Source: Vreelandella piezotolerans (GTDB taxonomy: Bacteria > Pseudomonadota > Gammaproteobacteria > Pseudomonadales > Halomonadaceae). From it: 64,000 nucleotides of DNA. The notes beneath the pieces are model-generated. The model made no database searches. It was not told the DNA's origin and saw nothing but the letters and a program-made list of their open reading frames with translations. The stretch covers positions 2,356,001 through 2,420,000 of the forward strand of contig NZ_CP048602.1 of the NCBI RefSeq assembly GCF_012427705.1, in the 5' to 3' direction. Position numbers and translations under genes: made by a program. Of the stretch, positions 1 through 64,000 are shown one piece after another. How positions within the stretch are numbered: position 1 is the first letter of the stretch; the number at the start of each line of letters is the position of its first letter.

Positions 1-471
1 TTCTTCGAAGAAGTGCATCGCGTCTGTGGCGACGCCAAGCAGGCAGCCAATTGGGTACAGGGCGAGCTCTCTGGTGCATTGAACCGGGAGAACCTGAGCA
101 TTCAACACAGTCCGGTATCCGCCCAACAGCTGGGTGAGTTGATCAGCCGCGTGCTGGACGACACCATCAACGGTAAGGCAGCGAAGCAGGTCTTCCAGGC
201 GCTGTGGAACGGCCAGGGCGAGAGCGCAGATGCCGTCATCGAGGCCAAAGGCCTAAAACAGGTGACCGACACCGGCGCCATCGAAGCAATGATCGACCAA
301 GTCATTGCCGAAAGCCCGGCACAGGTGGCGCAGTACCGTGATTCCGAGCCCGAGAAGCGTGGCAAGATGATTGGCTACTTCGTGGGCCAGGTGATGAAAG
401 CCTCACGCGGCACCGCCAACCCCCAGCAGGTCAACGGCTTGTTGAAAGAGAAGTTGGATGCGCTGCTCTAG
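1..471 (+). CDS. gatB: Aspartyl/glutamyl-tRNA amidotransferase subunit B, C-terminal part (partial)
   Basis: The open frame runs in from the left edge, so the start is missing; about 156 C-terminal residues are present. They match the helical tail and YqeY-like domain of GatB, which binds tRNA while the amidotransferase GatCAB converts Glu-tRNA(Gln) or Asp-tRNA(Asn) to the amidated form. Visible family features are the NWVQGEL segment near the start and the [13 protein letters not shown]...NPQQVNGLL ending, characteristic of GatB tails. A strong bidirectional terminator follows 30 bases after the stop. The identification is firm despite truncation; gatC and gatA should lie just outside the window. 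Confidence 0.95.
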
Positions 472-498
472 CCACGGCTAGTCGGCACGGCCATCAAC

Positions 499-530
499 CA
501 AAAGCGGCTGCCTCGGCAGCCGCTTTTTTG
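499..530. terminator. Bidirectional terminator between gatB and sixA
   Basis: A perfect 10-bp stem (503-512 with 515-524) is flanked by A residues on the left and a T run on the right. It can end gatB on the plus strand and sixA on the minus strand, since the two genes converge here. Confidence 0.85.
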
Positions 531-545
531 GTCTCGAGCGTCTCG

Positions 546-1052
546 TTAAGCCAGTTGACTCGGCTGAGTAAAACGCTTGAGCTGCGCGCAGCCTGCCGCC
601 CAGACGTCAGCCTCTAGCTCGGCAATGGCCGCCGTGGGGAAGCCAACGCCCTGGCTTGGCGCGCCTTCGACCAACAGCCCAGCCAAGTCGCCCACCAGCG
701 GCATGTGGCTAACCAGCATGATCGGCGAGTCAACGGGATGCCTGAGCAACCAGTCGCTGACATCGCCGGGCGGATCTTCCGGGGTAATGAAGGACAGCGT
801 ATTGAGGGGGGCGCCCAGGGCATCGCTGATTCGCTGGGCGGTTTGCTGAGCACGGACGTAAGGGCTGGCGTAGAGCGTTGGCCTAGACAGCTCGCCTTGA
901 TCGATACGCGTCGCCAGCCAGCGAGCCATGGTCTCGGCCTCGTGCTCCCCCCTGGGCGTCAGCGGCCGGGCGTGGTCTGGAAAACCTGGCGCGGCTTCGC
1001 CATGACGCATGATCAATACGCTGCAACTACCTTGCTGTCGGTGGCTATTCAT
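546..1052 (-). CDS. sixA: Phosphohistidine phosphatase SixA
   Basis: Histidine phosphatase family protein of 168 residues. The RHG signature sits at residues 16-18, with His17 the expected phospho-acceptor, and the second catalytic region is seen in [11 protein letters not shown]. In E. coli SixA removes phosphate from histidine phosphotransfer proteins and the nitrogen PTS. A strong GGAGG ribosome site lies five bases before the ATG. The start overlaps the last 8 bases of gpsA, so the two are translationally coupled and cotranscribed. Length is typical of the family. The physiological substrate here is unknown. Confidence 0.9.
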
Positions 1053-2136
1053 GGGAACCTCCGCTGCCTTGCTGATCCTGATGAGCCTGCTCGCGATGCG
1101 CCTGCTGAACCGCTTCGCGGGGCAGAATGAACTCCACGTCGCTACTCTGCTCGCCCATCATGAGCGTTCCCGCCATGTCCTCGGCAGGCACGCCTTCGAA
1201 GAGCACACGATTCAACCCTTCGGCCAACGGCATATAAACCCCCATCTCGCGCGCTTTTGCGCAGACCAGCTTGACGGTATTGACGCCTTCCGCCACTTGG
1301 CCAAGCGCAGCCACCGCTTCCTCTAACGACAGCCCCGTACCCAGTGCATGGCCCACGCGGTAATTGCGCGACAAGTTAGACGAGCAAGTGACGATCAGGT
1401 CGCCCACGCCTGCCAAACCAAGAAACGTCATGGGGTTGGCCCCCTGGGCAACGGCGAAACGGCTCATCTCGGCCAGCGCTCGGGTCATCAGCATGCTGCG
1501 TGTGTTCTCCCCCATCCCCAGCGCCGCGGCCATGCCCGCTGCAATGGCGTAAATATTCTTTAATGCGCCCCCCAGCTCCACGCCGTGACGATCATTACTG
1601 GCGTAAACGCGGAAATAGCGACAGCCCAGCACTTGCTGTACTCGAGTGCGCGTTAGCGCATCCGCACTGGCGATCACCGTGGCGGTCAACTGCTTGTCAG
1701 CAATCTCGGAGGCCAAATTAGGCCCTGCAATGACGCCAATATGGGGGAAGCCGGTCTCTTGCTCCAGCACTTGGCTCATCAGTAAAAAGCCATCTTGCTC
1801 AATCCCTTTGGTGGTGCTGACCAGGATTTGTTCGGGCGAGAGCCAAGGCTTGGCCGCTTGCACCACGCTGCGAAACGCTTTCGACGGGATGGCAATCAGC
1901 ACCAGTTCGGCACCCGTCAGCACCGTTTTCAAGTCGGTCGATGCGGTGACGGCAGGGTTGATCGCATAGTCGGGAAGATAGCGGCCGTTGCGGTGCTCTC
2001 GGTTGATCTGCGCGACCAGCGCCTCGTCGCGCAACCATTGACGCACGTTAGCGCCATTGTCGGCAGCGATACTGGCCAGCGCGGTACCAAAACTCCCGCC
2101 CCCCAGCACCGCGACGTTACTTTGCTGCTCTGCCAT
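1045..2136 (-). CDS. gpsA: Glycerol-3-phosphate dehydrogenase [NAD(P)+]
   Basis: GpsA reduces dihydroxyacetone phosphate to sn-glycerol 3-phosphate for phospholipid synthesis in the cytoplasm. The N-terminal Rossmann motif GGGSFGTA is present near residue 10, followed by the family landmarks STTKGIE, GPNLASE and [13 protein letters not shown], which carries the catalytic lysine. The start is placed at the second in-frame ATG (2136), which has AGGA about seven bases upstream; the ATG two codons earlier is too close to that site. The gene ends inside sixA. The C-terminal tail of about 30 residues is rich in Gln and His and is probably disordered. Confidence 0.95.
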
Positions 2137-2214
2137 AGCCATGTCCTGAGTTCTTTTACGTAACGGTGGGCCTCAACACCCCCCATTTTGATAAGTACTA
2201 CCTTAACAAAACAA

Positions 2215-2244
2215 GCGGCCCGCTTGGTTGACCAAGCGGGCCGC
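2215..2244 (-). terminator. Terminator after htpG
   Basis: A 13-bp perfect GC-rich stem (2215-2227 with 2232-2244) around a four-base loop. Read on the minus strand it is followed by a T-rich tract (TTGTTTTGTT), as expected for an intrinsic terminator of htpG just upstream of gpsA. Confidence 0.8.
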
Positions 2245-2263
2245 GACTAGCGAGCTTAGGGCA

Positions 2264-4168
2264 TTAAGCCGTCAACACACTATTGAGACGCTTCACGTAG
2301 GCAGCCGGGTCGTCCAGATGACCGCCCTCGGCAATGATCGCCTGATCCAGAAGGATGTGGGCTAACTGGCCAAATAGATCACCCTCTGCATTTTCCAAAC
2401 GGGCCACTAGGGCATGGTTGGGGTTGAGCTCGAGGATGGGTTTCACATCCGGGAGTTTTTGCCCGGCCGCTTCCATGATACGGCGCATCTGATAGCCCAT
2501 TTCGTGCTCGGGCAACACCACGCAAGCGGGCGAATCGGTCAGACGATGGGTGATTTTGACCTCTTGAACGCCATCGCTCAGCGCTTCTTTGACGCGCTTT
2601 ACGAGATCTTCCTTCGCCTTGGCCGTCTCTTCCTGGGCTTTTTTCTCGGCTTCGTCCTCTACGTCCCCAAGATCCAGCTCACCTTTTGCCACATCGGCAA
2701 AGGGCTTGCCGTCAAATTCTGTCAGATGGCTCATCAGCCACTCGTCGATCCGGTCAGAGAGCAGCAGCACTTCGATGCCTTTCTTGCGGAAAATCTCCAG
2801 GTGCGGGCTGTTCTTCGCTGCATTGAAGCTATCCGCCACCACGTAGTAGATCTTCTTCTGGCCCTCTTTCATACGTTCGACGTAATCCGCCAGAGAGTGT
2901 TCTTGCGTGGCGGTATCGGTATGGGTAGAGGCGAAACGCAGGAGGCCAGCGACTTTTTCGCGGTTAGCGAAGTCTTCACCTGGGCCCTCTTTCAGCACAC
3001 TGCCAAAGGTGTTCCAGAACGTTTGATACTGCTCGCTATCTTTGGACAGTTTCTTGAGCATGTCCAGCGCACGCTTGGTGAGCGCCCCTTTGATCTTGTC
3101 GACCTTGGGATCTTGCTGCAGCAACTCACGGGAGACGTTCAATGAGAGATCGCGCGTATCCAGCACACCCTTGATGAAACGCAGGTAGAGGGGCAGGAAC
3201 TGCTCGGCATCATCCATGATGAAGACACGTTGCACGTAAAGCTTCACACCGCGCGAGCCGTCACGGTCGAACATGTCGAACGGTGCGCGGCCCGGCACGT
3301 AGAGCAAGCTGGTGTACTCGAGCTTACCCTCGACTTTATTGTGACTCCAGGTAAGCGGGTCACTGAAGTCGTGGGCAACGTGCTTGTAGAACGCCTTATA
3401 CTCGTCGTCGCTGACATCGCTCTTCGGGCGCGCCCACAGCGCGGTAGCTTCGTTGACGGTTTCCCACGTCGTCACTTCGCTACCTTCGATCTCGTTACCG
3501 TCGTCATCCTTGGCGGTTTCGACCTTGGGCATACGCACCGGCACTTCGATGTGATCAGAGTACTTGCGCACCAAGCTTTGCAGGCGGTAGTCGTCGGCGA
3601 ACTCTTTTGCATCGTCTTTTAAATGCAGAGTGATTTCCGTGCCGTGAGCGTCACGCTCGATGTCGGCAACGGTAAACTCGCCTTCGCCTTTGGAGCGCCA
3701 CTCGACGCCTTCCGATGCAGCGGTGCCTGCTTTACGAGTACGTACGGCCACTTCGTCGGCCACGATGAAGCCCGAATAGAAACCAACCCCGAACTGACCG
3801 ATCAGCTTGGCGTCTTTTTGCTGCTCGCCGGAGAGCTGCTTCAAAAACTCTGCCGTACCGGAACGCGCGATGGTGCCCAAGTTGGCAATCACATCTTCGC
3901 GGTTCATGCCGATACCATTATCGCGCAGCGTGATGGTGTTGGCGTCGCGGTCGTGCTCGATCTCGATACGCAGCTCGCTATCGCCTTCGTACAGAGCGTC
4001 GTTATCGAGTGCGGCATAGCGCAACTTGTCACAGGCATCGGCGGCGTTGGAAATCAGCTCGCGTAGAAAAATCTCCCGATTCGAGTACAGAGAGTGGATC
4101 ATCAGATTCAGGAGCTGTTTGACTTCCGTCTGAAAGCCAAGAGTTTCTTCATGGGTCGCAGTGGTCAT
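2264..4168 (-). CDS. htpG: Molecular chaperone HtpG (Hsp90)
   Basis: Bacterial Hsp90 of 634 residues, a cytoplasmic ATP-dependent chaperone dimer. The N-terminal GHKL ATPase domain shows [17 protein letters not shown] and GQFGVGFYS; the middle domain carries LNVSRELLQ with the conserved Arg, and the C-terminal dimerisation domain ends with the usual acidic and Leu-rich stretch. The start chosen (MTTATHEE) has GAGGG eight bases upstream, whereas the ATG five codons earlier has no ribosome site. A sigma-32-type promoter lies 75-100 bases upstream, and a 10-bp hairpin occupies the leader. Confidence 0.97.
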
Positions 4169-4201
4169 GCGCTTAGCCCTCATTGATCACGTGTTGCTTG
4201 A

Positions 4202-4225
4202 CGCCTCTGCCCATAGGCAGAGGCG
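4202..4225 (-). repeat. 10-bp perfect inverted repeat in the htpG leader
   Basis: CGCCTCTGCC (4202-4211) and its exact complement (4216-4225) enclose a CATA loop. On the minus strand it lies 34-57 bases before the htpG start, downstream of the heat-shock promoter, and has no T run after it. It would therefore be a 5' UTR structure of the htpG mRNA, or a remnant terminator of the upstream gene. Confidence 0.6.
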
Positions 4226-4243
4226 GAAAAGGTAGTGAACTCA

Positions 4244-4271
4244 ATATGGGGATAAGCGAAGGGATTTCAAG
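4244..4271 (-). promoter_or_regulatory. Sigma-32 (heat-shock) type promoter of htpG
   Basis: On the minus strand, CTTGAAA (4265-4271) is followed after 13 bases by CCCCATAT (4244-4251), close to the RpoH consensus (CTTGAAA, 13-17 bases, CCCCATnT). It faces htpG, a classic RpoH target, and overlaps the last codons of the upstream YkvA gene. Confidence 0.85.
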
Positions 4272-4614
4272 AAGGTGTGTGTGAAGAAGCGGTGGCTGCC
4301 TCAGTAGCCGATTTCCAAGCGCGATAGTCGGCCAACTGCGTATCGACGCGATTTAGTAACCAGCCCACGATCAATACGTCATCGACCACACCTAGCAGCA
4401 CCAAAAAGTCGGGGATCAGATCGAATGGCATGACCAGGTAGGCCAACGCCAGCGCCATGGTGCCAAACGCAGACCAGGGAATCGGCCTGAAATCTCCTTT
4501 CAGCACATCGCGGGTCATGGGTAAAAATAGCTTGAGCGCACGGGCGATACGTTTAACGGCCCATACGCGTGTTTTCAATCGACGAAACAATCCCCAAACG
4601 GATAATCGTGCCAT
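4267..4614 (-). CDS. YkvA family protein (DUF1232)
   Basis: Small protein of 115 residues with the DUF1232 hallmark AYLVMPFDLIPDFL followed by GVVDDVLI at about residues 58-81. The N-terminal 30 residues are strongly basic. The central stretch is hydrophobic and likely membrane-associated. The biochemical role of the family is not established. The gene lies divergently from slt and upstream of htpG; its 3' end contains the -35 element of the htpG heat-shock promoter. Confidence 0.8.
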   Translation of the reverse strand: MARLSVWGLFRRLKTRVWAVKRIARALKLFLPMTRDVLKGDFRPIPWSAFGTMALALAYLVMPFDLIPDFLVLLGVVDDVLIVGWLLNRVDTQLADYRAWKSATEAATASSHTPS

Positions 4615-4661
4615 CGTTATCGAATCCTCTTAGTGTCACGATTGTCAGAACCTTATCTGTG

Positions 4662-4691
4662 CGTATAGTTCACTTGTCCGTATAGTTCACT
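4662..4691. repeat. Two direct copies of a 13-bp sequence before slt
   Basis: CGTATAGTTCACT occurs at 4662-4674 and again at 4679-4691, a period of 17 bases, in the divergent intergenic region between the YkvA gene and slt. It could be a pair of regulator sites or a small tandem duplication. Confidence 0.6.
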
Positions 4692-4731
4692 ATTGCGCCT
4701 TTGACCCTACCAGCGAGCAAGAGGGAGTGCC

Positions 4732-6681
4732 ATGCCGGCTACGCCATTACGTTCTACCCTTCGCACTCTGTGTGCAGCAGCCATCATCGGCCTACCGACG
4801 GGGAGTTGGGCAGCCACTGATGACGCTATGCGTGATGCGCTCAACGCCGCACGCCAGCAGCAGTGGCAACACATCGATGAGCGCGCCATCGAAGGACACA
4901 TACTCAGCGGTTATGTCACCTATCACCGCTTACGCAACCAGTTGCCCAACGTGGCCGCCAGTCAAGTGCTGCAGTTCATCGAACAGCATGCCGACTCTCC
5001 GCTATCGGAATGGATGCGCGGCCAAGCCATTGCCAAATATGGTCATGCAGGACGTTACGGCGATCTACTCACCGTCGCCGATGGCGAGCCTGCTGGAACG
5101 GCACGTCAGTGTTACTACTACATGGCGCTCATCGACCGTGCCCCAGAAGAGTCGCGCCGCGCGGGCTTGGCGCTTTGGCGAGTAGGCAGCTCACAGCCCG
5201 ATGCCTGTGACCCCCTTTTCAACCGCCTACGGGCCGATGGCACTATCGATGCGACCGCCATCTGGGAACGCAAGATGCTAGCTTGGCAAGCGGGCGAATC
5301 GCGCCTGAGTAACTACCTAGGCGGACTGCTGAGCAGCGAGTGGCAAACGGCCCTCGACACGTTGGACGCGGTCAGCAACAACGCCAGGGCCATCACCAGC
5401 GCCCCCACCTGCCTAGGCCCGGAGTGCAGGGCCACGGCGGCTTTCTACCAAGCCGCCATGCAGCGCCTGACCCGAGATGACACGCCTACCGCTTTCGCCG
5501 CTTGGCAGCAGCTCTCGCCTCGCTTGAACTTGACGGCGCAAGAGCGCCAAGTCATCGAGGAAGAGCTAGCGTTTTACACCCTCGTTCGGGAGGTGCCCGG
5601 CACGCTCGGCTGGGTCGATAGCGTGCTGCCCTCGCTAGCCAGCGAGCGCGTACTGGAGCTGCGCGTGCGTCGCGCGCTGGCCGACCGCCAGTGGACCGAC
5701 GTCGTACACTGGATTGCCGAAATGCCCGCGAGCCAGCAAGCGAGCAGTCGCTGGCAGTATTGGCTGGGGCGCGCCAACGAGCAGCTTGGCAACCCCGAGG
5801 CGGCCATGGCACGTTATCAGCAAGCAGCCACTGACCGCAGCTTCTACGGCTTCGCCGCCGCCGATAGAATCGACCAGCCTTACCGACTCAACAACGAGCG
5901 CCATCACTTCGACGAGGCTACCCGCGAGCAGACGGCACGACTACCGGTCGTGCAGCGCACCGAGGCGCTGCTGCGTATCGGTGAAGACGGTTTAGCCAAC
6001 AGCGAGTGGCTTTACGCCATCGAGCACGGCACGCCCCAGCAAGCCCGCGCGCTGGCCGACTATGCCGCCCAGCAGCAGTGGCACGCACGGCTAGTACAAA
6101 CCACCATTGCAGGCAAAATGTGGGACGCGCTGGAGTGGCGCTTTCCTCCCGCCTACCGCGAGAGCTTTCTTCAATGGGGCGCTCAAACAGGGGTAGACCC
6201 TTACCTATTAATGGCAATTACCCGCCGAGAAAGTGCGTACAACCCGGTGGCGCTCTCACCCGCAGGCGCTAGGGGCTTGATGCAGTTGATGCCCGGCACG
6301 GCCGCCCAAGTGAGCCGTCAACTGGGGCTGAACGACCCCGGTCCCTACGGCGTGCTGGATCCTGAGCTGAACATTCGCCTTGGAAGTACCTACTTGCGCG
6401 ACAAGCTCGCGCGCTACCGAGGCAATCGTCTTGCGGCCACAGCTGCCTACAATGCAGGACCTGGACGCGTCGATCAGTGGTTAGGCACTCAGAGCATGGA
6501 GTCGTTCGATCTCTTCGTGGAGAGTATTCCATTTCGCGAGACACGCGATTACGTACAGGCAGTGCTGAGCTACCGGGTGATTTTTGAGAGCTTAGCCAAC
6601 GGCGGTAGCAGCGATGGGGTCTCGCTACTCAACGAAAGCGAGCAGGCCGTGCGCTACGACCGCGCCCTCGTACAGCGCTAG
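4732..6681 (+). CDS. slt: Soluble lytic murein transglycosylase
   Basis: Periplasmic Slt70-type enzyme of 649 residues that cleaves the MurNAc-GlcNAc bond with formation of 1,6-anhydro-MurNAc. A signal peptide of about 27 residues ends at SWA. A long alpha-helical superhelix region (about 30-460) is followed by the catalytic SLT domain, with ITRRESAYNP placing the catalytic Glu at residue 500, then GARGLMQLMPGTA and AYNAGPGRV. Length agrees with Slt70. A GAGGG ribosome site lies just before the ATG. Transcribed alone, with a direct repeat in its promoter region. Confidence 0.95.
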   Translation: MPATPLRSTLRTLCAAAIIGLPTGSWAATDDAMRDALNAARQQQWQHIDERAIEGHILSGYVTYHRLRNQLPNVAASQVLQFIEQHADSPLSEWMRGQAIAKYGHAGRYGDLLTVADGEPAGTARQCYYYMALIDRAPEESRRAGLALWRVGSSQPDACDPLFNRLRADGTIDATAIWERKMLAWQAGESRLSNYLGGLLSSEWQTALDTLDAVSNNARAITSAPTCLGPECRATAAFYQAAMQRLTRDDTPTAFAAWQQLSPRLNLTAQERQVIEEELAFYTLVREVPGTLGWVDSVLPSLASERVLELRVRRALADRQWTDVVHWIAEMPASQQASSRWQYWLGRANEQLGNPEAAMARYQQAATDRSFYGFAAADRIDQPYRLNNERHHFDEATREQTARLPVVQRTEALLRIGEDGLANSEWLYAIEHGTPQQARALADYAAQQQWHARLVQTTIAGKMWDALEWRFPPAYRESFLQWGAQTGVDPYLLMAITRRESAYNPVALSPAGARGLMQLMPGTAAQVSRQLGLNDPGPYGVLDPELNIRLGSTYLRDKLARYRGNRLAATAAYNAGPGRVDQWLGTQSMESFDLFVESIPFRETRDYVQAVLSYRVIFESLANGGSSDGVSLLNESEQAVRYDRALVQR

Positions 6682-6710
6682 TCCCAGCGACGCGTATCGC
6701 GATCCCCCCA

Positions 6711-6735
6711 CAACGCCCGGTTACACCGGGCGTTG
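6711..6735. repeat. 11-bp inverted repeat at the slt/exporter junction
   Basis: An exact 11-bp inverted repeat with a three-base loop spans the end of the exporter gene, 30 bases after the slt stop. There is no T run on either side, so it is either a weak terminator or a structure protecting the mRNA 3' ends of two convergent genes. Confidence 0.5.
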
Positions 6736-7377
6736 CTCCAGCGCCAGCCGCACGCCGAAAACGACCAACACCGCGCCAGTGGCAGCATTCAAGGTTTGCG
6801 CAAAGCGTGCGCTGGCCAGCCATTTACTCGCCCCACCAACCATCAACACGACGCTAATCTGCCAAATATTGGCAATCACGAAGTGCACGCCCGCCAACCA
6901 GAGGGATTTGACGAGTGCGGGGTCAGTGGGCGCGATGAACTGGGGTAAAAACGCCATGTAGAACACCACGGTTTTGGGGTTGAGCACGTTGGATAGCAGC
7001 CCTTCTTTGACTGGCTGCCACAGCGGAACGGGCGCCGCCTCCTTCAGGACGCCCTTCACCGGCAGCGGCGTTCCTCGGCGGGCTGCCAGCAGGCTCGTGC
7101 CCCCCAGCCAAATCAAATACGCCGCCCCTGCCAACTTCAGCATGTTGAACGCCCAGGCCGACTGCAGCAAAATGAACGAGATACCCAACGCCGAAACGGT
7201 GGCATGAACGAACAAACCACAGCAAATGGCTACGCTCGTGGCTATGCCGTCTCGGATACCGCCTCGCGCGGTGTTGCGAATCACCAGAAGCGTGTCGACT
7301 CCTGGGCTTATCGACAGCAGCGTGATGGCCACTAAAAAGGGAATGAACTGCGCATCGATGAGGTTGAGTTCCATCAT
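6721..7377 (-). CDS. LysE/RhtB family amino-acid exporter
   Basis: Integral inner-membrane protein of 218 residues with the LysE layout: an N-terminal segment with SPGVDTLLVIRNT (residues about 24-36), then six hydrophobic stretches, and the family motif NPKTVVFYMAFLPQF around 132-146. Members export amino acids such as homoserine, threonine, lysine or leucine; the substrate cannot be told from sequence alone. Divergent from the cold-shock gene, convergent with slt. Confidence 0.85.
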   Translation of the reverse strand: MMELNLIDAQFIPFLVAITLLSISPGVDTLLVIRNTARGGIRDGIATSVAICCGLFVHATVSALGISFILLQSAWAFNMLKLAGAAYLIWLGGTSLLAARRGTPLPVKGVLKEAAPVPLWQPVKEGLLSNVLNPKTVVFYMAFLPQFIAPTDPALVKSLWLAGVHFVIANIWQISVVLMVGGASKWLASARFAQTLNAATGAVLVVFGVRLALEQRPV

Positions 7378-7510
7378 GTACTTGGCTCGCTGAGTGATAA
7401 AGAATCTTAATCACGTGACTGGACGTGCTGATTATTTGCTTCTAAAGTGAATTTGGCAGGTTGACAGAGCGTCGCCTGCTCAATCATTAAGCACGTTAAG
7501 GATATGAACG

Positions 7511-7714
7511 ATGGCAACTGGCACTGTCAAGTGGTTCAACGACACCAAAGGTTACGGCTTCATCTCTCCCGATGACGGCGGTGACGATCTCTTTGCCCAC
7601 TTCTCTGAAATTCAAGCTGAAGGTTTTAAGACCCTGCAAGATGGTCAGAAAGTCAGCTTCGAGGTGACTCAGGGTAAAAAAGGCCTTCAGGCTTCCAACA
7701 TTCGCGTTGCTTGA
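7511..7714 (+). CDS. Cold-shock protein, CspA family
   Basis: Single OB-fold protein of 67 residues with RNP1 (KGYGFI, residues 13-18) and RNP2 (DLFAHF, about 28-33) nucleic-acid binding motifs. It binds single-stranded RNA/DNA and acts as an RNA chaperone. AAGGAT lies before the ATG. The roughly 130-base upstream gap is shared with the divergent exporter. A canonical terminator follows. Whether it is cold-induced cannot be judged from the sequence. Confidence 0.95.
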
Positions 7715-7730
7715 ACCGCACCGAATGGAT

Positions 7731-7757
7731 AAAGGCCCGCGAATGCGGGCCTTTTTT
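7731..7757 (+). terminator. Terminator of the cold-shock gene
   Basis: Ten-base stem (7731-7740 with 7745-7754) around a GAAT loop followed by a T run. The A residues on the left also let it serve the convergent lipoprotein gene. Confidence 0.9.
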
Positions 7758-7776
7758 ATAGGTTGGGGTTTCCTTC

Positions 7777-8577
7777 TTAAGACGATGTATCCAACGTGTC
7801 GTCCGAGGAGCTTTCGGCCTCTTGCGCTTCGCTATCGTCATTGGTAGAGCGCTCTTCAACAGGGTGGTCGTCACCAACGTCGCGGTCTTGGAGTTCGTCA
7901 GACGCCAGGGGTGCACCATTGGTGGGGCGCTCACTCTCCAAGGCTTGGAACTGCTCTTCTAGGCGCTGCTGGGCCTCTTCGAATTGACGTTCGGTATCTT
8001 CGATGAGCGCATCCACATCTTGCGCTTCTAACCCTCCTTCCACGGAAGTGCCTTCGGGTAAGCTGCTTTCGCGCTCCCAGCTTGGCTCGATGGGGTCGTT
8101 CTCCATGGGCGCCAGTTCGGGCGACTGCTGCTCGATTTCTTGAAACTGTTGCTCCAACTGACGCTGTGCCTCTTCGAAACGACGCTCGGTCTCGGCAATC
8201 ACGTCATCGACATCAGAACGCGTGGTTTCACCCGGCATTGCGCTAGCTTCGTCAAGGGCTTCGTCGGGGTCGGCGGCCAGCGTCTCTTCGTCCGCCTGCA
8301 GGGGCTCCGAGGTTGGCTCACTGGCGGTGGAAGACAGGTCTTCCTGAGCATTGGAAGGCTCGGACGCCTCGGACGCCTGACGTTCAATGTCGTCTTCCAC
8401 CTGGGAGGGCGAAGGAACATCGTCACTACCGGTGTCAGGTGCAGCGGCTGGCGTCTCACTGGGCTGCTCGGCCGCGCTCTCTTCCGGTACGACGTTTGCC
8501 TCTTCTTGACTGTCGCCGCAGGCACTCAGCAGTAGGGCCAAACTGGCCAGTAGCGGCATCCATACATGGTAGCTCAT
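7777..8577 (-). CDS. Acidic repeat-containing lipoprotein of unknown function
   Basis: A 266-residue protein with a lipoprotein signal ending LLLSAC, so Cys20 is the expected lipidated residue; Gly-Asp after it suggests possible inner-membrane retention. The rest is extremely rich in Glu, Asp, Ser and Gln. Two closely similar segments begin DVDDVIAETERRFEEAQ (from residue 122) and DVDALIEDTERQFEEAQ (from 187), 65 residues apart, each predicted to form a short amphipathic or coiled-coil helix ending in QQF/EQF. The first 100 residues after Cys20 are low complexity. No catalytic motif is visible. An acidic exported protein fits a halophile. It sits upstream of nothing obvious in an operon. Confidence 0.7.
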   Translation of the reverse strand: MSYHVWMPLLASLALLLSACGDSQEEANVVPEESAAEQPSETPAAAPDTGSDDVPSPSQVEDDIERQASEASEPSNAQEDLSSTASEPTSEPLQADEETLAADPDEALDEASAMPGETTRSDVDDVIAETERRFEEAQRQLEQQFQEIEQQSPELAPMENDPIEPSWERESSLPEGTSVEGGLEAQDVDALIEDTERQFEEAQQRLEEQFQALESERPTNGAPLASDELQDRDVGDDHPVEERSTNDDSEAQEAESSSDDTLDTSS

Positions 8578-8607
8578 CGAGTCATGCTCCTTAATGGTTC
8601 GAATTCA

Positions 8608-9567
8608 TTAGTGGCGGTCGTTGGCAGACAACAGCGAACAGCCTTCTGGTAAGCGTACCTTCAACGCTAGCGGGACGACTTCAGCGGTAAATCGTTGATA
8701 GCGTTTTGCCTCACCATCCAGGGTCAGCGGCCAAGGTTCATCATCGGACCGAGTGGTAACGGTCAACTGGCTGGCAGTGAAGTAGCGCACATAACGCCCT
8801 TCTGCGGGGAACTGCTGTAGCTCGCCGAGCAGCGCAGGAAGCTCCGTCACCGAATGAAAATCTTTGACTAGCAGAACGTCCAATCGCCCATCATCGAGCT
8901 TGGCACGAGGGGCCAGCACCTGCCCCCCACCCGATTGACGCCCATTGCCCAGTGCCAGCAGCAGCAGTGACGCGGCCTGCTCATGATCGCCCCAGTGCAA
9001 CGTGCCGCGATAACTGCGATGACGCCACGCCTTGAGCGCACCCATCAGTGAGTAGGCTCCTCCCCCTAACATGCGTTTTAACGTTTTGGGGGTAGAGGAG
9101 GTAATTTCTGCGCCGAAACCACCGGTGGTCATATTGATGTAATAGCATACCGACGGTTCGCCTCTGGCTTCCGCCGTCATACGAATCACATCGATGGGCG
9201 CAGACGGCAAGCGAACGGCATCCGCCAGTGCGCGATCCAGCTCCAAAGGTAACCCCACCGAAGTGGCAAAATCATTCGCGCTGCCCATCGGCACCACGCC
9301 CAAGCTCGGACGATGGTCATGGGGCAGCCGCATGAGTCCATTGACGACTTCGTTGACGGTGCCATCACCACCGCATGCGATGACGCATGTCGCGCCCAAA
9401 TCGAGCGCTTGGGCTGCAAAATCAGCGGCATCGCCACCTTCCCACGTCGCGCGAACAATGATGGGCGTCCCTGCCTTGCGCTGCGCTTCGACGGCGTCGC
9501 GCAGCGCCGGATTCCCGGCCGACTTACCGTTGATAATCAATAAATAACGCTGTTGTGGGTCTGTCAC
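8608..9567 (-). CDS. YegS-type diacylglycerol/lipid kinase
   Basis: 319-residue member of the DAGK_cat/YegS family, which phosphorylates lipid hydroxyls using ATP. The nucleotide-binding hallmark GGDGTVNEVVNG is at about residues 65-76, with the following GVVPMGSANDFA loop; the N-terminal LIINGKSAGNP strand-loop is also present. The C-terminal beta-sandwich is complete. Possible roles are phosphatidic acid or phosphatidylglycerol phosphorylation, which sequence alone does not settle. Lies 40 bases downstream of pepN on the same strand. Confidence 0.88.
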   Translation of the reverse strand: MTDPQQRYLLIINGKSAGNPALRDAVEAQRKAGTPIIVRATWEGGDAADFAAQALDLGATCVIACGGDGTVNEVVNGLMRLPHDHRPSLGVVPMGSANDFATSVGLPLELDRALADAVRLPSAPIDVIRMTAEARGEPSVCYYINMTTGGFGAEITSSTPKTLKRMLGGGAYSLMGALKAWRHRSYRGTLHWGDHEQAASLLLLALGNGRQSGGGQVLAPRAKLDDGRLDVLLVKDFHSVTELPALLGELQQFPAEGRYVRYFTASQLTVTTRSDDEPWPLTLDGEAKRYQRFTAEVVPLALKVRLPEGCSLLSANDRH

Positions 9568-9607
9568 CGGTGTCTTCCCTCTCCATGGTTAATTCACTGG
9601 ATGCACG

Positions 9608-12238
9608 TTATGCCAGCGCTTTCTCGACCACCTCGAACACGTTGGACGACAGCGGCTCGCGTTTGATTCTTTCGAGTTCTGCTCGCATCAACTGCTGTCG
9701 TGTCTCATCGAACCGCTGCCAGCGCGTCAATGGGGTAATCAGCCGCGCGGCAATTTCAGGGTTGAGGCGGTTGAGCTCGATCACCGCATCCGCCAACAGG
9801 GCATACCCTTTGCCATCCAGGCGGTGGAAATTGATACGGTTTTGCGCAAAAGCGCCAATCAACGCACGCACTTTGTTGGGGTTCTTCATCGAGAACGCAG
9901 GGTGCTGCATTAAGTACTCCACGCGCTCCAGTACATCGGGCTGAGGGCGCGTTACCTGAATCGTAAACCACTGATCCATCACGAGTGGATCGTGAGCCCA
10001 GGCTTCCCCAAAGGCTTTCAAAGCCGGTGCCGACACGTCGTCACGATCACTGTGCACGAGCAGTGTCAGCGCGTGGCGAACGTCGGTCATGTTGTGATCC
10101 GTCGCAAACTGCGCTTCACACAGCGCGACGCTCTCGTCGTCCTCAATGGACATCAAATAAGCGAGCGCTACGTTTTTGAGGCTGCGCTGAGCCATTTGTT
10201 CAGGCGTAGGCGCGTATGGGGCGTCACTGACGTTCGCCTTATAGACGGCCAAGAACTCATCACGCAGTGCCAGCGCCAGGGATTGGCGCACGAACTCGCG
10301 GGCAGCGTGAATGGCATCCACGTCGACGATTGGCTGCTGTTCGGCGATATAGGCTTCCGAGGGCAGTGTCAGCATCTCGGCCAGCACCGCTTTATCGTCC
10401 ATGGAAGAGGTCAAGAGCAAGCGGAATGCCTCGATCACTCGGTTGTCCATCACTTTTTCGACGCCGTTTCGATGGGCAGCAATCAGGTCGTCCAGCGCCA
10501 GTAGCGCCAATCGCTGACCGGCATCCCAGCGGTTGAAACCATCGCTATCGTGGGTCAATAGAAAGGCCAAATCTTCGCGGGAATAAGGGAAGTGCAGCTT
10601 GACCGGTGCGGAAAAATCGCGCAGTAGCGACGGCACGGGTGCCTCGGCCACTTCCGTGAAGATGAAGGTCTGCTCATCGTCGGTCAGGTGAATGACCGCG
10701 TCTTTCCCAATCTTGTTGCCGTCGAGCGTGAGCGTTAAATCCTGACCGGATTTGGTGCCCACCAGGCCCATGCGTACCGGAATGTGCAGCGGCTGCTTGT
10801 CCGGCTGTCCGGGCGTGGCTGGCGTGCGCTGGCGAAGCGTCAAATGGTACTCGGCGTTGGCGTAGTCGTACTCACCGTGGGCATCGATTTCCGGCGTGCC
10901 CGCCTGGGAGTACCAGCGCATGAACTGGCTTAAATCGATGTCCGATACCTCGGCCATGCAGCCCACGAAGTCTTCGATCGTCACGGCCTGCCCGTCAAAG
11001 CGCTCGAAATAGAGATCCGAGCCACGGCGGAAGGCCTCCCAGCCCAGCAGGTTGCGCAGCATGCGCACCACTTCTGCCCCTTTTTCATAGATAGTCAGCG
11101 TGTAGAAGTTGGTGATCTCGATATAGTGATCCGGACGAATCGGATGCGCCGTGGGACCTGCGTCTTCGGCAAATTGCGCGGTGCGGAAAAACGAGACGTC
11201 TTGAATGCGCTTGACGGGGGCTGAATTGGTATCCGCAGAAAAACACTGATCGCGGAATACCGTAAAACCTTCCTTTAGCGAGAGCTGGAACCAATCGCGG
11301 CACGTCACGCGATTCCCCGACCAGTTGTGGAAATACTCGTGGGCAACGATCCCTTCGACATTTTGAAACGCCGCATCGGTGGCGGTCTTGGGGTGCGTGA
11401 GCACCGCCGCGGAGTTGAAGATGTTGAGGCCTTTGTTCTCCATTGCGCCCATATTGAAGTCGTTGACCGCCACGATCATGAACAGATCCAGATCGTACTC
11501 GCGCCCGTAAGTCTCTTCATCCCAGCGCATGGCGCGCTTGAGTGAGGCCATGGCATGGTCGGTTTTATCGAGATTCTCCTTCTCTACCCACAGCTGCAGC
11601 GTCACGTCGCGGCCGCTCATGGTCGTAAAGTGATCTTCGACTTTTTGCAAATCCCCAGCCACCAGCGCAAAGAGGTAGCAGGGCTTGGGATGCGGATCTT
11701 CCCAGGTCACGAAGTGACGGCCGTCCTCTCGCGTTCCCTGCTCGACCGGATTGCCGTTGGCGAGGAGCACCGGCTCCTTTTGCGCATCACCGATGACCGT
11801 GACCTTGAACGTGGCCATGACATCGGGGCGATCCGGATAATAGGTAATACGTCGAAAGCCCTCTGCTTCACACTGCGTGCAGTACATGCCATTTGATTGA
11901 TAAAGCCCTTCCAAAGCCGTATTACTACTGGGCGAGATCGCCACGTCGCTTTCTAACGTAAAGGCAGCAGGTACACGGGTAATCGTCAGCGTTTCATCAG
12001 TGAGCTGGTAATCGGCATCGCTCAACGCTTGACCATCGATGGCAAGCGCGCGCAGCGATAGATGCTCACCATCGAGCACCAGCGGCGCAGCCGCGTCAGC
12101 GCTTGGGTGGCGCTGCATGGTCAGACGTGCTTTCACACGGGTCTCGGTGGGGTCAAGATCAAACGTCAGCTCGGTATGAATTACGTGGTAGGCGGGTGGC
12201 TGGTAGTCGCTTAAATAAACCGGCTGCGGATCAGACAT
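9608..12238 (-). CDS. pepN: Aminopeptidase N (M1 family)
   Basis: Zinc aminopeptidase of 876 residues, close to the 870 residues of E. coli PepN. The substrate-binding GAMEN motif is at 264-268, zinc ligands are in HEYFH (300-304) with Glu323 eighteen residues on (LKEGFTV), and YEKGAEVVRM supplies the transition-state Tyr. The DUF3458-type C-terminal domains are present. It trims N-terminal residues from cytoplasmic peptides. Downstream of yajQ, from which it is separated by a hairpin. Confidence 0.96.
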   Translation of the reverse strand: MSDPQPVYLSDYQPPAYHVIHTELTFDLDPTETRVKARLTMQRHPSADAAAPLVLDGEHLSLRALAIDGQALSDADYQLTDETLTITRVPAAFTLESDVAISPSSNTALEGLYQSNGMYCTQCEAEGFRRITYYPDRPDVMATFKVTVIGDAQKEPVLLANGNPVEQGTREDGRHFVTWEDPHPKPCYLFALVAGDLQKVEDHFTTMSGRDVTLQLWVEKENLDKTDHAMASLKRAMRWDEETYGREYDLDLFMIVAVNDFNMGAMENKGLNIFNSAAVLTHPKTATDAAFQNVEGIVAHEYFHNWSGNRVTCRDWFQLSLKEGFTVFRDQCFSADTNSAPVKRIQDVSFFRTAQFAEDAGPTAHPIRPDHYIEITNFYTLTIYEKGAEVVRMLRNLLGWEAFRRGSDLYFERFDGQAVTIEDFVGCMAEVSDIDLSQFMRWYSQAGTPEIDAHGEYDYANAEYHLTLRQRTPATPGQPDKQPLHIPVRMGLVGTKSGQDLTLTLDGNKIGKDAVIHLTDDEQTFIFTEVAEAPVPSLLRDFSAPVKLHFPYSREDLAFLLTHDSDGFNRWDAGQRLALLALDDLIAAHRNGVEKVMDNRVIEAFRLLLTSSMDDKAVLAEMLTLPSEAYIAEQQPIVDVDAIHAAREFVRQSLALALRDEFLAVYKANVSDAPYAPTPEQMAQRSLKNVALAYLMSIEDDESVALCEAQFATDHNMTDVRHALTLLVHSDRDDVSAPALKAFGEAWAHDPLVMDQWFTIQVTRPQPDVLERVEYLMQHPAFSMKNPNKVRALIGAFAQNRINFHRLDGKGYALLADAVIELNRLNPEIAARLITPLTRWQRFDETRQQLMRAELERIKREPLSSNVFEVVEKALA

Positions 12239-12270
12239 AGCGCGAAACTCCTGTAAGCTTTTCAGTAGTC

Positions 12271-12295
12271 GAGTAGCGCCTATACGGCGCTACTC
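12271..12295. repeat. 10-bp inverted repeat between yajQ and pepN
   Basis: GAGTAGCGCC (12271-12280) and its exact complement (12286-12295) flank a five-base loop. A T run (12304-12310) follows on the plus strand only, whereas both neighbouring genes are on the minus strand, so the function as a terminator is doubtful. Confidence 0.45.
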
Positions 12296-12317
12296 AATGA
12301 ATATTTTTTTGTGATCG

Positions 12318-12803
12318 TCAATCGCGAAAGTTGTCGAACTGTAATGGCAAGTCAGGCCCCTCTTCGCCACGCAGTAGCGCCATGACACTCTGCAGGTCAT
12401 CTCGCTTTTTGCCCGTTACGCGCACTTTTTCACCCTGAATTTGAGCCTGCACTTTTAACTTACTGCCTTTGATGCGCTTGACCACATCCTTGGCTTCAGC
12501 TTGATCGAGCCCCTGCTTGAGTACCACCTCTTGACGCGCCTTGACACCGGACAGCACGGCATCTTTGACATCCATGCAACGTGCGTCGATACCGCGGGCA
12601 ATCAGTCGGTTACGCAACACGTCCAGCATTTGCTTGAGCTGGAAATCTACTTCGGCCTCGAGCAGCACCTTATCGCCTTCCAACGTGAAGCTGGCATCGA
12701 CGCCTTTAAAGTCGAAGCGTGACTGGACTTCACGATTGGCCTGGTCCACCGCATTGGCGGCTTCGTGCTGATCGAATTCTGACACGATATCAAATGAGGG
12801 CAT
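12318..12803 (-). CDS. yajQ: YajQ family nucleotide-binding protein
   Basis: 161-residue protein starting [11 protein letters not shown], the standard start of the family, and containing RFDFKG and the terminal LQFDNFRD signature. It has two ferredoxin-like domains. Members bind nucleotides; a Xanthomonas homologue binds cyclic di-GMP and acts with a transcription factor. Whether this one binds c-di-GMP is an open question. Upstream of pepN. Confidence 0.93.
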
Positions 12804-13012
12804 GACACTATTCCTAACAAGACATGACCCACCATTCTAGAGCAGCAAGCCCCCAACCGGCCAATTCTCTTAGAAAAATCTGGACAAAAACTCTGCAAGC
12901 CGGTCACATCAAGCTTAAAAGCTATACAAACACCTCTCAGGGCGATGTTAAATTGTGCGCCTCTGTCGTAACCTGCTGACATAGCCTTGTACTCTTTCAA
13001 CGAGGAGAGACC

Positions 13013-13612
13013 ATGAGTGATCGCGATACCCGCCATAAAGCATCGATGGAAAAACTCAAAGCGCGAGTGGACGAAAAAGTTGCCAATGCCACCGAGCAGC
13101 GCGGACTGCTGCTCATCAACACGGGTAACGGAAAAGGCAAAACCACCGCCGCCTGGGGCACCGTCACGCGCGCGCTGGGTTATGGCTACAAAGTAGGCGT
13201 GGTGCAGTTCATCAAGGGGTTATGGGAGTGTGGCGAGCGCAATCGGCTGGAAGACGATCCTCATTTGAGCGTCGCTATCATGGCAACCGGCTTTACCTGG
13301 GATACGCAAAATCGCGAAGCGGACACCGCCGCCTGTCTGGAGGTCTGGCAAGAAGCGCAGAAAATGCTGGCAGACCCCGAGACGTATCTCGTGGTGTTGG
13401 ACGAACTCACCTACATGCTGAAGTTTGGCTATCTCGATATCGCCACCGTCAAACAGGCGCTACTGGACCGTCCGCAGGAACAAACCGTGATCATTACCGG
13501 GCGAAATGCCCACCGTGAGCTAGTGGCCATGGCGGACACCGTGACCGACATGCAGGAGGTGCGACACGCTTTCAACAACGGCCTTCAGGCCCGGCGAGGC
13601 ATCGATTTCTAA
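13013..13612 (+). CDS. cobO: Cob(I)yrinic acid a,c-diamide adenosyltransferase
   Basis: 199 residues of the BtuR/CobO/CobP family, which adenosylates reduced corrinoids to give coenzyme B12 forms. A P-loop GNGKGKTTAAWG is at about residues 37-48 after a basic N-terminal helix; VVLDELTYML and the terminal GIDF are family traits. AGGAGAG precedes the ATG. It stands alone, without other cobalamin synthesis genes, suggesting a salvage role; queG nearby (26.9 kb) is a corrinoid enzyme. No cobalamin riboswitch was found upstream. BtuR is an equally valid name. Confidence 0.92.
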   Translation: MSDRDTRHKASMEKLKARVDEKVANATEQRGLLLINTGNGKGKTTAAWGTVTRALGYGYKVGVVQFIKGLWECGERNRLEDDPHLSVAIMATGFTWDTQNREADTAACLEVWQEAQKMLADPETYLVVLDELTYMLKFGYLDIATVKQALLDRPQEQTVIITGRNAHRELVAMADTVTDMQEVRHAFNNGLQARRGIDF

Positions 13613-13619
13613 GCACGAT

Positions 13620-13642
13620 AAAGGGCGGCCAAGCCGCCCTTT
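13620..13642. terminator. Bidirectional terminator between cobO and purA
   Basis: A perfect 10-bp stem AAAGGGCGGC with its complement around a three-base loop lies between the two convergent genes, with A residues on one side and T on the other. Confidence 0.8.
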
Positions 13643-13666
13643 GGGTATCACCTGAGGGTGTGCGAC

Positions 13667-16155
<2,489 letters not shown>

Positions 16156-16249
16156 GTGAACAATCCTGCGAGACGATGAAGGCCCTTTCTAACGACACCA
16201 CTCGCTGCCTCACGAGGCGCTGTGTGGAACGTTCACGAAACGAGGGCCA

Positions 16250-16274
16250 CAAAAAAACCGGGCGACGCCCGGTA
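16250..16274 (-). terminator. Terminator of the hfl operon
   Basis: On the minus strand, ACCGGGC-GTC-GCCCGGT (16257-16273) is followed by seven T residues (16251-16257). It would stop transcription coming from hflC before hisZ. Confidence 0.88.
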
Positions 16275-16308
16275 GGTAAAGTCTATCACGTTTATGCGCT
16301 ATATGAAC

Positions 16309-16333
16309 CCCGCCAAGCGCAGTGCTTGGCGGG
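16309..16333 (-). repeat. Second hairpin after hflC
   Basis: Ten-base stem CCCGCCAAGC with its complement around a five-base loop, ten bases after the hflC stop. It has no T run, so it is perhaps an mRNA 3'-end stabiliser ahead of the terminator at 16250-16274. Confidence 0.5.
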
Positions 16334-16342
16334 ATGGGCGCA

Positions 16343-17227
16343 TCACTCGGCGCTGTCGGGAACGGCGCTGCGTAGATAACGGAAGAAGTCGCTATCCGGT
16401 TCTAGCACCAGCAGATTACCATCGCCAGAGAAGCTTTCACGGTAAGCGTTCAGGCTGCGCCAGAAAGCGAAGAACTCTTGGTCCTGGCTATAAGCCTGCG
16501 AGAAGATAGCGGCTGCTTCGGCATCCCCCTCACCGCGCAGCGTCTCGGCACGCTCGTTGGCTTGAGCAAGCAGCACCTGACGGCGACGGTCGGCATTAGC
16601 GCGAATCCGCTCGGCCTCTTCCTGACCCTGTGCGCGCCACTCGCGAGCCTCACGCTCACGCTCTGAGCGCATGCGCTCGAAGACGGCTGCCGAGACATCT
16701 TCAGGCAGGTCGATGCGCTTGATACGAATATCGCGAATCGCCACGCCGAGTTCTTCACGCATGAGCTGATCGAGCTCTTCGGTGGGGCCTGTCATCAGGT
16801 CATCACGGCGCTCGGCAATGATTTCCTGAAGATTCAAACGACCGAATTCATTACGCAGACTCTCATCCACTCGCGGCTGAATGAGGCGGATCGCCATCAG
16901 TTCATCGCCTGCGGTAGCCTCGTAGTAGCGGGTCGGGTTGACGACTTGCCACTTGACATAAGAGTCGACGATGACCGCTTTCTGCTCAAGAGTCAGATAG
17001 CGGCTAGTATCGGTATCCAGCGTCAGCAGCCGCACGTCGAACTTGCGGATGGTCTGCGCAATCGGAATTTTCACATGCAGACCCGGCTGAATATTCTCTT
17101 CGATGACTTCACCAAAGCGTAGCTTCACAGCGCGTTCGGTTTCATCCACGACATAAAGACTGTTGCTCGCTAGCCACGCGACGGCGGCCAAACCACCTAC
17201 GATAAGCAGGGATCGATTATTAATCAT
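16343..17227 (-). CDS. hflC: FtsH-protease modulator HflC
   Basis: 294-residue SPFH/prohibitin-family protein anchored by one N-terminal membrane segment (about residues 5-22) with the bulk in the periplasm. With HflK it forms the ring complex that encloses the FtsH protease and limits its action on membrane proteins. Visible traits are VVDETERAVKLRFG and the coiled-coil ERMRSEREREAREWRAQG. It starts one base after the hflK stop, so the pair is cotranslated. Confidence 0.95.
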   Translation of the reverse strand: MINNRSLLIVGGLAAVAWLASNSLYVVDETERAVKLRFGEVIEENIQPGLHVKIPIAQTIRKFDVRLLTLDTDTSRYLTLEQKAVIVDSYVKWQVVNPTRYYEATAGDELMAIRLIQPRVDESLRNEFGRLNLQEIIAERRDDLMTGPTEELDQLMREELGVAIRDIRIKRIDLPEDVSAAVFERMRSEREREAREWRAQGQEEAERIRANADRRRQVLLAQANERAETLRGEGDAEAAAIFSQAYSQDQEFFAFWRSLNAYRESFSGDGNLLVLEPDSDFFRYLRSAVPDSAE

Positions 17228-18493
17228 TTAGCGGCCCTCCCTGCGAATGGGGTTATTGCTGGACGACGATGAGGAGCTACTTTGGCTGCCTCGCAGCGAC
17301 TCTAACACGCGCGGATCGACCGTATCGCTGCTGTTAGCACCGCTATCATTGCTCGCCGAACGACTGTCGTTACTGCTACCGCCGCGCATTTGATCGAGCG
17401 GCAAATACATCAGCGGCGCATTGTCGCTCACGTCTAGCAGAACTTTCGGCGTCCCACCAAAGACTTCTTCGATGGCATCCAGGTACATACGTTCGCGCAT
17501 CACTTCCGGCGCGTTGCGATACTCGGTCAGCAGCGCGTTGAAACGGTTAGCTTGACCCTGTGCTTCTGCCACCACCGACTCACGGTATCCTTGGCCCTGC
17601 TCGACGATACGCTGAGCCTGACCCTGTGCGGCCGGAATGATCGCATTGGCGTACGCCATACCTTCGTTGATCGTTCTCTGACGATCTTCACGGGCACGGA
17701 TAACGTCATCAAAAGCATCGATGACGGGCGCAGGTGCCGACGTGGATTCGATGTTGATAGTTTGCAGGCGAATACCGGCGCCGTAGGCATCCAGATACGT
17801 TTGCAGACGGCTCGCGACGGAGCTACCGAGTATCTCACGACCAGAGGTCAGGATATCGATCATGTCCGTGCCACCGACCACGTGCCGCAGCGCAGAGTCC
17901 AGTGCGTTCTCGATGGAGAGCGCCGGATCACGAACGTTCAGCACGAAATCGCGCGGATTCGCGACCTGGTACTGAGCAGAAATTTCCACTTCGACGATGT
18001 TTTCATCACGCGTCAGCATGGACTGAGTTTGAGAGACAGAGCGTACGCGCGTCACGTTGACCATGCGCACGTCATCGATGAGCGGCGGGTTCCACTGGAG
18101 GCCCGGCTCGACGATGCCCTGGTACTCACCAAAACGCAGCACGACGCCCCGCTCCGATTGGTCCACCAGATAGAAGCCCGAGGCTCCCCAGATGGCAAGC
18201 GCCACGATGAGCAGAAGGCCTGGCAGAGCAAACGAGTTACGAGGCTTACCGCCACCACTCTTGCCGCCACCACCGCCGCTCTTCTTGCCGCTGCCGCCTA
18301 GCATACCGTTGAGCTTGTCTTGGAACTTTTTCAGCGCTTCATCCAAGTCAGGCGGCCCCTGGTTATTGCCGCCATTATTGCCGCCGTTGTTTCCACCACC
18401 ATTGTTCCCACCGCGATCGCCGCCATTACCGCGTCGGCCGCCACCGCTCCAGGGGTCGTGCTGGTTGCCACCACCGGGCTCATTCCAGGCCAT
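17228..18493 (-). CDS. hflK: FtsH-protease modulator HflK
   Basis: 421-residue partner of HflC. The N-terminal cytoplasmic part (about residues 1-85) is a low-complexity Gly/Asn tract with tandem GGNN units, then GPPDLDEALKKFQDKL, typical of HflK but longer than in E. coli. A membrane segment (about 88-108, LPGLLLIVALAIWGASGFY) precedes the SPFH domain with VDQSERGVVLRFG. The C-terminal 50 residues are Ser-rich. The start MAWNEPGG is conserved in the family. Confidence 0.95.
   Translation of the reverse strand: MAWNEPGGGNQHDPWSGGGRRGNGGDRGGNNGGGNNGGNNGGNNQGPPDLDEALKKFQDKLNGMLGGSGKKSGGGGGKSGGGKPRNSFALPGLLLIVALAIWGASGFYLVDQSERGVVLRFGEYQGIVEPGLQWNPPLIDDVRMVNVTRVRSVSQTQSMLTRDENIVEVEISAQYQVANPRDFVLNVRDPALSIENALDSALRHVVGGTDMIDILTSGREILGSSVASRLQTYLDAYGAGIRLQTINIESTSAPAPVIDAFDDVIRAREDRQRTINEGMAYANAIIPAAQGQAQRIVEQGQGYRESVVAEAQGQANRFNALLTEYRNAPEVMRERMYLDAIEEVFGGTPKVLLDVSDNAPLMYLPLDQMRGGSSNDSRSASNDSGANSSDTVDPRVLESLRGSQSSSSSSSSNNPIRREGR
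18250..18470. repeat. Low-complexity Gly/Asn coding repeat in hflK
   Basis: Irregular GCC-GCC-ATT/GTT triplet repeats encode tandem Gly-Gly-Asn-Asn and poly-Gly runs in the HflK N-terminal tail. Such tracts change length easily between strains. Confidence 0.7.
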
Positions 18494-18558
18494 ACTTCGT
18501 CTCCACTAAGGTGTTCACCTGCACTTTGCCTTGATACTGAATGCAAGGCCGGGTGCTT

Positions 18559-18579
18559 TTGATATTATTGCTATATCAA
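18559..18579. repeat. Palindrome in the hflX-hflK gap
   Basis: TTGATAT (18559-18565) and ATATCAA (18573-18579) form an exact 7-bp inverted repeat with a seven-base spacer, in the 138-base gap upstream of hflK. This AT-rich site could be part of an internal promoter or an operator. Confidence 0.5.
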
Positions 18580-18631
18580 TCTTGTACCATACCTTTACAG
18601 CCGATGACTATGGGGGTAGGTACTCGATGGG

Positions 18632-19942
18632 CTACCATTCGTCAGATTCGCGTAATGCTTCTGGTAAATAGGTATTGGCACGCTCTCCCAACTGAGCCAT
18701 CAACTGGTTGAAGTCGCGCCTCGGCAAGCGCACATCCAATACGGAGCGCCCCTGCTCGTCAAAACTCTCTTCGCGCACGGCATTGAGTTCATGCAGGCCT
18801 GCGCGCAGCTTACCTTGCTCTGGCGACAGGGTGAGCGAAAAACCAATCACGTCGTTGGCGAGCCGCTCGGTCAACGCTTCATGTAACAGCTCAAGCCCTT
18901 GGCCCTGCTGAGCCGATAGCCAGACCACCTCAGGTACGCCGTGACCATCTCGCTCGATACGTGGCGCACTATCGAGTTTGTCGATCTTGTTCATCACTTT
19001 GAGTACCGGAACGCTATCCGCCCCAATCTCTTTCAGTACGCTATCGACCTGCTCAACGTTGAGATCGCGGTCAGGGTCGGCCGCATCGATGACATGCACC
19101 AACAGCGTCGCTTCCGCCGCTTCTTGCAGCGTCGCCTGAAAAGCTTCCACCAACTTATGCGGCAAGTGGCGGATAAAACCGACGGTATCGGCCATGACGA
19201 CAGGCCCTACGTCTTCGATTTCCAAACGACGGAGTGTCGGATCTAGGGTCGCAAAGAGCTGATCCGCTGCGTAGACCTCAGCGCTGGTCAGCGCATTGAA
19301 TAGCGTCGACTTACCCGCGTTGGTATAGCCCACTAGCGACACGCTATGAATTTCTGCACGGGCTCGAGCACGCCGGTTCTGCTCACGCTGGCTGCGCACT
19401 TTATCCAAGCGCTTATGAATCGATTTGATACGGCCGCGTAGCAAACGACGGTCGGTCTCTAGCTGTGTTTCGCCGGGACCGCGCAGGCCGATACCGCCTT
19501 TTTGACGCTCGAGGTGCGTCCAGCCGCGAATCAAGCGCGTGGACATGTACTCGAGTTGAGCAAGCTCTACTTGCAACTTACCTTCATGCGTTCGTGCCCG
19601 CTGCGCAAAAATATCGAGTATCAGACCGGTACGGTCCAACACGCGGCACTTGAGCTCTTGCTCCAGGTTGCGCTGCTGGGAAGGACTTAAACTGTGGTTG
19701 AAGATGACCAGTTCAGCGTCATGAGCTGCGAGCATTGCCCGCAGCTCGTCCAACTTACCTGACCCTATGAAGGTGCGGGAATCAGGCCGCTGTCGACTCG
19801 CTGTGAGCAATGTCGCGGGCTCTGCGCCAGCAGAGCGCACGAGCTCCAAGAACTCACCCGGGTCTTCACGTGCCTGCTCATCGTAGAAATCTACGTGAAC
19901 AAGTACTGCCGTTTCACCGGCGTCTGGGCGTTCAAAAAACAA
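18632..19942 (-). CDS. hflX: Ribosome-associated GTPase HflX
   Basis: 436-residue GTPase that binds the 50S subunit and splits stalled or hibernating ribosomes. The HflX-specific N-terminal domain has IFNHSLSPSQQRNLE and RTGLILDIFAQRA; then come RGPGETQLE, the G1 loop GYTNAGKSTLFN, G3 DTVGFIRHLP and G4 NKID. It lies 36 bases after hfq in the conserved miaA-hfq-hflX-hflKC order. The 138-base gap before hflK leaves room for a separate promoter. Confidence 0.96.
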   Translation of the reverse strand: MFFERPDAGETAVLVHVDFYDEQAREDPGEFLELVRSAGAEPATLLTASRQRPDSRTFIGSGKLDELRAMLAAHDAELVIFNHSLSPSQQRNLEQELKCRVLDRTGLILDIFAQRARTHEGKLQVELAQLEYMSTRLIRGWTHLERQKGGIGLRGPGETQLETDRRLLRGRIKSIHKRLDKVRSQREQNRRARARAEIHSVSLVGYTNAGKSTLFNALTSAEVYAADQLFATLDPTLRRLEIEDVGPVVMADTVGFIRHLPHKLVEAFQATLQEAAEATLLVHVIDAADPDRDLNVEQVDSVLKEIGADSVPVLKVMNKIDKLDSAPRIERDGHGVPEVVWLSAQQGQGLELLHEALTERLANDVIGFSLTLSPEQGKLRAGLHELNAVREESFDEQGRSVLDVRLPRRDFNQLMAQLGERANTYLPEALRESDEW

Positions 19943-19978
19943 TCAATACCTCATGGACTCTTTTGCTATCCAGCGGTG

Positions 19979-20227
19979 TTAGATGTCAGCGTCGGGTGCT
20001 GACGGATCCTGTGCCGGCAAACGCACGTTGCGCGAGGGCACCACCGTGGAAATAGCGTGTTTATAAACCATCTGACTGACGGTATTGCGCAACAAGATGA
20101 CAAACTGGTCAAACGATTCAATCTGGCCCTGCAATTTAATGCCGTTTACCAGGAAAATAGAGACCGGAATGCGCTCCTTGCGCAAAATGTTCAGGTACGG
20201 GTCTTGAAGGGACTGCCCTTTGGACAT
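19979..20227 (-). CDS. hfq: RNA chaperone Hfq
   Basis: 82-residue Sm-like protein that forms hexamers and pairs small RNAs with mRNAs. The start [13 protein letters not shown] is invariant in the family; Sm1 is followed by [23 protein letters not shown] residues and Sm2 by [10 protein letters not shown]. The upstream in-frame ATG 23 codons earlier is rejected. The C-terminal tail is short and acidic (ends DADI), unlike the long tail of E. coli Hfq. Between miaA and hflX. Confidence 0.98.
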
Positions 20228-20378
20228 GTTGCTCTCCCTAAAACTGTCGTTGGGGTTGGTTATCAAATGGCGTGCCCTACTGGTGCTACGCCGCAATCTT
20301 GTTGCCCGAAAGGCCTAATGTGTCAAACGCGTTAGCCGGCCACTCGAAAACACTTGCTTACGAAATCACTATCTTACG

Positions 20379-21317
20379 CTAAGCACCGCTTTCACGCACG
20401 AATTTCAGAAGCTTATCCAGCGCATCTGGCTGCTGCGAATCGACCCATGTCAAGGACGGCCAGCTTCTCAGCCACGTCAATTGACGCTTGGCAAGCTGAC
20501 GAGTGGCAATGATACCTCGTGCCACGAGTTCATCGCGATCATAAGCACCGTCTAGATACTCCCATACCTGACGGTAGCCAACGCTCTTCATGGATGGCAA
20601 GTTAATATGAAGATCACTACGCTTTTTGAGGGCAGCGACCTCGTCTATCAAGCCCTCTGCCAACATCATTTCGAAACGCCGGGCAATACGCTGATGAAGC
20701 ACCTGTCGTTCGTTGGGTGCTAGGGCTATCGACAGCACCCGCCATGGAAAGGTTTCCGGCTGCTGCTCTGCCCATAGCTCGCTCATCGGCCGACCGCTCG
20801 CATAGTACACTTCCAACGCGCGCATCAGCCGTTGAGGATCATTGGGGTGTATACGTGCCGCTGAGGATGGGTCGACTTCGGCCAGCGTGCGATGCAGGCC
20901 AGCCAATCCCTCATGCTGACGCTGTGCCTCCAGGCGTTCGCGAATGGCAACGTCTGCTCCTGGCAAATTATCCACGCCTTCGACCAAGCGCTTGTAGTAA
21001 AGCATCGTGCCACCCACTAATAGCGGCACTCGACCGGCTGCGCTGATTTGACGCATTTCACGCAGGGCGTCTTCACGAAAATCTGCCGCTGAATAGGGGG
21101 CTGCAGGATCACGAATATCGATCAAACGGTGGGGCGCCCGCGCCAGTTCTGCCGCGCTGGGCTTGGCGCTACCCACATCCATGCCTTGGTAGACCATGGC
21201 AGAATCGACGCTGATCAGTTCATGGCCTAGCTGCTCATGGAGCGCTATCGCAGCGTCGGTTTTGCCAGCAGCCGTCGGCCCCATTAGAAATATCGCCCAG
21301 GGGCGTGTATCAGCCAT
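20379..21317 (-). CDS. miaA: tRNA dimethylallyltransferase
   Basis: 312-residue enzyme that adds a dimethylallyl group to N6 of A37 in tRNAs reading UNN codons. P-loop [11 protein letters not shown] (residues 13-23), then [16 protein letters not shown], the catalytic region [16 protein letters not shown] and [10 protein letters not shown]. Follows mutL and precedes hfq, as in E. coli. Confidence 0.97.
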
Positions 21318-21350
21318 ATGCTCGACGCACTCCGTTAGTCGTTTTCATCG

Positions 21351-23267
21351 TCACTGGCCGCGCAAAAATAGGCGGTCGAGCGCTTTCATGCTCATTTGCG
21401 TCCAAGTGGGACGGCCATGATTACATTGATCGCTGCGCTCAGTGCGCTCCATGTCACGTAGCAACGAGTTCATTTCATCGAGCGTCAAACGCCGGTTAGC
21501 CCGCACGCTGCCGTGACACGCCATGGTAGAGAGCAGTTCATGAATACGCGCCTCGACCTGATGCGTGCGACCATAGCGTGACAGCTCTTCGAGCATTTCA
21601 CGCACCAGCTCCTCGGGGTCGGCCTGGGCCAGCAGCGCGGGCAGCTGGCGTACTAGCAGCGTTTCCGGTCCAGCCACATCCAGCTCGACGCCTAGCTGAG
21701 CAATGGCGTCACGCTCGCTCTCTGCGATGGCCACTTCGCTGCGGTTGGCCGCCAGCGACACGGGCACCAGCAGCGGCTGGGTATCGATCCCCTTTGCCGC
21801 TGCCAGCTGGTTTTTCATACGCTCGTAGACGATCCGCTCGTGGGCTGCATGCATATCCACCAGAACGAGTCCCTGTGCGTTCTGTGCCAAGATGTACACG
21901 CCATGCAGCTGGCCCAGCGCAAAGCCAAGCGGCGGCGCTGTCGTGGCATCATGCTCCGGCATGACAGGTGGCGGCGCCTCACGCACTTCCGATGCGGTTG
22001 TGTGTGGGTGGGGCGGGCTAGGTTGTGGCGTTAACAGCGTCTCTTCGTGATCGGGATGCAGCGCCTGATACCCCTGCATGAAGCGGCGCACCCGCTCAGC
22101 GCCGGGGTGTCGCTCGGACGCTTCCGGCAGCGGCATACCCTGCTGCTGCCAGCGGGGAGTCTCTGGCGCAGCGCCCACGCTAGAGACGGTTTCGACCTGA
22201 CCCGTCGGAGCGGCCACCTCATTTTGCTCCTCATCGGTGGGTTTGGAGGCCGCCAAGCAGTGGTGCAAACTGGAATACAGGAAATCATGCACCATACGCC
22301 CATCACGAAAACGTACTTCATGCTTGGTTGGGTGGACGTTGACATCCACCACGTCGGGATCGAGCTCAAGATAAAGCACGAACACCGGGTGGCGACCGTT
22401 GTAGAGCACGTCGCGATACGCCTGACGAACCGCATGCGCAACGAGGCGATCGCGGACCACGCGGCCATTGACGAAGAAGTACTGCTGATCGGCCTGTGAG
22501 CGCGAGTGAGTTGGCAATCCCACCCAGCCACTGAGCCGCAGGCCACCCGCTTCGCGTTCGATGTAGCGGGCGTGTTCGATAAAATTCTTGCCCAACAGCG
22601 ATGCAATACGCCGCTCACGAGAGGCGGGTGAATCTCCCTGGGGAAGCTGATGCACCACTTTCTGATTGTGCTTCAACACCCATGCAATGTCATAACGCGA
22701 TAGCGCCTGACGACGAAAGGCCTCCTCCACATGGGCAAATTCGGTCTTTTCAGTGCGTAAGAACTTGCGCCGCGCGGGCGTGTTGAAAAACAGGTCGCGC
22801 ACCGAGACACTGGTGCCCCGGGGGTGCGGTGCAGGTGTCACCCGGGCCTCCATACCGCGCCCTTCGGCGACGACCCGCCACCCCAGGCGGGGATCTTCCT
22901 CCGCGTTGGAGACCAGCTCCAAGCGCGACACAGAACTGATCGACGCCAGCGCTTCTCCACGAAAGCCCAGTGAACTAACCCCTTCCAGATCCTCGAGGCT
23001 ACTGATCTTACTCGTGGCATGGCGCGCTAATGCCAGCGGCAGGTCCGCCTCGCCGATACCGATGCCGTCATCGCGCACTTTGATCAGCCTTGCGCCGCCC
23101 TGTTCGATCTCTACTTCGATCCGCTGACTGCCCGCATCGATGGCATTCTCGATCAGCTCTTTTGTGACTGACGAGGGGCGTTCGACCACCTCGCCTGCGG
23201 CAATTTGGTTGGCCAGGCGAGGGTCGAGCACATGGATACGACCAGAGAACGAGTTCAATTCAGTCAA
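21351..23267 (-). CDS. mutL: DNA mismatch repair protein MutL
   Basis: GHKL ATPase of about 638 residues that links MutS mismatch recognition to downstream nicking and helicase steps. Motifs in order are [31 protein letters not shown] and [11 protein letters not shown]; the C-terminal dimerisation domain contains the closing [11 protein letters not shown] and [13 protein letters not shown] start at 23267 with GAGG six bases upstream is preferred; the ATG five codons earlier (23282) has no ribosome site. The linker (about 345-440) is Pro-rich. Confidence 0.95.
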
Positions 23268-23314
23268 CCAACACCTCAACATTCAGTATCTAAGTGGTTT
23301 ATTAAGCATGCGTG

Positions 23315-24796
23315 TCACGAACTGGGGATACGTAGCACCTGCCCCACACGAATGATGTCGCCATTCAAATCGTTGGCCTGTTTCAGCTGGTTTACCGGGA
23401 CACCGTGGCGAACGGCAATCGAGGAGAGCGTGTCGCCTGATTGGATGCGATATTCGTCGCCCGTGGGGCTGCGCTGATGATCCCGCTGCCACGCCAGCAG
23501 GCTGGCTGGCGGTGGATTACGCTGAAAATGGTCGCGCAGGCCGCTGAAAATGGCCGTCGAAAGCCCCTGTTGGTGCACTGGGTCGCGCAGGCGACGCTCT
23601 TCGTCGGGATTCGATATAAAGCCCACCTCAATCAGCAGCGATGGAATATCCGGTGATTTCAGCACCATAAAGCCCGCCTGCTCGACCCGGGATTTATGCA
23701 ACCGGTTGACTCGCCCAAGCTGTTCGAGTACCTGCCCGCCAATCGACAGCGAGTCGTTGAGCGTCGCGGTCATGGTAAGGTCCAGCAGCACCCCGCGCAG
23801 CACTTGGTCTTTGTCACGCAGCGACAAACTGCCATCGACACCGCCGATCAGATCCGAGCGATTTTCACTATCGGCCAGCCACTGTGCCGTTTCTGATGTC
23901 GCCCCACGCTGTGACAGCGCATACACCGAGCTACCCTGAGGGCGGGGACTAGTGAAGGCATCGGCGTGAATCGAGACGAAGAAATCGGCCTTCTGCTCAC
24001 GAGCCAGTTGGGTGCGCTGGCGTAAACCGAGGTAGTAGTCGCCATCGCGAATCAGCACGGCTTTGAACCCCTGCGTGCGATTGACGTCGGAGGCGAGCCG
24101 ACGGGCAATTTCCAGCACGACATCTTTTTCACGGGTGCCCGCCGGGCCAATGGCACCCGGGTCCTCGCCACCGTGCCCGGCGTCGATGGCAATGATAATG
24201 TCCCGCTGTGGGTGCGGCTGAGCGGGCTGCACTTCTACCGGCGGCTGATCTGGCGCTGGAGATGGCACGTCGGCCTCTACGCCGGGTAGCCGCGCCTGGG
24301 CCGAGCGCTGTGCCATCATCTCCTGGTCACGAATCATCGCTTCGATGGGATCGATGGGATTTTCCACTGCACTCTCGCCGGGATACTCCAGATCGACCAC
24401 CAGACGATGCCCATACTGGTCGTTAGGCGGAAGCGTAAAATGACGAGGCTCGATAGCACGGTTAAGCTCGAGCACCACCCTCAAGCCGCCCTGGTCTCGC
24501 ACCCCCGTGCGAACGGCTGAAATGGCGCTGCCTTCCAGTGGCAGCGTGGAGGCATCGGTATTGAGCTGACTGTCGTCTAGATCGATCACCAGACGTGACG
24601 GATTGTCCAACGTAAATACGTTGGCTTGCGTGGCCCCCGTGAGATCGAACACCAAACGCGCGTGATCGGGTGCCGCCCAAAGCCGCATGCTCTCGACGTT
24701 GGCCGCCTGCGCGGTGGTCGCACTGGCGGTCAATAAGAACGCACATCCTACCGCGCAGCGGATGAATAGCCGAACGAGGGGTCGTTTCATATCCAT
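23315..24796 (-). CDS. N-acetylmuramoyl-L-alanine amidase with AMIN and LysM domains
   Basis: Exported zinc amidase of 493 residues of the AmiB type, which removes stem peptides from septal peptidoglycan. A signal peptide ends near QAA|NVES (about residue 33); an AMIN domain (about 34-130) targets the septum; the Amidase_3 domain (about 198-430) shows AIDAGHGGEDPGAIG, SIHADAF and the catalytic Glu in SLLIEVGFISN; a C-terminal LysM (about 447-491) begins YRIQSGDTLSSIA. The ATG overlaps the end of tsaE by 10 bases. AmiB is the likely ortholog given the neighbours tsaE and mutL. Confidence 0.93.
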   Translation of the reverse strand: MDMKRPLVRLFIRCAVGCAFLLTASATTAQAANVESMRLWAAPDHARLVFDLTGATQANVFTLDNPSRLVIDLDDSQLNTDASTLPLEGSAISAVRTGVRDQGGLRVVLELNRAIEPRHFTLPPNDQYGHRLVVDLEYPGESAVENPIDPIEAMIRDQEMMAQRSAQARLPGVEADVPSPAPDQPPVEVQPAQPHPQRDIIIAIDAGHGGEDPGAIGPAGTREKDVVLEIARRLASDVNRTQGFKAVLIRDGDYYLGLRQRTQLAREQKADFFVSIHADAFTSPRPQGSSVYALSQRGATSETAQWLADSENRSDLIGGVDGSLSLRDKDQVLRGVLLDLTMTATLNDSLSIGGQVLEQLGRVNRLHKSRVEQAGFMVLKSPDIPSLLIEVGFISNPDEERRLRDPVHQQGLSTAIFSGLRDHFQRNPPPASLLAWQRDHQRSPTGDEYRIQSGDTLSSIAVRHGVPVNQLKQANDLNGDIIRVGQVLRIPSS

Positions 24797-25284
24797 TGAA
24801 TCCCACCACTCTCCCGCGAATTATCGATGATCCTTGCCTCCAACGGCGCTAAGACACGCTGGCCAAAGGCGGTTTCGGCCGTCAAACGCGCCGTTCGACC
24901 CTGCGCCGCTACGCAGAGCTGAATGCGCACATCGGGTGCGGGTAACCAACCCTCGCCTCTGCTGGGCCATTCGATCAGACAGAGAGCATCATCGGCGAGA
25001 ACGTCTCGTCCGCCCATGAATTCAAGCTCTTCTGGGTCTGCCAAACGATACAAATCCAGATGGTAAATGCGTTGATCGCCCAGCTCGTAAGGCTCCACCA
25101 ACGTATAGGTTGGGCTCTTAACGGCTCCCTGATAGCCGTATGCTCTCAAAATGCCGCGCGTCAGGGTGGTTTTACCTGCCCCTAAATCGCCTTCCAAATA
25201 AACGCGCCCGCGACCGCTTAGCGCTCGACCCAGCGCCTCACCAAAGGCAACGTGGGCCACTTCATCGTTCAATTGCACCTGCAT
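24787..25284 (-). CDS. tsaE: tRNA t6A37 synthesis ATPase TsaE
   Basis: 165-residue ATPase needed with TsaB, TsaC and TsaD to make N6-threonylcarbamoyladenosine in tRNA. P-loop EGDLGAGKTTLTRGIL, SPTYTLVEPY, HLDLYRLADPEEL and CLIEWPSRGEG are all family marks. ATG at 25284 has AAGGCGG five bases upstream; an in-frame GTG at 25299 overlapping the nnr stop is the alternative. Middle gene of the nnr-tsaE-ami-mutL run. Confidence 0.94.
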   Translation of the reverse strand: MQVQLNDEVAHVAFGEALGRALSGRGRVYLEGDLGAGKTTLTRGILRAYGYQGAVKSPTYTLVEPYELGDQRIYHLDLYRLADPEELEFMGGRDVLADDALCLIEWPSRGEGWLPAPDVRIQLCVAAQGRTARLTAETAFGQRVLAPLEARIIDNSRESGGIQWI

Positions 25285-25295
25285 GTTGGCCGCCT

Positions 25296-26789
25296 TCACG
25301 GGTTAATGAGCACTCGTGCATAGGATGCCAGATCACTGGCTAACAGGCCACGCTCTCCGGCGGCTTTGGCCGCCTCGTCGCCTGCCAGAGCATGCAGCAT
25401 CGTACCCAGCCAAGCGCTCTGCTCCAAGCCGCCCAGTTGAGCCATCAAGGCGCCCAACATGCCGCTCAGCACATCGCCCATACCGCCGCTCGCCATGCCG
25501 GGATTCCCGTAAGGGCAGACGACCAGTCCGCTGGGACCCGCCACCAGGCTGCCAGCCCCTTTCAGAATCACGACGCCCCCACGGGCGCGCTGCAACGCCC
25601 GGGCGGCCGCCGGACGATCCGCCTGGACATCGGCCACACTGCAGCCCAGCAGTCTGGCCGCTTCGCCAGGGTGAGGCGTCAATACCCAGTCGTCCCGACG
25701 AAGCGTTGGCCAGCGGCTGGCCAGCAGGTTGAGCGCATCGGCATCGATGACGAGCGGTGTCGATGCCTGTAGCGCACTTTGCAGCACTGCCTGGCCCCAG
25801 GCCTCTTGCCCCATCCCTGGCCCAACCACCACGACATCCGCATTGGCGGGCAACTCGGCCACGTCGGCCCCGCTACGCACTGCACGCGCCATGACTTCTG
25901 GGCAGCGCACGAGGCTGGCAGTCAGGTGTTCCTGTGCGGTAGCGAGCGTCACCTTACCTGCTCCTAAGCGCGCTGCCGCCTGAGAGGCTAGCAGCGCCGC
26001 ACCACCAAACCCCGGCGCGCCGCCCATCACCAGTACGTGCCCTAGGCTCCCCTTATGACTGGTGCGCGAACGAGGTGGCAATGCCTCGCTGAGCATTGCC
26101 TCATCCAACCGCCAAGCGGTCGGCGGAATATCGAAAAACGCCTGCGCTTTGACGCCCAGGGGGCGAAAATCGATGTCACCGGCGTAGGCAGGCGCCTCGC
26201 CAGTATGTAGGCCGATTTTGTCGCCAATGAACGTTACCGTGCAGGTGGCCTCGACCGCCGTACCCAGCATCGCGCCGGTATCGGCCGACACTCCCGAAGG
26301 GATATCCAGCGCCAGCACGGGCTGAGACGCGGTGTTAATGGCCGTAATGGCCTGCTTGACGCTGCCTTCGACCTCACCGGTCAATCCCGTACCCAGCAGC
26401 GCATCGACGATGACCTCGCCAGACAGCGTCGTGCTTGGCTGCCACTCTTCGAAGCTGACGCCTGCAGCCGTGGCCAGCTCGGCGGCGCGCGCCACGTCAC
26501 CAGAAAGCGTATCTAGCGGCTTCAGAGAAAGACGCTGCACTTTGAGGCCCGACTGCATGGCCAGCGCTGCCAGCACGTGACCGTCACCGCCGTTGTGACC
26601 GCCGCCACACAGCACGGTCACGCTGCGCGCCTGGGGCCAGCGCGAGCGAAAACTGTGCCAAGCGCTGGAGGCCGCTCGCTGCATCAAGGCAAAGCTGTCG
26701 ATCCCCCCGGCAATGGTACGCCTATCCAACTCACGGACCTGTGATGCGGTGTAGAGAGGACGAAGTGAAGAGGTGTTCAACGTAGACAC
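25296..26789 (-). CDS. nnr: Bifunctional NAD(P)HX epimerase/dehydratase
   Basis: 497-residue metabolite-repair enzyme. The N-terminal half (YjeF_N/NnrE, with CGGGHNGGDGHVLA) epimerises damaged NAD(P)HX; the C-terminal half (NnrD, carbohydrate-kinase fold, with GAPGFGGAALLASQAAAR, TPHPGEAARLL and GNPGMASGGMGDVLSG) dehydrates the S form using ADP. A GTG start at 26789 is chosen because AAGGAG lies five bases before it; an ATG 14 codons upstream lacks such a site. First gene of the long minus-strand block, divergent from queG. Confidence 0.95.
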   Translation of the reverse strand: MSTLNTSSLRPLYTASQVRELDRRTIAGGIDSFALMQRAASSAWHSFRSRWPQARSVTVLCGGGHNGGDGHVLAALAMQSGLKVQRLSLKPLDTLSGDVARAAELATAAGVSFEEWQPSTTLSGEVIVDALLGTGLTGEVEGSVKQAITAINTASQPVLALDIPSGVSADTGAMLGTAVEATCTVTFIGDKIGLHTGEAPAYAGDIDFRPLGVKAQAFFDIPPTAWRLDEAMLSEALPPRSRTSHKGSLGHVLVMGGAPGFGGAALLASQAAARLGAGKVTLATAQEHLTASLVRCPEVMARAVRSGADVAELPANADVVVVGPGMGQEAWGQAVLQSALQASTPLVIDADALNLLASRWPTLRRDDWVLTPHPGEAARLLGCSVADVQADRPAAARALQRARGGVVILKGAGSLVAGPSGLVVCPYGNPGMASGGMGDVLSGMLGALMAQLGGLEQSAWLGTMLHALAGDEAAKAAGERGLLASDLASYARVLINP

Positions 26790-26875
26790 AATGACTCCTT
26801 GTAAAGGCCTTAAATCAACCCTCATGCGCATACCTTACCCGCGTCGTCATACGCGGCATGTCGTGCCAGCGGCTA

Positions 26876-26903
26876 ATGCGTTAGCATAGCGCGCTTAACG
26901 CAT
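26876..26903. repeat. 8-bp inverted repeat between nnr and queG
   Basis: ATGCGTTA (26876-26883) and TAACGCAT (26896-26903) are exact complements separated by 12 bases, in the divergent promoter region just before queG. A protein-binding site is possible. Confidence 0.4.
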
Positions 26904-26918
26904 CACCGTTGACTGACC

Positions 26919-28043
26919 ATGCCAAGTTCCATCACATTTCCACCCTCCAGCGACGCTCTGACCCATGACCACCTGCATCGGCTGGCCGAGCAGATCAAGC
27001 AGTGGGGACGCGAGTTGGGCTTTCAACAGGTCGGCATCGCCGACACGGACCTAGCTGCCCACGAGGCGCACTTGAACCGCTGGCTGGAGAGTGGCTATCA
27101 CGGCGAGATGGCTTTCATGGCCAAGCACGGCACCAAGCGCACGCGCCCCGAGGAGCTGGAACCCGGCACGCAGCGGGTGATCAGCGTGCGCATGGACTAT
27201 CTGCCCGCCGAAGTAGAGAGTGCCAAAGTATTGGGGCAGCCGCACCGCGCCTACGTATCTCGCTATGCATTGGGGCGTGATTATCACAAATTGATGCGCA
27301 AACGTTTGGCGCAGCTAGCCAAGCAAATCGAGCGGGAAGTAGGAAAATTTGGCTTCCGCGCCTTCGTGGACTCGGCGCCGGTGATGGAGCGCGCGCTTGC
27401 CCAGAAGGCGGGGTTGGGGTGGTTCGGCAAAAACGCTATGCTACTGAACCCCAAAGCAGGCTCGCTGTTTTTTCTTGGCGAGCTGTATACCGACCTCCCA
27501 CTGCCCGTCGATGCGCCCTTCGAGCAGGAGCACTGCGGTAGCTGTAGCGCCTGCCGCACTGCCTGCCCCACCGGGGCCATCGTGGACGATAAGGTCGTCG
27601 ATTCGCGCAAGTGCATCTCATATCTCACCATCGAGCTACCCGGCGCCATACCCGAAGAGTATCGGCGCGCCATGGGCAATCGCGTGTATGGCTGCGACGA
27701 TTGCCAGCTCGTTTGCCCGTTCACACGCTTCACGAAAATCACCCAAGAAGCAGACTTCACGCCACGCCACGATCTCGATCGCGCCTCGCTTATTGCGCTG
27801 TTCAGTTGGGGCGAAGAGGAGTTTCTCGACAAGACCGCCGGTAGCCCCATTCGCCGCATCGGTTACGAGCGCTGGCTGCGCAATCTCGCCGTTGGCCTGG
27901 GCAACGCCCCGTGGAGCGATGCCGTCGAGGCCGCGCTATGGGCCAGACGGGCCTACCCAAGCGACCTAGTGCGTGAACATGTTGCCTGGGCACTCGCGGA
28001 GCAGCGCCGCAAGCGTGATGCGCGTATCGCCACGCGCGCCTGA
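26919..28043 (+). CDS. queG: Epoxyqueuosine reductase
   Basis: 374-residue cobalamin- and 4Fe-4S-dependent enzyme that performs the last step of queuosine synthesis in tRNA. The N-terminal corrinoid domain contains LESGYHGEMAFM and VDSAPVMERALAQKAGLGW; two ferredoxin clusters are seen in CGSCSACRTACPTGAI and CDDCQLVCPF. No clear ribosome site precedes the ATG. Converges with orn with a three-base gap. Confidence 0.96.
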   Translation: MPSSITFPPSSDALTHDHLHRLAEQIKQWGRELGFQQVGIADTDLAAHEAHLNRWLESGYHGEMAFMAKHGTKRTRPEELEPGTQRVISVRMDYLPAEVESAKVLGQPHRAYVSRYALGRDYHKLMRKRLAQLAKQIEREVGKFGFRAFVDSAPVMERALAQKAGLGWFGKNAMLLNPKAGSLFFLGELYTDLPLPVDAPFEQEHCGSCSACRTACPTGAIVDDKVVDSRKCISYLTIELPGAIPEEYRRAMGNRVYGCDDCQLVCPFTRFTKITQEADFTPRHDLDRASLIALFSWGEEEFLDKTAGSPIRRIGYERWLRNLAVGLGNAPWSDAVEAALWARRAYPSDLVREHVAWALAEQRRKRDARIATRA

Positions 28044-28046
28044 ACG

Positions 28047-28631
28047 CTACTCCTCTTCGTCGCTGCCCTCTTCCACGCGTAAAAACGTGCGGCGATAGTG
28101 GGCCAGTTCCGCGATCGACTCCTTGATGTCGTCCATGGCCAAGTGGGCGTTTTGCTTCTTGAAGCCCGCCAGCGCACCAGGGTTCCAGCGCTTGGCCAGC
28201 TCTTTGACGGTCGAGACATCCAGGTTGCGGTAGTGGAAAAACGCCCACAGTTCGGGCATTTCCCGCTCCAAAAAGCGGCGGTCCTGGTGAATACTGTTGC
28301 CGCACATCGGCGAAGAGCCTGCAACGACGTACTGGCGTAAAAAATCGAGTGTCTGACGCTCTGCTTCTTGCGTCTCGACGGTGCTCGCTTTCACGCGCGC
28401 CACCAATCCAGACTCACCGTGAGTTTTCTGGTTCCAATCGTCCATATTGGCCAGCAAGCGATCGGGCTGCTTGACGGCGATCACCGGCCCTTCTGCCACG
28501 ACCTTCAAACGAGCATCGGTGATCAGTGTCGCCACCTCGATAATACGCTCTTTATCCGGTTCCAGACCGGTCATTTCCAAATCGATCCACACCAACAGGT
28601 CACTACGCGGTGCGCCGTTTTGCTCGCTCAT
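28047..28631 (-). CDS. orn: Oligoribonuclease
   Basis: 194-residue DEDDh exonuclease that degrades 2-5-mer RNAs and the pGpG made from cyclic di-[23 protein letters not shown] supplies the first acidic pair; [12 protein letters not shown] and [15 protein letters not shown] the rest. The second ATG of the ATGAATGTAATG cluster (28631) is chosen because AAGGA lies nine bases upstream; the first (28640) abuts that site. Divergent from rsgA. Confidence 0.96.
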
Positions 28632-28777
28632 TACATTCATTCCTTGGTCAGGGTCGCCCTTGTTTCGGCGCAGTGAACAAAAGTGTCGCTTATCTTGCGC
28701 CAACCCGCACCCCATACAGGACAGTGGGCCGCCTAGATGGGTACAATGCCCTCTATTGTAACGATCATCGGGTGGTC

Positions 28778-29797
28778 ATGAGCAAACGTAAATTAAGCCG
28801 TCAGCAGCAGTGGCGCGTCGAGAAAATCCAAGCCGAACGCGCCCAGCGTGCCGAAAAACGTGATGCCAAGGACGCCGAAAAGCTCTCCGCGGGCGAATAT
28901 GGCCCCGAACAGCCGGGCCGCGTCATGGCCCATTTTGGCCGCACGCTGGAAGTTCGTGACGCCGACGGGACGCCCATACGCTGCCACCTGCGCGCCAACC
29001 TCGAGGGTTTGGTGACCGGTGACCGAGTCATCTGGCGGGCAGGCCAGGACGGCTCGGGGGTGGTCGTTGCCCGCGAAGAGCGCGACAGCATCTTAAAGCG
29101 TCCCGACCCCCGCGGTCAGCTCAAGCCGGTCGCGGCCAACATCGACCAGCTGCTGATCGTGTTTGCCGTCGAGCCCGCGCCGCACCCCAACTTGATCGAC
29201 CGTTATCTGGTCGCTGCCGAAGCGACGGGCATCGCGCCGGTACTGGTGCTCAACAAAACGGACCTGCTGCCCGACGATGGCGGCGAGCTGGGCACGCTCT
29301 TGGAGCGCTACCGTGCGCTGGGCTACCCAGTGGTGCGCACCACCACGGCCAATCCCCACGGTTTGGATGCGCTGCGCCAGCAGTTAGAGGGGCGCACGTC
29401 GGTCTTCGTCGGCCAAAGCGGGGTGGGCAAGTCCTCGCTGATCGACCTGCTACTCCCCGATGAAACCCTGCGCATTGGCGCGCTCTCGGAAGATTCGCGT
29501 AAGGGCACGCACACGACCACCACCGCACGGCTCTACGCCATGCGCCGCGACGAGGTCAGCAATGGCGAGCTGATCGACTCACCAGGGATTCGGGAATTTG
29601 GTCTGATCCATCTGGACGAGCAGGACGTAACCGAGGGCTTCATCGAGTTTCATCCCTATTTGGGCCTGTGCCGTTTTCGCGACTGCCGCCACCGCAATGA
29701 GCCAGGCTGTGCTTTACTAGAGGCCGTCGAGGCAGGCAAGATTCATCCAGAGCGCTTTGCCAGCTACCGACGCATACTCGATAGCTTGAACCCGTAG
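28778..29797 (+). CDS. rsgA: Small ribosomal subunit biogenesis GTPase RsgA
   Basis: 339-residue circularly permuted GTPase acting late in 30S maturation. An N-terminal basic helix ([18 protein letters not shown]) leads to an OB fold, then G4 NKTDLL, G1 [10 protein letters not shown], and G3 DSPGIREFG, the permuted order. The zinc knuckle C-x-x-x-x-C-x-H-x-x-E-x-x-C follows ([14 protein letters not shown]). The upstream extension of the frame crosses the orn promoter and is rejected. Confidence 0.96.
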
Positions 29798-29874
29798 TAA
29801 CGAATTCTCCATGATGGGGTGGCATCGCTACACCCTGTCGTGTTCGTTTTACCATCCAGGACAGGGAACCGGAC

Positions 29875-30717
29875 ATGAGCACTGCCAGCCACTCATCAGA
29901 GCACAACCTACTCCCGCTCATCGTCGAGCCGGAGCAGCTACACGCGCACCTGCAGGCGCCCCAACTGCTCATCATCGACGTGCCCGTCAACGGCGACAGC
30001 TACCGCCAAGGCCACGTTCCTGGCGCCGTCTATCTCGATTTCCGCTACCTGATGCGCGGGGAAGGTCCAGTCCCCAATGACGTGCCATCGGTCGCATTTC
30101 TCTCTAGGCTGTTTAGCGCGCTGGGATTGACCCGCGACACCCATGTGGTGGCCTACGATGACGAAGGCGGCGGCTGGGCGGCACGGCTGCTCTGGACGCT
30201 GGAGCTGATTGGCCACACCCGCTACTCCTACCTGAACGGCGGCATTCACGCCTGGCGTGACGCAGGGCTGGAAGAGAGCACCGAGCTGACCGCCCCGACA
30301 CCCAGCGACTACCACGCCGAGATTCTCAACCCCAACGTCGCCATCACCTGCGACGAGATCAAAGAGAAGCTCGGCGACAAGCGGTTTGCCATCTGGGACG
30401 CCCGCTCCAAGGCGGAGTACGACGGCGAACGCGGTAATAACAAACACTTAGGACACATTCCTGGTGCAGTGAACATGGATTGGCTGGACGCCATGGATCG
30501 CAGCCGCGCGCTGAGAATCCGCGACTACGCCGAGCTGATGACCGAACTCAATGCGCTTGGACTCACTCCCGACATGGAAATTGCCACTCACTGCCAAAGC
30601 CATCACCGCAGCAGCTTTACTTGGCTAGTCGGCAAGGCGCTTGGCTTCAACATGCGCGGCTATGCGGGATCTTGGGGCGAGTGGGGCAATCGCGACGACA
30701 CACCTATCGAGACATGA
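29875..30717 (+). CDS. Two-domain rhodanese sulfurtransferase
   Basis: 280-residue tandem rhodanese. The N-terminal domain (about 10-130) contains [15 protein letters not shown] and is probably inactive; the C-terminal domain holds Cys240 in the loop HCQSHHRSS. That loop resembles thiosulfate sulfurtransferases rather than the CGSGVTA loop of 3-mercaptopyruvate enzymes such as E. coli SseA, so thiosulfate is the more likely donor. Wedged between rsgA and psd, and ends 10 bases before psd. Confidence 0.88.
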
Positions 30718-30727
30718 AGACATTACT

Positions 30728-31570
30728 GTGACTCTTTCCCAAAAAGCCTTTTCACTGCTGCAGTACCCGCTGCCTCAGCACGCCCTATCACGCCTAACGG
30801 GTAAGTTTGGCCAGTGCGATCACCCTTGGGTAAAAAACACTCTGATCAATGCGTTCATCAAGCGCTTCAACGTGGATATGAGCCAGGCACTCGAGCCAGA
30901 CCCGACCGCCTACTCCACGTTCAACGACTTCTTCACCCGGGCGCTAAGAGCCGATGCGCGCCCACTGGGTGACGGTGTGCTGAGCCCTGCTGACGGCACG
31001 CTCTCTCAGTTTGGCCGCCTCACCACGGCGGGCATGCTAGTGCAGGCAAAGGGGCACACGTTTTCCGCTCAAACGTTGCTGGGCGGCGACAAAAGGTTGG
31101 CCGATGAGTTTTTGAACGGCAGCTTTGCGACGGTCTATCTCTCGCCAAGCGATTATCACCGCGTGCACATGCCGGTAACCGGCACGCTCCGGGAAATGAT
31201 CTACGTGCCTGGGCGTCTCTTCTCGGTCAATCAAGCTACCGCTAACCATGTGCCCGGCTTGTTCGCCCGTAATGAACGCTTAGTCTGTATCTTCGATACC
31301 GAACACGGCCCGATGGCCATGGTGCTGGTGGGCGCCATGATCGTGGCGGCCATCGAGACGGTTTGGTCTGGTCAGGTCACGCCGCTGTCGGGCCACCCGC
31401 AGCGTATGCGCTTCGGGCAGCCCATCGTGCTGGAAAAAGGCGCGGAGATGGGCCGCTTCAAGCTGGGTTCCACCGTGGTCATGTGCTTTGCCAACCCCAT
31501 TATGTTCGGCAACCATGCGCTAGGGACGAAAATCCAGATGGGCCAGTCCCTAGCGACAGCCACGCCTTAA
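30728..31570 (+). CDS. psd: Phosphatidylserine decarboxylase proenzyme
   Basis: 280-residue inner-membrane enzyme making phosphatidylethanolamine. The self-cleavage motif LGST is at 246-249, with Ser248 becoming the pyruvoyl group. Other marks are [24 protein letters not shown] and [11 protein letters not shown]. The GTG start at 30728 yields VTLSQKAF, matching the family start (M-x-x-S-Q-K-x-F); a longer frame overlapping the rhodanese is rejected. The ribosome site is weak, and coupling to the rhodanese stop 10 bases upstream is likely. Confidence 0.95.
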
Positions 31571-31593
31571 TGCAAGATGGCCAACGCTATTGG

Positions 31594-32574
31594 TCAGCAG
31601 TTGGCCGTCGAAAACGCCAAGACCTCTTCCAAACGTGCTTTGCCCAGCGCCAGCTGAATCAAACGATCCAGCCCTAGCGCTACGCCGGAAGAGGCGGGCA
31701 GCCCCTGCTCTAGCGCTGCCAGCAAATGAGCATCGACCTCCACTTCCGTCAGCCCTAACCGGCGGCGCTCGGCATTATCCGCATCGAAACGCTGGCGCTG
31801 CTCTTCGGCATCGGTCAGCTCATCGTAGCCGTTGGCCAGCTCGATGCCGTTCATGTATAGCTCGAAGCGCGACGCCACCCACTCACCATCGGCATCTCGA
31901 TGGCGGCGCGCCAGCGCCGCCTGGCTCGCCGGGTAATCCACTACCACGCTCAGCTCCTGCTGCCCAAGCGTGGGCTCGATGACCATGCCCATCAATAGAT
32001 CCAGACACGTATCGCGCCCCTCTTCGGCTAGCGCTTGGGCCGACATATTGCCCCGCTGCGCCGCTAGCGTTCGCAGCGTTTCCAGCGACGTGGTGAACGG
32101 GTCGACTTCCAAGTGACGGTGGAAAAGTTCACGATAACGGTAGTGCACCACCGGGCCCGGTGACTGCGGCAGCACGTGCGCCACCAACGCCGTCGTTTCC
32201 TCGATCAGCTGTGCGAGTGTGAATCCAGGGCGATACCACTCCAGCATGGTGAATTCGATATTGTGTCGTGCCCCCACTTCACCATCACGAAAGCTTTTGG
32301 CCAGTTGAAAGATGGGGCCGCTGTCGGCTGCCAGCAGCCGCTTCATATGAAACTCGGGCGAGGTTTGCAGCCATAGTTTGCGCTGACCTTTATCCGTGCG
32401 GGCAAGCGTCGCTAGCGACACCAAATGCACATCGGTACTCCCCCCCTGGCCGAGCACTGGCGTCTCCACTTCCCATATGTCCCGCGCGGCAAAAAAGGCG
32501 CGCACCGTAGCGATCAAGCGAGCGCGCTCGCGCAAGGTGTCCACCGTTGCCGTTGGCTGCCAGTTCAGTGTCAT
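31594..32574 (-). CDS. epmA: EF-P beta-lysine ligase EpmA (GenX/PoxA)
   Basis: 326-residue class II lysyl-tRNA synthetase paralogue without the anticodon-binding domain. It activates (R)-beta-lysine and attaches it to Lys34 of EF-P. Motif 2 is in SPEFHMKRLLAADSGPIFQLAKSFR and motif 3 in GVALGLDRL. The start MTLNWQPTA at 32574 is preferred over an ATG 18 codons upstream that sits in the preceding hairpin. Follows efp on the minus strand; epmB is on the other side, so all modification genes are together. Confidence 0.95.
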   Translation of the reverse strand: MTLNWQPTATVDTLRERARLIATVRAFFAARDIWEVETPVLGQGGSTDVHLVSLATLARTDKGQRKLWLQTSPEFHMKRLLAADSGPIFQLAKSFRDGEVGARHNIEFTMLEWYRPGFTLAQLIEETTALVAHVLPQSPGPVVHYRYRELFHRHLEVDPFTTSLETLRTLAAQRGNMSAQALAEEGRDTCLDLLMGMVIEPTLGQQELSVVVDYPASQAALARRHRDADGEWVASRFELYMNGIELANGYDELTDAEEQRQRFDADNAERRRLGLTEVEVDAHLLAALEQGLPASSGVALGLDRLIQLALGKARLEEVLAFSTANC

Positions 32575-32593
32575 TCCCTTCTCCCTAACAGCA

Positions 32594-32624
32594 TAAAGCC
32601 ACGCAATAGTATCGCGTGGCTTTA
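32594..32624 (-). terminator. Hairpin between efp and epmA
   Basis: TAAAGCCACGC (32594-32604) and its exact complement (32614-32624) enclose a nine-base loop. A short T-rich tract follows on the minus strand. Probably a partial terminator of efp that lets some transcription reach epmA. Confidence 0.55.
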
Positions 32625-32673
32625 TCAATGAAATGCTCGAGCGACTACGTCTGCCGCTTTGGTTATCGCGCGA

Positions 32674-33240
32674 TCAAGCGCGTGATACGTACTCACCAGA
32701 ACGGGTGTCGATTTTCAGGACTTCCCCCTGGTTAATGAACAGCGGAACGCGAACCACGGCACCTGACGATAGTGTGGCTGGCTTCGAGCCGCCCTGGGCC
32801 GTATCGCCCTTCAAGCCGGGATCGGTTTCGACTACTTCCAGCTCGATAAAGTTGGGCGGCGTGACCGAGATCGCCTTGTCGTTCCAAAGGGTCAGCGTAT
32901 ACGGCACCTGCTCTTTGAGCCATTTTTCAGTATCGCCGAGCGCTTTTTTCTCGACGGCATACTGCTCGAAAGAGCCGTCGGTCTTCATGAAGTGCCACAT
33001 ATCACCGTCGGTGTAGAGGTACTCCATTTCCAGGTCCATGACGTCGGCACCTTCCAGTGAGTCGCCGGATTTGAACGTACGCTCACCGACACGACCCGTC
33101 ATCAAGTTGCGCAGCTTGACGCGGTTGAACGCTTGGCCTTTACCCGGCTTGACCAGCTCGTTCTCGACGATCGAGCAAGGGTCGCCGTCGAGCATTACTT
33201 TCAGACCGGCCTTGAATTCGTTGGTAGAATAGTTCGCCAT
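32674..33240 (-). CDS. efp: Elongation factor P
   Basis: 188-residue EF-P, which relieves ribosome stalling at poly-proline. Domain I carries PGKGQ with Lys34 as the beta-lysylation site; domains II-III follow. The start MANYSTNEF is the family start (33240). Lys34, EpmA and EpmB together predict the E. coli-type (R)-beta-lysine modification; no EpmC hydroxylase is seen in the window. Confidence 0.97.
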
Positions 33241-33356
33241 AATGTTTCTCAATCATCCATTTCAGTTATTGGCTTCGACAGGTGATGCGCGATGCCATAC
33301 GTTGCCTATGGCGTCGCTCAATAAGTGCGCGCATGATAACCCGAAGGAGGGCTTTT

Positions 33357-34391
33357 TTGCAGGAGAACATCATTATTGCCGCGTCTGAAGCGCAAAGCCA
33401 TCGTGACGCACGGGTGCCTTCCACTTGGCAGCAGCAGCTTACTCACGCCATTCGCGACCCACAAATACTGTGTGAACGGCTGGGTTTGAGCCGTGACTGG
33501 CTAGCGGTCGCTCGAATAGGGCATGACCTTTTCGACGTGTGCGTGCCGGAAGCGTACCTCACACGAATCGCCCATGCCGACATCAACGACCCCTTGTTGC
33601 GCCAAGTGATGCCGCTTGGCGATGAGGCGCTGACGCCTCAAGGCTACGTCGTCGATCCTCTGGAAGAGGCCGACCATCGGCCAGCGAAAGGGTTGATCCA
33701 TAAGTATGCGGGCCGGGTGCTGCTGATCGCCAGCCCTAACTGTGCGATCAACTGTCGTTACTGCTTTCGCCGCCATTTCCCCTACAGCGACAACTCCCCC
33801 TCCCGAGCGCAGTGGCAGGAAGCACTCGACTACCTACGTAGCGACACGACCCTACACGAGGCAATTTTGTCGGGTGGTGACCCGTTGGCGGCCAATGACC
33901 GCCAACTGGCCTGGCTGGTCGAACAGTTAGAAAGCATTGCTCACCTCAAGCGACTGCGCATTCATACCCGTCTACCGGTGGTGATTCCTGACCGAGTAGA
34001 TGACGCTTTACTCGGCTGGCTCACATCGACACGCCTGCAAACGGTCGTGGTATTGCATATCAACCACGCCAACGAGATCGATCAGGCGGTCGTCGATGCC
34101 TGCGCGCGACTCAAACGAGCGGGCGCAACGCTCCTCAACCAGAGCGTGCTGCTGCGCGGCATCAACGATGACGTCGCCACCTTGGCAGCGCTGTCGGAGC
34201 GGCTGTTCGAGGCAGCCATTCTGCCCTACTACCTGCATGTACTCGATCCTGTACAGGGCGCTGCCCATTTCGATGTGCCCGACGACGAAGCCCGCGACTT
34301 GGTGGCTGCACTGCGCGATCATTTGCCCGGTTTTTTGATGCCGCGCTTGGTGCGGGAGATCCCCGGAAAAGGGAGTAAAACGCCGCTATGA
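33357..34391 (+). CDS. epmB: L-lysine 2,3-aminomutase EpmB
   Basis: Radical-SAM and PLP enzyme of about 344 residues that converts L-lysine to (R)-beta-lysine for EF-P. The cluster motif C-x3-C-x2-C is in CAINCRYCFRRHFPY; EAILSGGDPLAANDRQL and LRIHTRLPVVIP are aminomutase marks. TTG at 33357 is chosen since GAAGGAGG lies six bases before it and the length then matches the family; ATGs further upstream would extend into the shared efp promoter. Divergent from efp. Confidence 0.93.
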   Translation: MQENIIIAASEAQSHRDARVPSTWQQQLTHAIRDPQILCERLGLSRDWLAVARIGHDLFDVCVPEAYLTRIAHADINDPLLRQVMPLGDEALTPQGYVVDPLEEADHRPAKGLIHKYAGRVLLIASPNCAINCRYCFRRHFPYSDNSPSRAQWQEALDYLRSDTTLHEAILSGGDPLAANDRQLAWLVEQLESIAHLKRLRIHTRLPVVIPDRVDDALLGWLTSTRLQTVVVLHINHANEIDQAVVDACARLKRAGATLLNQSVLLRGINDDVATLAALSERLFEAAILPYYLHVLDPVQGAAHFDVPDDEARDLVAALRDHLPGFLMPRLVREIPGKGSKTPL

Positions 34392-34400
34392 GGCTGACTA

Positions 34401-34434
34401 AGCGATGCATATGAGTGCATTCGCTGCCTTTTTG
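34401..34434 (+). terminator. Terminator of epmB
   Basis: AGCGATGCA pairs with TGCATTCGCT around a six-base loop, followed by GCC and five T residues, 10-45 bases after the epmB stop. Confidence 0.7.
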
Positions 34435-34610
34435 CACCGTCAAGAGGCATGAAACAAACGAGCCGCGCCGCCTTTTTTGGCAACGAAAGCGCTTTAACAC
34501 CATGAAATATAAAGAGTTAACGATGATCGGCAGCGATCTTGCTCAGTTTCTAAGCGTAACAAGCGGGGTATCGGCGGCTAGCGCTGCCCAACAATAGAGT
34601 TTCCAATAGA
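34435..34610 (+). other. Non-coding region between epmB terminator and the riboswitch
   Basis: The roughly 175 bases before the riboswitch aptamer must carry the promoter of the guanidine operon. A 10-bp palindrome AAAGCGCTTT lies at 34486-34495 and could bind a regulator. I see no convincing -35/-10 pair. A 60-codon frame at 34415-34597 shows no family resemblance and is not called as a gene. Confidence 0.4.
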
Positions 34611-34726
34611 TCGCTAGGGTTCCGACGCCATCAATGATAGGCCCCTGATGGACGTGGCTGGTCCGAGAGCAATCGACCTAATGCCTTGACGTTAGGTTAC
34701 ACGGCGGGACAAAAGCCCGGGAGGAT
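34611..34726 (+). ncRNA. Guanidine-I riboswitch (ykkC RNA) aptamer
   Basis: The conserved blocks of the class are present in order: CTAGGGTTCCG (34614-34624), CTGGTCCGAGAG (34658-34669) and ACACGGCGGGACAAAAGCCC (34699-34718) followed by GGGAGG. The RNA binds free guanidinium and turns on downstream genes. It heads a transporter-carboxylase-hydrolase operon, the best-known context of this class. Its 3' strand is shared with the terminator at 34718-34763, giving a clear transcription-control switch. Boundaries are approximate. Confidence 0.95.
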
Positions 34727-34763
34727 AAGGTGCAGTGATGCGCCGATGCCCCCGAGTTTTTTT
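34718..34763 (+). terminator. Riboswitch expression platform: intrinsic terminator
   Basis: CGGGAGG (34718-34724, with a bulged A) pairs with CCCCCG (34749-34754); an inner stem GGTGCA/TGCGCC (34729-34734 with 34739-34744) closes on a GTGA loop; seven T residues follow (34757-34763). The outer strand uses bases that close the aptamer's last helix, so ligand-bound aptamer and terminator exclude each other and guanidine should permit read-through. Confidence 0.9.
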
Positions 34764-34783
34764 CCTAGACCCTGGAGGCTGAC

Positions 34784-35860
34784 ATGACCCGTGCCATCCG
34801 TATCTCCCCCCAATGTTTCTCGCTCGCTCCCCTCTCTGCCGCACTGCTAGCGTCGACCCTAGCGATCACCCCTGCCCAGGCCCAAGAACGCGACGATTTC
34901 AGCGTCTGCTGGTCGATTTACGCGGGCTGGATGCCCTGGGCCTACGCCGATGTCGAAGGCATCGTCGATAAGTGGGCCGACGAGTACGGCATCAGCATCG
35001 ACGTGGTGCAGGTCAACGACTACGTCGAGTCCATCAACCAGTTCACCTCCGGCAACGTCGACGGCTGCGCCATGACCAACATGGATGCCCTGACGATTCC
35101 TGCCGCCAGCGGCGTCGACTCTACCGCATTGATCATCAACGACTACTCCAACGGTAACGACGGCATCGTGCTCAAAGGCAGCGACGATCTTGCCGACATT
35201 GCAGGCCGTCGCGTTAATCTCGTTCAGTTTAGTGTCTCCCACTACTTCCTGGCACGCGCCCTCGAGAGCGTTGGCTTGACCGAACGTGACATCGAAACCG
35301 TCAACACCTCCGATGCAGACATCGTCGGTCTCTTCTCCAGCGACACCACCGAAGCAGTGGTCGCCTGGAACCCCCAGCTAGGCGCCATCACGGACATGCC
35401 CGACAGCAACGTGGTGTATACCTCTGCGGAGATCCCCGGCGAAATTCTCGACATGATGGTGGTCAATACCCAAACCCTGGCGGACAACCCTGCGCTCGGC
35501 CACGCCTTGGTCGGCGCTTGGTATGAAGTCATGGATCTGGTCGCCGCCGACGACGAGCAGGCGCTGACGATCATGGCCGATGCTGCGGGCACCGACCTGG
35601 AGGGCTACAAGCGTCAGTTGGACGCCACCTATCTCTATACCGACCCAGCAGAAGCCATCGCCTTGATGGAGAGCCCCGAGTTGCTCGACACCATGGGGCG
35701 GGTCGCCGAGTTCAGCTTCCAGCACGGACTGCTGGGCGACATGGCGCCTAATGCCGAAGTCGTCGGTATCGAAACGCCCAGCGGCGTGTTCGGCGACGAG
35801 AGCAACGTGCAGCTGCGTTTCGACCCTAGCTTTACCCAAGCGTACCTCGACGCCCAGTAA
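34784..35860 (+). CDS. Guanidine-operon ABC transporter substrate-binding protein
   Basis: 358-residue periplasmic binding protein of the NitT/TauT type. A signal peptide ends at AQA (about residue 34). The mature start SVCWSIYAGWMPWAYAD and QFTSGNVDGCAMTNMDAL match binding proteins found beside urea-carboxylase-like genes. GGAGG lies six bases before the ATG. Position directly after the guanidine-I riboswitch implies guanidine, or a guanidine-bearing compound, as ligand; older annotation would say urea. First gene of the operon; 20 bases separate it from the permease start. Confidence 0.9.
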   Translation: MTRAIRISPQCFSLAPLSAALLASTLAITPAQAQERDDFSVCWSIYAGWMPWAYADVEGIVDKWADEYGISIDVVQVNDYVESINQFTSGNVDGCAMTNMDALTIPAASGVDSTALIINDYSNGNDGIVLKGSDDLADIAGRRVNLVQFSVSHYFLARALESVGLTERDIETVNTSDADIVGLFSSDTTEAVVAWNPQLGAITDMPDSNVVYTSAEIPGEILDMMVVNTQTLADNPALGHALVGAWYEVMDLVAADDEQALTIMADAAGTDLEGYKRQLDATYLYTDPAEAIALMESPELLDTMGRVAEFSFQHGLLGDMAPNAEVVGIETPSGVFGDESNVQLRFDPSFTQAYLDAQ

Positions 35861-35880
35861 CTCGCGCCATGGGAGTGGCC

Positions 35881-36750
35881 ATGGGCCGCTCCCTCTGCTT
35901 CTCCTCTCGATGGACACTCGCCATGAAGCGACTCATTAATCTAGCCCCTTCGCGGGGGAGCCGATGGCTGCTCGGACTGCTGCCCTTCGTCGTGTTGGCC
36001 ATGCTCTACCTGAGCCTCTCCAATGCCCGGCTGGCCGAGAACCCCAACGACCGGCTGCTGCCGACACCGGCTACCATGGCAGGCTCGTTTTACCATTTGG
36101 CCACCGCCGAGAACGTGCGGACGGGGCAAATCGTGCTCTGGACCGATACCTTCGCCAGCCTAGAGCGCATTCTCATTGGCGTGGCGATCAGCGCCTTCAT
36201 CGGTCTGGTCGTGGGCATTTTGAACGGCGGTCTTCCCCTCATCCGCGCCAAGCTCTCACCGCTGGTCACCGTGGCGTCGCTCATTCCGCCCATGGCGATA
36301 CTGCCCATCCTGTTCATCGCCTTTGGCACCGGCGAGGCCGCCAAGATCGCGCTGATCGTCATCGGAGTCACGCCGTTTCTGATTCGCGACCTCCAGGGCC
36401 ACGCCTTGCGGCTGCCCGACGAGCAGTTGATCAAAGCGCAAACCCTGGGGGCCAGCTCCTGGCAGGTGCTGCTCCGGGTGCTGCTGCCCCAGCTTACCCC
36501 ACGCCTGCTCAATGCCACGCGCTTGGCGCTGGGCAGCGCCTGGCTGTTTTTGATCGCCGCCGAGGCGATTGCCGCCCAAGAGGGGCTTGGCTATCGCATC
36601 TTCCTGGTGCGTCGCTACCTGTCGATGGACGTCATTCTGCCCTACGTGGCGTGGATCACGCTGCTGGCGTTTCTGCTCGACCAACTGCTCGCCTGGACGT
36701 CGCGCCTCGCCTTTCCCTGGTACCACGCTGGCGAAGGAGACAAGTCATGA
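35881..36750 (+). CDS. Guanidine-operon ABC transporter permease
   Basis: Inner-membrane permease of about 289 residues of the NitT/TauT (BPD_transp_1) family, with about six membrane helices and the EAA-loop region QTLGASSWQVLLRVLLPQL. ATG at 35881 has GGGAG five bases upstream; an ATG four codons earlier (35869) and one at 35923 (MKRLINLAP) are alternatives. The stop overlaps the ATPase start as ATGA. Works with the flanking binding protein and ATPase. Confidence 0.9.
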   Translation: MGRSLCFSSRWTLAMKRLINLAPSRGSRWLLGLLPFVVLAMLYLSLSNARLAENPNDRLLPTPATMAGSFYHLATAENVRTGQIVLWTDTFASLERILIGVAISAFIGLVVGILNGGLPLIRAKLSPLVTVASLIPPMAILPILFIAFGTGEAAKIALIVIGVTPFLIRDLQGHALRLPDEQLIKAQTLGASSWQVLLRVLLPQLTPRLLNATRLALGSAWLFLIAAEAIAAQEGLGYRIFLVRRYLSMDVILPYVAWITLLAFLLDQLLAWTSRLAFPWYHAGEGDKS

Positions 36751-37553
36751 GCCTGCTGTCCGCCAAACGCTTGGAAAAGCACTACGGCCACCACATCGTG
36801 CTGGAGAATCTGAACTTCAGCGTCGAGCAAGGGGAGTTCGTCACGCTGGTGGGCGCCTCGGGCTGCGGTAAAACGACGTTTTTGAAAATGTTGCTGGGCA
36901 CCCAAGCCATTTCCAAAGGCACCCTGCTGCTGGATGGCCAGCCCATTCCCAACGAGCCCGGCCCCGACCGCGGCGTGGTCTTTCAAAAGTATTCGGTCTT
37001 CCCCCATCTGACGGTGCTGGGCAACGTGATGATGGCCGATGAGCTGCACAGCGCCAAACTGCTCGGCAAGACCTTTGGCGCTACCCGGCGTCGCGCCATC
37101 GAGAACGCCAACGCGCGCATCGACGAAGTGGGCCTGGGCCATGCGCTGCACAAGTACCCCCATGAGCTTTCCGGCGGCATGCAGCAACGCCTCGCCATCG
37201 CCCAAGCGCTGATGATGCGCCCGCGCATCCTGCTGCTGGACGAACCCTTTGGCGCCCTCGACCCAGGGATTCGTCAGGACATGCACGCCTTGATCACGCG
37301 CCTTTGGCAGGAGCAGCAGCTCACCATCTTCATGATTACCCACGACCTAAAAGAGGCCTTCGCGCTGGGCACGCGGCTCTGGGTGTTCGATAAAACCCGC
37401 CACGACCCGCAAGCCCCCAACGCCTATGGCGCCACCATTACCTACGACCTGCCCCTGGGCCAGCACACCGACGAAGCGCTGAGTGCCCAAGCGTTCAGCC
37501 AGCAGCTTGCCGAACGGGGCGTCGCGACACATACCCAGGAAACGCTGCTGTAA
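36747..37553 (+). CDS. Guanidine-operon ABC transporter ATP-binding protein
   Basis: 268-residue ATPase with Walker A GASGCGKTT, the signature LSGGMQQRLAIAQAL and Walker B ILLLDEPFGALD, then the switch His in ITHDLKEAF. Starts at the ATGA overlap with the permease stop (36747). Contains about 30 extra C-terminal residues compared with minimal NitT/TauT ATPases. A TAAGGAG overlapping its stop serves the next gene. Confidence 0.95.
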   Translation: MSLLSAKRLEKHYGHHIVLENLNFSVEQGEFVTLVGASGCGKTTFLKMLLGTQAISKGTLLLDGQPIPNEPGPDRGVVFQKYSVFPHLTVLGNVMMADELHSAKLLGKTFGATRRRAIENANARIDEVGLGHALHKYPHELSGGMQQRLAIAQALMMRPRILLLDEPFGALDPGIRQDMHALITRLWQEQQLTIFMITHDLKEAFALGTRLWVFDKTRHDPQAPNAYGATITYDLPLGQHTDEALSAQAFSQQLAERGVATHTQETLL

Positions 37554-37565
37554 GGAGACGTTTTG

Positions 37566-38288
37566 ATGACCCACGATGCACACTACACCACCCACCTGCC
37601 CGGCGGGCACCACTGGTCGCTGCGCCTGCGCCGTGGCACGACGCTGACGCTGACCGCCAAACAGGCCGATAGCAACGTCGGGCTTTTGTGCTACAACCCC
37701 GAAAACCTGCTGGAACGCTTGAACCTGCCGGACACCTTGAAGGCCCAGCACACCTTCAAGCTCACCCAGGGTCACTGCCTCTACTCGGACATGGGGCGCA
37801 TCTTCGCCTCGATCACCCACGATGACCTTGGCTGGCACGACAGCGTGGGCGGCAACCTGATGCCCCACCATCTGCTGGCCAAAGGCTGGCAACCGGTGAG
37901 CTATCAGCAGGCGCACAACGACTGGACGCGCACCGGCTTCGACGCCTTCCTGGTCGAACTGGCCAAGTATGGCCTAGGGCGCCGCGACATGGCGGCCAAC
38001 CTCAACCTGTTCTCCCGGGTCGAGAGCGATGACGCAGGCAAGCTGAGCTACGTCAGCGACCACTGCCAGCCAGGCAACCGCGTCACGCTGCGCTTCGAGA
38101 TGGATACCCTGGTGCTGCTGCACACCTGCCCCCACCCGCTGGATCCCGCCGCCGACTATCCACGGCGCGGCGTCGATATCGCGCTGGGCATCGCCGAGGC
38201 GCCCAACGAAGACGACCCCTGCTACCGCTCGCGGCCCGAAAACGCCCGCGGATTTGCCAACAACCGCCTTTACCACCTCGGCCTGTAA
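37566..38288 (+). CDS. Carboxyguanidine deiminase subunit (DUF1989, urea-carboxylase-associated protein 1)
   Basis: 240-residue DUF1989 protein. Family marks include [48 protein letters not shown] and CPHPLDP. Proteins of this family encoded in pairs beside guanidine carboxylase have been shown to be carboxyguanidine deiminase (CgdAB), turning carboxyguanidine into allophanate. This is the longer subunit, encoded first. ATG at 37566 or the adjoining TTG at 37563 may be used; TAAGGAG is 8 or 5 bases upstream. Partner lies 11 bases downstream. Confidence 0.9.
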
Positions 38289-38299
38289 GGGAGAACCGC

Positions 38300-38938
38300 A
38301 TGATCATCGAAAGCACCCTACGCCCCGAAAATGCCGTCAGCCGAACCACGGTGAACGCGGGCGACCACTACATCGGCGTCGTCAAGCGTGGCCAAACCCT
38401 GCGCATTCTCGACTTAGAGGGCAACCAGGCCGCCGACACCCTGTTCTTCAGCGCCGCTGACACCGCCGAGCACTACAGCGCCATGGATACCGTTCGCGAA
38501 CAGGGAGCCGTCTACCTGACCGCGGGCTCCAAGCTGATCTCCAGCGAAGGCCGCACGATGCTGACGCTCACCGCCGACACCTGCGGCCGCCACGACACCT
38601 TGGGCGGTGCCTGCGCCAGCGAAAGCAACACCGTGCGTTACGACCTGGAGAAGCGCCATATGCACTCCTGCCGTGACAACTGGATGCAGGCCATTGTCAA
38701 CCATCCAGAGTACGGCCTGACCAAGCGCGACATCACCCACAACATCAACTTCTTCATGAACGTGCCGGTCACCGCCGACGGCGGGCTGACCTTCGAGGAT
38801 GGCATCTCCGCGCCGGGCAAATACGTGGAGATGGTCGCCGAGATGGACGTGATCGTGCTGGTCTCCAACTGCCCCCAGCTCAACAACCCCTGTAACGGCT
38901 ACGACCCCACGCCCATCGAGCTGTTGGTTTGGGAATGA
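38300..38938 (+). CDS. Carboxyguanidine deiminase subunit (DUF1989, urea-carboxylase-associated protein 2)
   Basis: 212-residue DUF1989 protein, paralogous to the gene before it and expected to form a heteromeric deiminase with it. Visible marks are [39 protein letters not shown], and the C-terminal [17 protein letters not shown]. Together with the carboxylase it replaces the guanidine nitrogen by oxygen, releasing ammonia and giving allophanate. GGGAG precedes the ATG. After its stop lies the 75-base gap with two ACGA hairpins. Confidence 0.9.
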
Positions 38939-38948
38939 CCCGTTCGCC

Positions 38949-39007
38949 CTAGGGACGACCCTAGAAGGCAAAGCAACCTGCGGGACGACCCGCCTTTGTT
39001 TGCAGGC
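38949..39007 (+). ncRNA. Guanidine-II riboswitch (mini-ykkC), internal to the operon
   Basis: Two consecutive hairpins with identical loops: CTAGGG-ACGA-CCCTAG (38949-38964) and GCGGG-ACGA-CCCGC (38980-38993), joined by a 15-base linker. Paired hairpins with ACGR loops are the defining feature of the guanidine-II class, which binds two guanidinium ions at the loops. Beyond the second hairpin, CCTGC (38977-38981) can pair with GCAGG (39002-39006), the likely Shine-Dalgarno of the carboxylase gene, and this would break the second hairpin. Guanidine would therefore expose the ribosome site. Placement inside a guanidine-I-controlled operon is unusual. Confidence 0.88.
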
Positions 39008-39013
39008 AGAGCC

Positions 39014-42000
39014 ATGTCCACCCAGAAAACGTTTAGCAAAGTCCTGATTGCCAACCGCGGCGCCATTGCCGCGCGAATCTTACGCACGCTCAATGCGCTA
39101 GGCGTGGGCAGTGTCGTGGTGTATGCCGATGCCGACCGCGATGCCCCCTACGTGCATCGAGCCGATGAGGCGTATGCCCTTGGCGAGGGCGGCGCCAGCG
39201 ACACCTATCTCGACATCGACAAGCTGATTGCCATCGCCCAGCAGAGTGGCGCCCAGGCGATCCACCCCGGCTACGGATTTCTCTCGGAGAATACCCGCTT
39301 CATCACCGCCTGCGATGCCGCTGGGCTGACGTTTCTCGGCCCCACCGCCGAACAGATACGCCAGTTCGGCCTCAAGCACGAAGCCCGCGCGCTCGCCGAA
39401 CGGGCGGGCGTACCGCTGGTACCCGGCTCGGCGCTGCTCGACAGCCTCGACGACGCCAGGCAGGCCGCCGAGCGGATCGGCTATCCGGTGATGCTCAAAT
39501 CCACGGCGGGCGGCGGCGGCATCGGCATGCAGGTGTGCCGCACCCCGGCAGAACTCGAGCGCGCCTTCGAATCGGTGAAAGGCCTGGGCGAGCGCAATTT
39601 CGGCGATGGCGGCGTCTTTCTGGAAGCCTATATCGCCCGCGCCCGCCACCTGGAAGTGCAGCTATTTGGCGACGGCCAGGGCAGCGTCATCGCCCTCGGT
39701 GAGCGCGACTGTTCCACCCAGCGCCGCCACCAAAAAGTGCTGGAGGAGTGCCCGGCGCCGAACCTCCCCGACGCCGTTCGCCAAGCGCTGCACGCCACGG
39801 CGGTGCAGCTAGGCAAAGCGGTCAACTACCGCAGCGCGGGCACCGTCGAGTTCATCTACGATGCCGAGCGCGAAGCCTTCTACTTCCTGGAGGTCAATAC
39901 CCGCCTTCAAGTGGAGCACGGCGTTACAGAGCTGGTCTACGGCGTGGACATCGTCGAGTGGATGATCCGACTCGGCGCCGGTGCGCTGCCCGACCTGGAA
40001 GGCCTGGCCCAAGGCCTCGCCCCCCACGGCCACGCCGTGCAGGCGCGCCTCTACGCCGAAGACCCCGCCCACGACTTTCGCCCCAGCGCCGGTCTGCTGA
40101 CGGACGTTCGCTTTCCCGAGGCCAGCGGCCTGCGCATCGACCACGCCATCGAGGCGGGCCTGGAGGTCTCACCGCTGTTCGACCCCATGCTGGCCAAGGT
40201 GATGGTGCATGCCGCCAGCCGCGGGCAGGCCACCGCCGAGCTGGCAGATGCCCTGGACAGCGCCAGCGTCTACGGCATTACCACCAACTGCCGCTGGCTG
40301 GCTCACGTGCTGCGCGCCGAGCGCTTTCAGCAGGCGGATATCGACACCCACTGGCTCACGACACTGGATTGGGCACCGCCCGCCATCGAAGTGCTCACAC
40401 CAGGCACGCTGACCACGATTCAAGACTTCCCCGGCCGCCAGGGCCACTGGGACGTGGGCGTGCCGCCTTCCGGCCCGTTCGACGACTGGTCGTTTCGGCT
40501 GGGCAACCGCCTGCTCGACAACCCACCAGAGGCCGCGGGCCTGGAGATCACTCTCCAAGGCCCCACGCTGCGCTTTCATCGGGCCACCCAGATCGTGCTC
40601 GCCGGGGCTGAACTCTCCGCCTCGCTGGAGGGTCGCGCCATCGACCGCTGGGCCGTCATCGACGTGCCCGCCGGTGCCACGCTGACGCTGGGCAAGGCCA
40701 CCGCAGGCGCCCGCGCCTATCTGCTGGTGCGTCACGGTATCGAGTGCCCGCGCTACCTGGGCTCTCGCAGTACCTTTACGCTCGGCCAATTTGGCGGCCA
40801 CGGGGGCCGCGCCCTGCGCAGCGGCGACATGCTCACCCTGCCTGCGCTGACCCCGGCTCCCCAGCGCACCCTCGATAGCGCGCTGGTGCCCGCCATCGGT
40901 CGCGCAGCGTCCGACGTCACGGAGATTGCCGTACTGTATGGCCCCCACGGCGCGCCGGATTTTTTTACCGACGCCGATATCGACCGCTTTTTCGACCACG
41001 AGTGGGCGGTGCACTACAACTCCAGCCGCACCGGCGTGCGCCTGATCGGCCCGCGGCCGGAGTGGGCTCGGGCAGACGGCGGCGAGGCAGGGCTACACCC
41101 CTCGAACATCCACGATAACGCCTACGCCTTTGGCACCATCGACTTTACCGGCGACATGCCGGTCATTCTGGGCCCGGACGGCCCGTCATTGGGGGGGTTC
41201 GTCTGCCCCGCCACCGTGGTGCGCGCCGAACGCTGGAAGCTTGGCCAGCTCACCGCCGGTGACAAAGTACGCTTCTTTCCGGTCACCTTGGCCACCGCCC
41301 GGGCGCTGGAGGAGCGCCAGCTCGCCCAATTGGCGTCGCTGACACCAGCACCCGACGTGACGCTCGACTGGGAGCAGAGCACCCCGGTGCTGCGCGACGT
41401 TCCTGCCGAAGAGGCGGGTGAGCGCATCGTTTACCGCCGGGCTGGGGACGACTTCCTACTGATCGAATTCGGCGCCATGGAGTTGGACATCGCCCTACGC
41501 TTTCGCGTCCACGCCTGGATGCTGTGGCTGCAAGAACACTCCATTGCGGGCCTGCGAGAGCTCACCCCCGGCATCCGCTCGCTGCAGGTGCATTTCGAAC
41601 CGCGGGAGCTGACCCTTGACGCGCTGCTTGACCACCTGCGCGAAGCCGAACAGGCGCTGGTGGACGTCGAGTCGCTGGAAGTGGCGTCTCGGGTCGTGCA
41701 CCTGCCCCTCTCTTGGGACGATCCCGCCTGCCAGGAAGCCATCGACAAGTATCAGCGCAGCGTACGTCCCGACGCCCCCTGGTGCCCCAGCAACCTGGAT
41801 TTCATACGCCGAATCAACGCCCTCGAGAGCGAACGGCAAGTGCGCGACATCGTCTTCAACGCCCGCTACTTGGTGATGGGGCTGGGCGATGTCTACCTAG
41901 GAGCGCCGGTCGCCACTCCCCTCGATCCGCGCCAACGCCTGGTCACCACCAAATACAACCCGGCGCGTACCTGGACGGCGGAAAACTCGGTGGGGATTGG

Positions 42001-42640
42001 CGGCGCGTATCTCTGCGTGTATGGCATGGAGGGCCCCGGCGGCTACCAGTTCGTGGGCCGCACGCTGCAGATGTGGAACCGCTACCGCACGACTCGGCAC
42101 TTCGACAACCCGTGGCTGCTGCGCTTTTTCGATCAGCTGCGCTTTTATGAAGTGAGTCACGACGAGCTGCAGCACATCCGCCGCGACTTCCCCCACGGGC
42201 GCTTCGATCTCTCCATCGAGACGACCCGTTTCACACTGGCCGACTACCAAGCCGAGATCGAGGCTAACGCCGAGGCCATCGAGGCGTTTCGCACCCGGCG
42301 TGAGCAGGCCTTTCAAGCGGAAATGGCCGCTTGGCGTGCCAATGGCCAGTTCACCTTCGAAGATCAAGCCCCGGCAAGCGCCGACGTCGACGCGCTCGAC
42401 GAAGACGAGTTGGGGATCGAAAGCCCAGTCACCGGCAGCCTATGGAAACTGCTGGTCAAGGAGGGCGAGCAGGTCAGCGCGGGTCAACCCGTGGCGCTGG
42501 TGGAGTCGATGAAAATGGAGGTCGAGGTCACCGCCCACTGCGCCGGACGGGTCGTCCGGCTGCCGCTCGCCGAAGGCGCGGCCCTCGGCCCCGGCCAGCC
42601 GCTGGTGGTACTTATCCAGGAAGAGGAGGCCAACGCATGA
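39014..42640 (+). CDS. Biotin-dependent guanidine carboxylase (urea carboxylase family)
   Basis: 1208-residue enzyme. Order of domains: biotin carboxylase (about 1-450; ATP loop KSTAGGGGIGMQV, then CSTQRRHQK and EVNTRLQVEHGVTE), KipA/KipI-like carboxyltransferase halves (about 460-1110; starts at GTLTTIQDFPGRQGHWDVG), and a biotinyl domain with Lys1167 in VESMKMEVEV. The allophanate hydrolase is a separate gene. Two riboswitches for guanidine and the adjoining deiminase pair argue for guanidine rather than urea as substrate. ATG at 39014 follows GCAGGCAGA; an upstream in-frame TTG (38996) lies inside the riboswitch and is rejected. Stop overlaps the next start as ATGA. Confidence 0.93.
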   Translation: MSTQKTFSKVLIANRGAIAARILRTLNALGVGSVVVYADADRDAPYVHRADEAYALGEGGASDTYLDIDKLIAIAQQSGAQAIHPGYGFLSENTRFITACDAAGLTFLGPTAEQIRQFGLKHEARALAERAGVPLVPGSALLDSLDDARQAAERIGYPVMLKSTAGGGGIGMQVCRTPAELERAFESVKGLGERNFGDGGVFLEAYIARARHLEVQLFGDGQGSVIALGERDCSTQRRHQKVLEECPAPNLPDAVRQALHATAVQLGKAVNYRSAGTVEFIYDAEREAFYFLEVNTRLQVEHGVTELVYGVDIVEWMIRLGAGALPDLEGLAQGLAPHGHAVQARLYAEDPAHDFRPSAGLLTDVRFPEASGLRIDHAIEAGLEVSPLFDPMLAKVMVHAASRGQATAELADALDSASVYGITTNCRWLAHVLRAERFQQADIDTHWLTTLDWAPPAIEVLTPGTLTTIQDFPGRQGHWDVGVPPSGPFDDWSFRLGNRLLDNPPEAAGLEITLQGPTLRFHRATQIVLAGAELSASLEGRAIDRWAVIDVPAGATLTLGKATAGARAYLLVRHGIECPRYLGSRSTFTLGQFGGHGGRALRSGDMLTLPALTPAPQRTLDSALVPAIGRAASDVTEIAVLYGPHGAPDFFTDADIDRFFDHEWAVHYNSSRTGVRLIGPRPEWARADGGEAGLHPSNIHDNAYAFGTIDFTGDMPVILGPDGPSLGGFVCPATVVRAERWKLGQLTAGDKVRFFPVTLATARALEERQLAQLASLTPAPDVTLDWEQSTPVLRDVPAEEAGERIVYRRAGDDFLLIEFGAMELDIALRFRVHAWMLWLQEHSIAGLRELTPGIRSLQVHFEPRELTLDALLDHLREAEQALVDVESLEVASRVVHLPLSWDDPACQEAIDKYQRSVRPDAPWCPSNLDFIRRINALESERQVRDIVFNARYLVMGLGDVYLGAPVATPLDPRQRLVTTKYNPARTWTAENSVGIGGAYLCVYGMEGPGGYQFVGRTLQMWNRYRTTRHFDNPWLLRFFDQLRFYEVSHDELQHIRRDFPHGRFDLSIETTRFTLADYQAEIEANAEAIEAFRTRREQAFQAEMAAWRANGQFTFEDQAPASADVDALDEDELGIESPVTGSLWKLLVKEGEQVSAGQPVALVESMKMEVEVTAHCAGRVVRLPLAEGAALGPGQPLVVLIQEEEANA

Positions 42641-43716
42641 GCACACCCACTGGCAACCAGCGCTTGGCGGGCTTTCAGGCGATTCCTGTCATCGACATTC
42701 ACCCCCTGCTACATGGGGACGATCAGGCAAAGCGTGAGGTGGCCGCAGAACTGGGGCGCGCCGCCCGTGACGTGGGTTTCTTCCAAATGGTGGGCCACGG
42801 CATCGATGACTCGCTGCGCGACGGGCTGATTCACCAGGCCAAACGCTTCTTTGCCCAGCCCGAAGCGACCAAAATGGAGCGCTACATCGGCCTCTATCAC
42901 CACCATCGCGGCTATGTGCCGCCCGGCGAAGAGTCGCCAGACCCGGCCAAGCCCGATATGAAAGAGGCCTTCGACCTCGCGTTCGAGCTACCCAGCGATG
43001 ACCCTGCAGTGCTAGCCGGAACGCCGCTGCTCGGTCCCAATCCCTGGCCCGACCTAGAGGGCTTCAAGGAACCCGTAGCCACTTACTATGACGCGGCCTA
43101 CCACGTCGGGCGCGCACTAATGGGCGGCTTTGCCATGGCATTGGGGCTTGCGCCCGAGCAGCTGCTGCAGTTCGTCAACAAGCCGCCCAGCCAGCTACGC
43201 CTGATCCACTACCCCTACAACCCCGATGCCGAGGACGCACAAGGCATCGGCGCCCACACGGACTACGAATGCTTTACCCTGCTGCTGCCCACCGCCCCCG
43301 GGCTCGAGGTGATGAATGGCAACGGCGAGTGGATCGACGTGCCGTTCAAGGAGGGCGCCTTGGTCGTCAACATTGGCGATATGCTGGAGATCTGGAGCAA
43401 CGGCGAATTCGTCGCCACCTCTCACCGGGTACGCAAAGTGAAGGAGGAGCGCTACTCGTTTCCGCTGTTTTTCGCCTGCGATTACCCCACCAGGGTCGCC
43501 CCGCTCCCCGAACTCGTCGCTCGCCATGGGCAGGCCCACTACGGCGCTCTGACCGCAGGCGACCACCTCTATGCCCAAACCATCCAAACCTTTCGCTACC
43601 TACGCGAGCGCTTGGCAGCGGGCGAGATTACGCTCCCAGAGGACGCCAGAGAAGTTGGTACCCTGGGCCAGCACGGCAAGCAAAAAGCGCCGGGCAGCAC
43701 GGGAGCGACGTCATGA
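42637..43716 (+). CDS. 2-oxoglutarate/Fe(II)-dependent oxygenase (isopenicillin N synthase family)
   Basis: 359-residue double-stranded beta-helix oxygenase. An N-terminal DIOX_N region (about 15-130, IPVIDIHPLL and DVGFFQMVGHGI) precedes the catalytic core. Iron ligands are His207 and Asp209 (AHTDYE) and His263 (TSHRV); Arg272-x-Ser274 should bind 2-oxoglutarate, so the active site is complete. The ATG overlaps the carboxylase stop and its own stop overlaps the next start, giving full translational coupling. The family includes ethylene-forming enzyme and plant homoarginine 6-hydroxylases that release guanidine; a like role here is inference. Substrate unknown. Confidence 0.88.
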   Translation: MSTPTGNQRLAGFQAIPVIDIHPLLHGDDQAKREVAAELGRAARDVGFFQMVGHGIDDSLRDGLIHQAKRFFAQPEATKMERYIGLYHHHRGYVPPGEESPDPAKPDMKEAFDLAFELPSDDPAVLAGTPLLGPNPWPDLEGFKEPVATYYDAAYHVGRALMGGFAMALGLAPEQLLQFVNKPPSQLRLIHYPYNPDAEDAQGIGAHTDYECFTLLLPTAPGLEVMNGNGEWIDVPFKEGALVVNIGDMLEIWSNGEFVATSHRVRKVKEERYSFPLFFACDYPTRVAPLPELVARHGQAHYGALTAGDHLYAQTIQTFRYLRERLAAGEITLPEDAREVGTLGQHGKQKAPGSTGATS

Positions 43717-44438
43717 CGATGCCACTTCCCAGCGTGCATCCAGCGTACCAAGGGGCGTGGCAGCGCACGCTCTATGCCGAGCCCCACACACCGCCGTACC
43801 GGGCAACCGATACCACCACCCGGGTGGTGTGGCTACAGGGCCAGCAGTGGCATGCCGACTTGCGCATCCCCCTCGAATCACCTGACTTCAGCCACGTTCA
43901 AAGCCTCGCAGCGTGCAACCGAGCGCAGCTCGAGTGGTTGGCCAGCCTGACGGCCTTTGCAGGGCTGACCCAAATAGATGGCGGTGTATGCACCTGGCAT
44001 CGCCTGCAGGATCTCTGCCCTAGCCTGGAGAAAGACGTGGGCCTGCTGCGCTGGCAGGCGGATACGCTGGAAGAGCGGCACCCGGTCGGACACTACGTCG
44101 AGCATTGGCAGCGGCTCACGGCACCCAGCGCGGCGGAGACGGTACGCGTCGATGGGCAGGGCCGGCTGCGCTGGCTGGCGCTCGGCGATCACGCCATGGC
44201 CATCACCCCCCGCCCACCCATCGCCGATCAATCCGACCCCTTCGCGCTACCCCGCCACGCCAGCCTCGACGATCTGCGCCGGCGAGCCAGCCTGTGCATC
44301 GACTACTGCCAACGCGGCCCAAACGGGTGGCACATCGAGCTCTCCACACAGCCCTGGAGGCAGGATCATGTCTTGAACGACGCCACCTGCTCTTCAACCA
44401 ATGCTATGACGCCCGCCTTCCCAAGGAGCCCATCATGA
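43713..44438 (+). CDS. Unrecognised 241-residue protein of the guanidine operon
   Basis: No family recognised. The ATG overlaps the oxygenase stop, its stop overlaps the allophanate hydrolase start, and GGGAG lies eight bases upstream, so it is a real coupled gene. There is no signal peptide or membrane segment. Conserved-looking elements are DTTT (33-36), VVWLQ (38-42), ADLRIP (48-53), FAGLTQ (82-87), TWHR (94-97), DVG (108-110) and HYVEHW (127-132). Beta-strand-rich with many Trp residues, suggesting a beta-barrel binding protein. A weak internal echo, RLRWLAL after a 100-residue spacing, hints at two similar halves. The last 20 residues are low complexity and may only exist to bridge to atzF. 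Confidence 0.75.
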   Translation: MTMPLPSVHPAYQGAWQRTLYAEPHTPPYRATDTTTRVVWLQGQQWHADLRIPLESPDFSHVQSLAACNRAQLEWLASLTAFAGLTQIDGGVCTWHRLQDLCPSLEKDVGLLRWQADTLEERHPVGHYVEHWQRLTAPSAAETVRVDGQGRLRWLALGDHAMAITPRPPIADQSDPFALPRHASLDDLRRRASLCIDYCQRGPNGWHIELSTQPWRQDHVLNDATCSSTNAMTPAFPRSPS

Positions 44439-46255
44439 CACGCTCTATTTCCCTGGATATCGCCAGCCTCCATACCGCCTATCAACAAGGTGCCCTGACC
44501 CCCCCTCAGCTCATCGACGAGCTGCTGGCTCAAGCTGAACGCCACGGCGCCGAGCCGGCTTGGATAACGCGTTTGGATCGCGCGCAGTTGGCCCCTTACC
44601 TGCAGCGTCTGGAGGGTGAGTCGCCGGAGACGCTGCCGCTCTACGGTATTCCCTTTGCCATCAAAGACAACATCGATCTGGCGGGGATGCCGACCACTGC
44701 TGGCAGCCCGGCCTACGCCTATACGCCCCGAGAGAGCGCCTTCGTGGTACAACGGCTGATCGATGCGGGCGCGATACCCATGGGGAAAACCAACCTCGAT
44801 CAGTTTGCCACTGGGCTGGTGGGTGAGCGTGCCCTGGATGTGTACGGCACGCCGGCCAACGCTTTCGACCCAGAGCGGGTGCCGGGGGGCTCCAGTAGCG
44901 GCTCGGCGGTCGTCACAGCCGCAGGCATGGTGAGCTTCGCGCTAGGCACCGATACCGCCGGTTCCGGCCGCGTGCCCGCCTGCTTCCACAATTTATACGG
45001 CGTCAAACCTAGCCTTGGCCTGCTCAGCACCCGCGGCGTCGTGCCCGCCTGCGCCACGCTGGACACCATTAGCCTCTTTACCCTCACCGCCGACGATGCC
45101 GCCAAGGTGCTCGGTGTGACGGCGGTCTATGACGATCAGTGCGCCTGGTCGCGAAAGCATGACTTTGCCGTGTACGGTCAACGCTATGGACAGGCGCCTG
45201 CGACCTTCCGGTTTGGGGTGCCGCTGGCGTCTCAATGGCACACCGATGCGGCCTATACTCAGGGGATGCAACAGGCGATTGCCGAGCTGGAGGCTCTTGG
45301 CGGGGAAAAAGTCGAGCTGGACTGTACGCCGCTACTGGCCGCCGCACGCTTGCTGTACGAAGGGCCCTGGGTGGCCGAGCGCTACCATGTCATCCGCGAG
45401 TTGATGCAGCGTGACCCGCAGGCGGTGCACCCTGTCACCTTCGATATCACGCAAGGCGGCGCGACTCCGCTGGCGGTGGATGCCTTCGATGCACGCTACA
45501 AGCTCGCCGAATTCAAACGCCAGGCCGATGCCCTGATTGGCCAGGTGGACGTGATGCTCTCGCCCACCACGGTGACCCACCCCACCAAGGCAGACGTGGC
45601 CGCCGACCCGATTGGCGTGAACTCGCGCCTGGGCACCTGGACCAACTTCATGAACCTGCTCGACTACAGCGCGCTGGCAGTGCCCATCGGATTTACGGAC
45701 GACAATCTGCCGGTAGGCATCACGCTATTTGGGCCCGTGTTCGATGACTTGTCACTGCTCTCTCTGGGCCGAGCCCTCGAAGCACGCTCGATGCTGCCGT
45801 TAGGCGCCTCGGGTATCGCCCGCTCGGCGTTGGCTGCCCATGCCACCACTGCTCAAGACGGCACGCTAGAGCTGGTGGTATGCGGCGCGCACCTGCAAGG
45901 CCTGCCGCTCAATCACCAGTTGACCGAACGGGGCGGCCAACTGATCAGCACCACCCATAGCGCGCCCCGCTACAAGCTCTTCGCACTAGCGGGTGGGCCG
46001 CCCAAACGCCCGGCCATGCTGCGCGACGAGCATGGCCAAGCCATCGAAGTGGAAGTATGGCGCTTACCCATCGCCACCATTGGCAGCTTGTTAGCCGGTA
46101 TTCCTGCACCGCTCGGCTTGGGCCAAGTGGAGCTTGCCGACGGAAGCTGGAAATGTGGCTTCATCTGCACCGCCGGTGCGCTCAATGAAGGGGGTAAGGC
46201 AGAGGACATCACCGCATTTGGCGGTTGGCGCGGATGGCTAGCGAGTCATTCATAG
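44435..46255 (+). CDS. atzF: Allophanate hydrolase
   Basis: 606-residue amidase-signature enzyme that hydrolyses allophanate to ammonia and CO2, ending the guanidine pathway. The N-terminal amidase domain shows Lys77 (FAIKDNID), GGSSSGS at 151-157 and the nucleophile Ser177 in TAGSG. A C-terminal domain (about 460-606, with GQVELADGSWKCGFICT) is the one that acts on the N-carboxyurea intermediate. CCAAGGAG lies just upstream of the ATG. A terminator follows 12 bases after the stop, closing the operon. Confidence 0.94.
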   Translation: MTRSISLDIASLHTAYQQGALTPPQLIDELLAQAERHGAEPAWITRLDRAQLAPYLQRLEGESPETLPLYGIPFAIKDNIDLAGMPTTAGSPAYAYTPRESAFVVQRLIDAGAIPMGKTNLDQFATGLVGERALDVYGTPANAFDPERVPGGSSSGSAVVTAAGMVSFALGTDTAGSGRVPACFHNLYGVKPSLGLLSTRGVVPACATLDTISLFTLTADDAAKVLGVTAVYDDQCAWSRKHDFAVYGQRYGQAPATFRFGVPLASQWHTDAAYTQGMQQAIAELEALGGEKVELDCTPLLAAARLLYEGPWVAERYHVIRELMQRDPQAVHPVTFDITQGGATPLAVDAFDARYKLAEFKRQADALIGQVDVMLSPTTVTHPTKADVAADPIGVNSRLGTWTNFMNLLDYSALAVPIGFTDDNLPVGITLFGPVFDDLSLLSLGRALEARSMLPLGASGIARSALAAHATTAQDGTLELVVCGAHLQGLPLNHQLTERGGQLISTTHSAPRYKLFALAGGPPKRPAMLRDEHGQAIEVEVWRLPIATIGSLLAGIPAPLGLGQVELADGSWKCGFICTAGALNEGGKAEDITAFGGWRGWLASHS

Positions 46256-46266
46256 CTCCCACCTAT

Positions 46267-46296
46267 AAGGCTCATCTCGTGGATGAGCCTTTTAAA
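46267..46296 (+). terminator. Terminator of the guanidine operon
   Basis: Exact 10-bp inverted repeat AAGGCTCATC (46267-46276) with 46282-46291 around a five-base loop, then a short T tract, 12 bases after the atzF stop. Confidence 0.82.
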
Positions 46297-46551
46297 CCAG
46301 ACACCCGGATACCAGCATGTTTGCGGTGCCTCCTACTTTATGCGAACCAAGTCATTGAGCCCTTTATTTGAGATAGGTCATTTAGCTTTGCCCCATCTCT
46401 GCTTACGAAAACGGGATAGGCGACTTTGGAGCCTTTGCATGTTTCCAAATCGTAAGGATGAGGTTTTCTGCTAGGTTTATAAGTCTAACTCTGCTTGATG
46501 CGGCGTTAGATTTCAGATCAGGAACCACCCACGGCAGGAGGCCAACTCGTC
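46297..46551. other. Intergenic region between atzF and the PQQ dehydrogenase pair
   Basis: About 255 bases, visibly more AT-rich than the operon before it. It should hold the promoter for the small membrane protein gene. A 63-codon frame at 46283-46474 has no recognisable similarity and starts inside the terminator, so it is not called. No repeat or known RNA structure seen. Confidence 0.4.
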
Positions 46552-46908
46552 ATGTCGTCATCTTTTCCCTCAAAATCGGGCGCGATCGTCCTGCTAATCG
46601 CGTCGCTTACGGGGCTTGCCATCGCGCTGTATGCCTATTTCACTCCACTGACCGGCGTCACTGGAACACTCGGTGCATTGGTAGCCATCTTGGCCTGTCT
46701 CGCGCTTGCCATATTGGCCCTGCTACTGGCGTCTACTCAAGGTCCCGGCACTGCCATTTTCCTACGGATACTCATTCTGCTGGGTCTCGGCGGCACGGGA
46801 TTCGCCGCTGTGCTACTTCATCAATGGTGGATAGGCGTAGCCATGGTAGTAGGCCTAATAGGCCTGATACTCGACCTGATGCGCCCGGCGCGCCTTGTGC
46901 ATTCTTAA
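46552..46908 (+). CDS. Small membrane protein, candidate anchor of a PQQ-dependent dehydrogenase
   Basis: 118 residues with four hydrophobic segments (about 10-32, 38-60, 68-88 and 90-110). This pattern and size resemble the N-terminal membrane domain of one-piece quinoprotein glucose dehydrogenases such as E. coli Gcd, and the next gene encodes the matching catalytic domain 10 bases downstream. AGGAGG precedes the ATG. It probably anchors the enzyme and may pass electrons to ubiquinone. The relation is inferred from topology and position, not from motifs. Confidence 0.75.
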   Translation: MSSSFPSKSGAIVLLIASLTGLAIALYAYFTPLTGVTGTLGALVAILACLALAILALLLASTQGPGTAIFLRILILLGLGGTGFAAVLLHQWWIGVAMVVGLIGLILDLMRPARLVHS

Positions 46909-46918
46909 GGAGCTGCTC

Positions 46919-48964
46919 ATGACGACCCGTTTATCCCTCTCCAGCGCTCCACTGATGTCCTTTAAGCCTGGTTTAAGCGCGATGACCGCTTTGACCCTCG
47001 GCCTAACCCCGTTGCCGCTCATGGCTCAGGAGGTCTCAGTCGAGAACGAACCATCAACAGCGCAAGACAATGCTTCATTGGAAACAGCTTCTAGCGCCGC
47101 ACCCATCCCATTGGTACCTGGAGAGCCCATCTGGGATAGCTTCCACGGCCAGCTCAACGCCCAGAAGTACAGCCCGCTCGATCAGATCACTGCAGATAAC
47201 GTCGCCGATTTGGAAAAAGTCTGGGAGTTGCATACGGGCGATGTGGCCGATGGCTCAGGCGATTTGCCCGCGACGGTTTGGTCAGCCACGCCGGTGTTTG
47301 CCAATGACACGCTGTACATCGGCACGCCGTTTTACCGGATCCTGGCACTTGACCCTGCAAGTGGTGAAGAGAAATGGAGTTTCGATACACAATCCTCCTT
47401 GGAAGCTCTCACCCAGCCCGCCTTGAAGAATCGCGGTGTCGCCTATTGGGAGGCGACTGATTCAGAAGCAGGCGAGCCCTGCCAAAAAATAATCTACATG
47501 GGCACCATGGATGCCCAGCTGTTTGCAGTCGACGCCGATACCGGCGAACAGTGCGCAGACTTTGCCGAGAACGGCGTGCTCGACGTCAATCAATGGAACG
47601 ACACCCACGATAAATGGCCCTTGTCATTACTGCAGCCACCCACCGTTGTGGGCGACCACTTGATTCTTGGCTGGGCAGGCAATGATTGGGCCTATGAGCA
47701 GGCGCCCCCTGGCACGGTCTTCTCCATCAATGCGCGCACCGGCGAGCGCGAATGGACATTCCAGGCGCTCTCTGATGAGGTGCGAGAGCAGAGCGGAACG
47801 GCTAACGTGTGGACACATATGTCCGCTGATGAAGAGCTAGGGTTAGTATATTTACCCGTGTCTTCGCCATCGCCCAACTACTGGGGCGGCAATCGCACCG
47901 AGGAAGTGCCCTTAGGAACATCCACCACCGCCGTGGATATCGAGACAGGCGAGGTGGTGTGGTCACGCCAATGGGTTCACCACGATATCTGGGATTACGA
48001 TACCGTTGCGGCCCCGACGTTGATGGACATTACCGTCGATGGTGAAGAGATCCCGGCGCTGCTTCAGGCGACCAAAATGGGCTTTCTCTTCGTGGTGAAT
48101 CGCGAAACCGGCGAGGACGTGTGGCCTATCGAAGAGCGGCCAGTGCCGAGCGGCGACGGTAGCGTCGAAGGTGAGGTTTACGCGCCCACCCAGCCATTCC
48201 CGACCAAACCGGTACCGCTGTTGGATCAATCCGAGAAACCCAACGTTTGGGCGCTTGCCGACGCAGTCAGCTTTGGCGAATGCTCGGCGCTCTGGGATGA
48301 ACTCCGCTACGAAGGCATGTACACCCCACCGACGACTCAAGGTGAAGGCACGCTGGGCTATCCCATTAGCGCCGGCGGCGTGCAGTGGGGTGGAGTGGCC
48401 TTCGAGCCTGACAGCCAGACCGCTATCGTCAATACCTCGCACATCGTGCAGTACATCAAGCTATATGAGCGCGAGGCCTATGAAAAAGCAGATAGCGGAT
48501 CAGGCAACGAAAGCGGCTTCGCCCCTCAGGAAGGAGCGCCCTACGGTATGCGTTTGGAAGTCGCGCTCAATCGCTGGGGCATGCCTTGCTGGGAGCCGCC
48601 CTTCGGCGAACTCGTTGCCATCGATATGACCACGGGAGACATCAAATGGCGCCGCCCAATGGGCGTTTCTCAACAGTATGGCTTCTTCATGCCCGAACGT
48701 TGGGGCTCGCCTACCATTGGCGGTCCAGCCGTCACCGCTGGTAACGTCATTTTCATCGGCGCCTCGATGGATGCCAAGGTACGTGCCTACTCGCTGGAAA
48801 CCGGTGAGGAGCTATGGTCGGACCAAACCGAAGCCCCTTCCGTCTCCAACCCCGCGGTCTATGAGTACGAGGGCCGGCAATACGTCGCCTTCGTCTCTGG
48901 TGGCAATACCATTCTGAAAAATCAGGTAGGTGATCAGATCGCCGTTTACGCCCTGCCAGAATAG
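46919..48964 (+). CDS. PQQ-dependent dehydrogenase, glucose/quinate/shikimate family, catalytic subunit
   Basis: 681-residue eight-bladed propeller quinoprotein. An N-terminal signal peptide ends at LMA|QEV (about residue 37). The family signature WDSFHGQLNAQKYSPLDQI starts the propeller; WVHHDIWDYDT, GPAVTAGNVIFIGASMD and AYSLETGEELW follow. It oxidises a sugar or polyol in the periplasm with PQQ and passes electrons to quinone. The usual N-terminal membrane domain is absent and appears to be supplied by the gene before. ATG has AAGGAG seven bases upstream. Substrate not determined. Confidence 0.9.
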   Translation: MTTRLSLSSAPLMSFKPGLSAMTALTLGLTPLPLMAQEVSVENEPSTAQDNASLETASSAAPIPLVPGEPIWDSFHGQLNAQKYSPLDQITADNVADLEKVWELHTGDVADGSGDLPATVWSATPVFANDTLYIGTPFYRILALDPASGEEKWSFDTQSSLEALTQPALKNRGVAYWEATDSEAGEPCQKIIYMGTMDAQLFAVDADTGEQCADFAENGVLDVNQWNDTHDKWPLSLLQPPTVVGDHLILGWAGNDWAYEQAPPGTVFSINARTGEREWTFQALSDEVREQSGTANVWTHMSADEELGLVYLPVSSPSPNYWGGNRTEEVPLGTSTTAVDIETGEVVWSRQWVHHDIWDYDTVAAPTLMDITVDGEEIPALLQATKMGFLFVVNRETGEDVWPIEERPVPSGDGSVEGEVYAPTQPFPTKPVPLLDQSEKPNVWALADAVSFGECSALWDELRYEGMYTPPTTQGEGTLGYPISAGGVQWGGVAFEPDSQTAIVNTSHIVQYIKLYEREAYEKADSGSGNESGFAPQEGAPYGMRLEVALNRWGMPCWEPPFGELVAIDMTTGDIKWRRPMGVSQQYGFFMPERWGSPTIGGPAVTAGNVIFIGASMDAKVRAYSLETGEELWSDQTEAPSVSNPAVYEYEGRQYVAFVSGGNTILKNQVGDQIAVYALPE

Positions 48965-48987
48965 CGTCGGCGGTTGAGGCATCCATT

Positions 48988-49019
48988 AACGGAGCGGCCT
49001 ATAGGGGCAGCTCCGTTTT
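48988..49019 (+). terminator. Terminator of the PQQ dehydrogenase pair
   Basis: AACGGAGC (48988-48995) pairs with GCTCCGTT (49010-49017) around a GC-containing loop, followed by T residues, 24 bases after the stop. Confidence 0.75.
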
Positions 49020-49075
49020 GATTAACGCCCCCTTTCAGTGCGCAGATATCCTTTTTGGAGGGATCGTCTGAGCAC

Positions 49076-50782
49076 TTATCCCAATGTCGCTGCCGTCACG
49101 TTTGCCGCTGCGGGCTGAGTGGAGTAGTGGCGATTAATGGCGCTCAGCACTCCCTTCATGGAGGCGCTGGTGATGCTCTCATCGGTGCCTACGCCGAACA
49201 CCGCTTTGCCATCGATACGCACCTCGACGTAGGCGATGGCCTCGGCATCGGCTCCCTGGCCACGGGAGTGCTCGTGGTAGTCGATGATTTCCACCTCTTG
49301 CCCGCTTGCCACCAGCGCTTTGATGAACGCGGCCAGCGGGCCGTTGCCTTCGCCGGTCAGAGTTTGCCGCTGACCACCATTCTCGACCGTCGCTTCCAGC
49401 GCCACATTAGGGCTATCTGGCTCGGACGAGAGGCGATGGTTGACCAGTGCCAGGGGTGAGCGCTGTTCCAAGTATTCGTCGGCGAAGGCTTGGTAGATCA
49501 TCTGCGAGGTGATCTCTTTACCCGTGCGGTCGGCGACTTCCTGGACCACTTGGCTGAACTCGATAGAGAGTCTGCGCGGCAGTTCGATCCCGTACTCCTG
49601 CTCTAGTAAGTAGGAGATACCGCCCTTGCCCGACTGGCTATTCACGCGAATGACCGCTTCGTAGCTACGGCCAACGTCTAGGGGGTCGATGGGCAAGTAG
49701 GGAACATCCCACGGCGCTTCAGGGTGAACGCGACGGTCGGCCATGCCCTTTTTGATGGCATCCTGGTGAGAGCCCGAGAATGCGGTGAAGACCAGATCGC
49801 CCACATAGGGGTGACGTGGGTGAACGGGCAGCTGGTTACAATACTCGGCCTCACGCATGATGGGAGTGATGTTGGAGAAGTCGAGCTGCGGATGAACGCC
49901 TTGGGTATACATGTTCATCGCCAGCGTGACGATATCCACGTTACCCGTACGCTCGCCGTTGCCAAACAGCGTGCCCTCGACGCGATCCGCTCCCGCCATC
50001 AGCGTTAGCTCGGCGGCCGCCACGCCAGTGCCACGGTCGTTGTGCGGGTGAACGCTGACGATCAGGGTATCGCGCTTTTTCACATGGCGGCAGAACAACT
50101 CGATCTGGTCGGCGTAGTTGTTCGGCGTGGCGACTTCCACCGTGGCCGGCAGGTTGACGATCATTTTATTGTCGACGCTAGGGCCAAAGGTATCCATCAC
50201 CGCCTCGACGATCTCGACGGCGAAGTCCATCTCGGTGGTGGTGAATAGCTCGGGGGAGTACTGAAAAGTCCAGTTCGTCTCCGGGTTGGCCGCCATCAAG
50301 TCACGAATCTGCGCCGTCGCTTCGACAGCAATCTGCACGCACTCGGTTTTATCCACGTTGAACACCACCCGACGAAACATCGGGTCGGTGGCATTGTAGA
50401 CGTGAACGATGGCGTTCTTGACGCCCTTCAACGCCTCGAAGGTGCGCTCGATCAAGTGTGGACGCGCTTGGGTCAGGACCTGAATGGTCACGTCCTCAGG
50501 AATTTTGTCTTGCTCGATCAGCGAACGTACGAAGTCGAAGTCGGTTTGCGAGGCGGAAGGGAAACCCACTTCGATCTCTTTGAAACCGATTTTCAAGAGC
50601 ATGTCGAACAGGCGCTGTTTACGCTCTTGATCCATCGGATCGATTAGCGACTGGTTGCCATCGCGCAGGTCCACGCTGCACCAGATGGGCGGTGTGTCGA
50701 TACGCTGGCTTGGCCACTGGCGGTCAGGCAAGTCCACGGCCACGAAGGGGCGATACTTTTTAGAGGGGTCGGACAGCATCAT
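49076..50782 (-). CDS. leuA: 2-isopropylmalate synthase
   Basis: 568-residue enzyme condensing acetyl-CoA with 2-oxoisovalerate, the first step of leucine synthesis. The TIM-barrel domain shows [15 protein letters not shown] and the metal-binding HPHNDRGTG; the C-terminal LeuA regulatory domain binds leucine for feedback inhibition. It is the longer LeuA form beginning [16 protein letters not shown] at 50782 has AGGAG seven bases upstream. Lies 16 bases downstream of the ion-channel gene with no leader peptide between. Confidence 0.96.
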
Positions 50783-50798
50783 AGTGGCGCTCCTGTCG

Positions 50799-51671
50799 TT
50801 AATCGGTTGTCGCAGAGTCTGAAGGGCGATGTGGAGGCGTCGTAGCTGCATGACGCTCTGCCATGGCGGCTTCCATACGATCGAGCTGCATTTTCAGCGA
50901 GTGGACGTCATCACGCAGCGCCTGCAGCTGTGCCGGATCGCCTTCCTCATGGTCGGCATCGAGTTGCGCGCTCTCTTTTTGCATCACGTCCAGCACGATA
51001 CCTATCATCATATTAAGAAAAATAAACGCCGTAAGAAAAATGAACGTCAAGTAGTAAATCCAGCTCCAAACGTAAACTTCCTGAGTGGCGTACATCACGT
51101 CCGTCCAGTCCTCGAACGTCGCAATGCGAAACAGCGTCAACATGGCAATGGAGATGTTGCCCCATAAAAACTCATCCACGTCGTGAAAAAGAAAGCTTCC
51201 CAGCGCCGCATAGATATAAAAGATGATGAACATGAGCAGCACGACGTAGCCCATGCGGGGAATCGACTTGACCAGCGCCGCGAGCAGCATCTGTAGCTCG
51301 GGAATCATCGATACCAAGCGCAGTACACGGAAGATCCGTAGCAGTCTCGCTAGCAGCACCATCTCCGAATCGTCCATAGGAATCAGGCTGGCGGTGACGA
51401 TCAAAAAATCAAAAACGTTCCAGCCTTTCTTAAAAAAGCTGACTAAGTTGCGCTCGGCTGCCATTCTGATCAGAATCTCGACCAGGAAGAACACCGTGAC
51501 GGCAACATCCAGATAGAGCAACCACTGCTCTATTCGGGATGTTTCTTCGTAGGTTTTCGCGCCAATCACCAGCGCAGAGATCACGATAATGGAAATGACC
51601 AACCCTTCAAAAAACTTGTTGCTACGCAGCTTTTCAAAGCGGGCTTGCCAGGTATTAAAGGGTTCACTCAT
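50799..51671 (-). CDS. Voltage-gated cation channel, single-domain (bacterial Nav/Cav type)
   Basis: 290-residue six-helix channel subunit, expected to form a tetramer. S4 carries Arg109, 112, 115 and 118 at three-residue steps ([11 protein letters not shown]); the selectivity filter is TFEDWTD (185-191); S6 runs about 205-230 ([19 protein letters not shown]). A C-terminal segment (about 245-272) is a predicted coiled coil, as in NaChBac-type channels. The filter is more acidic than the sodium-type TLESWS. Faces away from the mrp operon and precedes leuA by 16 bases. Confidence 0.9.
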
Positions 51672-51734
51672 GGAACAAGGAGTCTCTTAACGATTAACGT
51701 CGACACTTTATACTAAAATCACGCACCTTCCATA

Positions 51735-51760
51735 CAAGTGATATCCTGTTGTTTCACTTG
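51735..51760. promoter_or_regulatory. Inverted repeat in the channel/mrp divergent region
   Basis: CAAGTGA (51735-51741) and TCACTTG (51754-51760) are exact complements with a 12-base spacer, flanked by further partial symmetry. It lies between the two divergent ion-transport genes and could be an operator serving both. No known regulator site is recognised. Confidence 0.4.
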
Positions 51761-51830
51761 ATGTATCTTCGCCTCCTGGGCAACGCTCGTTGCTTGGGTG
51801 ACTTTTTGATTTTTTGCGCTGGATGACCTC

Positions 51831-54662
51831 ATGACACTGCTGTGGATCGCCTTACTGCCGTTACTGGGCGTACTGGTGCCGGCACTGACTGCCCAACGCG
51901 GCCGCACTTGGTGCTCGCTTGCCACGGGCATACTGCCAGCAACGGCGCTACTACTCACGCTGCTGCAAATTCCGGCCCTGCTGGAGGGCGAAGCGCTGCG
52001 TTTTGCAGCCGACTGGATGCCCGCCCTTGGCCTGGAGCTGGCGTTTCGCCTTGATGGCCTGTCGCTGCTTTTCAACCTGCTCATACTGGGCATAGGACTG
52101 CTAATTCTATTGTATGCCCACTTTTATTTGGCAAGCGATGAGCCTTTTGGACGTTTTTACGCCTTCTTGATGCTGTTCATGGCATCGATGGTCGGCATTT
52201 CCATGTCCGACAATTTGATCCTACTTTGGCTGTTCTGGGAGCTGACCAGCCTATCGTCGTTTCTGCTGATTGGTTTTTGGTCCTACCGAAGCGATGCTCG
52301 TAAAGGGGCACGCATGGCACTGACCGTGACCGGTGCAGGCGGACTGGCTCTGCTGGCGGGCCTGCTTCTGCTGGGCGATATGGCGGGCAGCTACCGCATG
52401 GATGTCGTACTGACTAGCGGCGCTGCCATCGTCGAGGATGCGCGCTACCCGCTGATGCTGGTGCTAGTATTATTGGGGGCGTTCACCAAGTCCGCACAGT
52501 TTCCTTTTCAGTTCTGGCTTCCCCACGCCATGGCGGCTCCTACGCCGGTATCGGCTTACCTGCACTCGGCCACCATGGTGAAAGCGGGCATTTTTCTCAT
52601 GGCGCGTTTGCATCCGGCCATTGCCGATAGCGCGCTGTGGAGCGTGATCGTGCCACTGGTGGGTACCATCACGCTGCTCTATGGCGCGTGGTTTGCGCTG
52701 TTCAAAACCGACTTGAAAGGCATTTTGGCGTTTTCGACCGTCAGCCACTTGGGCTTGATCACCGTACTGCTGGGGATTGGCAGCCCCATGGCCGTGCTGG
52801 CGGCGCTGTTCCATATCCTGAACCACGCTACCTTCAAAGCAGCGCTGTTCATGAGTGCGGGTATCATCGACCATGAAACCGGCACCCGGGAGCTGAAGCA
52901 GCTTGGCGGGCTAAAAAAAGCGATGCCGGTCACCGCCCTGCTCACCACCTTGGCCGCCGCCGCCATGGCGGGGGTACCGCTGTTCAACGGCTTTTTATCG
53001 AAAGAGATGTTTTTTACCGAGACACTCGCCACTCCCGTGCTGGGCGGCTTGAGCTGGGTACTGCCCGCGTTGGCGGCGCTGGGCGGCATTCTCTCGGTGG
53101 CATACTCACTGCGACTGGTCCATGCGGTCTTCTACAAGCCCGCCCGCGAGAAGACGCCCAAAGCCCCTCACGAGCCGCCTCACCTCATGCGTTTGCCCGT
53201 GGAGCTTTTGGTTGCGCTATGTGTCTTGGTGGGCCTATTCCCTGCTTTTTTTGCGACCGGTATTTTGGAGCTAGCCACCCACGCCGTGTTGGGTGAGCCG
53301 TTATCGTTCTATCTCGCCATCTGGCACGGCGTGAATTTGCCATTGATGATGAGCTTGCTCGCCTTTGCAGCGGGCATTGCCATGTACTGGCGCCATGCCG
53401 ATCTGCGTCGTTTCATGCAGCCCTTCGACAGCGTCGATGCCCGTCGCGTTTTCGAGCGTTTGATCCTTTCCACCGGCTATCGCGCCGAACAGGTCATGAC
53501 CAAGCTGGAAGGCAATTCGCTACAGCGCTACATGGGCTGGTTACTGGGGGCCGCTCTACTCATGGGGGTGATCGGTCTTGCCAGCATCCAAGAACTGACG
53601 GGGAGCCAAGGCAATCAGCCCATCGATGGCGTCGTACTGCTCGGCGCAGGCATGCTGATGTTTGGAGGTGTCGCTACTGCAGCCACCCACCGCTACCGTT
53701 TGATATCACTATTGATGCTGTCGGTAGTGGGCCTGTTCGTCGCCCTGACCTTTGCCCGCTTCTCCGCACCGGATCTCGCGTTGACCCAGCTGTCGGTAGA
53801 GGTCGTGACGATGATTTTGCTAATGCTGGCACTCTTCTTTCTGCCGCAAAAAACACCAACCGAATCGAGTCCGATGCGCAACGTACGCGACATCCTGCTA
53901 GCCGGTGCGCTGGGCCTCGTGGTGGCCAGTTTGAACTACGCGGTGATGACTCGCGAGACGCTTTCGATTTCCAACTTCTTCGTGGAGAACAGCAAGCCTG
54001 GCGGCGGCGGCTACAACGTGGTCAACGTCATCCTGGTCGACTTCAGGGGCTTCGATACGCTGGGCGAAATTACCGTATTGGCGATTGCCGGCCTGGCCAT
54101 TTTCAAACTGCTCAACCGCCTGCGCCTGTTCATGCCACACAGCGATGGCGAGGGGCGCGTCTGGTCACCGGATCGCTACCCGGCCATTTTGACCTCGATC
54201 TCCATGGCACTGCTGCCGTTGGCACTGCTGGTATCGGCCTTCATCTTCTTACGCGGCCATAACCAGCCCGGCGGCGGCTTCATTGCCGGTTTGATCACCG
54301 CGGTTGCGTTGATCCTGCTGTACATGGCGCGGGGCGTCGAGTGGGCACAGGAGCGCCTGAACTTTCCCTTCCAGCCCGTCGCCGTGGTCGGTGTGGCCAT
54401 TGCCACCCTCACCGGGCTGGGTAGTTGGCTGCTGGGTTACCCCTTCCTAACCTCGTCGTTTGGCTATTTCAGTCTACCGCTGATTGGCACGTTCGAGCTT
54501 GCCACGGCGCTGCTGTTCGACTTGGGTGTGTATCTCGCGGTGGTGGGCGCCACACTGATGATTTTGGCCAATTTGGGCAAGGTGACGACACCGCACCGAC
54601 CGGTGACCGATCCGAAGATGTCCGACCACCACGACACGCCGAACGAAAAGGAGTCCCACTAA
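51831..54662 (+). CDS. mrpA: Na+/H+ antiporter subunit A, fused to subunit B
   Basis: 943-residue polytopic protein. The N-terminal part is homologous to NADH dehydrogenase ND5/NuoL ([41 protein letters not shown]); the C-terminal part (about 690-920) holds the MrpB-type domain ([13 protein letters not shown]). A fused AB subunit marks the six-gene group 2 Mrp systems. The complex expels Na+ in exchange for protons, giving salt and alkali tolerance. Stop overlaps mrpC start as TAATG. Confidence 0.95.
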
Positions 54663-54994
54663 TGGAAATGCTCTACGCCATTACCACGGGCGTTTTGACT
54701 GCCTGCGGGCTGTATCTGACGCTGCGTGGAAGGACGTTCCCGGTCGTGGTGGGCCTTACGCTGCTCTCTTATGCAGTCAATCTGTTCTTGTTCTCCATGG
54801 GCGGGCTGACCACGGATGGCGCCGCGTTAGTCAATGAGGGCTCTCAGTTCGCCGACCCGCTTCCTCAAGCACTGGTCCTCACCGCCATCGTCATCGGCTT
54901 TGCCATGACGGCGTTCGTCGTCATTCTCGCCATGCGGGCGCGTAGCGAAGTCGGTAACGACCATGTGGATGGTAAAAAGGAAGACCGCGAATGA
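54662..54994 (+). CDS. mrpC: Na+/H+ antiporter subunit C
   Basis: 110-residue NuoK-like membrane protein with three helices; YLTLRGRTFPVVVGLTLLSYAVNLF and DPLPQALVLTAIVIGFA are family marks. The ATG overlaps the mrpA stop, and the end overlaps mrpD by four bases. Confidence 0.95.
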   Translation: MEMLYAITTGVLTACGLYLTLRGRTFPVVVGLTLLSYAVNLFLFSMGGLTTDGAALVNEGSQFADPLPQALVLTAIVIGFAMTAFVVILAMRARSEVGNDHVDGKKEDRE

Positions 54995-56502
54995 TTCAGC
55001 ATCTGATTGTATTGCCCGTGGTACTGCCGCTGGTCGCAGGTATTTTGTTGCTTTACCAACGCCAGGGGCTCGTGCATTACAAGCGCGCCGTCAGTGTCGT
55101 TGCCACGTTTCTATTGCTGCTAGCTTCGATTGCCCTGCTGCACCAAGCCGCCAGCGGCGATATCACCTACTACGCGTTGGGCGACTGGCAACCCCCGTTT
55201 GGCGTCGTACTGGTGCTCGACCGCCTCTCCGCGCTGATGGTGCTCCTGACGTCTCTGTTAGCCGTGGGTGCTGTGGTGTTTGCCTGCGGTGGCGACGACG
55301 AGAAAGGCAGTAACTTCCACGGCTTGTTCCAGTGGCAGTTGCTGGGTATCAACGGCGCGTTCTTGACCGGCGATCTGTTCAACTTGTTCGTTTTCTTCGA
55401 AGTGCTGCTGTTGGCTTCCTACGCACTGCTGCTACACGGCGGCGGCAAAGCGCGCATTCAGGCCAGCGTTCACTATGTGGTGCTCAACCTGGCAGGCTCG
55501 TCGCTGTTCTTGATTGCGGTTGGCATTCTGTACGGGGCCACCGGCACGCTCAATATGGCGGATATGGGCTATAAAATCGCCAGCCTGCCCGCCGAGCGTG
55601 AAGGGCTTGTAACGGCCGGTGCGCTGATGCTGCTGGTGGTATTTGGCCTGAAAGCGGCCATTTTGCCGCTCTATTTCTGGCTCCCCCGCGCCTACGCAGC
55701 GGCACCTGCCCCGGTGGCAGCCCTGTTTGCCATCATGACCAAGGTGGGTATCTACGCCATTCTTCGGGTCTATTCGCTGATGTTTGGCGAGCAGGCAGGC
55801 GGGCTCGTCGCGCTGGAACAGCCGTGGGTATGGTGGCTAGCCCTTGCCACCTTGGCAGCGGCTGGCGTAGGCGTGATGGCCGCCCGTGACCTACGCCTGT
55901 TGGTGGCTTACTTGGTGTTGATTTCGGTTGGCACGCTGCTGGCGGGTGTAGGCATGCGCTCCGCCGAGGCCACGTCTGCCCTGCTCTACTACCTCATCCA
56001 CACGACCCTGGTGACCGGTGGCCTGTTCCTACTGGCGGAAATGATTGGCTTACAGCGCGGCAAGGCCGGCACGCGGATCGTCAAAGGGCGCCCACTGGTA
56101 CAAGGCAATGCGCTGGCGATCGCCTTTTTCATCGGTGCGATTGCCGTGGTGGGAATGCCACCGCTGTCGGGTGCTTTGGGGAAAGCGATGGTCCTGGTAG
56201 CGGCCGAGGGCACCCAGCGCGTGTGGCTATGGCCGCTGCTGCTGCTGGCCAGTCTCGCCTCGCTCATCGCCCTCTCCCGGGCGGGCTCGACGCTGTTTTG
56301 GCGCAGCCACCGGGGCAGCCCTAGCGGCAGTCCGCTATCCCGCTATAAGTGGATGGGCATGCTGTGGCTACTCAGCGCTGCGCCGCTGCTGGTGGCCTTT
56401 GCCGGGCCGGTAAGCAGCTACACCCAAGCCACGGGTGAGCAGCTTGCCAACCCTCAGCGATTGATCGAAACGCTGCTGCCCGACGCAGGAGAAACACCAT
56501 GA
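54991..56502 (+). CDS. mrpD: Na+/H+ antiporter subunit D
   Basis: 503-residue NuoM/NuoN-like proton-translocating subunit with about 14 helices. Conserved elements are LFNLFVFFEVLLLASYALL with its key Glu, and LKAAILPLYFWLPRAYAAAPAPVAALF with its key Lys. Overlaps mrpC and mrpE by four bases each. Confidence 0.95.
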   Translation: MIQHLIVLPVVLPLVAGILLLYQRQGLVHYKRAVSVVATFLLLLASIALLHQAASGDITYYALGDWQPPFGVVLVLDRLSALMVLLTSLLAVGAVVFACGGDDEKGSNFHGLFQWQLLGINGAFLTGDLFNLFVFFEVLLLASYALLLHGGGKARIQASVHYVVLNLAGSSLFLIAVGILYGATGTLNMADMGYKIASLPAEREGLVTAGALMLLVVFGLKAAILPLYFWLPRAYAAAPAPVAALFAIMTKVGIYAILRVYSLMFGEQAGGLVALEQPWVWWLALATLAAAGVGVMAARDLRLLVAYLVLISVGTLLAGVGMRSAEATSALLYYLIHTTLVTGGLFLLAEMIGLQRGKAGTRIVKGRPLVQGNALAIAFFIGAIAVVGMPPLSGALGKAMVLVAAEGTQRVWLWPLLLLASLASLIALSRAGSTLFWRSHRGSPSGSPLSRYKWMGMLWLLSAAPLLVAFAGPVSSYTQATGEQLANPQRLIETLLPDAGETP

Positions 56503-56996
56503 TTATCCCACGCAAATGGCTACCCACACCGGTGCTATCGTTACTGCTGCTTCTGGTATGGCTGCTCCTGGTACGCAGCTACGCTTTTGGTCAGCTGGTA
56601 TTGGGGGGCGCGCTGGCCATAGTGATTCCTTTGTTGACCCATCGCTTTTGGGATGCCCGGCCACGTATCAACAAACCCATACTGCTACTGCGCTTTGGAT
56701 TGCGAGTATTAGGCGATATCGTGACCGCCAATTTCGAGGTGGCGTACCTGATCGCGAACCCGTGGCGCAAACTCAAACCCCACTTCATCGAGTACCCCCT
56801 GATGCTGGAGGAGCGTTTTACCATCACGCTGCTCGCCAGCACGATCAGCCTGACGCCGGGAACCGTATCGGCCAACCTGCGTATGGATGGCAAATCCCTG
56901 CTGATCCATGCGTTGAATGTGGACGATGAAGAGGCGCTCATCGAGCAAATTCGCGAACGCTACGAACGGCCGCTCAAGGAGATTTACGAATGCTGA
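56499..56996 (+). CDS. mrpE: Na+/H+ antiporter subunit E
   Basis: 165-residue membrane protein with N-terminal helices and a soluble C-terminal part; LASTISLTPGTVSANLR is the family signature. Needed for complex assembly or full activity. Overlaps mrpD and mrpF. Confidence 0.94.
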   Translation: MIIPRKWLPTPVLSLLLLLVWLLLVRSYAFGQLVLGGALAIVIPLLTHRFWDARPRINKPILLLRFGLRVLGDIVTANFEVAYLIANPWRKLKPHFIEYPLMLEERFTITLLASTISLTPGTVSANLRMDGKSLLIHALNVDDEEALIEQIRERYERPLKEIYEC

Positions 56997-57259
56997 GTAT
57001 TGCGCTCTATATCACCTTAGCGCTGGTGGTGATGGCTCTACTAATGAACCTTTACCGACTGACGGTGGGCCCCGACCTCCCTGATCGGGTGCTGGCGCTG
57101 GACACCATGTACGTCAACTCCATCGCCTTGATCGTGCTACTCGGGTTATGGCTCAACAGTAAGACCTATTTCGAGTCGGCCCTGCTGATCGCCATGCTCG
57201 GCTTTATTAGCACCGTGGCCGTGTGCAAATACATTCTGCGCGGAGATATTATCGAATGA
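56990..57259 (+). CDS. mrpF: Na+/H+ antiporter subunit F
   Basis: 89 residues, three helices; RLTVGPDLPDRVLALDTM is the conserved MrpF segment. Starts seven bases inside mrpE with AAGGAG just before the ATG. Confidence 0.94.
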   Translation: MLSIALYITLALVVMALLMNLYRLTVGPDLPDRVLALDTMYVNSIALIVLLGLWLNSKTYFESALLIAMLGFISTVAVCKYILRGDIIE

Positions 57260-57281
57260 ACCTGATCGATGGGGTGCAGTG

Positions 57282-57668
57282 ATGCCATTTTTCGTTGAAG
57301 CGATCATTTCTTTGCTGCTGTTAGCGGGCGGTGTATTCGTATTCATCGGCTCGTTAGGTATGGCACACCTGCGCGATTTCTACATGCGCTTACATGGCCC
57401 TACCAAAGCCACCACGCTCGGCATCGGCTGCATGCTGATTGCCTCCATGGGCTATTTCTGGAGCGTCGATGGTAAACCGGATATCCAGGAGCTGCTGATC
57501 ACGCTCTTCCTCTTCATCACCGCACCGGTCAGCGCCCATCTGCTGGCCAAAACCGGCCTTCATATGCAGTTGAAGCATACTCAAAAGACCCAGGGCAAAC
57601 CGATTGAGTTACGTTCAGAAGAAGTCGGTGAAAAGCCGGTGCCCCACCCGGACAAAGGGCACGGCTAG
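57282..57668 (+). CDS. mrpG: Na+/H+ antiporter subunit G
   Basis: About 128 residues with three helices; the signature GMAHLRDFYMRLHGPTKATTLG is typical of MrpG/PhaG. ATG at 57282, or the adjoining GTG at 57279, may be the start. Last gene of the mrp operon; the hydrophilic C-terminal tail (about 100-128) is longer than the minimal family member. A terminator follows. Confidence 0.93.
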   Translation: MPFFVEAIISLLLLAGGVFVFIGSLGMAHLRDFYMRLHGPTKATTLGIGCMLIASMGYFWSVDGKPDIQELLITLFLFITAPVSAHLLAKTGLHMQLKHTQKTQGKPIELRSEEVGEKPVPHPDKGHG

Positions 57669-57686
57669 GCATCGCCTCTCTCTGCG

Positions 57687-57717
57687 AGCGTTGGCGTCTC
57701 GCCAGCGCTTTTTTTTG
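57687..57717 (+). terminator. Terminator of the mrp operon
   Basis: AGCGTTGGCG (57687-57696) pairs with CGCCAGCGCT (57700-57709, one G-T pair) around a TCT loop, then seven T residues. Confidence 0.92.
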
Positions 57718-57848
57718 GTCGGCTGCTAAACCGCTGACCAAGCAGCAAAAGACTTGGCGATCAGCCTGAGAAGTACTCGACAGAAAGTAGTGGCAAATGC
57801 CACTTTCCGGTAAGCTCTTGCCGATCGATTTTATGAGGTAACGTAACT

Positions 57849-58700
57849 ATGTGGCGCCTACTCAGGCTATCTGCACTTTCTTTGTCTGCCCTGATGTTTG
57901 CGGGCTGCTCCGACCCCAAGGTGGATACGAGCTCCATGCCTGCCGCGGTGGTATCGATCGAAAAAGTGCGCGAGTCGCTGCCCACTTACAAGCGCGACGA
58001 GTTCGATACCGCGGTCAAAATCATTGCCATGTCATCGTTTAGCGGTATCGATCCCTTCAATCCCCAGCGCATGAACGCGGCTGAAATTGCCGAATCGGCC
58101 AATGCGTACATGCATGGGCTGACAGGAGATGAAATCATCGAGCGCGCCGACAGCATGCTACGCGAACGACGCGCGCGTGAACGCGAGCAAGCGTTGCGCA
58201 CGCTCAATCGTCTCGAAGCCAAACAGGCTAACGCTCAGCGTGACCAGGAGCGCTTGGCACAAATCCGCATCGATAACGCTCGCTACTACCTTGCCACTAG
58301 CCCCTTTGGCGCGCTAGAGCCAGTGATCGAATTGGCCGTAACGAATGGCACGGATCACACTATCTCAGAGCTCATGCTGCGTGGGTTACTGGAAAGCCCC
58401 GAGCGGGATATCGCCTGGGTGGATCAAACCTTCTACTACGTGATTTCAGGGGGGCTAGCGCCCGGCGAAAGCGCCACCTGGAGCCTAGCACCCAACCGTT
58501 TCGGGCCCTGGGGCAACGATCAAATTCCCCGCAATGCCGAACTATCGCTGACCCTCTTGGGCGTCAACGATGCCAACGGCGAGCCGCTATGGAACGCGCC
58601 ACCGCTCACCGACAGCGAGACGGAACGACTCACATCGCTGCGCGAGGAGTATGAAGGAATACGCCCTCAAACCGCAGATAGCGGCGCTAGCGATGATTAA
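57849..58700 (+). CDS. DUF6694-like lipoprotein
   Basis: 283-residue protein with a lipoprotein signal ending LMFAGC (Cys at about residue 19). A helical central part contains LTGDEIIERADSML and a basic, Arg-rich coiled-coil stretch; the C-terminal half (about 150-250) is beta-rich and ends with an acidic tail. The start segment SSMPAAVVSIEKVRESLP resembles small lipoproteins grouped as DUF6694. Function unknown. Own transcription unit, between terminators of mrp and serB. Confidence 0.7.
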   Translation: MWRLLRLSALSLSALMFAGCSDPKVDTSSMPAAVVSIEKVRESLPTYKRDEFDTAVKIIAMSSFSGIDPFNPQRMNAAEIAESANAYMHGLTGDEIIERADSMLRERRAREREQALRTLNRLEAKQANAQRDQERLAQIRIDNARYYLATSPFGALEPVIELAVTNGTDHTISELMLRGLLESPERDIAWVDQTFYYVISGGLAPGESATWSLAPNRFGPWGNDQIPRNAELSLTLLGVNDANGEPLWNAPPLTDSETERLTSLREEYEGIRPQTADSGASDD

Positions 58701-58715
58701 CAGATAGCCACTCAT

Positions 58716-58752
58716 AAAACGGCGGCGCTGAGCAGATCAGCACCGCCGTTTT
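58716..58752. terminator. Bidirectional terminator between the DUF6694-like gene and serB
   Basis: AAAACGGCGG (58716-58725) pairs with CCGCCGTTTT (58743-58752), with an inner stem GCTGA/TCAGC. The A and T ends suit termination from both sides of this convergent pair. Confidence 0.88.
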
Positions 58753-58770
58753 CACCGATCTGTCGCCGAC

Positions 58771-59688
58771 TTAGAGAAGCTCAGCGTCGCTATAGCCCAG
58801 CAGATACAGCACGCCATCCAGCCCCGCCACGGAAATGGCTTGTCGCGCTTCTGCCCGCACTAGCGGTTTGGCGCGAAAGGCAACCCCCATGCCTGCCGTC
58901 GCGAGCATTTTTAAATCGTTTGCGCCATCGCCCACGGCAACGGTCTGCGCCAACGGCACCCCTTCCCGCTTGGCGATCTGCGTCAGCAGCGCCGCTTTAC
59001 GCTCCGCATCGACGATGGGCTCCTGCACCGCGCCGGTCACTTTGCCCTGCTCGATGACCAACTCGTTGGCATGAATTTCGTCGAAACCCAGCCGCTCCTG
59101 CAAATAGCGAGCGAAATAGGTAAAGCCCCCGGAAAGAATCACGGTTCGGAAGCCCAAGCGTTTCAAATTGACCAGCAGGCGCTCGACGCCCTCCATGAGC
59201 GGCAGCTCTGCGGCAATGTTCGCCAGTACCGACTCTTCGAGACCTTCCAGCTTGCTCATGCGCTCGCGGAAACTGGCTTTGAAATCCAGCTCGCCGCGCA
59301 TGGCTCGCTCGGTCACTTCTGCTACTTCTTCACCGACGCCATGGCGCCGGGCCAGCTCGTCGATCACTTCCGCCTCGATCAGCGTCGAGTCCATGTCGAA
59401 GCAGGCCAAACGCGGCGCCTCGCCGGAGCGGAGTGGCTGTACGACGAGATCCACACCATGGGTATCTCCTAGCGCCAGCGCCGCCTGACGCAGCGCCGTG
59501 AGCGATTCGGGCGCGCCGCTGACGTGAAGCTCCAAACAATCCATGACGCTACCACGTGCCGTGTCAGCCAACGTCTGGCGACGCTCCTCCTGTAGGCCAA
59601 ACTGCTCCATGAGCGACGCCACTGCCAGCTCCACCGTTGCCGTCAGGCGCGGCGCTATCAGCGTGACCACCACATTCCCGCGTGCCAT
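58771..59688 (-). CDS. serB: Phosphoserine phosphatase
   Basis: 305-residue HAD-family enzyme doing the last step of serine synthesis. The catalytic motif DMDSTLIEAEVIDELA places the nucleophile at Asp98 and the acid at Asp100; motif II is VILSGGFTYF and motif III GDGANDLKML. The N-terminal 90 residues form an ACT-like regulatory domain. Starts three bases after the parC stop. Confidence 0.96.
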   Translation of the reverse strand: MARGNVVVTLIAPRLTATVELAVASLMEQFGLQEERRQTLADTARGSVMDCLELHVSGAPESLTALRQAALALGDTHGVDLVVQPLRSGEAPRLACFDMDSTLIEAEVIDELARRHGVGEEVAEVTERAMRGELDFKASFRERMSKLEGLEESVLANIAAELPLMEGVERLLVNLKRLGFRTVILSGGFTYFARYLQERLGFDEIHANELVIEQGKVTGAVQEPIVDAERKAALLTQIAKREGVPLAQTVAVGDGANDLKMLATAGMGVAFRAKPLVRAEARQAISVAGLDGVLYLLGYSDAELL

Positions 59689-59691
59689 CCG

Positions 59692-61944
59692 TTACTCCCC
59701 TGCTTCTAAACGATCGACTTTTTGGAAACCTCGCGGCAGCTTACTGCCCCGCCGCCCGCGCTCACCGCGATAATACGCGAGATCGTCCGCTTTGAGCGTC
59801 AATTTACGTTTGCCAGCATGAATGATCAGTTCACTTCCTTCCGTCACGATGGCGATGTCGCGCACGAACTCTTCCCGGCGCGACGCGCGGGGGCCGGGGA
59901 TATCGAGCATTTTGTTGCCCTTGCCCTTGGCCATTTCCGGCAACTGATCCAGAGGAAACAGCAGCAAGCGCCCCTCATTGGAGACCGAGGCGACCCAAAG
60001 TCCCTCGCCCTCCGGCACCTCGATGGGAGGCATGACGCTACACCCCTTGGGCACGCTGAGCACGGCTTTACCCGCCTTGTTTTTGCCCGTGAGCGCTTCG
60101 AGCTGAGCCACGAACCCGTAACCGCCGTCGCTGGCCAGCAGAAAGCGCGTGGTAGGCGGCGCAAGCATCAACCCCGCCATTTGTGCCCCGGCAGCGACAT
60201 TCACGCGGCCCGTCACCGGCTCGCCCTGCCCTCGTGCACTGGGTAAGTTATGTGCCGCCAAGGTATACGCGCGGCCCGTATCGTCCAACAGCACCAATGG
60301 CTGGTTGGTCTTGCCACGCGCAGCGAGACGAAAGCCATCGCCCGCTTTATAAGAGAGCCCCTCCGGGTCGATATCGTGGCCTTTGGCCGCACGAATCCAC
60401 CCCTTATCCGACAGCACGACGGTAATCGGGTCGGCGCCCAGCAGCTCCACTTCTGACAGCGCCTTGGCTTCGCTGCGCTCGACCAGCGGCGAGCGGCGGT
60501 CGTCGCCATGTTCTTTACCCGCAGCGCGAATCTCTTTTTCGATCAGCGTGGTGAGCTTGGCGTCGCTCGCCAACAGCCCTTGCAGGGTCTTCCGCTCTTT
60601 CTCCAGCTCGTCCTGCTCACCGCGAATCTTCATCTCTTCCAGCTTGGCGAGATGACGAAGACGCAGCTCGAGAATCGCTTCTGCCTGACGCTCGCTCAGG
60701 CCAAAGGCACTCATCAGCGCAGGTTTGGGCTCATCCTCTTCACGGGTGATACGAATCACCTCGTCGATGTTCAGATACGCCGTGAGCAGGCCTTCCAGAA
60801 TATGCAGCCGATCTTCCACCTTGCCAAGGCGGTGCTCCAAGCGGCGGCGCACGGTGGCACGGCGGAAACGCAGCCACTCCCCCAGCATGTCGGTCAGCGG
60901 CATCACCCGCGGGCGCCCATCCAGGCCGATCACGTTCATGTTGACCCGCACGTTCTTTTCGAGATCCGTGGTGGCAAACAGGTGCGCCATCAGCGATTCG
61001 ACATCCACACGGCTCGAGCGCGGCTCGATCACCAGGCGGGTTGGCTCTTCGTGGGTCGACTCGTCGCGCAGATCGGCGACCATGGGCAGCTTCTTCGCCT
61101 GCATTTGCGCGGCGATCTGCTCCAACACCTTGGCACCGCTAACCTGATAAGGCACGGCGGTAATGACGATATTGGCCTCTTCGCGCACGTAGCGGGCGCG
61201 CAGCTTGACCGAGCCACGGCCGGTCTCGTAGAGCTTACGCAGATCCGCTTTCGGCGTGATGATCTCTGCATCCGTCGGGAAATCCGGGGCAGGGACGAAC
61301 GCCATCAAGTCCGCCGTGGTGGCCTCGGGGTGACGCAGCAGATGGCAAGTGGCCTCCACCACCTCGGAGACGTTATGGGGCGGAATATCGGTGGCCATGC
61401 CCACGGCAATCCCGGTGCCCCCGTTGAGCAGCACGTGGGGCAGCCTCGCGGGCAATACCACCGGCTCCTGCATGGTGCCATCGAAGTTGGGCGCCCACTC
61501 CACGGTGCCCTGGCCCAACTCACTCAGCAACACCTCGGCAAATTTGGAAAGCTTGGCCTCGGTGTAGCGCATGGCCGCAAACGATTTGGGGTCATCGGGG
61601 CTCCCCCAGTTACCTTGGCCATCCACCAGCGGGTAGCGGTAGCTGAACGACTGCGCCATCAGCACCATGGCTTCGTAGCAGGCGCTATCCCCGTGGGGAT
61701 GGAACTTACCCAGCACGTCACCCACGGTACGCGCCGACTTCTTGTACTTGGCATTGGCGTGCAGCGCCAGCTCGCGCATGGCGTAAATGATGCGCCGCTG
61801 TACAGGCTTCATGCCATCGCCAATGTTGGGCAACGCGCGGTCTAGAATGACGTACATCGAGTAGTCGAGGTACGCTTTTTCGGTGTAATCGCGCAGGGAC
61901 AGACGCTCGATGTCGCCCTCCGCTACCTGAATATCCATGGTCAT
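59692..61944 (-). CDS. parC: DNA topoisomerase IV subunit A
   Basis: About 750-residue subunit that cuts and rejoins DNA to decatenate daughter chromosomes. The catalytic Tyr is in [11 protein letters not shown]; the quinolone-determining region [12 protein letters not shown] has Ser and Glu at the usual positions, the drug-sensitive state. The C-terminal beta-pinwheel contains the long linker to LPRGFQK. Start options are ATG 61944, ATG 61938 and a TTG at 61962 that overlaps the parE stop; 61944 is chosen provisionally. Downstream of parE, upstream of serB. Confidence 0.95.
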
Positions 61945-61951
61945 CGGGGGG

Positions 61952-63946
<1,995 letters not shown>

Positions 63947-64000
63947 TCAACACGATAGACCGCGCCTAAACGCACACAGGATAGCGGAAAAGCAAAAAGC

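Follow-up and report, generated by a model that had tools for sequence, protein, structure and literature searches.

The window analysed here, a stretch of 64,000 nucleotides of the Vreelandella piezotolerans genome, carries a predicted guanidine carboxylase operon with two riboswitches. Five same-strand genes, three coding for ABC transporter components and two for DUF1989 proteins, lie between a guanidine-I (Gd-I) aptamer and a guanidine-II (Gd-II) riboswitch, and the genes gca, mgdH, mgdL, and atzF follow Gd-II in this order. The features of the operon are:

34603..34725, + strand: guanidine-I riboswitch aptamer (ykkC) at the head of the operon (Rfam RF00442)
34715..34763 (approximate ends), + strand: likely intrinsic terminator, a hairpin that takes in the 3' end of Gd-I and is followed by seven T
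34784..35860, + strand: sbp, ABC transporter substrate-binding protein (NCBIfam TIGR03427, above its cut-off)
35923..36750, + strand: perm, ABC transporter permease (start codon uncertain, 35869 or 35923)
36747..37553, + strand: atp, ABC transporter ATP-binding protein (ATGA overlap with the permease gene)
37566..38288, + strand: cgdA, carboxyguanidine deiminase/hydrolase subunit (TIGR03425, DUF1989)
38300..38938, + strand: cgdB, second subunit of the carboxyguanidine deiminase/hydrolase (TIGR03424, DUF1989)
38947..38993, + strand: guanidine-II riboswitch (mini-ykkC; Rfam RF01068; P1 covariation in relatives)
38949..38964, + strand: P1 hairpin of Gd-II, CTAGGG-ACGA-CCCTAG, from the sequence
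38965..38979, + strand: linker of Gd-II, between P1 and P2
38980..38993, + strand: P2 hairpin of Gd-II, GCGGG-ACGA-CCCGC, from the sequence
39002..39006, + strand: GCAGG, likely gca ribosome binding site, 7 bases before the ATG at 39014
39014..42640, + strand: gca, predicted guanidine carboxylase (gene order as in Vreelandella boliviensis; 84% identity to its gca)
42637..43716, + strand: mgdH, 2-oxoglutarate/Fe(II) dioxygenase (PF14226, PF03171; 83% identity to the V. boliviensis gene)
43713..44438, + strand: mgdL, N-(hydroxymethyl)guanidine lyase homologue (60% over 230 amino acids to the V. boliviensis gene)
44435..46255, + strand: atzF, allophanate hydrolase (TIGR02713, 729.8 bits; PF01425, PF21986)

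The names cgdA and cgdB follow the available sections of the V. boliviensis report (PMC12508155). The model matched by the protein at 34784-35860 is named for urea, and the substrate here is presumably guanidine. The best NCBIfam model for gca was urea carboxylase TIGR02712 (1786 bits); judged by the gene context and the 84% identity to V. boliviensis gca, the product is probably a guanidine carboxylase. No Pfam family was matched by mgdL, and the start codon of atzF was set by comparison with the loci of relatives. A consensus scan of 38500-39200 found no promoter-like site in that stretch, which agrees with a single transcript.

The Gd-I aptamer scored 82.8 bits against a gathering score of 63 (RF00442, 34603-34725, + strand) and was the only match to this family in the whole genome (3,945,801 bases), which bears out the original prediction that the transcript starts with such an aptamer. 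The fold of 34690-34790 reached -41.8 kcal/mol (z -3.8), and the Gd-I aptamer's 3' end lies in a hairpin there. In this model, the hairpin at 34715-34763 is likely an intrinsic terminator that would be excluded once the aptamer forms; a simple terminator scan reported nothing at this place. The hairpin sequence is conserved in relatives by eye. Among the 46 loci of the family that carry both riboswitches (hereafter dual loci), a run of at least five T follows the hairpin in 15, the window among them, and the run is four T in many congeners and missing in some other genera. Since the longer run is found in only 15 of 46 loci, Gd-I may act other than by an intrinsic terminator in some of them.

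The element before gca belongs to the guanidine-II class. It scored 43.4 bits, above the gathering score of 32 (RF01068, 38947-38993, + strand), with an E value of 2.5e-5 when the 64 kb window was searched against all 4227 Rfam families, and it is the single RF01068 match in the 3,945,801-base genome. Both loops read ACGA, as expected of the ACGR loops of this class, and a short linker separates the hairpins; the loop-to-loop spacing of 30 is shared by 18 of 26 distinct dual aptamers. These results confirm the original prediction in its class assignment, in the two hairpins with identical ACGA loops at 38949-38964 and 38980-38993, and in the position of Gd-II before the guanidine carboxylase gene within an operon led by Gd-I, for which the RF00442 and RF01068 matches speak together.

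The search of homologous operons that had been proposed with the prediction found the same pair in nearly all Gd-I genomes of the sampled family. With an E value of 0.001 or better, 47 of 250 family genomes carried Gd-I and 81 carried Gd-II, 76 of the latter above the Gd-II cut-off; the Infernal filters of the family and class searches were stricter, so that weak matches are lost. In 45 of the 47 Gd-I genomes, a same-strand Gd-II followed at a distance of 4196-4705 bases downstream. In G026 (locus L126), which the search missed, a two-hairpin Gd-II can be seen by eye ahead of gca, and G006 (L127) shows only an operon fragment in the fetched stretch. Each of the 46 dual loci, counting L126, carried sbp, perm, atp, cgdA, cgdB, and gca. 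In a separate sequence search for gca, 67 of 77 loci were examined for hairpins and 38 genomes were searched for Gd-II and Gd-I. The family loci examined in this set showed the two-hairpin pattern ahead of gca. The exceptions were L154, which is on the same contig as L090, whose Gd-II carries a P1 mismatch, and L193, where gca was matched in part and a single hairpin could be seen at the edge. Some loci recur between the sets, since the named and class sets share entries with the family set or with one another (L149 is G224; L170/L222; L181/L226).

Unpaired Gd-II sites in the family number 40, of which 33 were fetched (L101-L120, L128-L140), and an SMR exporter gene lies within 500 bases downstream in 32 of these 33. 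The locus L118 gave no SMR match and no loop anchor in the stem comparison. No SMR gene was found within that distance in any of 45 dual loci. Seven single-Gd-II loci also gave weak gca matches (29-33% over 229-323 residues), which were left out of the gca count because the matched part of the query, about 457-779, is the carboxyltransferase domain PF02626, which is shared by 5-oxoprolinase subunits.

The stems of Gd-II were compared across these sets. Pairs 2-5 of P1 show changes on both sides among the 26 distinct dual aptamers, with a standard pair kept in 23-26 of the 26 at each position, and both-side changes in P1 occur in all three groups, i.e., the dual aptamers, the kind before SMR genes, and the kind before more distant gca genes. 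P2 pairs 1-4 are invariant in 26/26 distinct dual aptamers and hence uninformative on covariation there; of the 17 distinct aptamers that precede more distant gca genes, 2 have changes on both sides at pair 3, and 2 at pair 4. The covariation in relatives on which the original prediction had staked both hairpins is thus found for P1, and for P2 at these two pairs farther out.

In the wider taxonomic class, 29 of 369 genomes carried Gd-I, and 27 of the 29 were searched for Gd-II (all but G000 and G010). In 8 of the 27, Gd-II lay 3.3-4.6 kb downstream on the same strand, below the cut-off in one case (G443), and these 8 genomes represent seven families, all other than that of the window. G368, with a same-strand Gd-II 5.1 kb downstream but away from gca, was left out of the count, and in G292, G490, G550, and G275 the two classes lie on different contigs or strands. 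Among 24 named gca loci from outside the family (at least 49% identity), two ACGR hairpins stand directly before gca in 13: eight labelled Salinisphaera, one Endozoicomonas, and one each from Oleiphilaceae, Vibrio, Poseidonibacter, and Sulfurospirillum. An Rfam match was obtained at these hairpins in 12 of the 13, above the cut-off in 10, and the Sulfurospirillum element was recognized by pattern alone. Gd-I also occurs in 11 of the 13 genomes, on another contig in L163. In L176, L189, and L190, there is no Gd-II before gca and almost no gap in that place, and Gd-I is found in the genomes. The pair is therefore recurrent outside the family and not obligatory. As a separate observation, Salinisphaera hydrothermalis (L166) and Salinisphaera sp. 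Q1T1-3 (L168) have Gd-II directly before gca and no Gd-I match in the genome.

The serial arrangement is already known, and ligand binding has been tested in a sister species. The original prediction knew of no description of it; a serial Gd-I/Gd-II guanidine carboxylase operon has been reported in V. boliviensis (PMC12508155, Nat Commun, October 2025), and a comparable one in enterobacteria (PMC12186494), as far as the available parts of the two papers go. In the former, Gd-I is placed in the 5' UTR and Gd-II between cgdB and gca, and mgdH and mgdL sit between gca and atzF. In-line probing gave a KD of 44 uM guanidine for Gd-I, which left methylguanidine unbound within the range tested, and KDs of 93 uM guanidine and 83 uM methylguanidine for Gd-II; the operon proteins increase with guanidine or methylguanidine as the nitrogen source (PMC12508155, available sections). 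The suggestion in the original prediction that the carboxylase would respond at another guanidine range is weakened by guanidine KDs that are about twofold apart. Because of this small difference, and because methylguanidine binding is limited to Gd-II in the range tested, ligand choice is the better replacement for the guanidine-range idea and the clear difference between the two riboswitches in the portion of the V. boliviensis report at hand (PMC12508155).

Our results indicate that Gd-II very probably acts as an ON switch on gca translation inside an operon that is transcriptionally switched on by Gd-I. Support for this comes from the Rfam matches, the family survey, the changes in P1, the binding and proteome data of the sister species, and the ATGA overlaps of gca and mgdH. 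Gd-I would switch on transcription of the whole operon, and Gd-II would then turn on gca translation by opening its ribosome site. According to the available text of PMC9094411, riboswitches of this class are proposed to release the ribosome site once guanidine brings the two loops into a kissing interaction, with the anti-SD sequence in the linker. The original prediction had named a specific helix for this step, in which CCTGC (38977-38981) pairs with GCAGG (39002-39006) and excludes P2. Both sequences do lie at these places, the complement extends to eight pairs including three G-U, and all five pairs are intact in 18 of 23 congeneric loci with the TTTGCAG element, which is present in 23 of the 24 dual loci of the genus (17 distinct sequences in all). 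The other congeneric loci keep four pairs (four loci) or three (one), with zero compensated changes among the 23; two of the five linker-side bases are P2 bases anyway, the ribosome-site side is altered in one locus only (L097), and the helix is absent from other genera. The fold with this helix reached -24.9 (five pairs) or -24.4 (eight pairs) kcal/mol. The P1 and P2 fold reached -30.4 kcal/mol and is more stable than the five-pair fold by 5.5 kcal/mol; folding programs model neither kissing loops nor ligand, so these values leave the helix unsupported and not disproved. Its description as a ready translation switch finds little backing in a pair probability of 0.0003 and a rank of 74 of 200 against shuffles, and we consider it unlikely that this helix gates gca. 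The unconstrained fold of the window already buries the last two G of GCAGG.

An anti-SD search was performed on 45 dual loci (some identical), in which the best pairing of the aptamer with the stretch ahead of the gca start (20 bases at most) was compared, for each locus, with 200 mononucleotide shuffles. L090 alone came within the best 10 of 200 (9), followed by L065 and L077 (17), with the window at 74 and others up to 194. Since only 1 of 45 loci falls in the best 10 of 200, no common switching helix is claimed. In L077 and L090 (genus g19) and in L073 and L078 (genus g4), the sequence of the P1 5' strand recurs in the ribosome-site region, so that 8-9 bases there could pair with the 3' strand of P1, and L073 and L090 differ by one coordinated change; the ranks of 17 and 9 (g19) and of 71 and 67 (g4) of 200 make this a lead only.

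That no switching helix could be supported would suit the view of the internal Gd-II as a functionless relic, which is nevertheless very improbable: all 46 Gd-I operons of the family survey that have every gene of the set also have the riboswitch (in one case by eye), its P1 shows changes on both sides, it stands directly before gca in distant lineages too, and in V. boliviensis it binds ligand in vitro according to the available part of PMC12508155. Gd-II might also act on transcription, with P2 and the following CTTTGTTT forming an intrinsic terminator. The terminator scan marked 38980-38993 with the tail CTTTGTTTGC, among 2 sites in all (one per strand) against 0.4 expected. Ligand binding would then promote termination, contrary to the induction seen in V. 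boliviensis (PMC12508155, available sections), and the T-rich tail is absent in genera g4, g7, g12, and g19 by eye. With the tail missing in four genera and a ligand effect of the opposite sign, this reading was rejected as very unlikely, and translational control of gca by Gd-II remains the preferred explanation.

Gene overlaps of the type ATGA generally couple translation. In the window, such overlaps join gca to mgdH, mgdH to mgdL, and mgdL to atzF, and if translation is coupled along this chain, Gd-II would set the translation of gca-mgdH-mgdL-atzF as one block; the import and deiminase half would answer to Gd-I alone. Gd-II may in this way gate the whole catabolic half of the operon. The chain is not universal among the dual loci. 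The gca/mgdH overlap is ATGA in 18/18 loci in which mgdH adjoins gca, the mgdH/mgdL overlap in 15/18, and the mgdL/atzF overlap in 4 of the 15 loci judged; where mgdH is not beside gca, gca ends in ATGA in 13/28 loci and otherwise in 15/28. Across the 46 dual loci, mgdH lies beside gca in 18 and elsewhere in 4, and it was not found within the fetched stretch in 24, a count in which the stretch of L064 ends early at its contig edge. A general tie of Gd-II to methylguanidine genes was rejected on account of these 24 loci. In L077, L084, L090, and L100, mgdH and mgdL come after atzF and not between gca and atzF.

For operons built like that of the window, a two-key start-up circuit can be imagined, although we regard it as speculative and more doubtful than probable. 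Gd-I, responding to guanidine only, would open transcription, and Gd-II, responding to guanidine or methylguanidine, would open translation of the gca-mgdH-mgdL-atzF block. With methylguanidine only, leaky transcripts would be translated in their second half through Gd-II, and MgdH and MgdL would then release guanidine, which would open Gd-I. If this were true, the substrate of a branch enzyme would prime the operon via an internal sensor. Of the 22 dual loci with mgdH, 18 have it right behind gca, always with an ATGA overlap; the 24 dual loci in which mgdH was not found in the fetched stretch speak against the idea as a general one.

Two unrelated RNA sensors that respond to one compound, in series on one message and presumably each at a step of its own, amount to a natural control circuit of two layers. 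Since the serial arrangement is already in print, the value of our work lies in the survey. Within the sampled family, the Gd-I/Gd-II pair accompanies the guanidine carboxylase operon; it turns up again in distant lineages, and the aptamer is conserved while the flanking sequence varies by genus. In addition, the genes chained by ATGA suggest that the internal sensor controls a gene block.

The closest known system is the operon of V. boliviensis LC1, which has the same gene order and the same Gd-I and Gd-II positions in the accessible account (PMC12508155); this strain is locus L149 of the gca search, which is G224 of our family survey. It is another species, with identities to the window genes of 84% for gca, 83% for mgdH, and 60% for mgdL, and its Gd-II differs from that of the window in 1 of 47 bases. 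In Raoultella, Erwinia, and Klebsiella, the importer and deiminase genes go with Gd-I, and the carboxylase and allophanate hydrolase genes directly downstream with Gd-II, i.e., the same split between the operon halves as in the window, whereas mgdH and mgdL are absent from the account of the operon given in the available portion of that paper (PMC12186494). The single Gd-II elements before SMR (Gdx type) exporter genes belong to the same aptamer class as the Gd-II of the window, but they stand outside Gd-I operons and differ in P2. The gca kind has GCGGG/CCCGC almost throughout, with pair 4 C-G in 26/26 dual and 15/17 more distant aptamers, whereas in the SMR kind 20 of the 30 distinct aptamers have G-C at pair 4 and 8 have C-G. 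The distinct P2 stems may represent two long-separated lineages of one riboswitch within one bacterial family.
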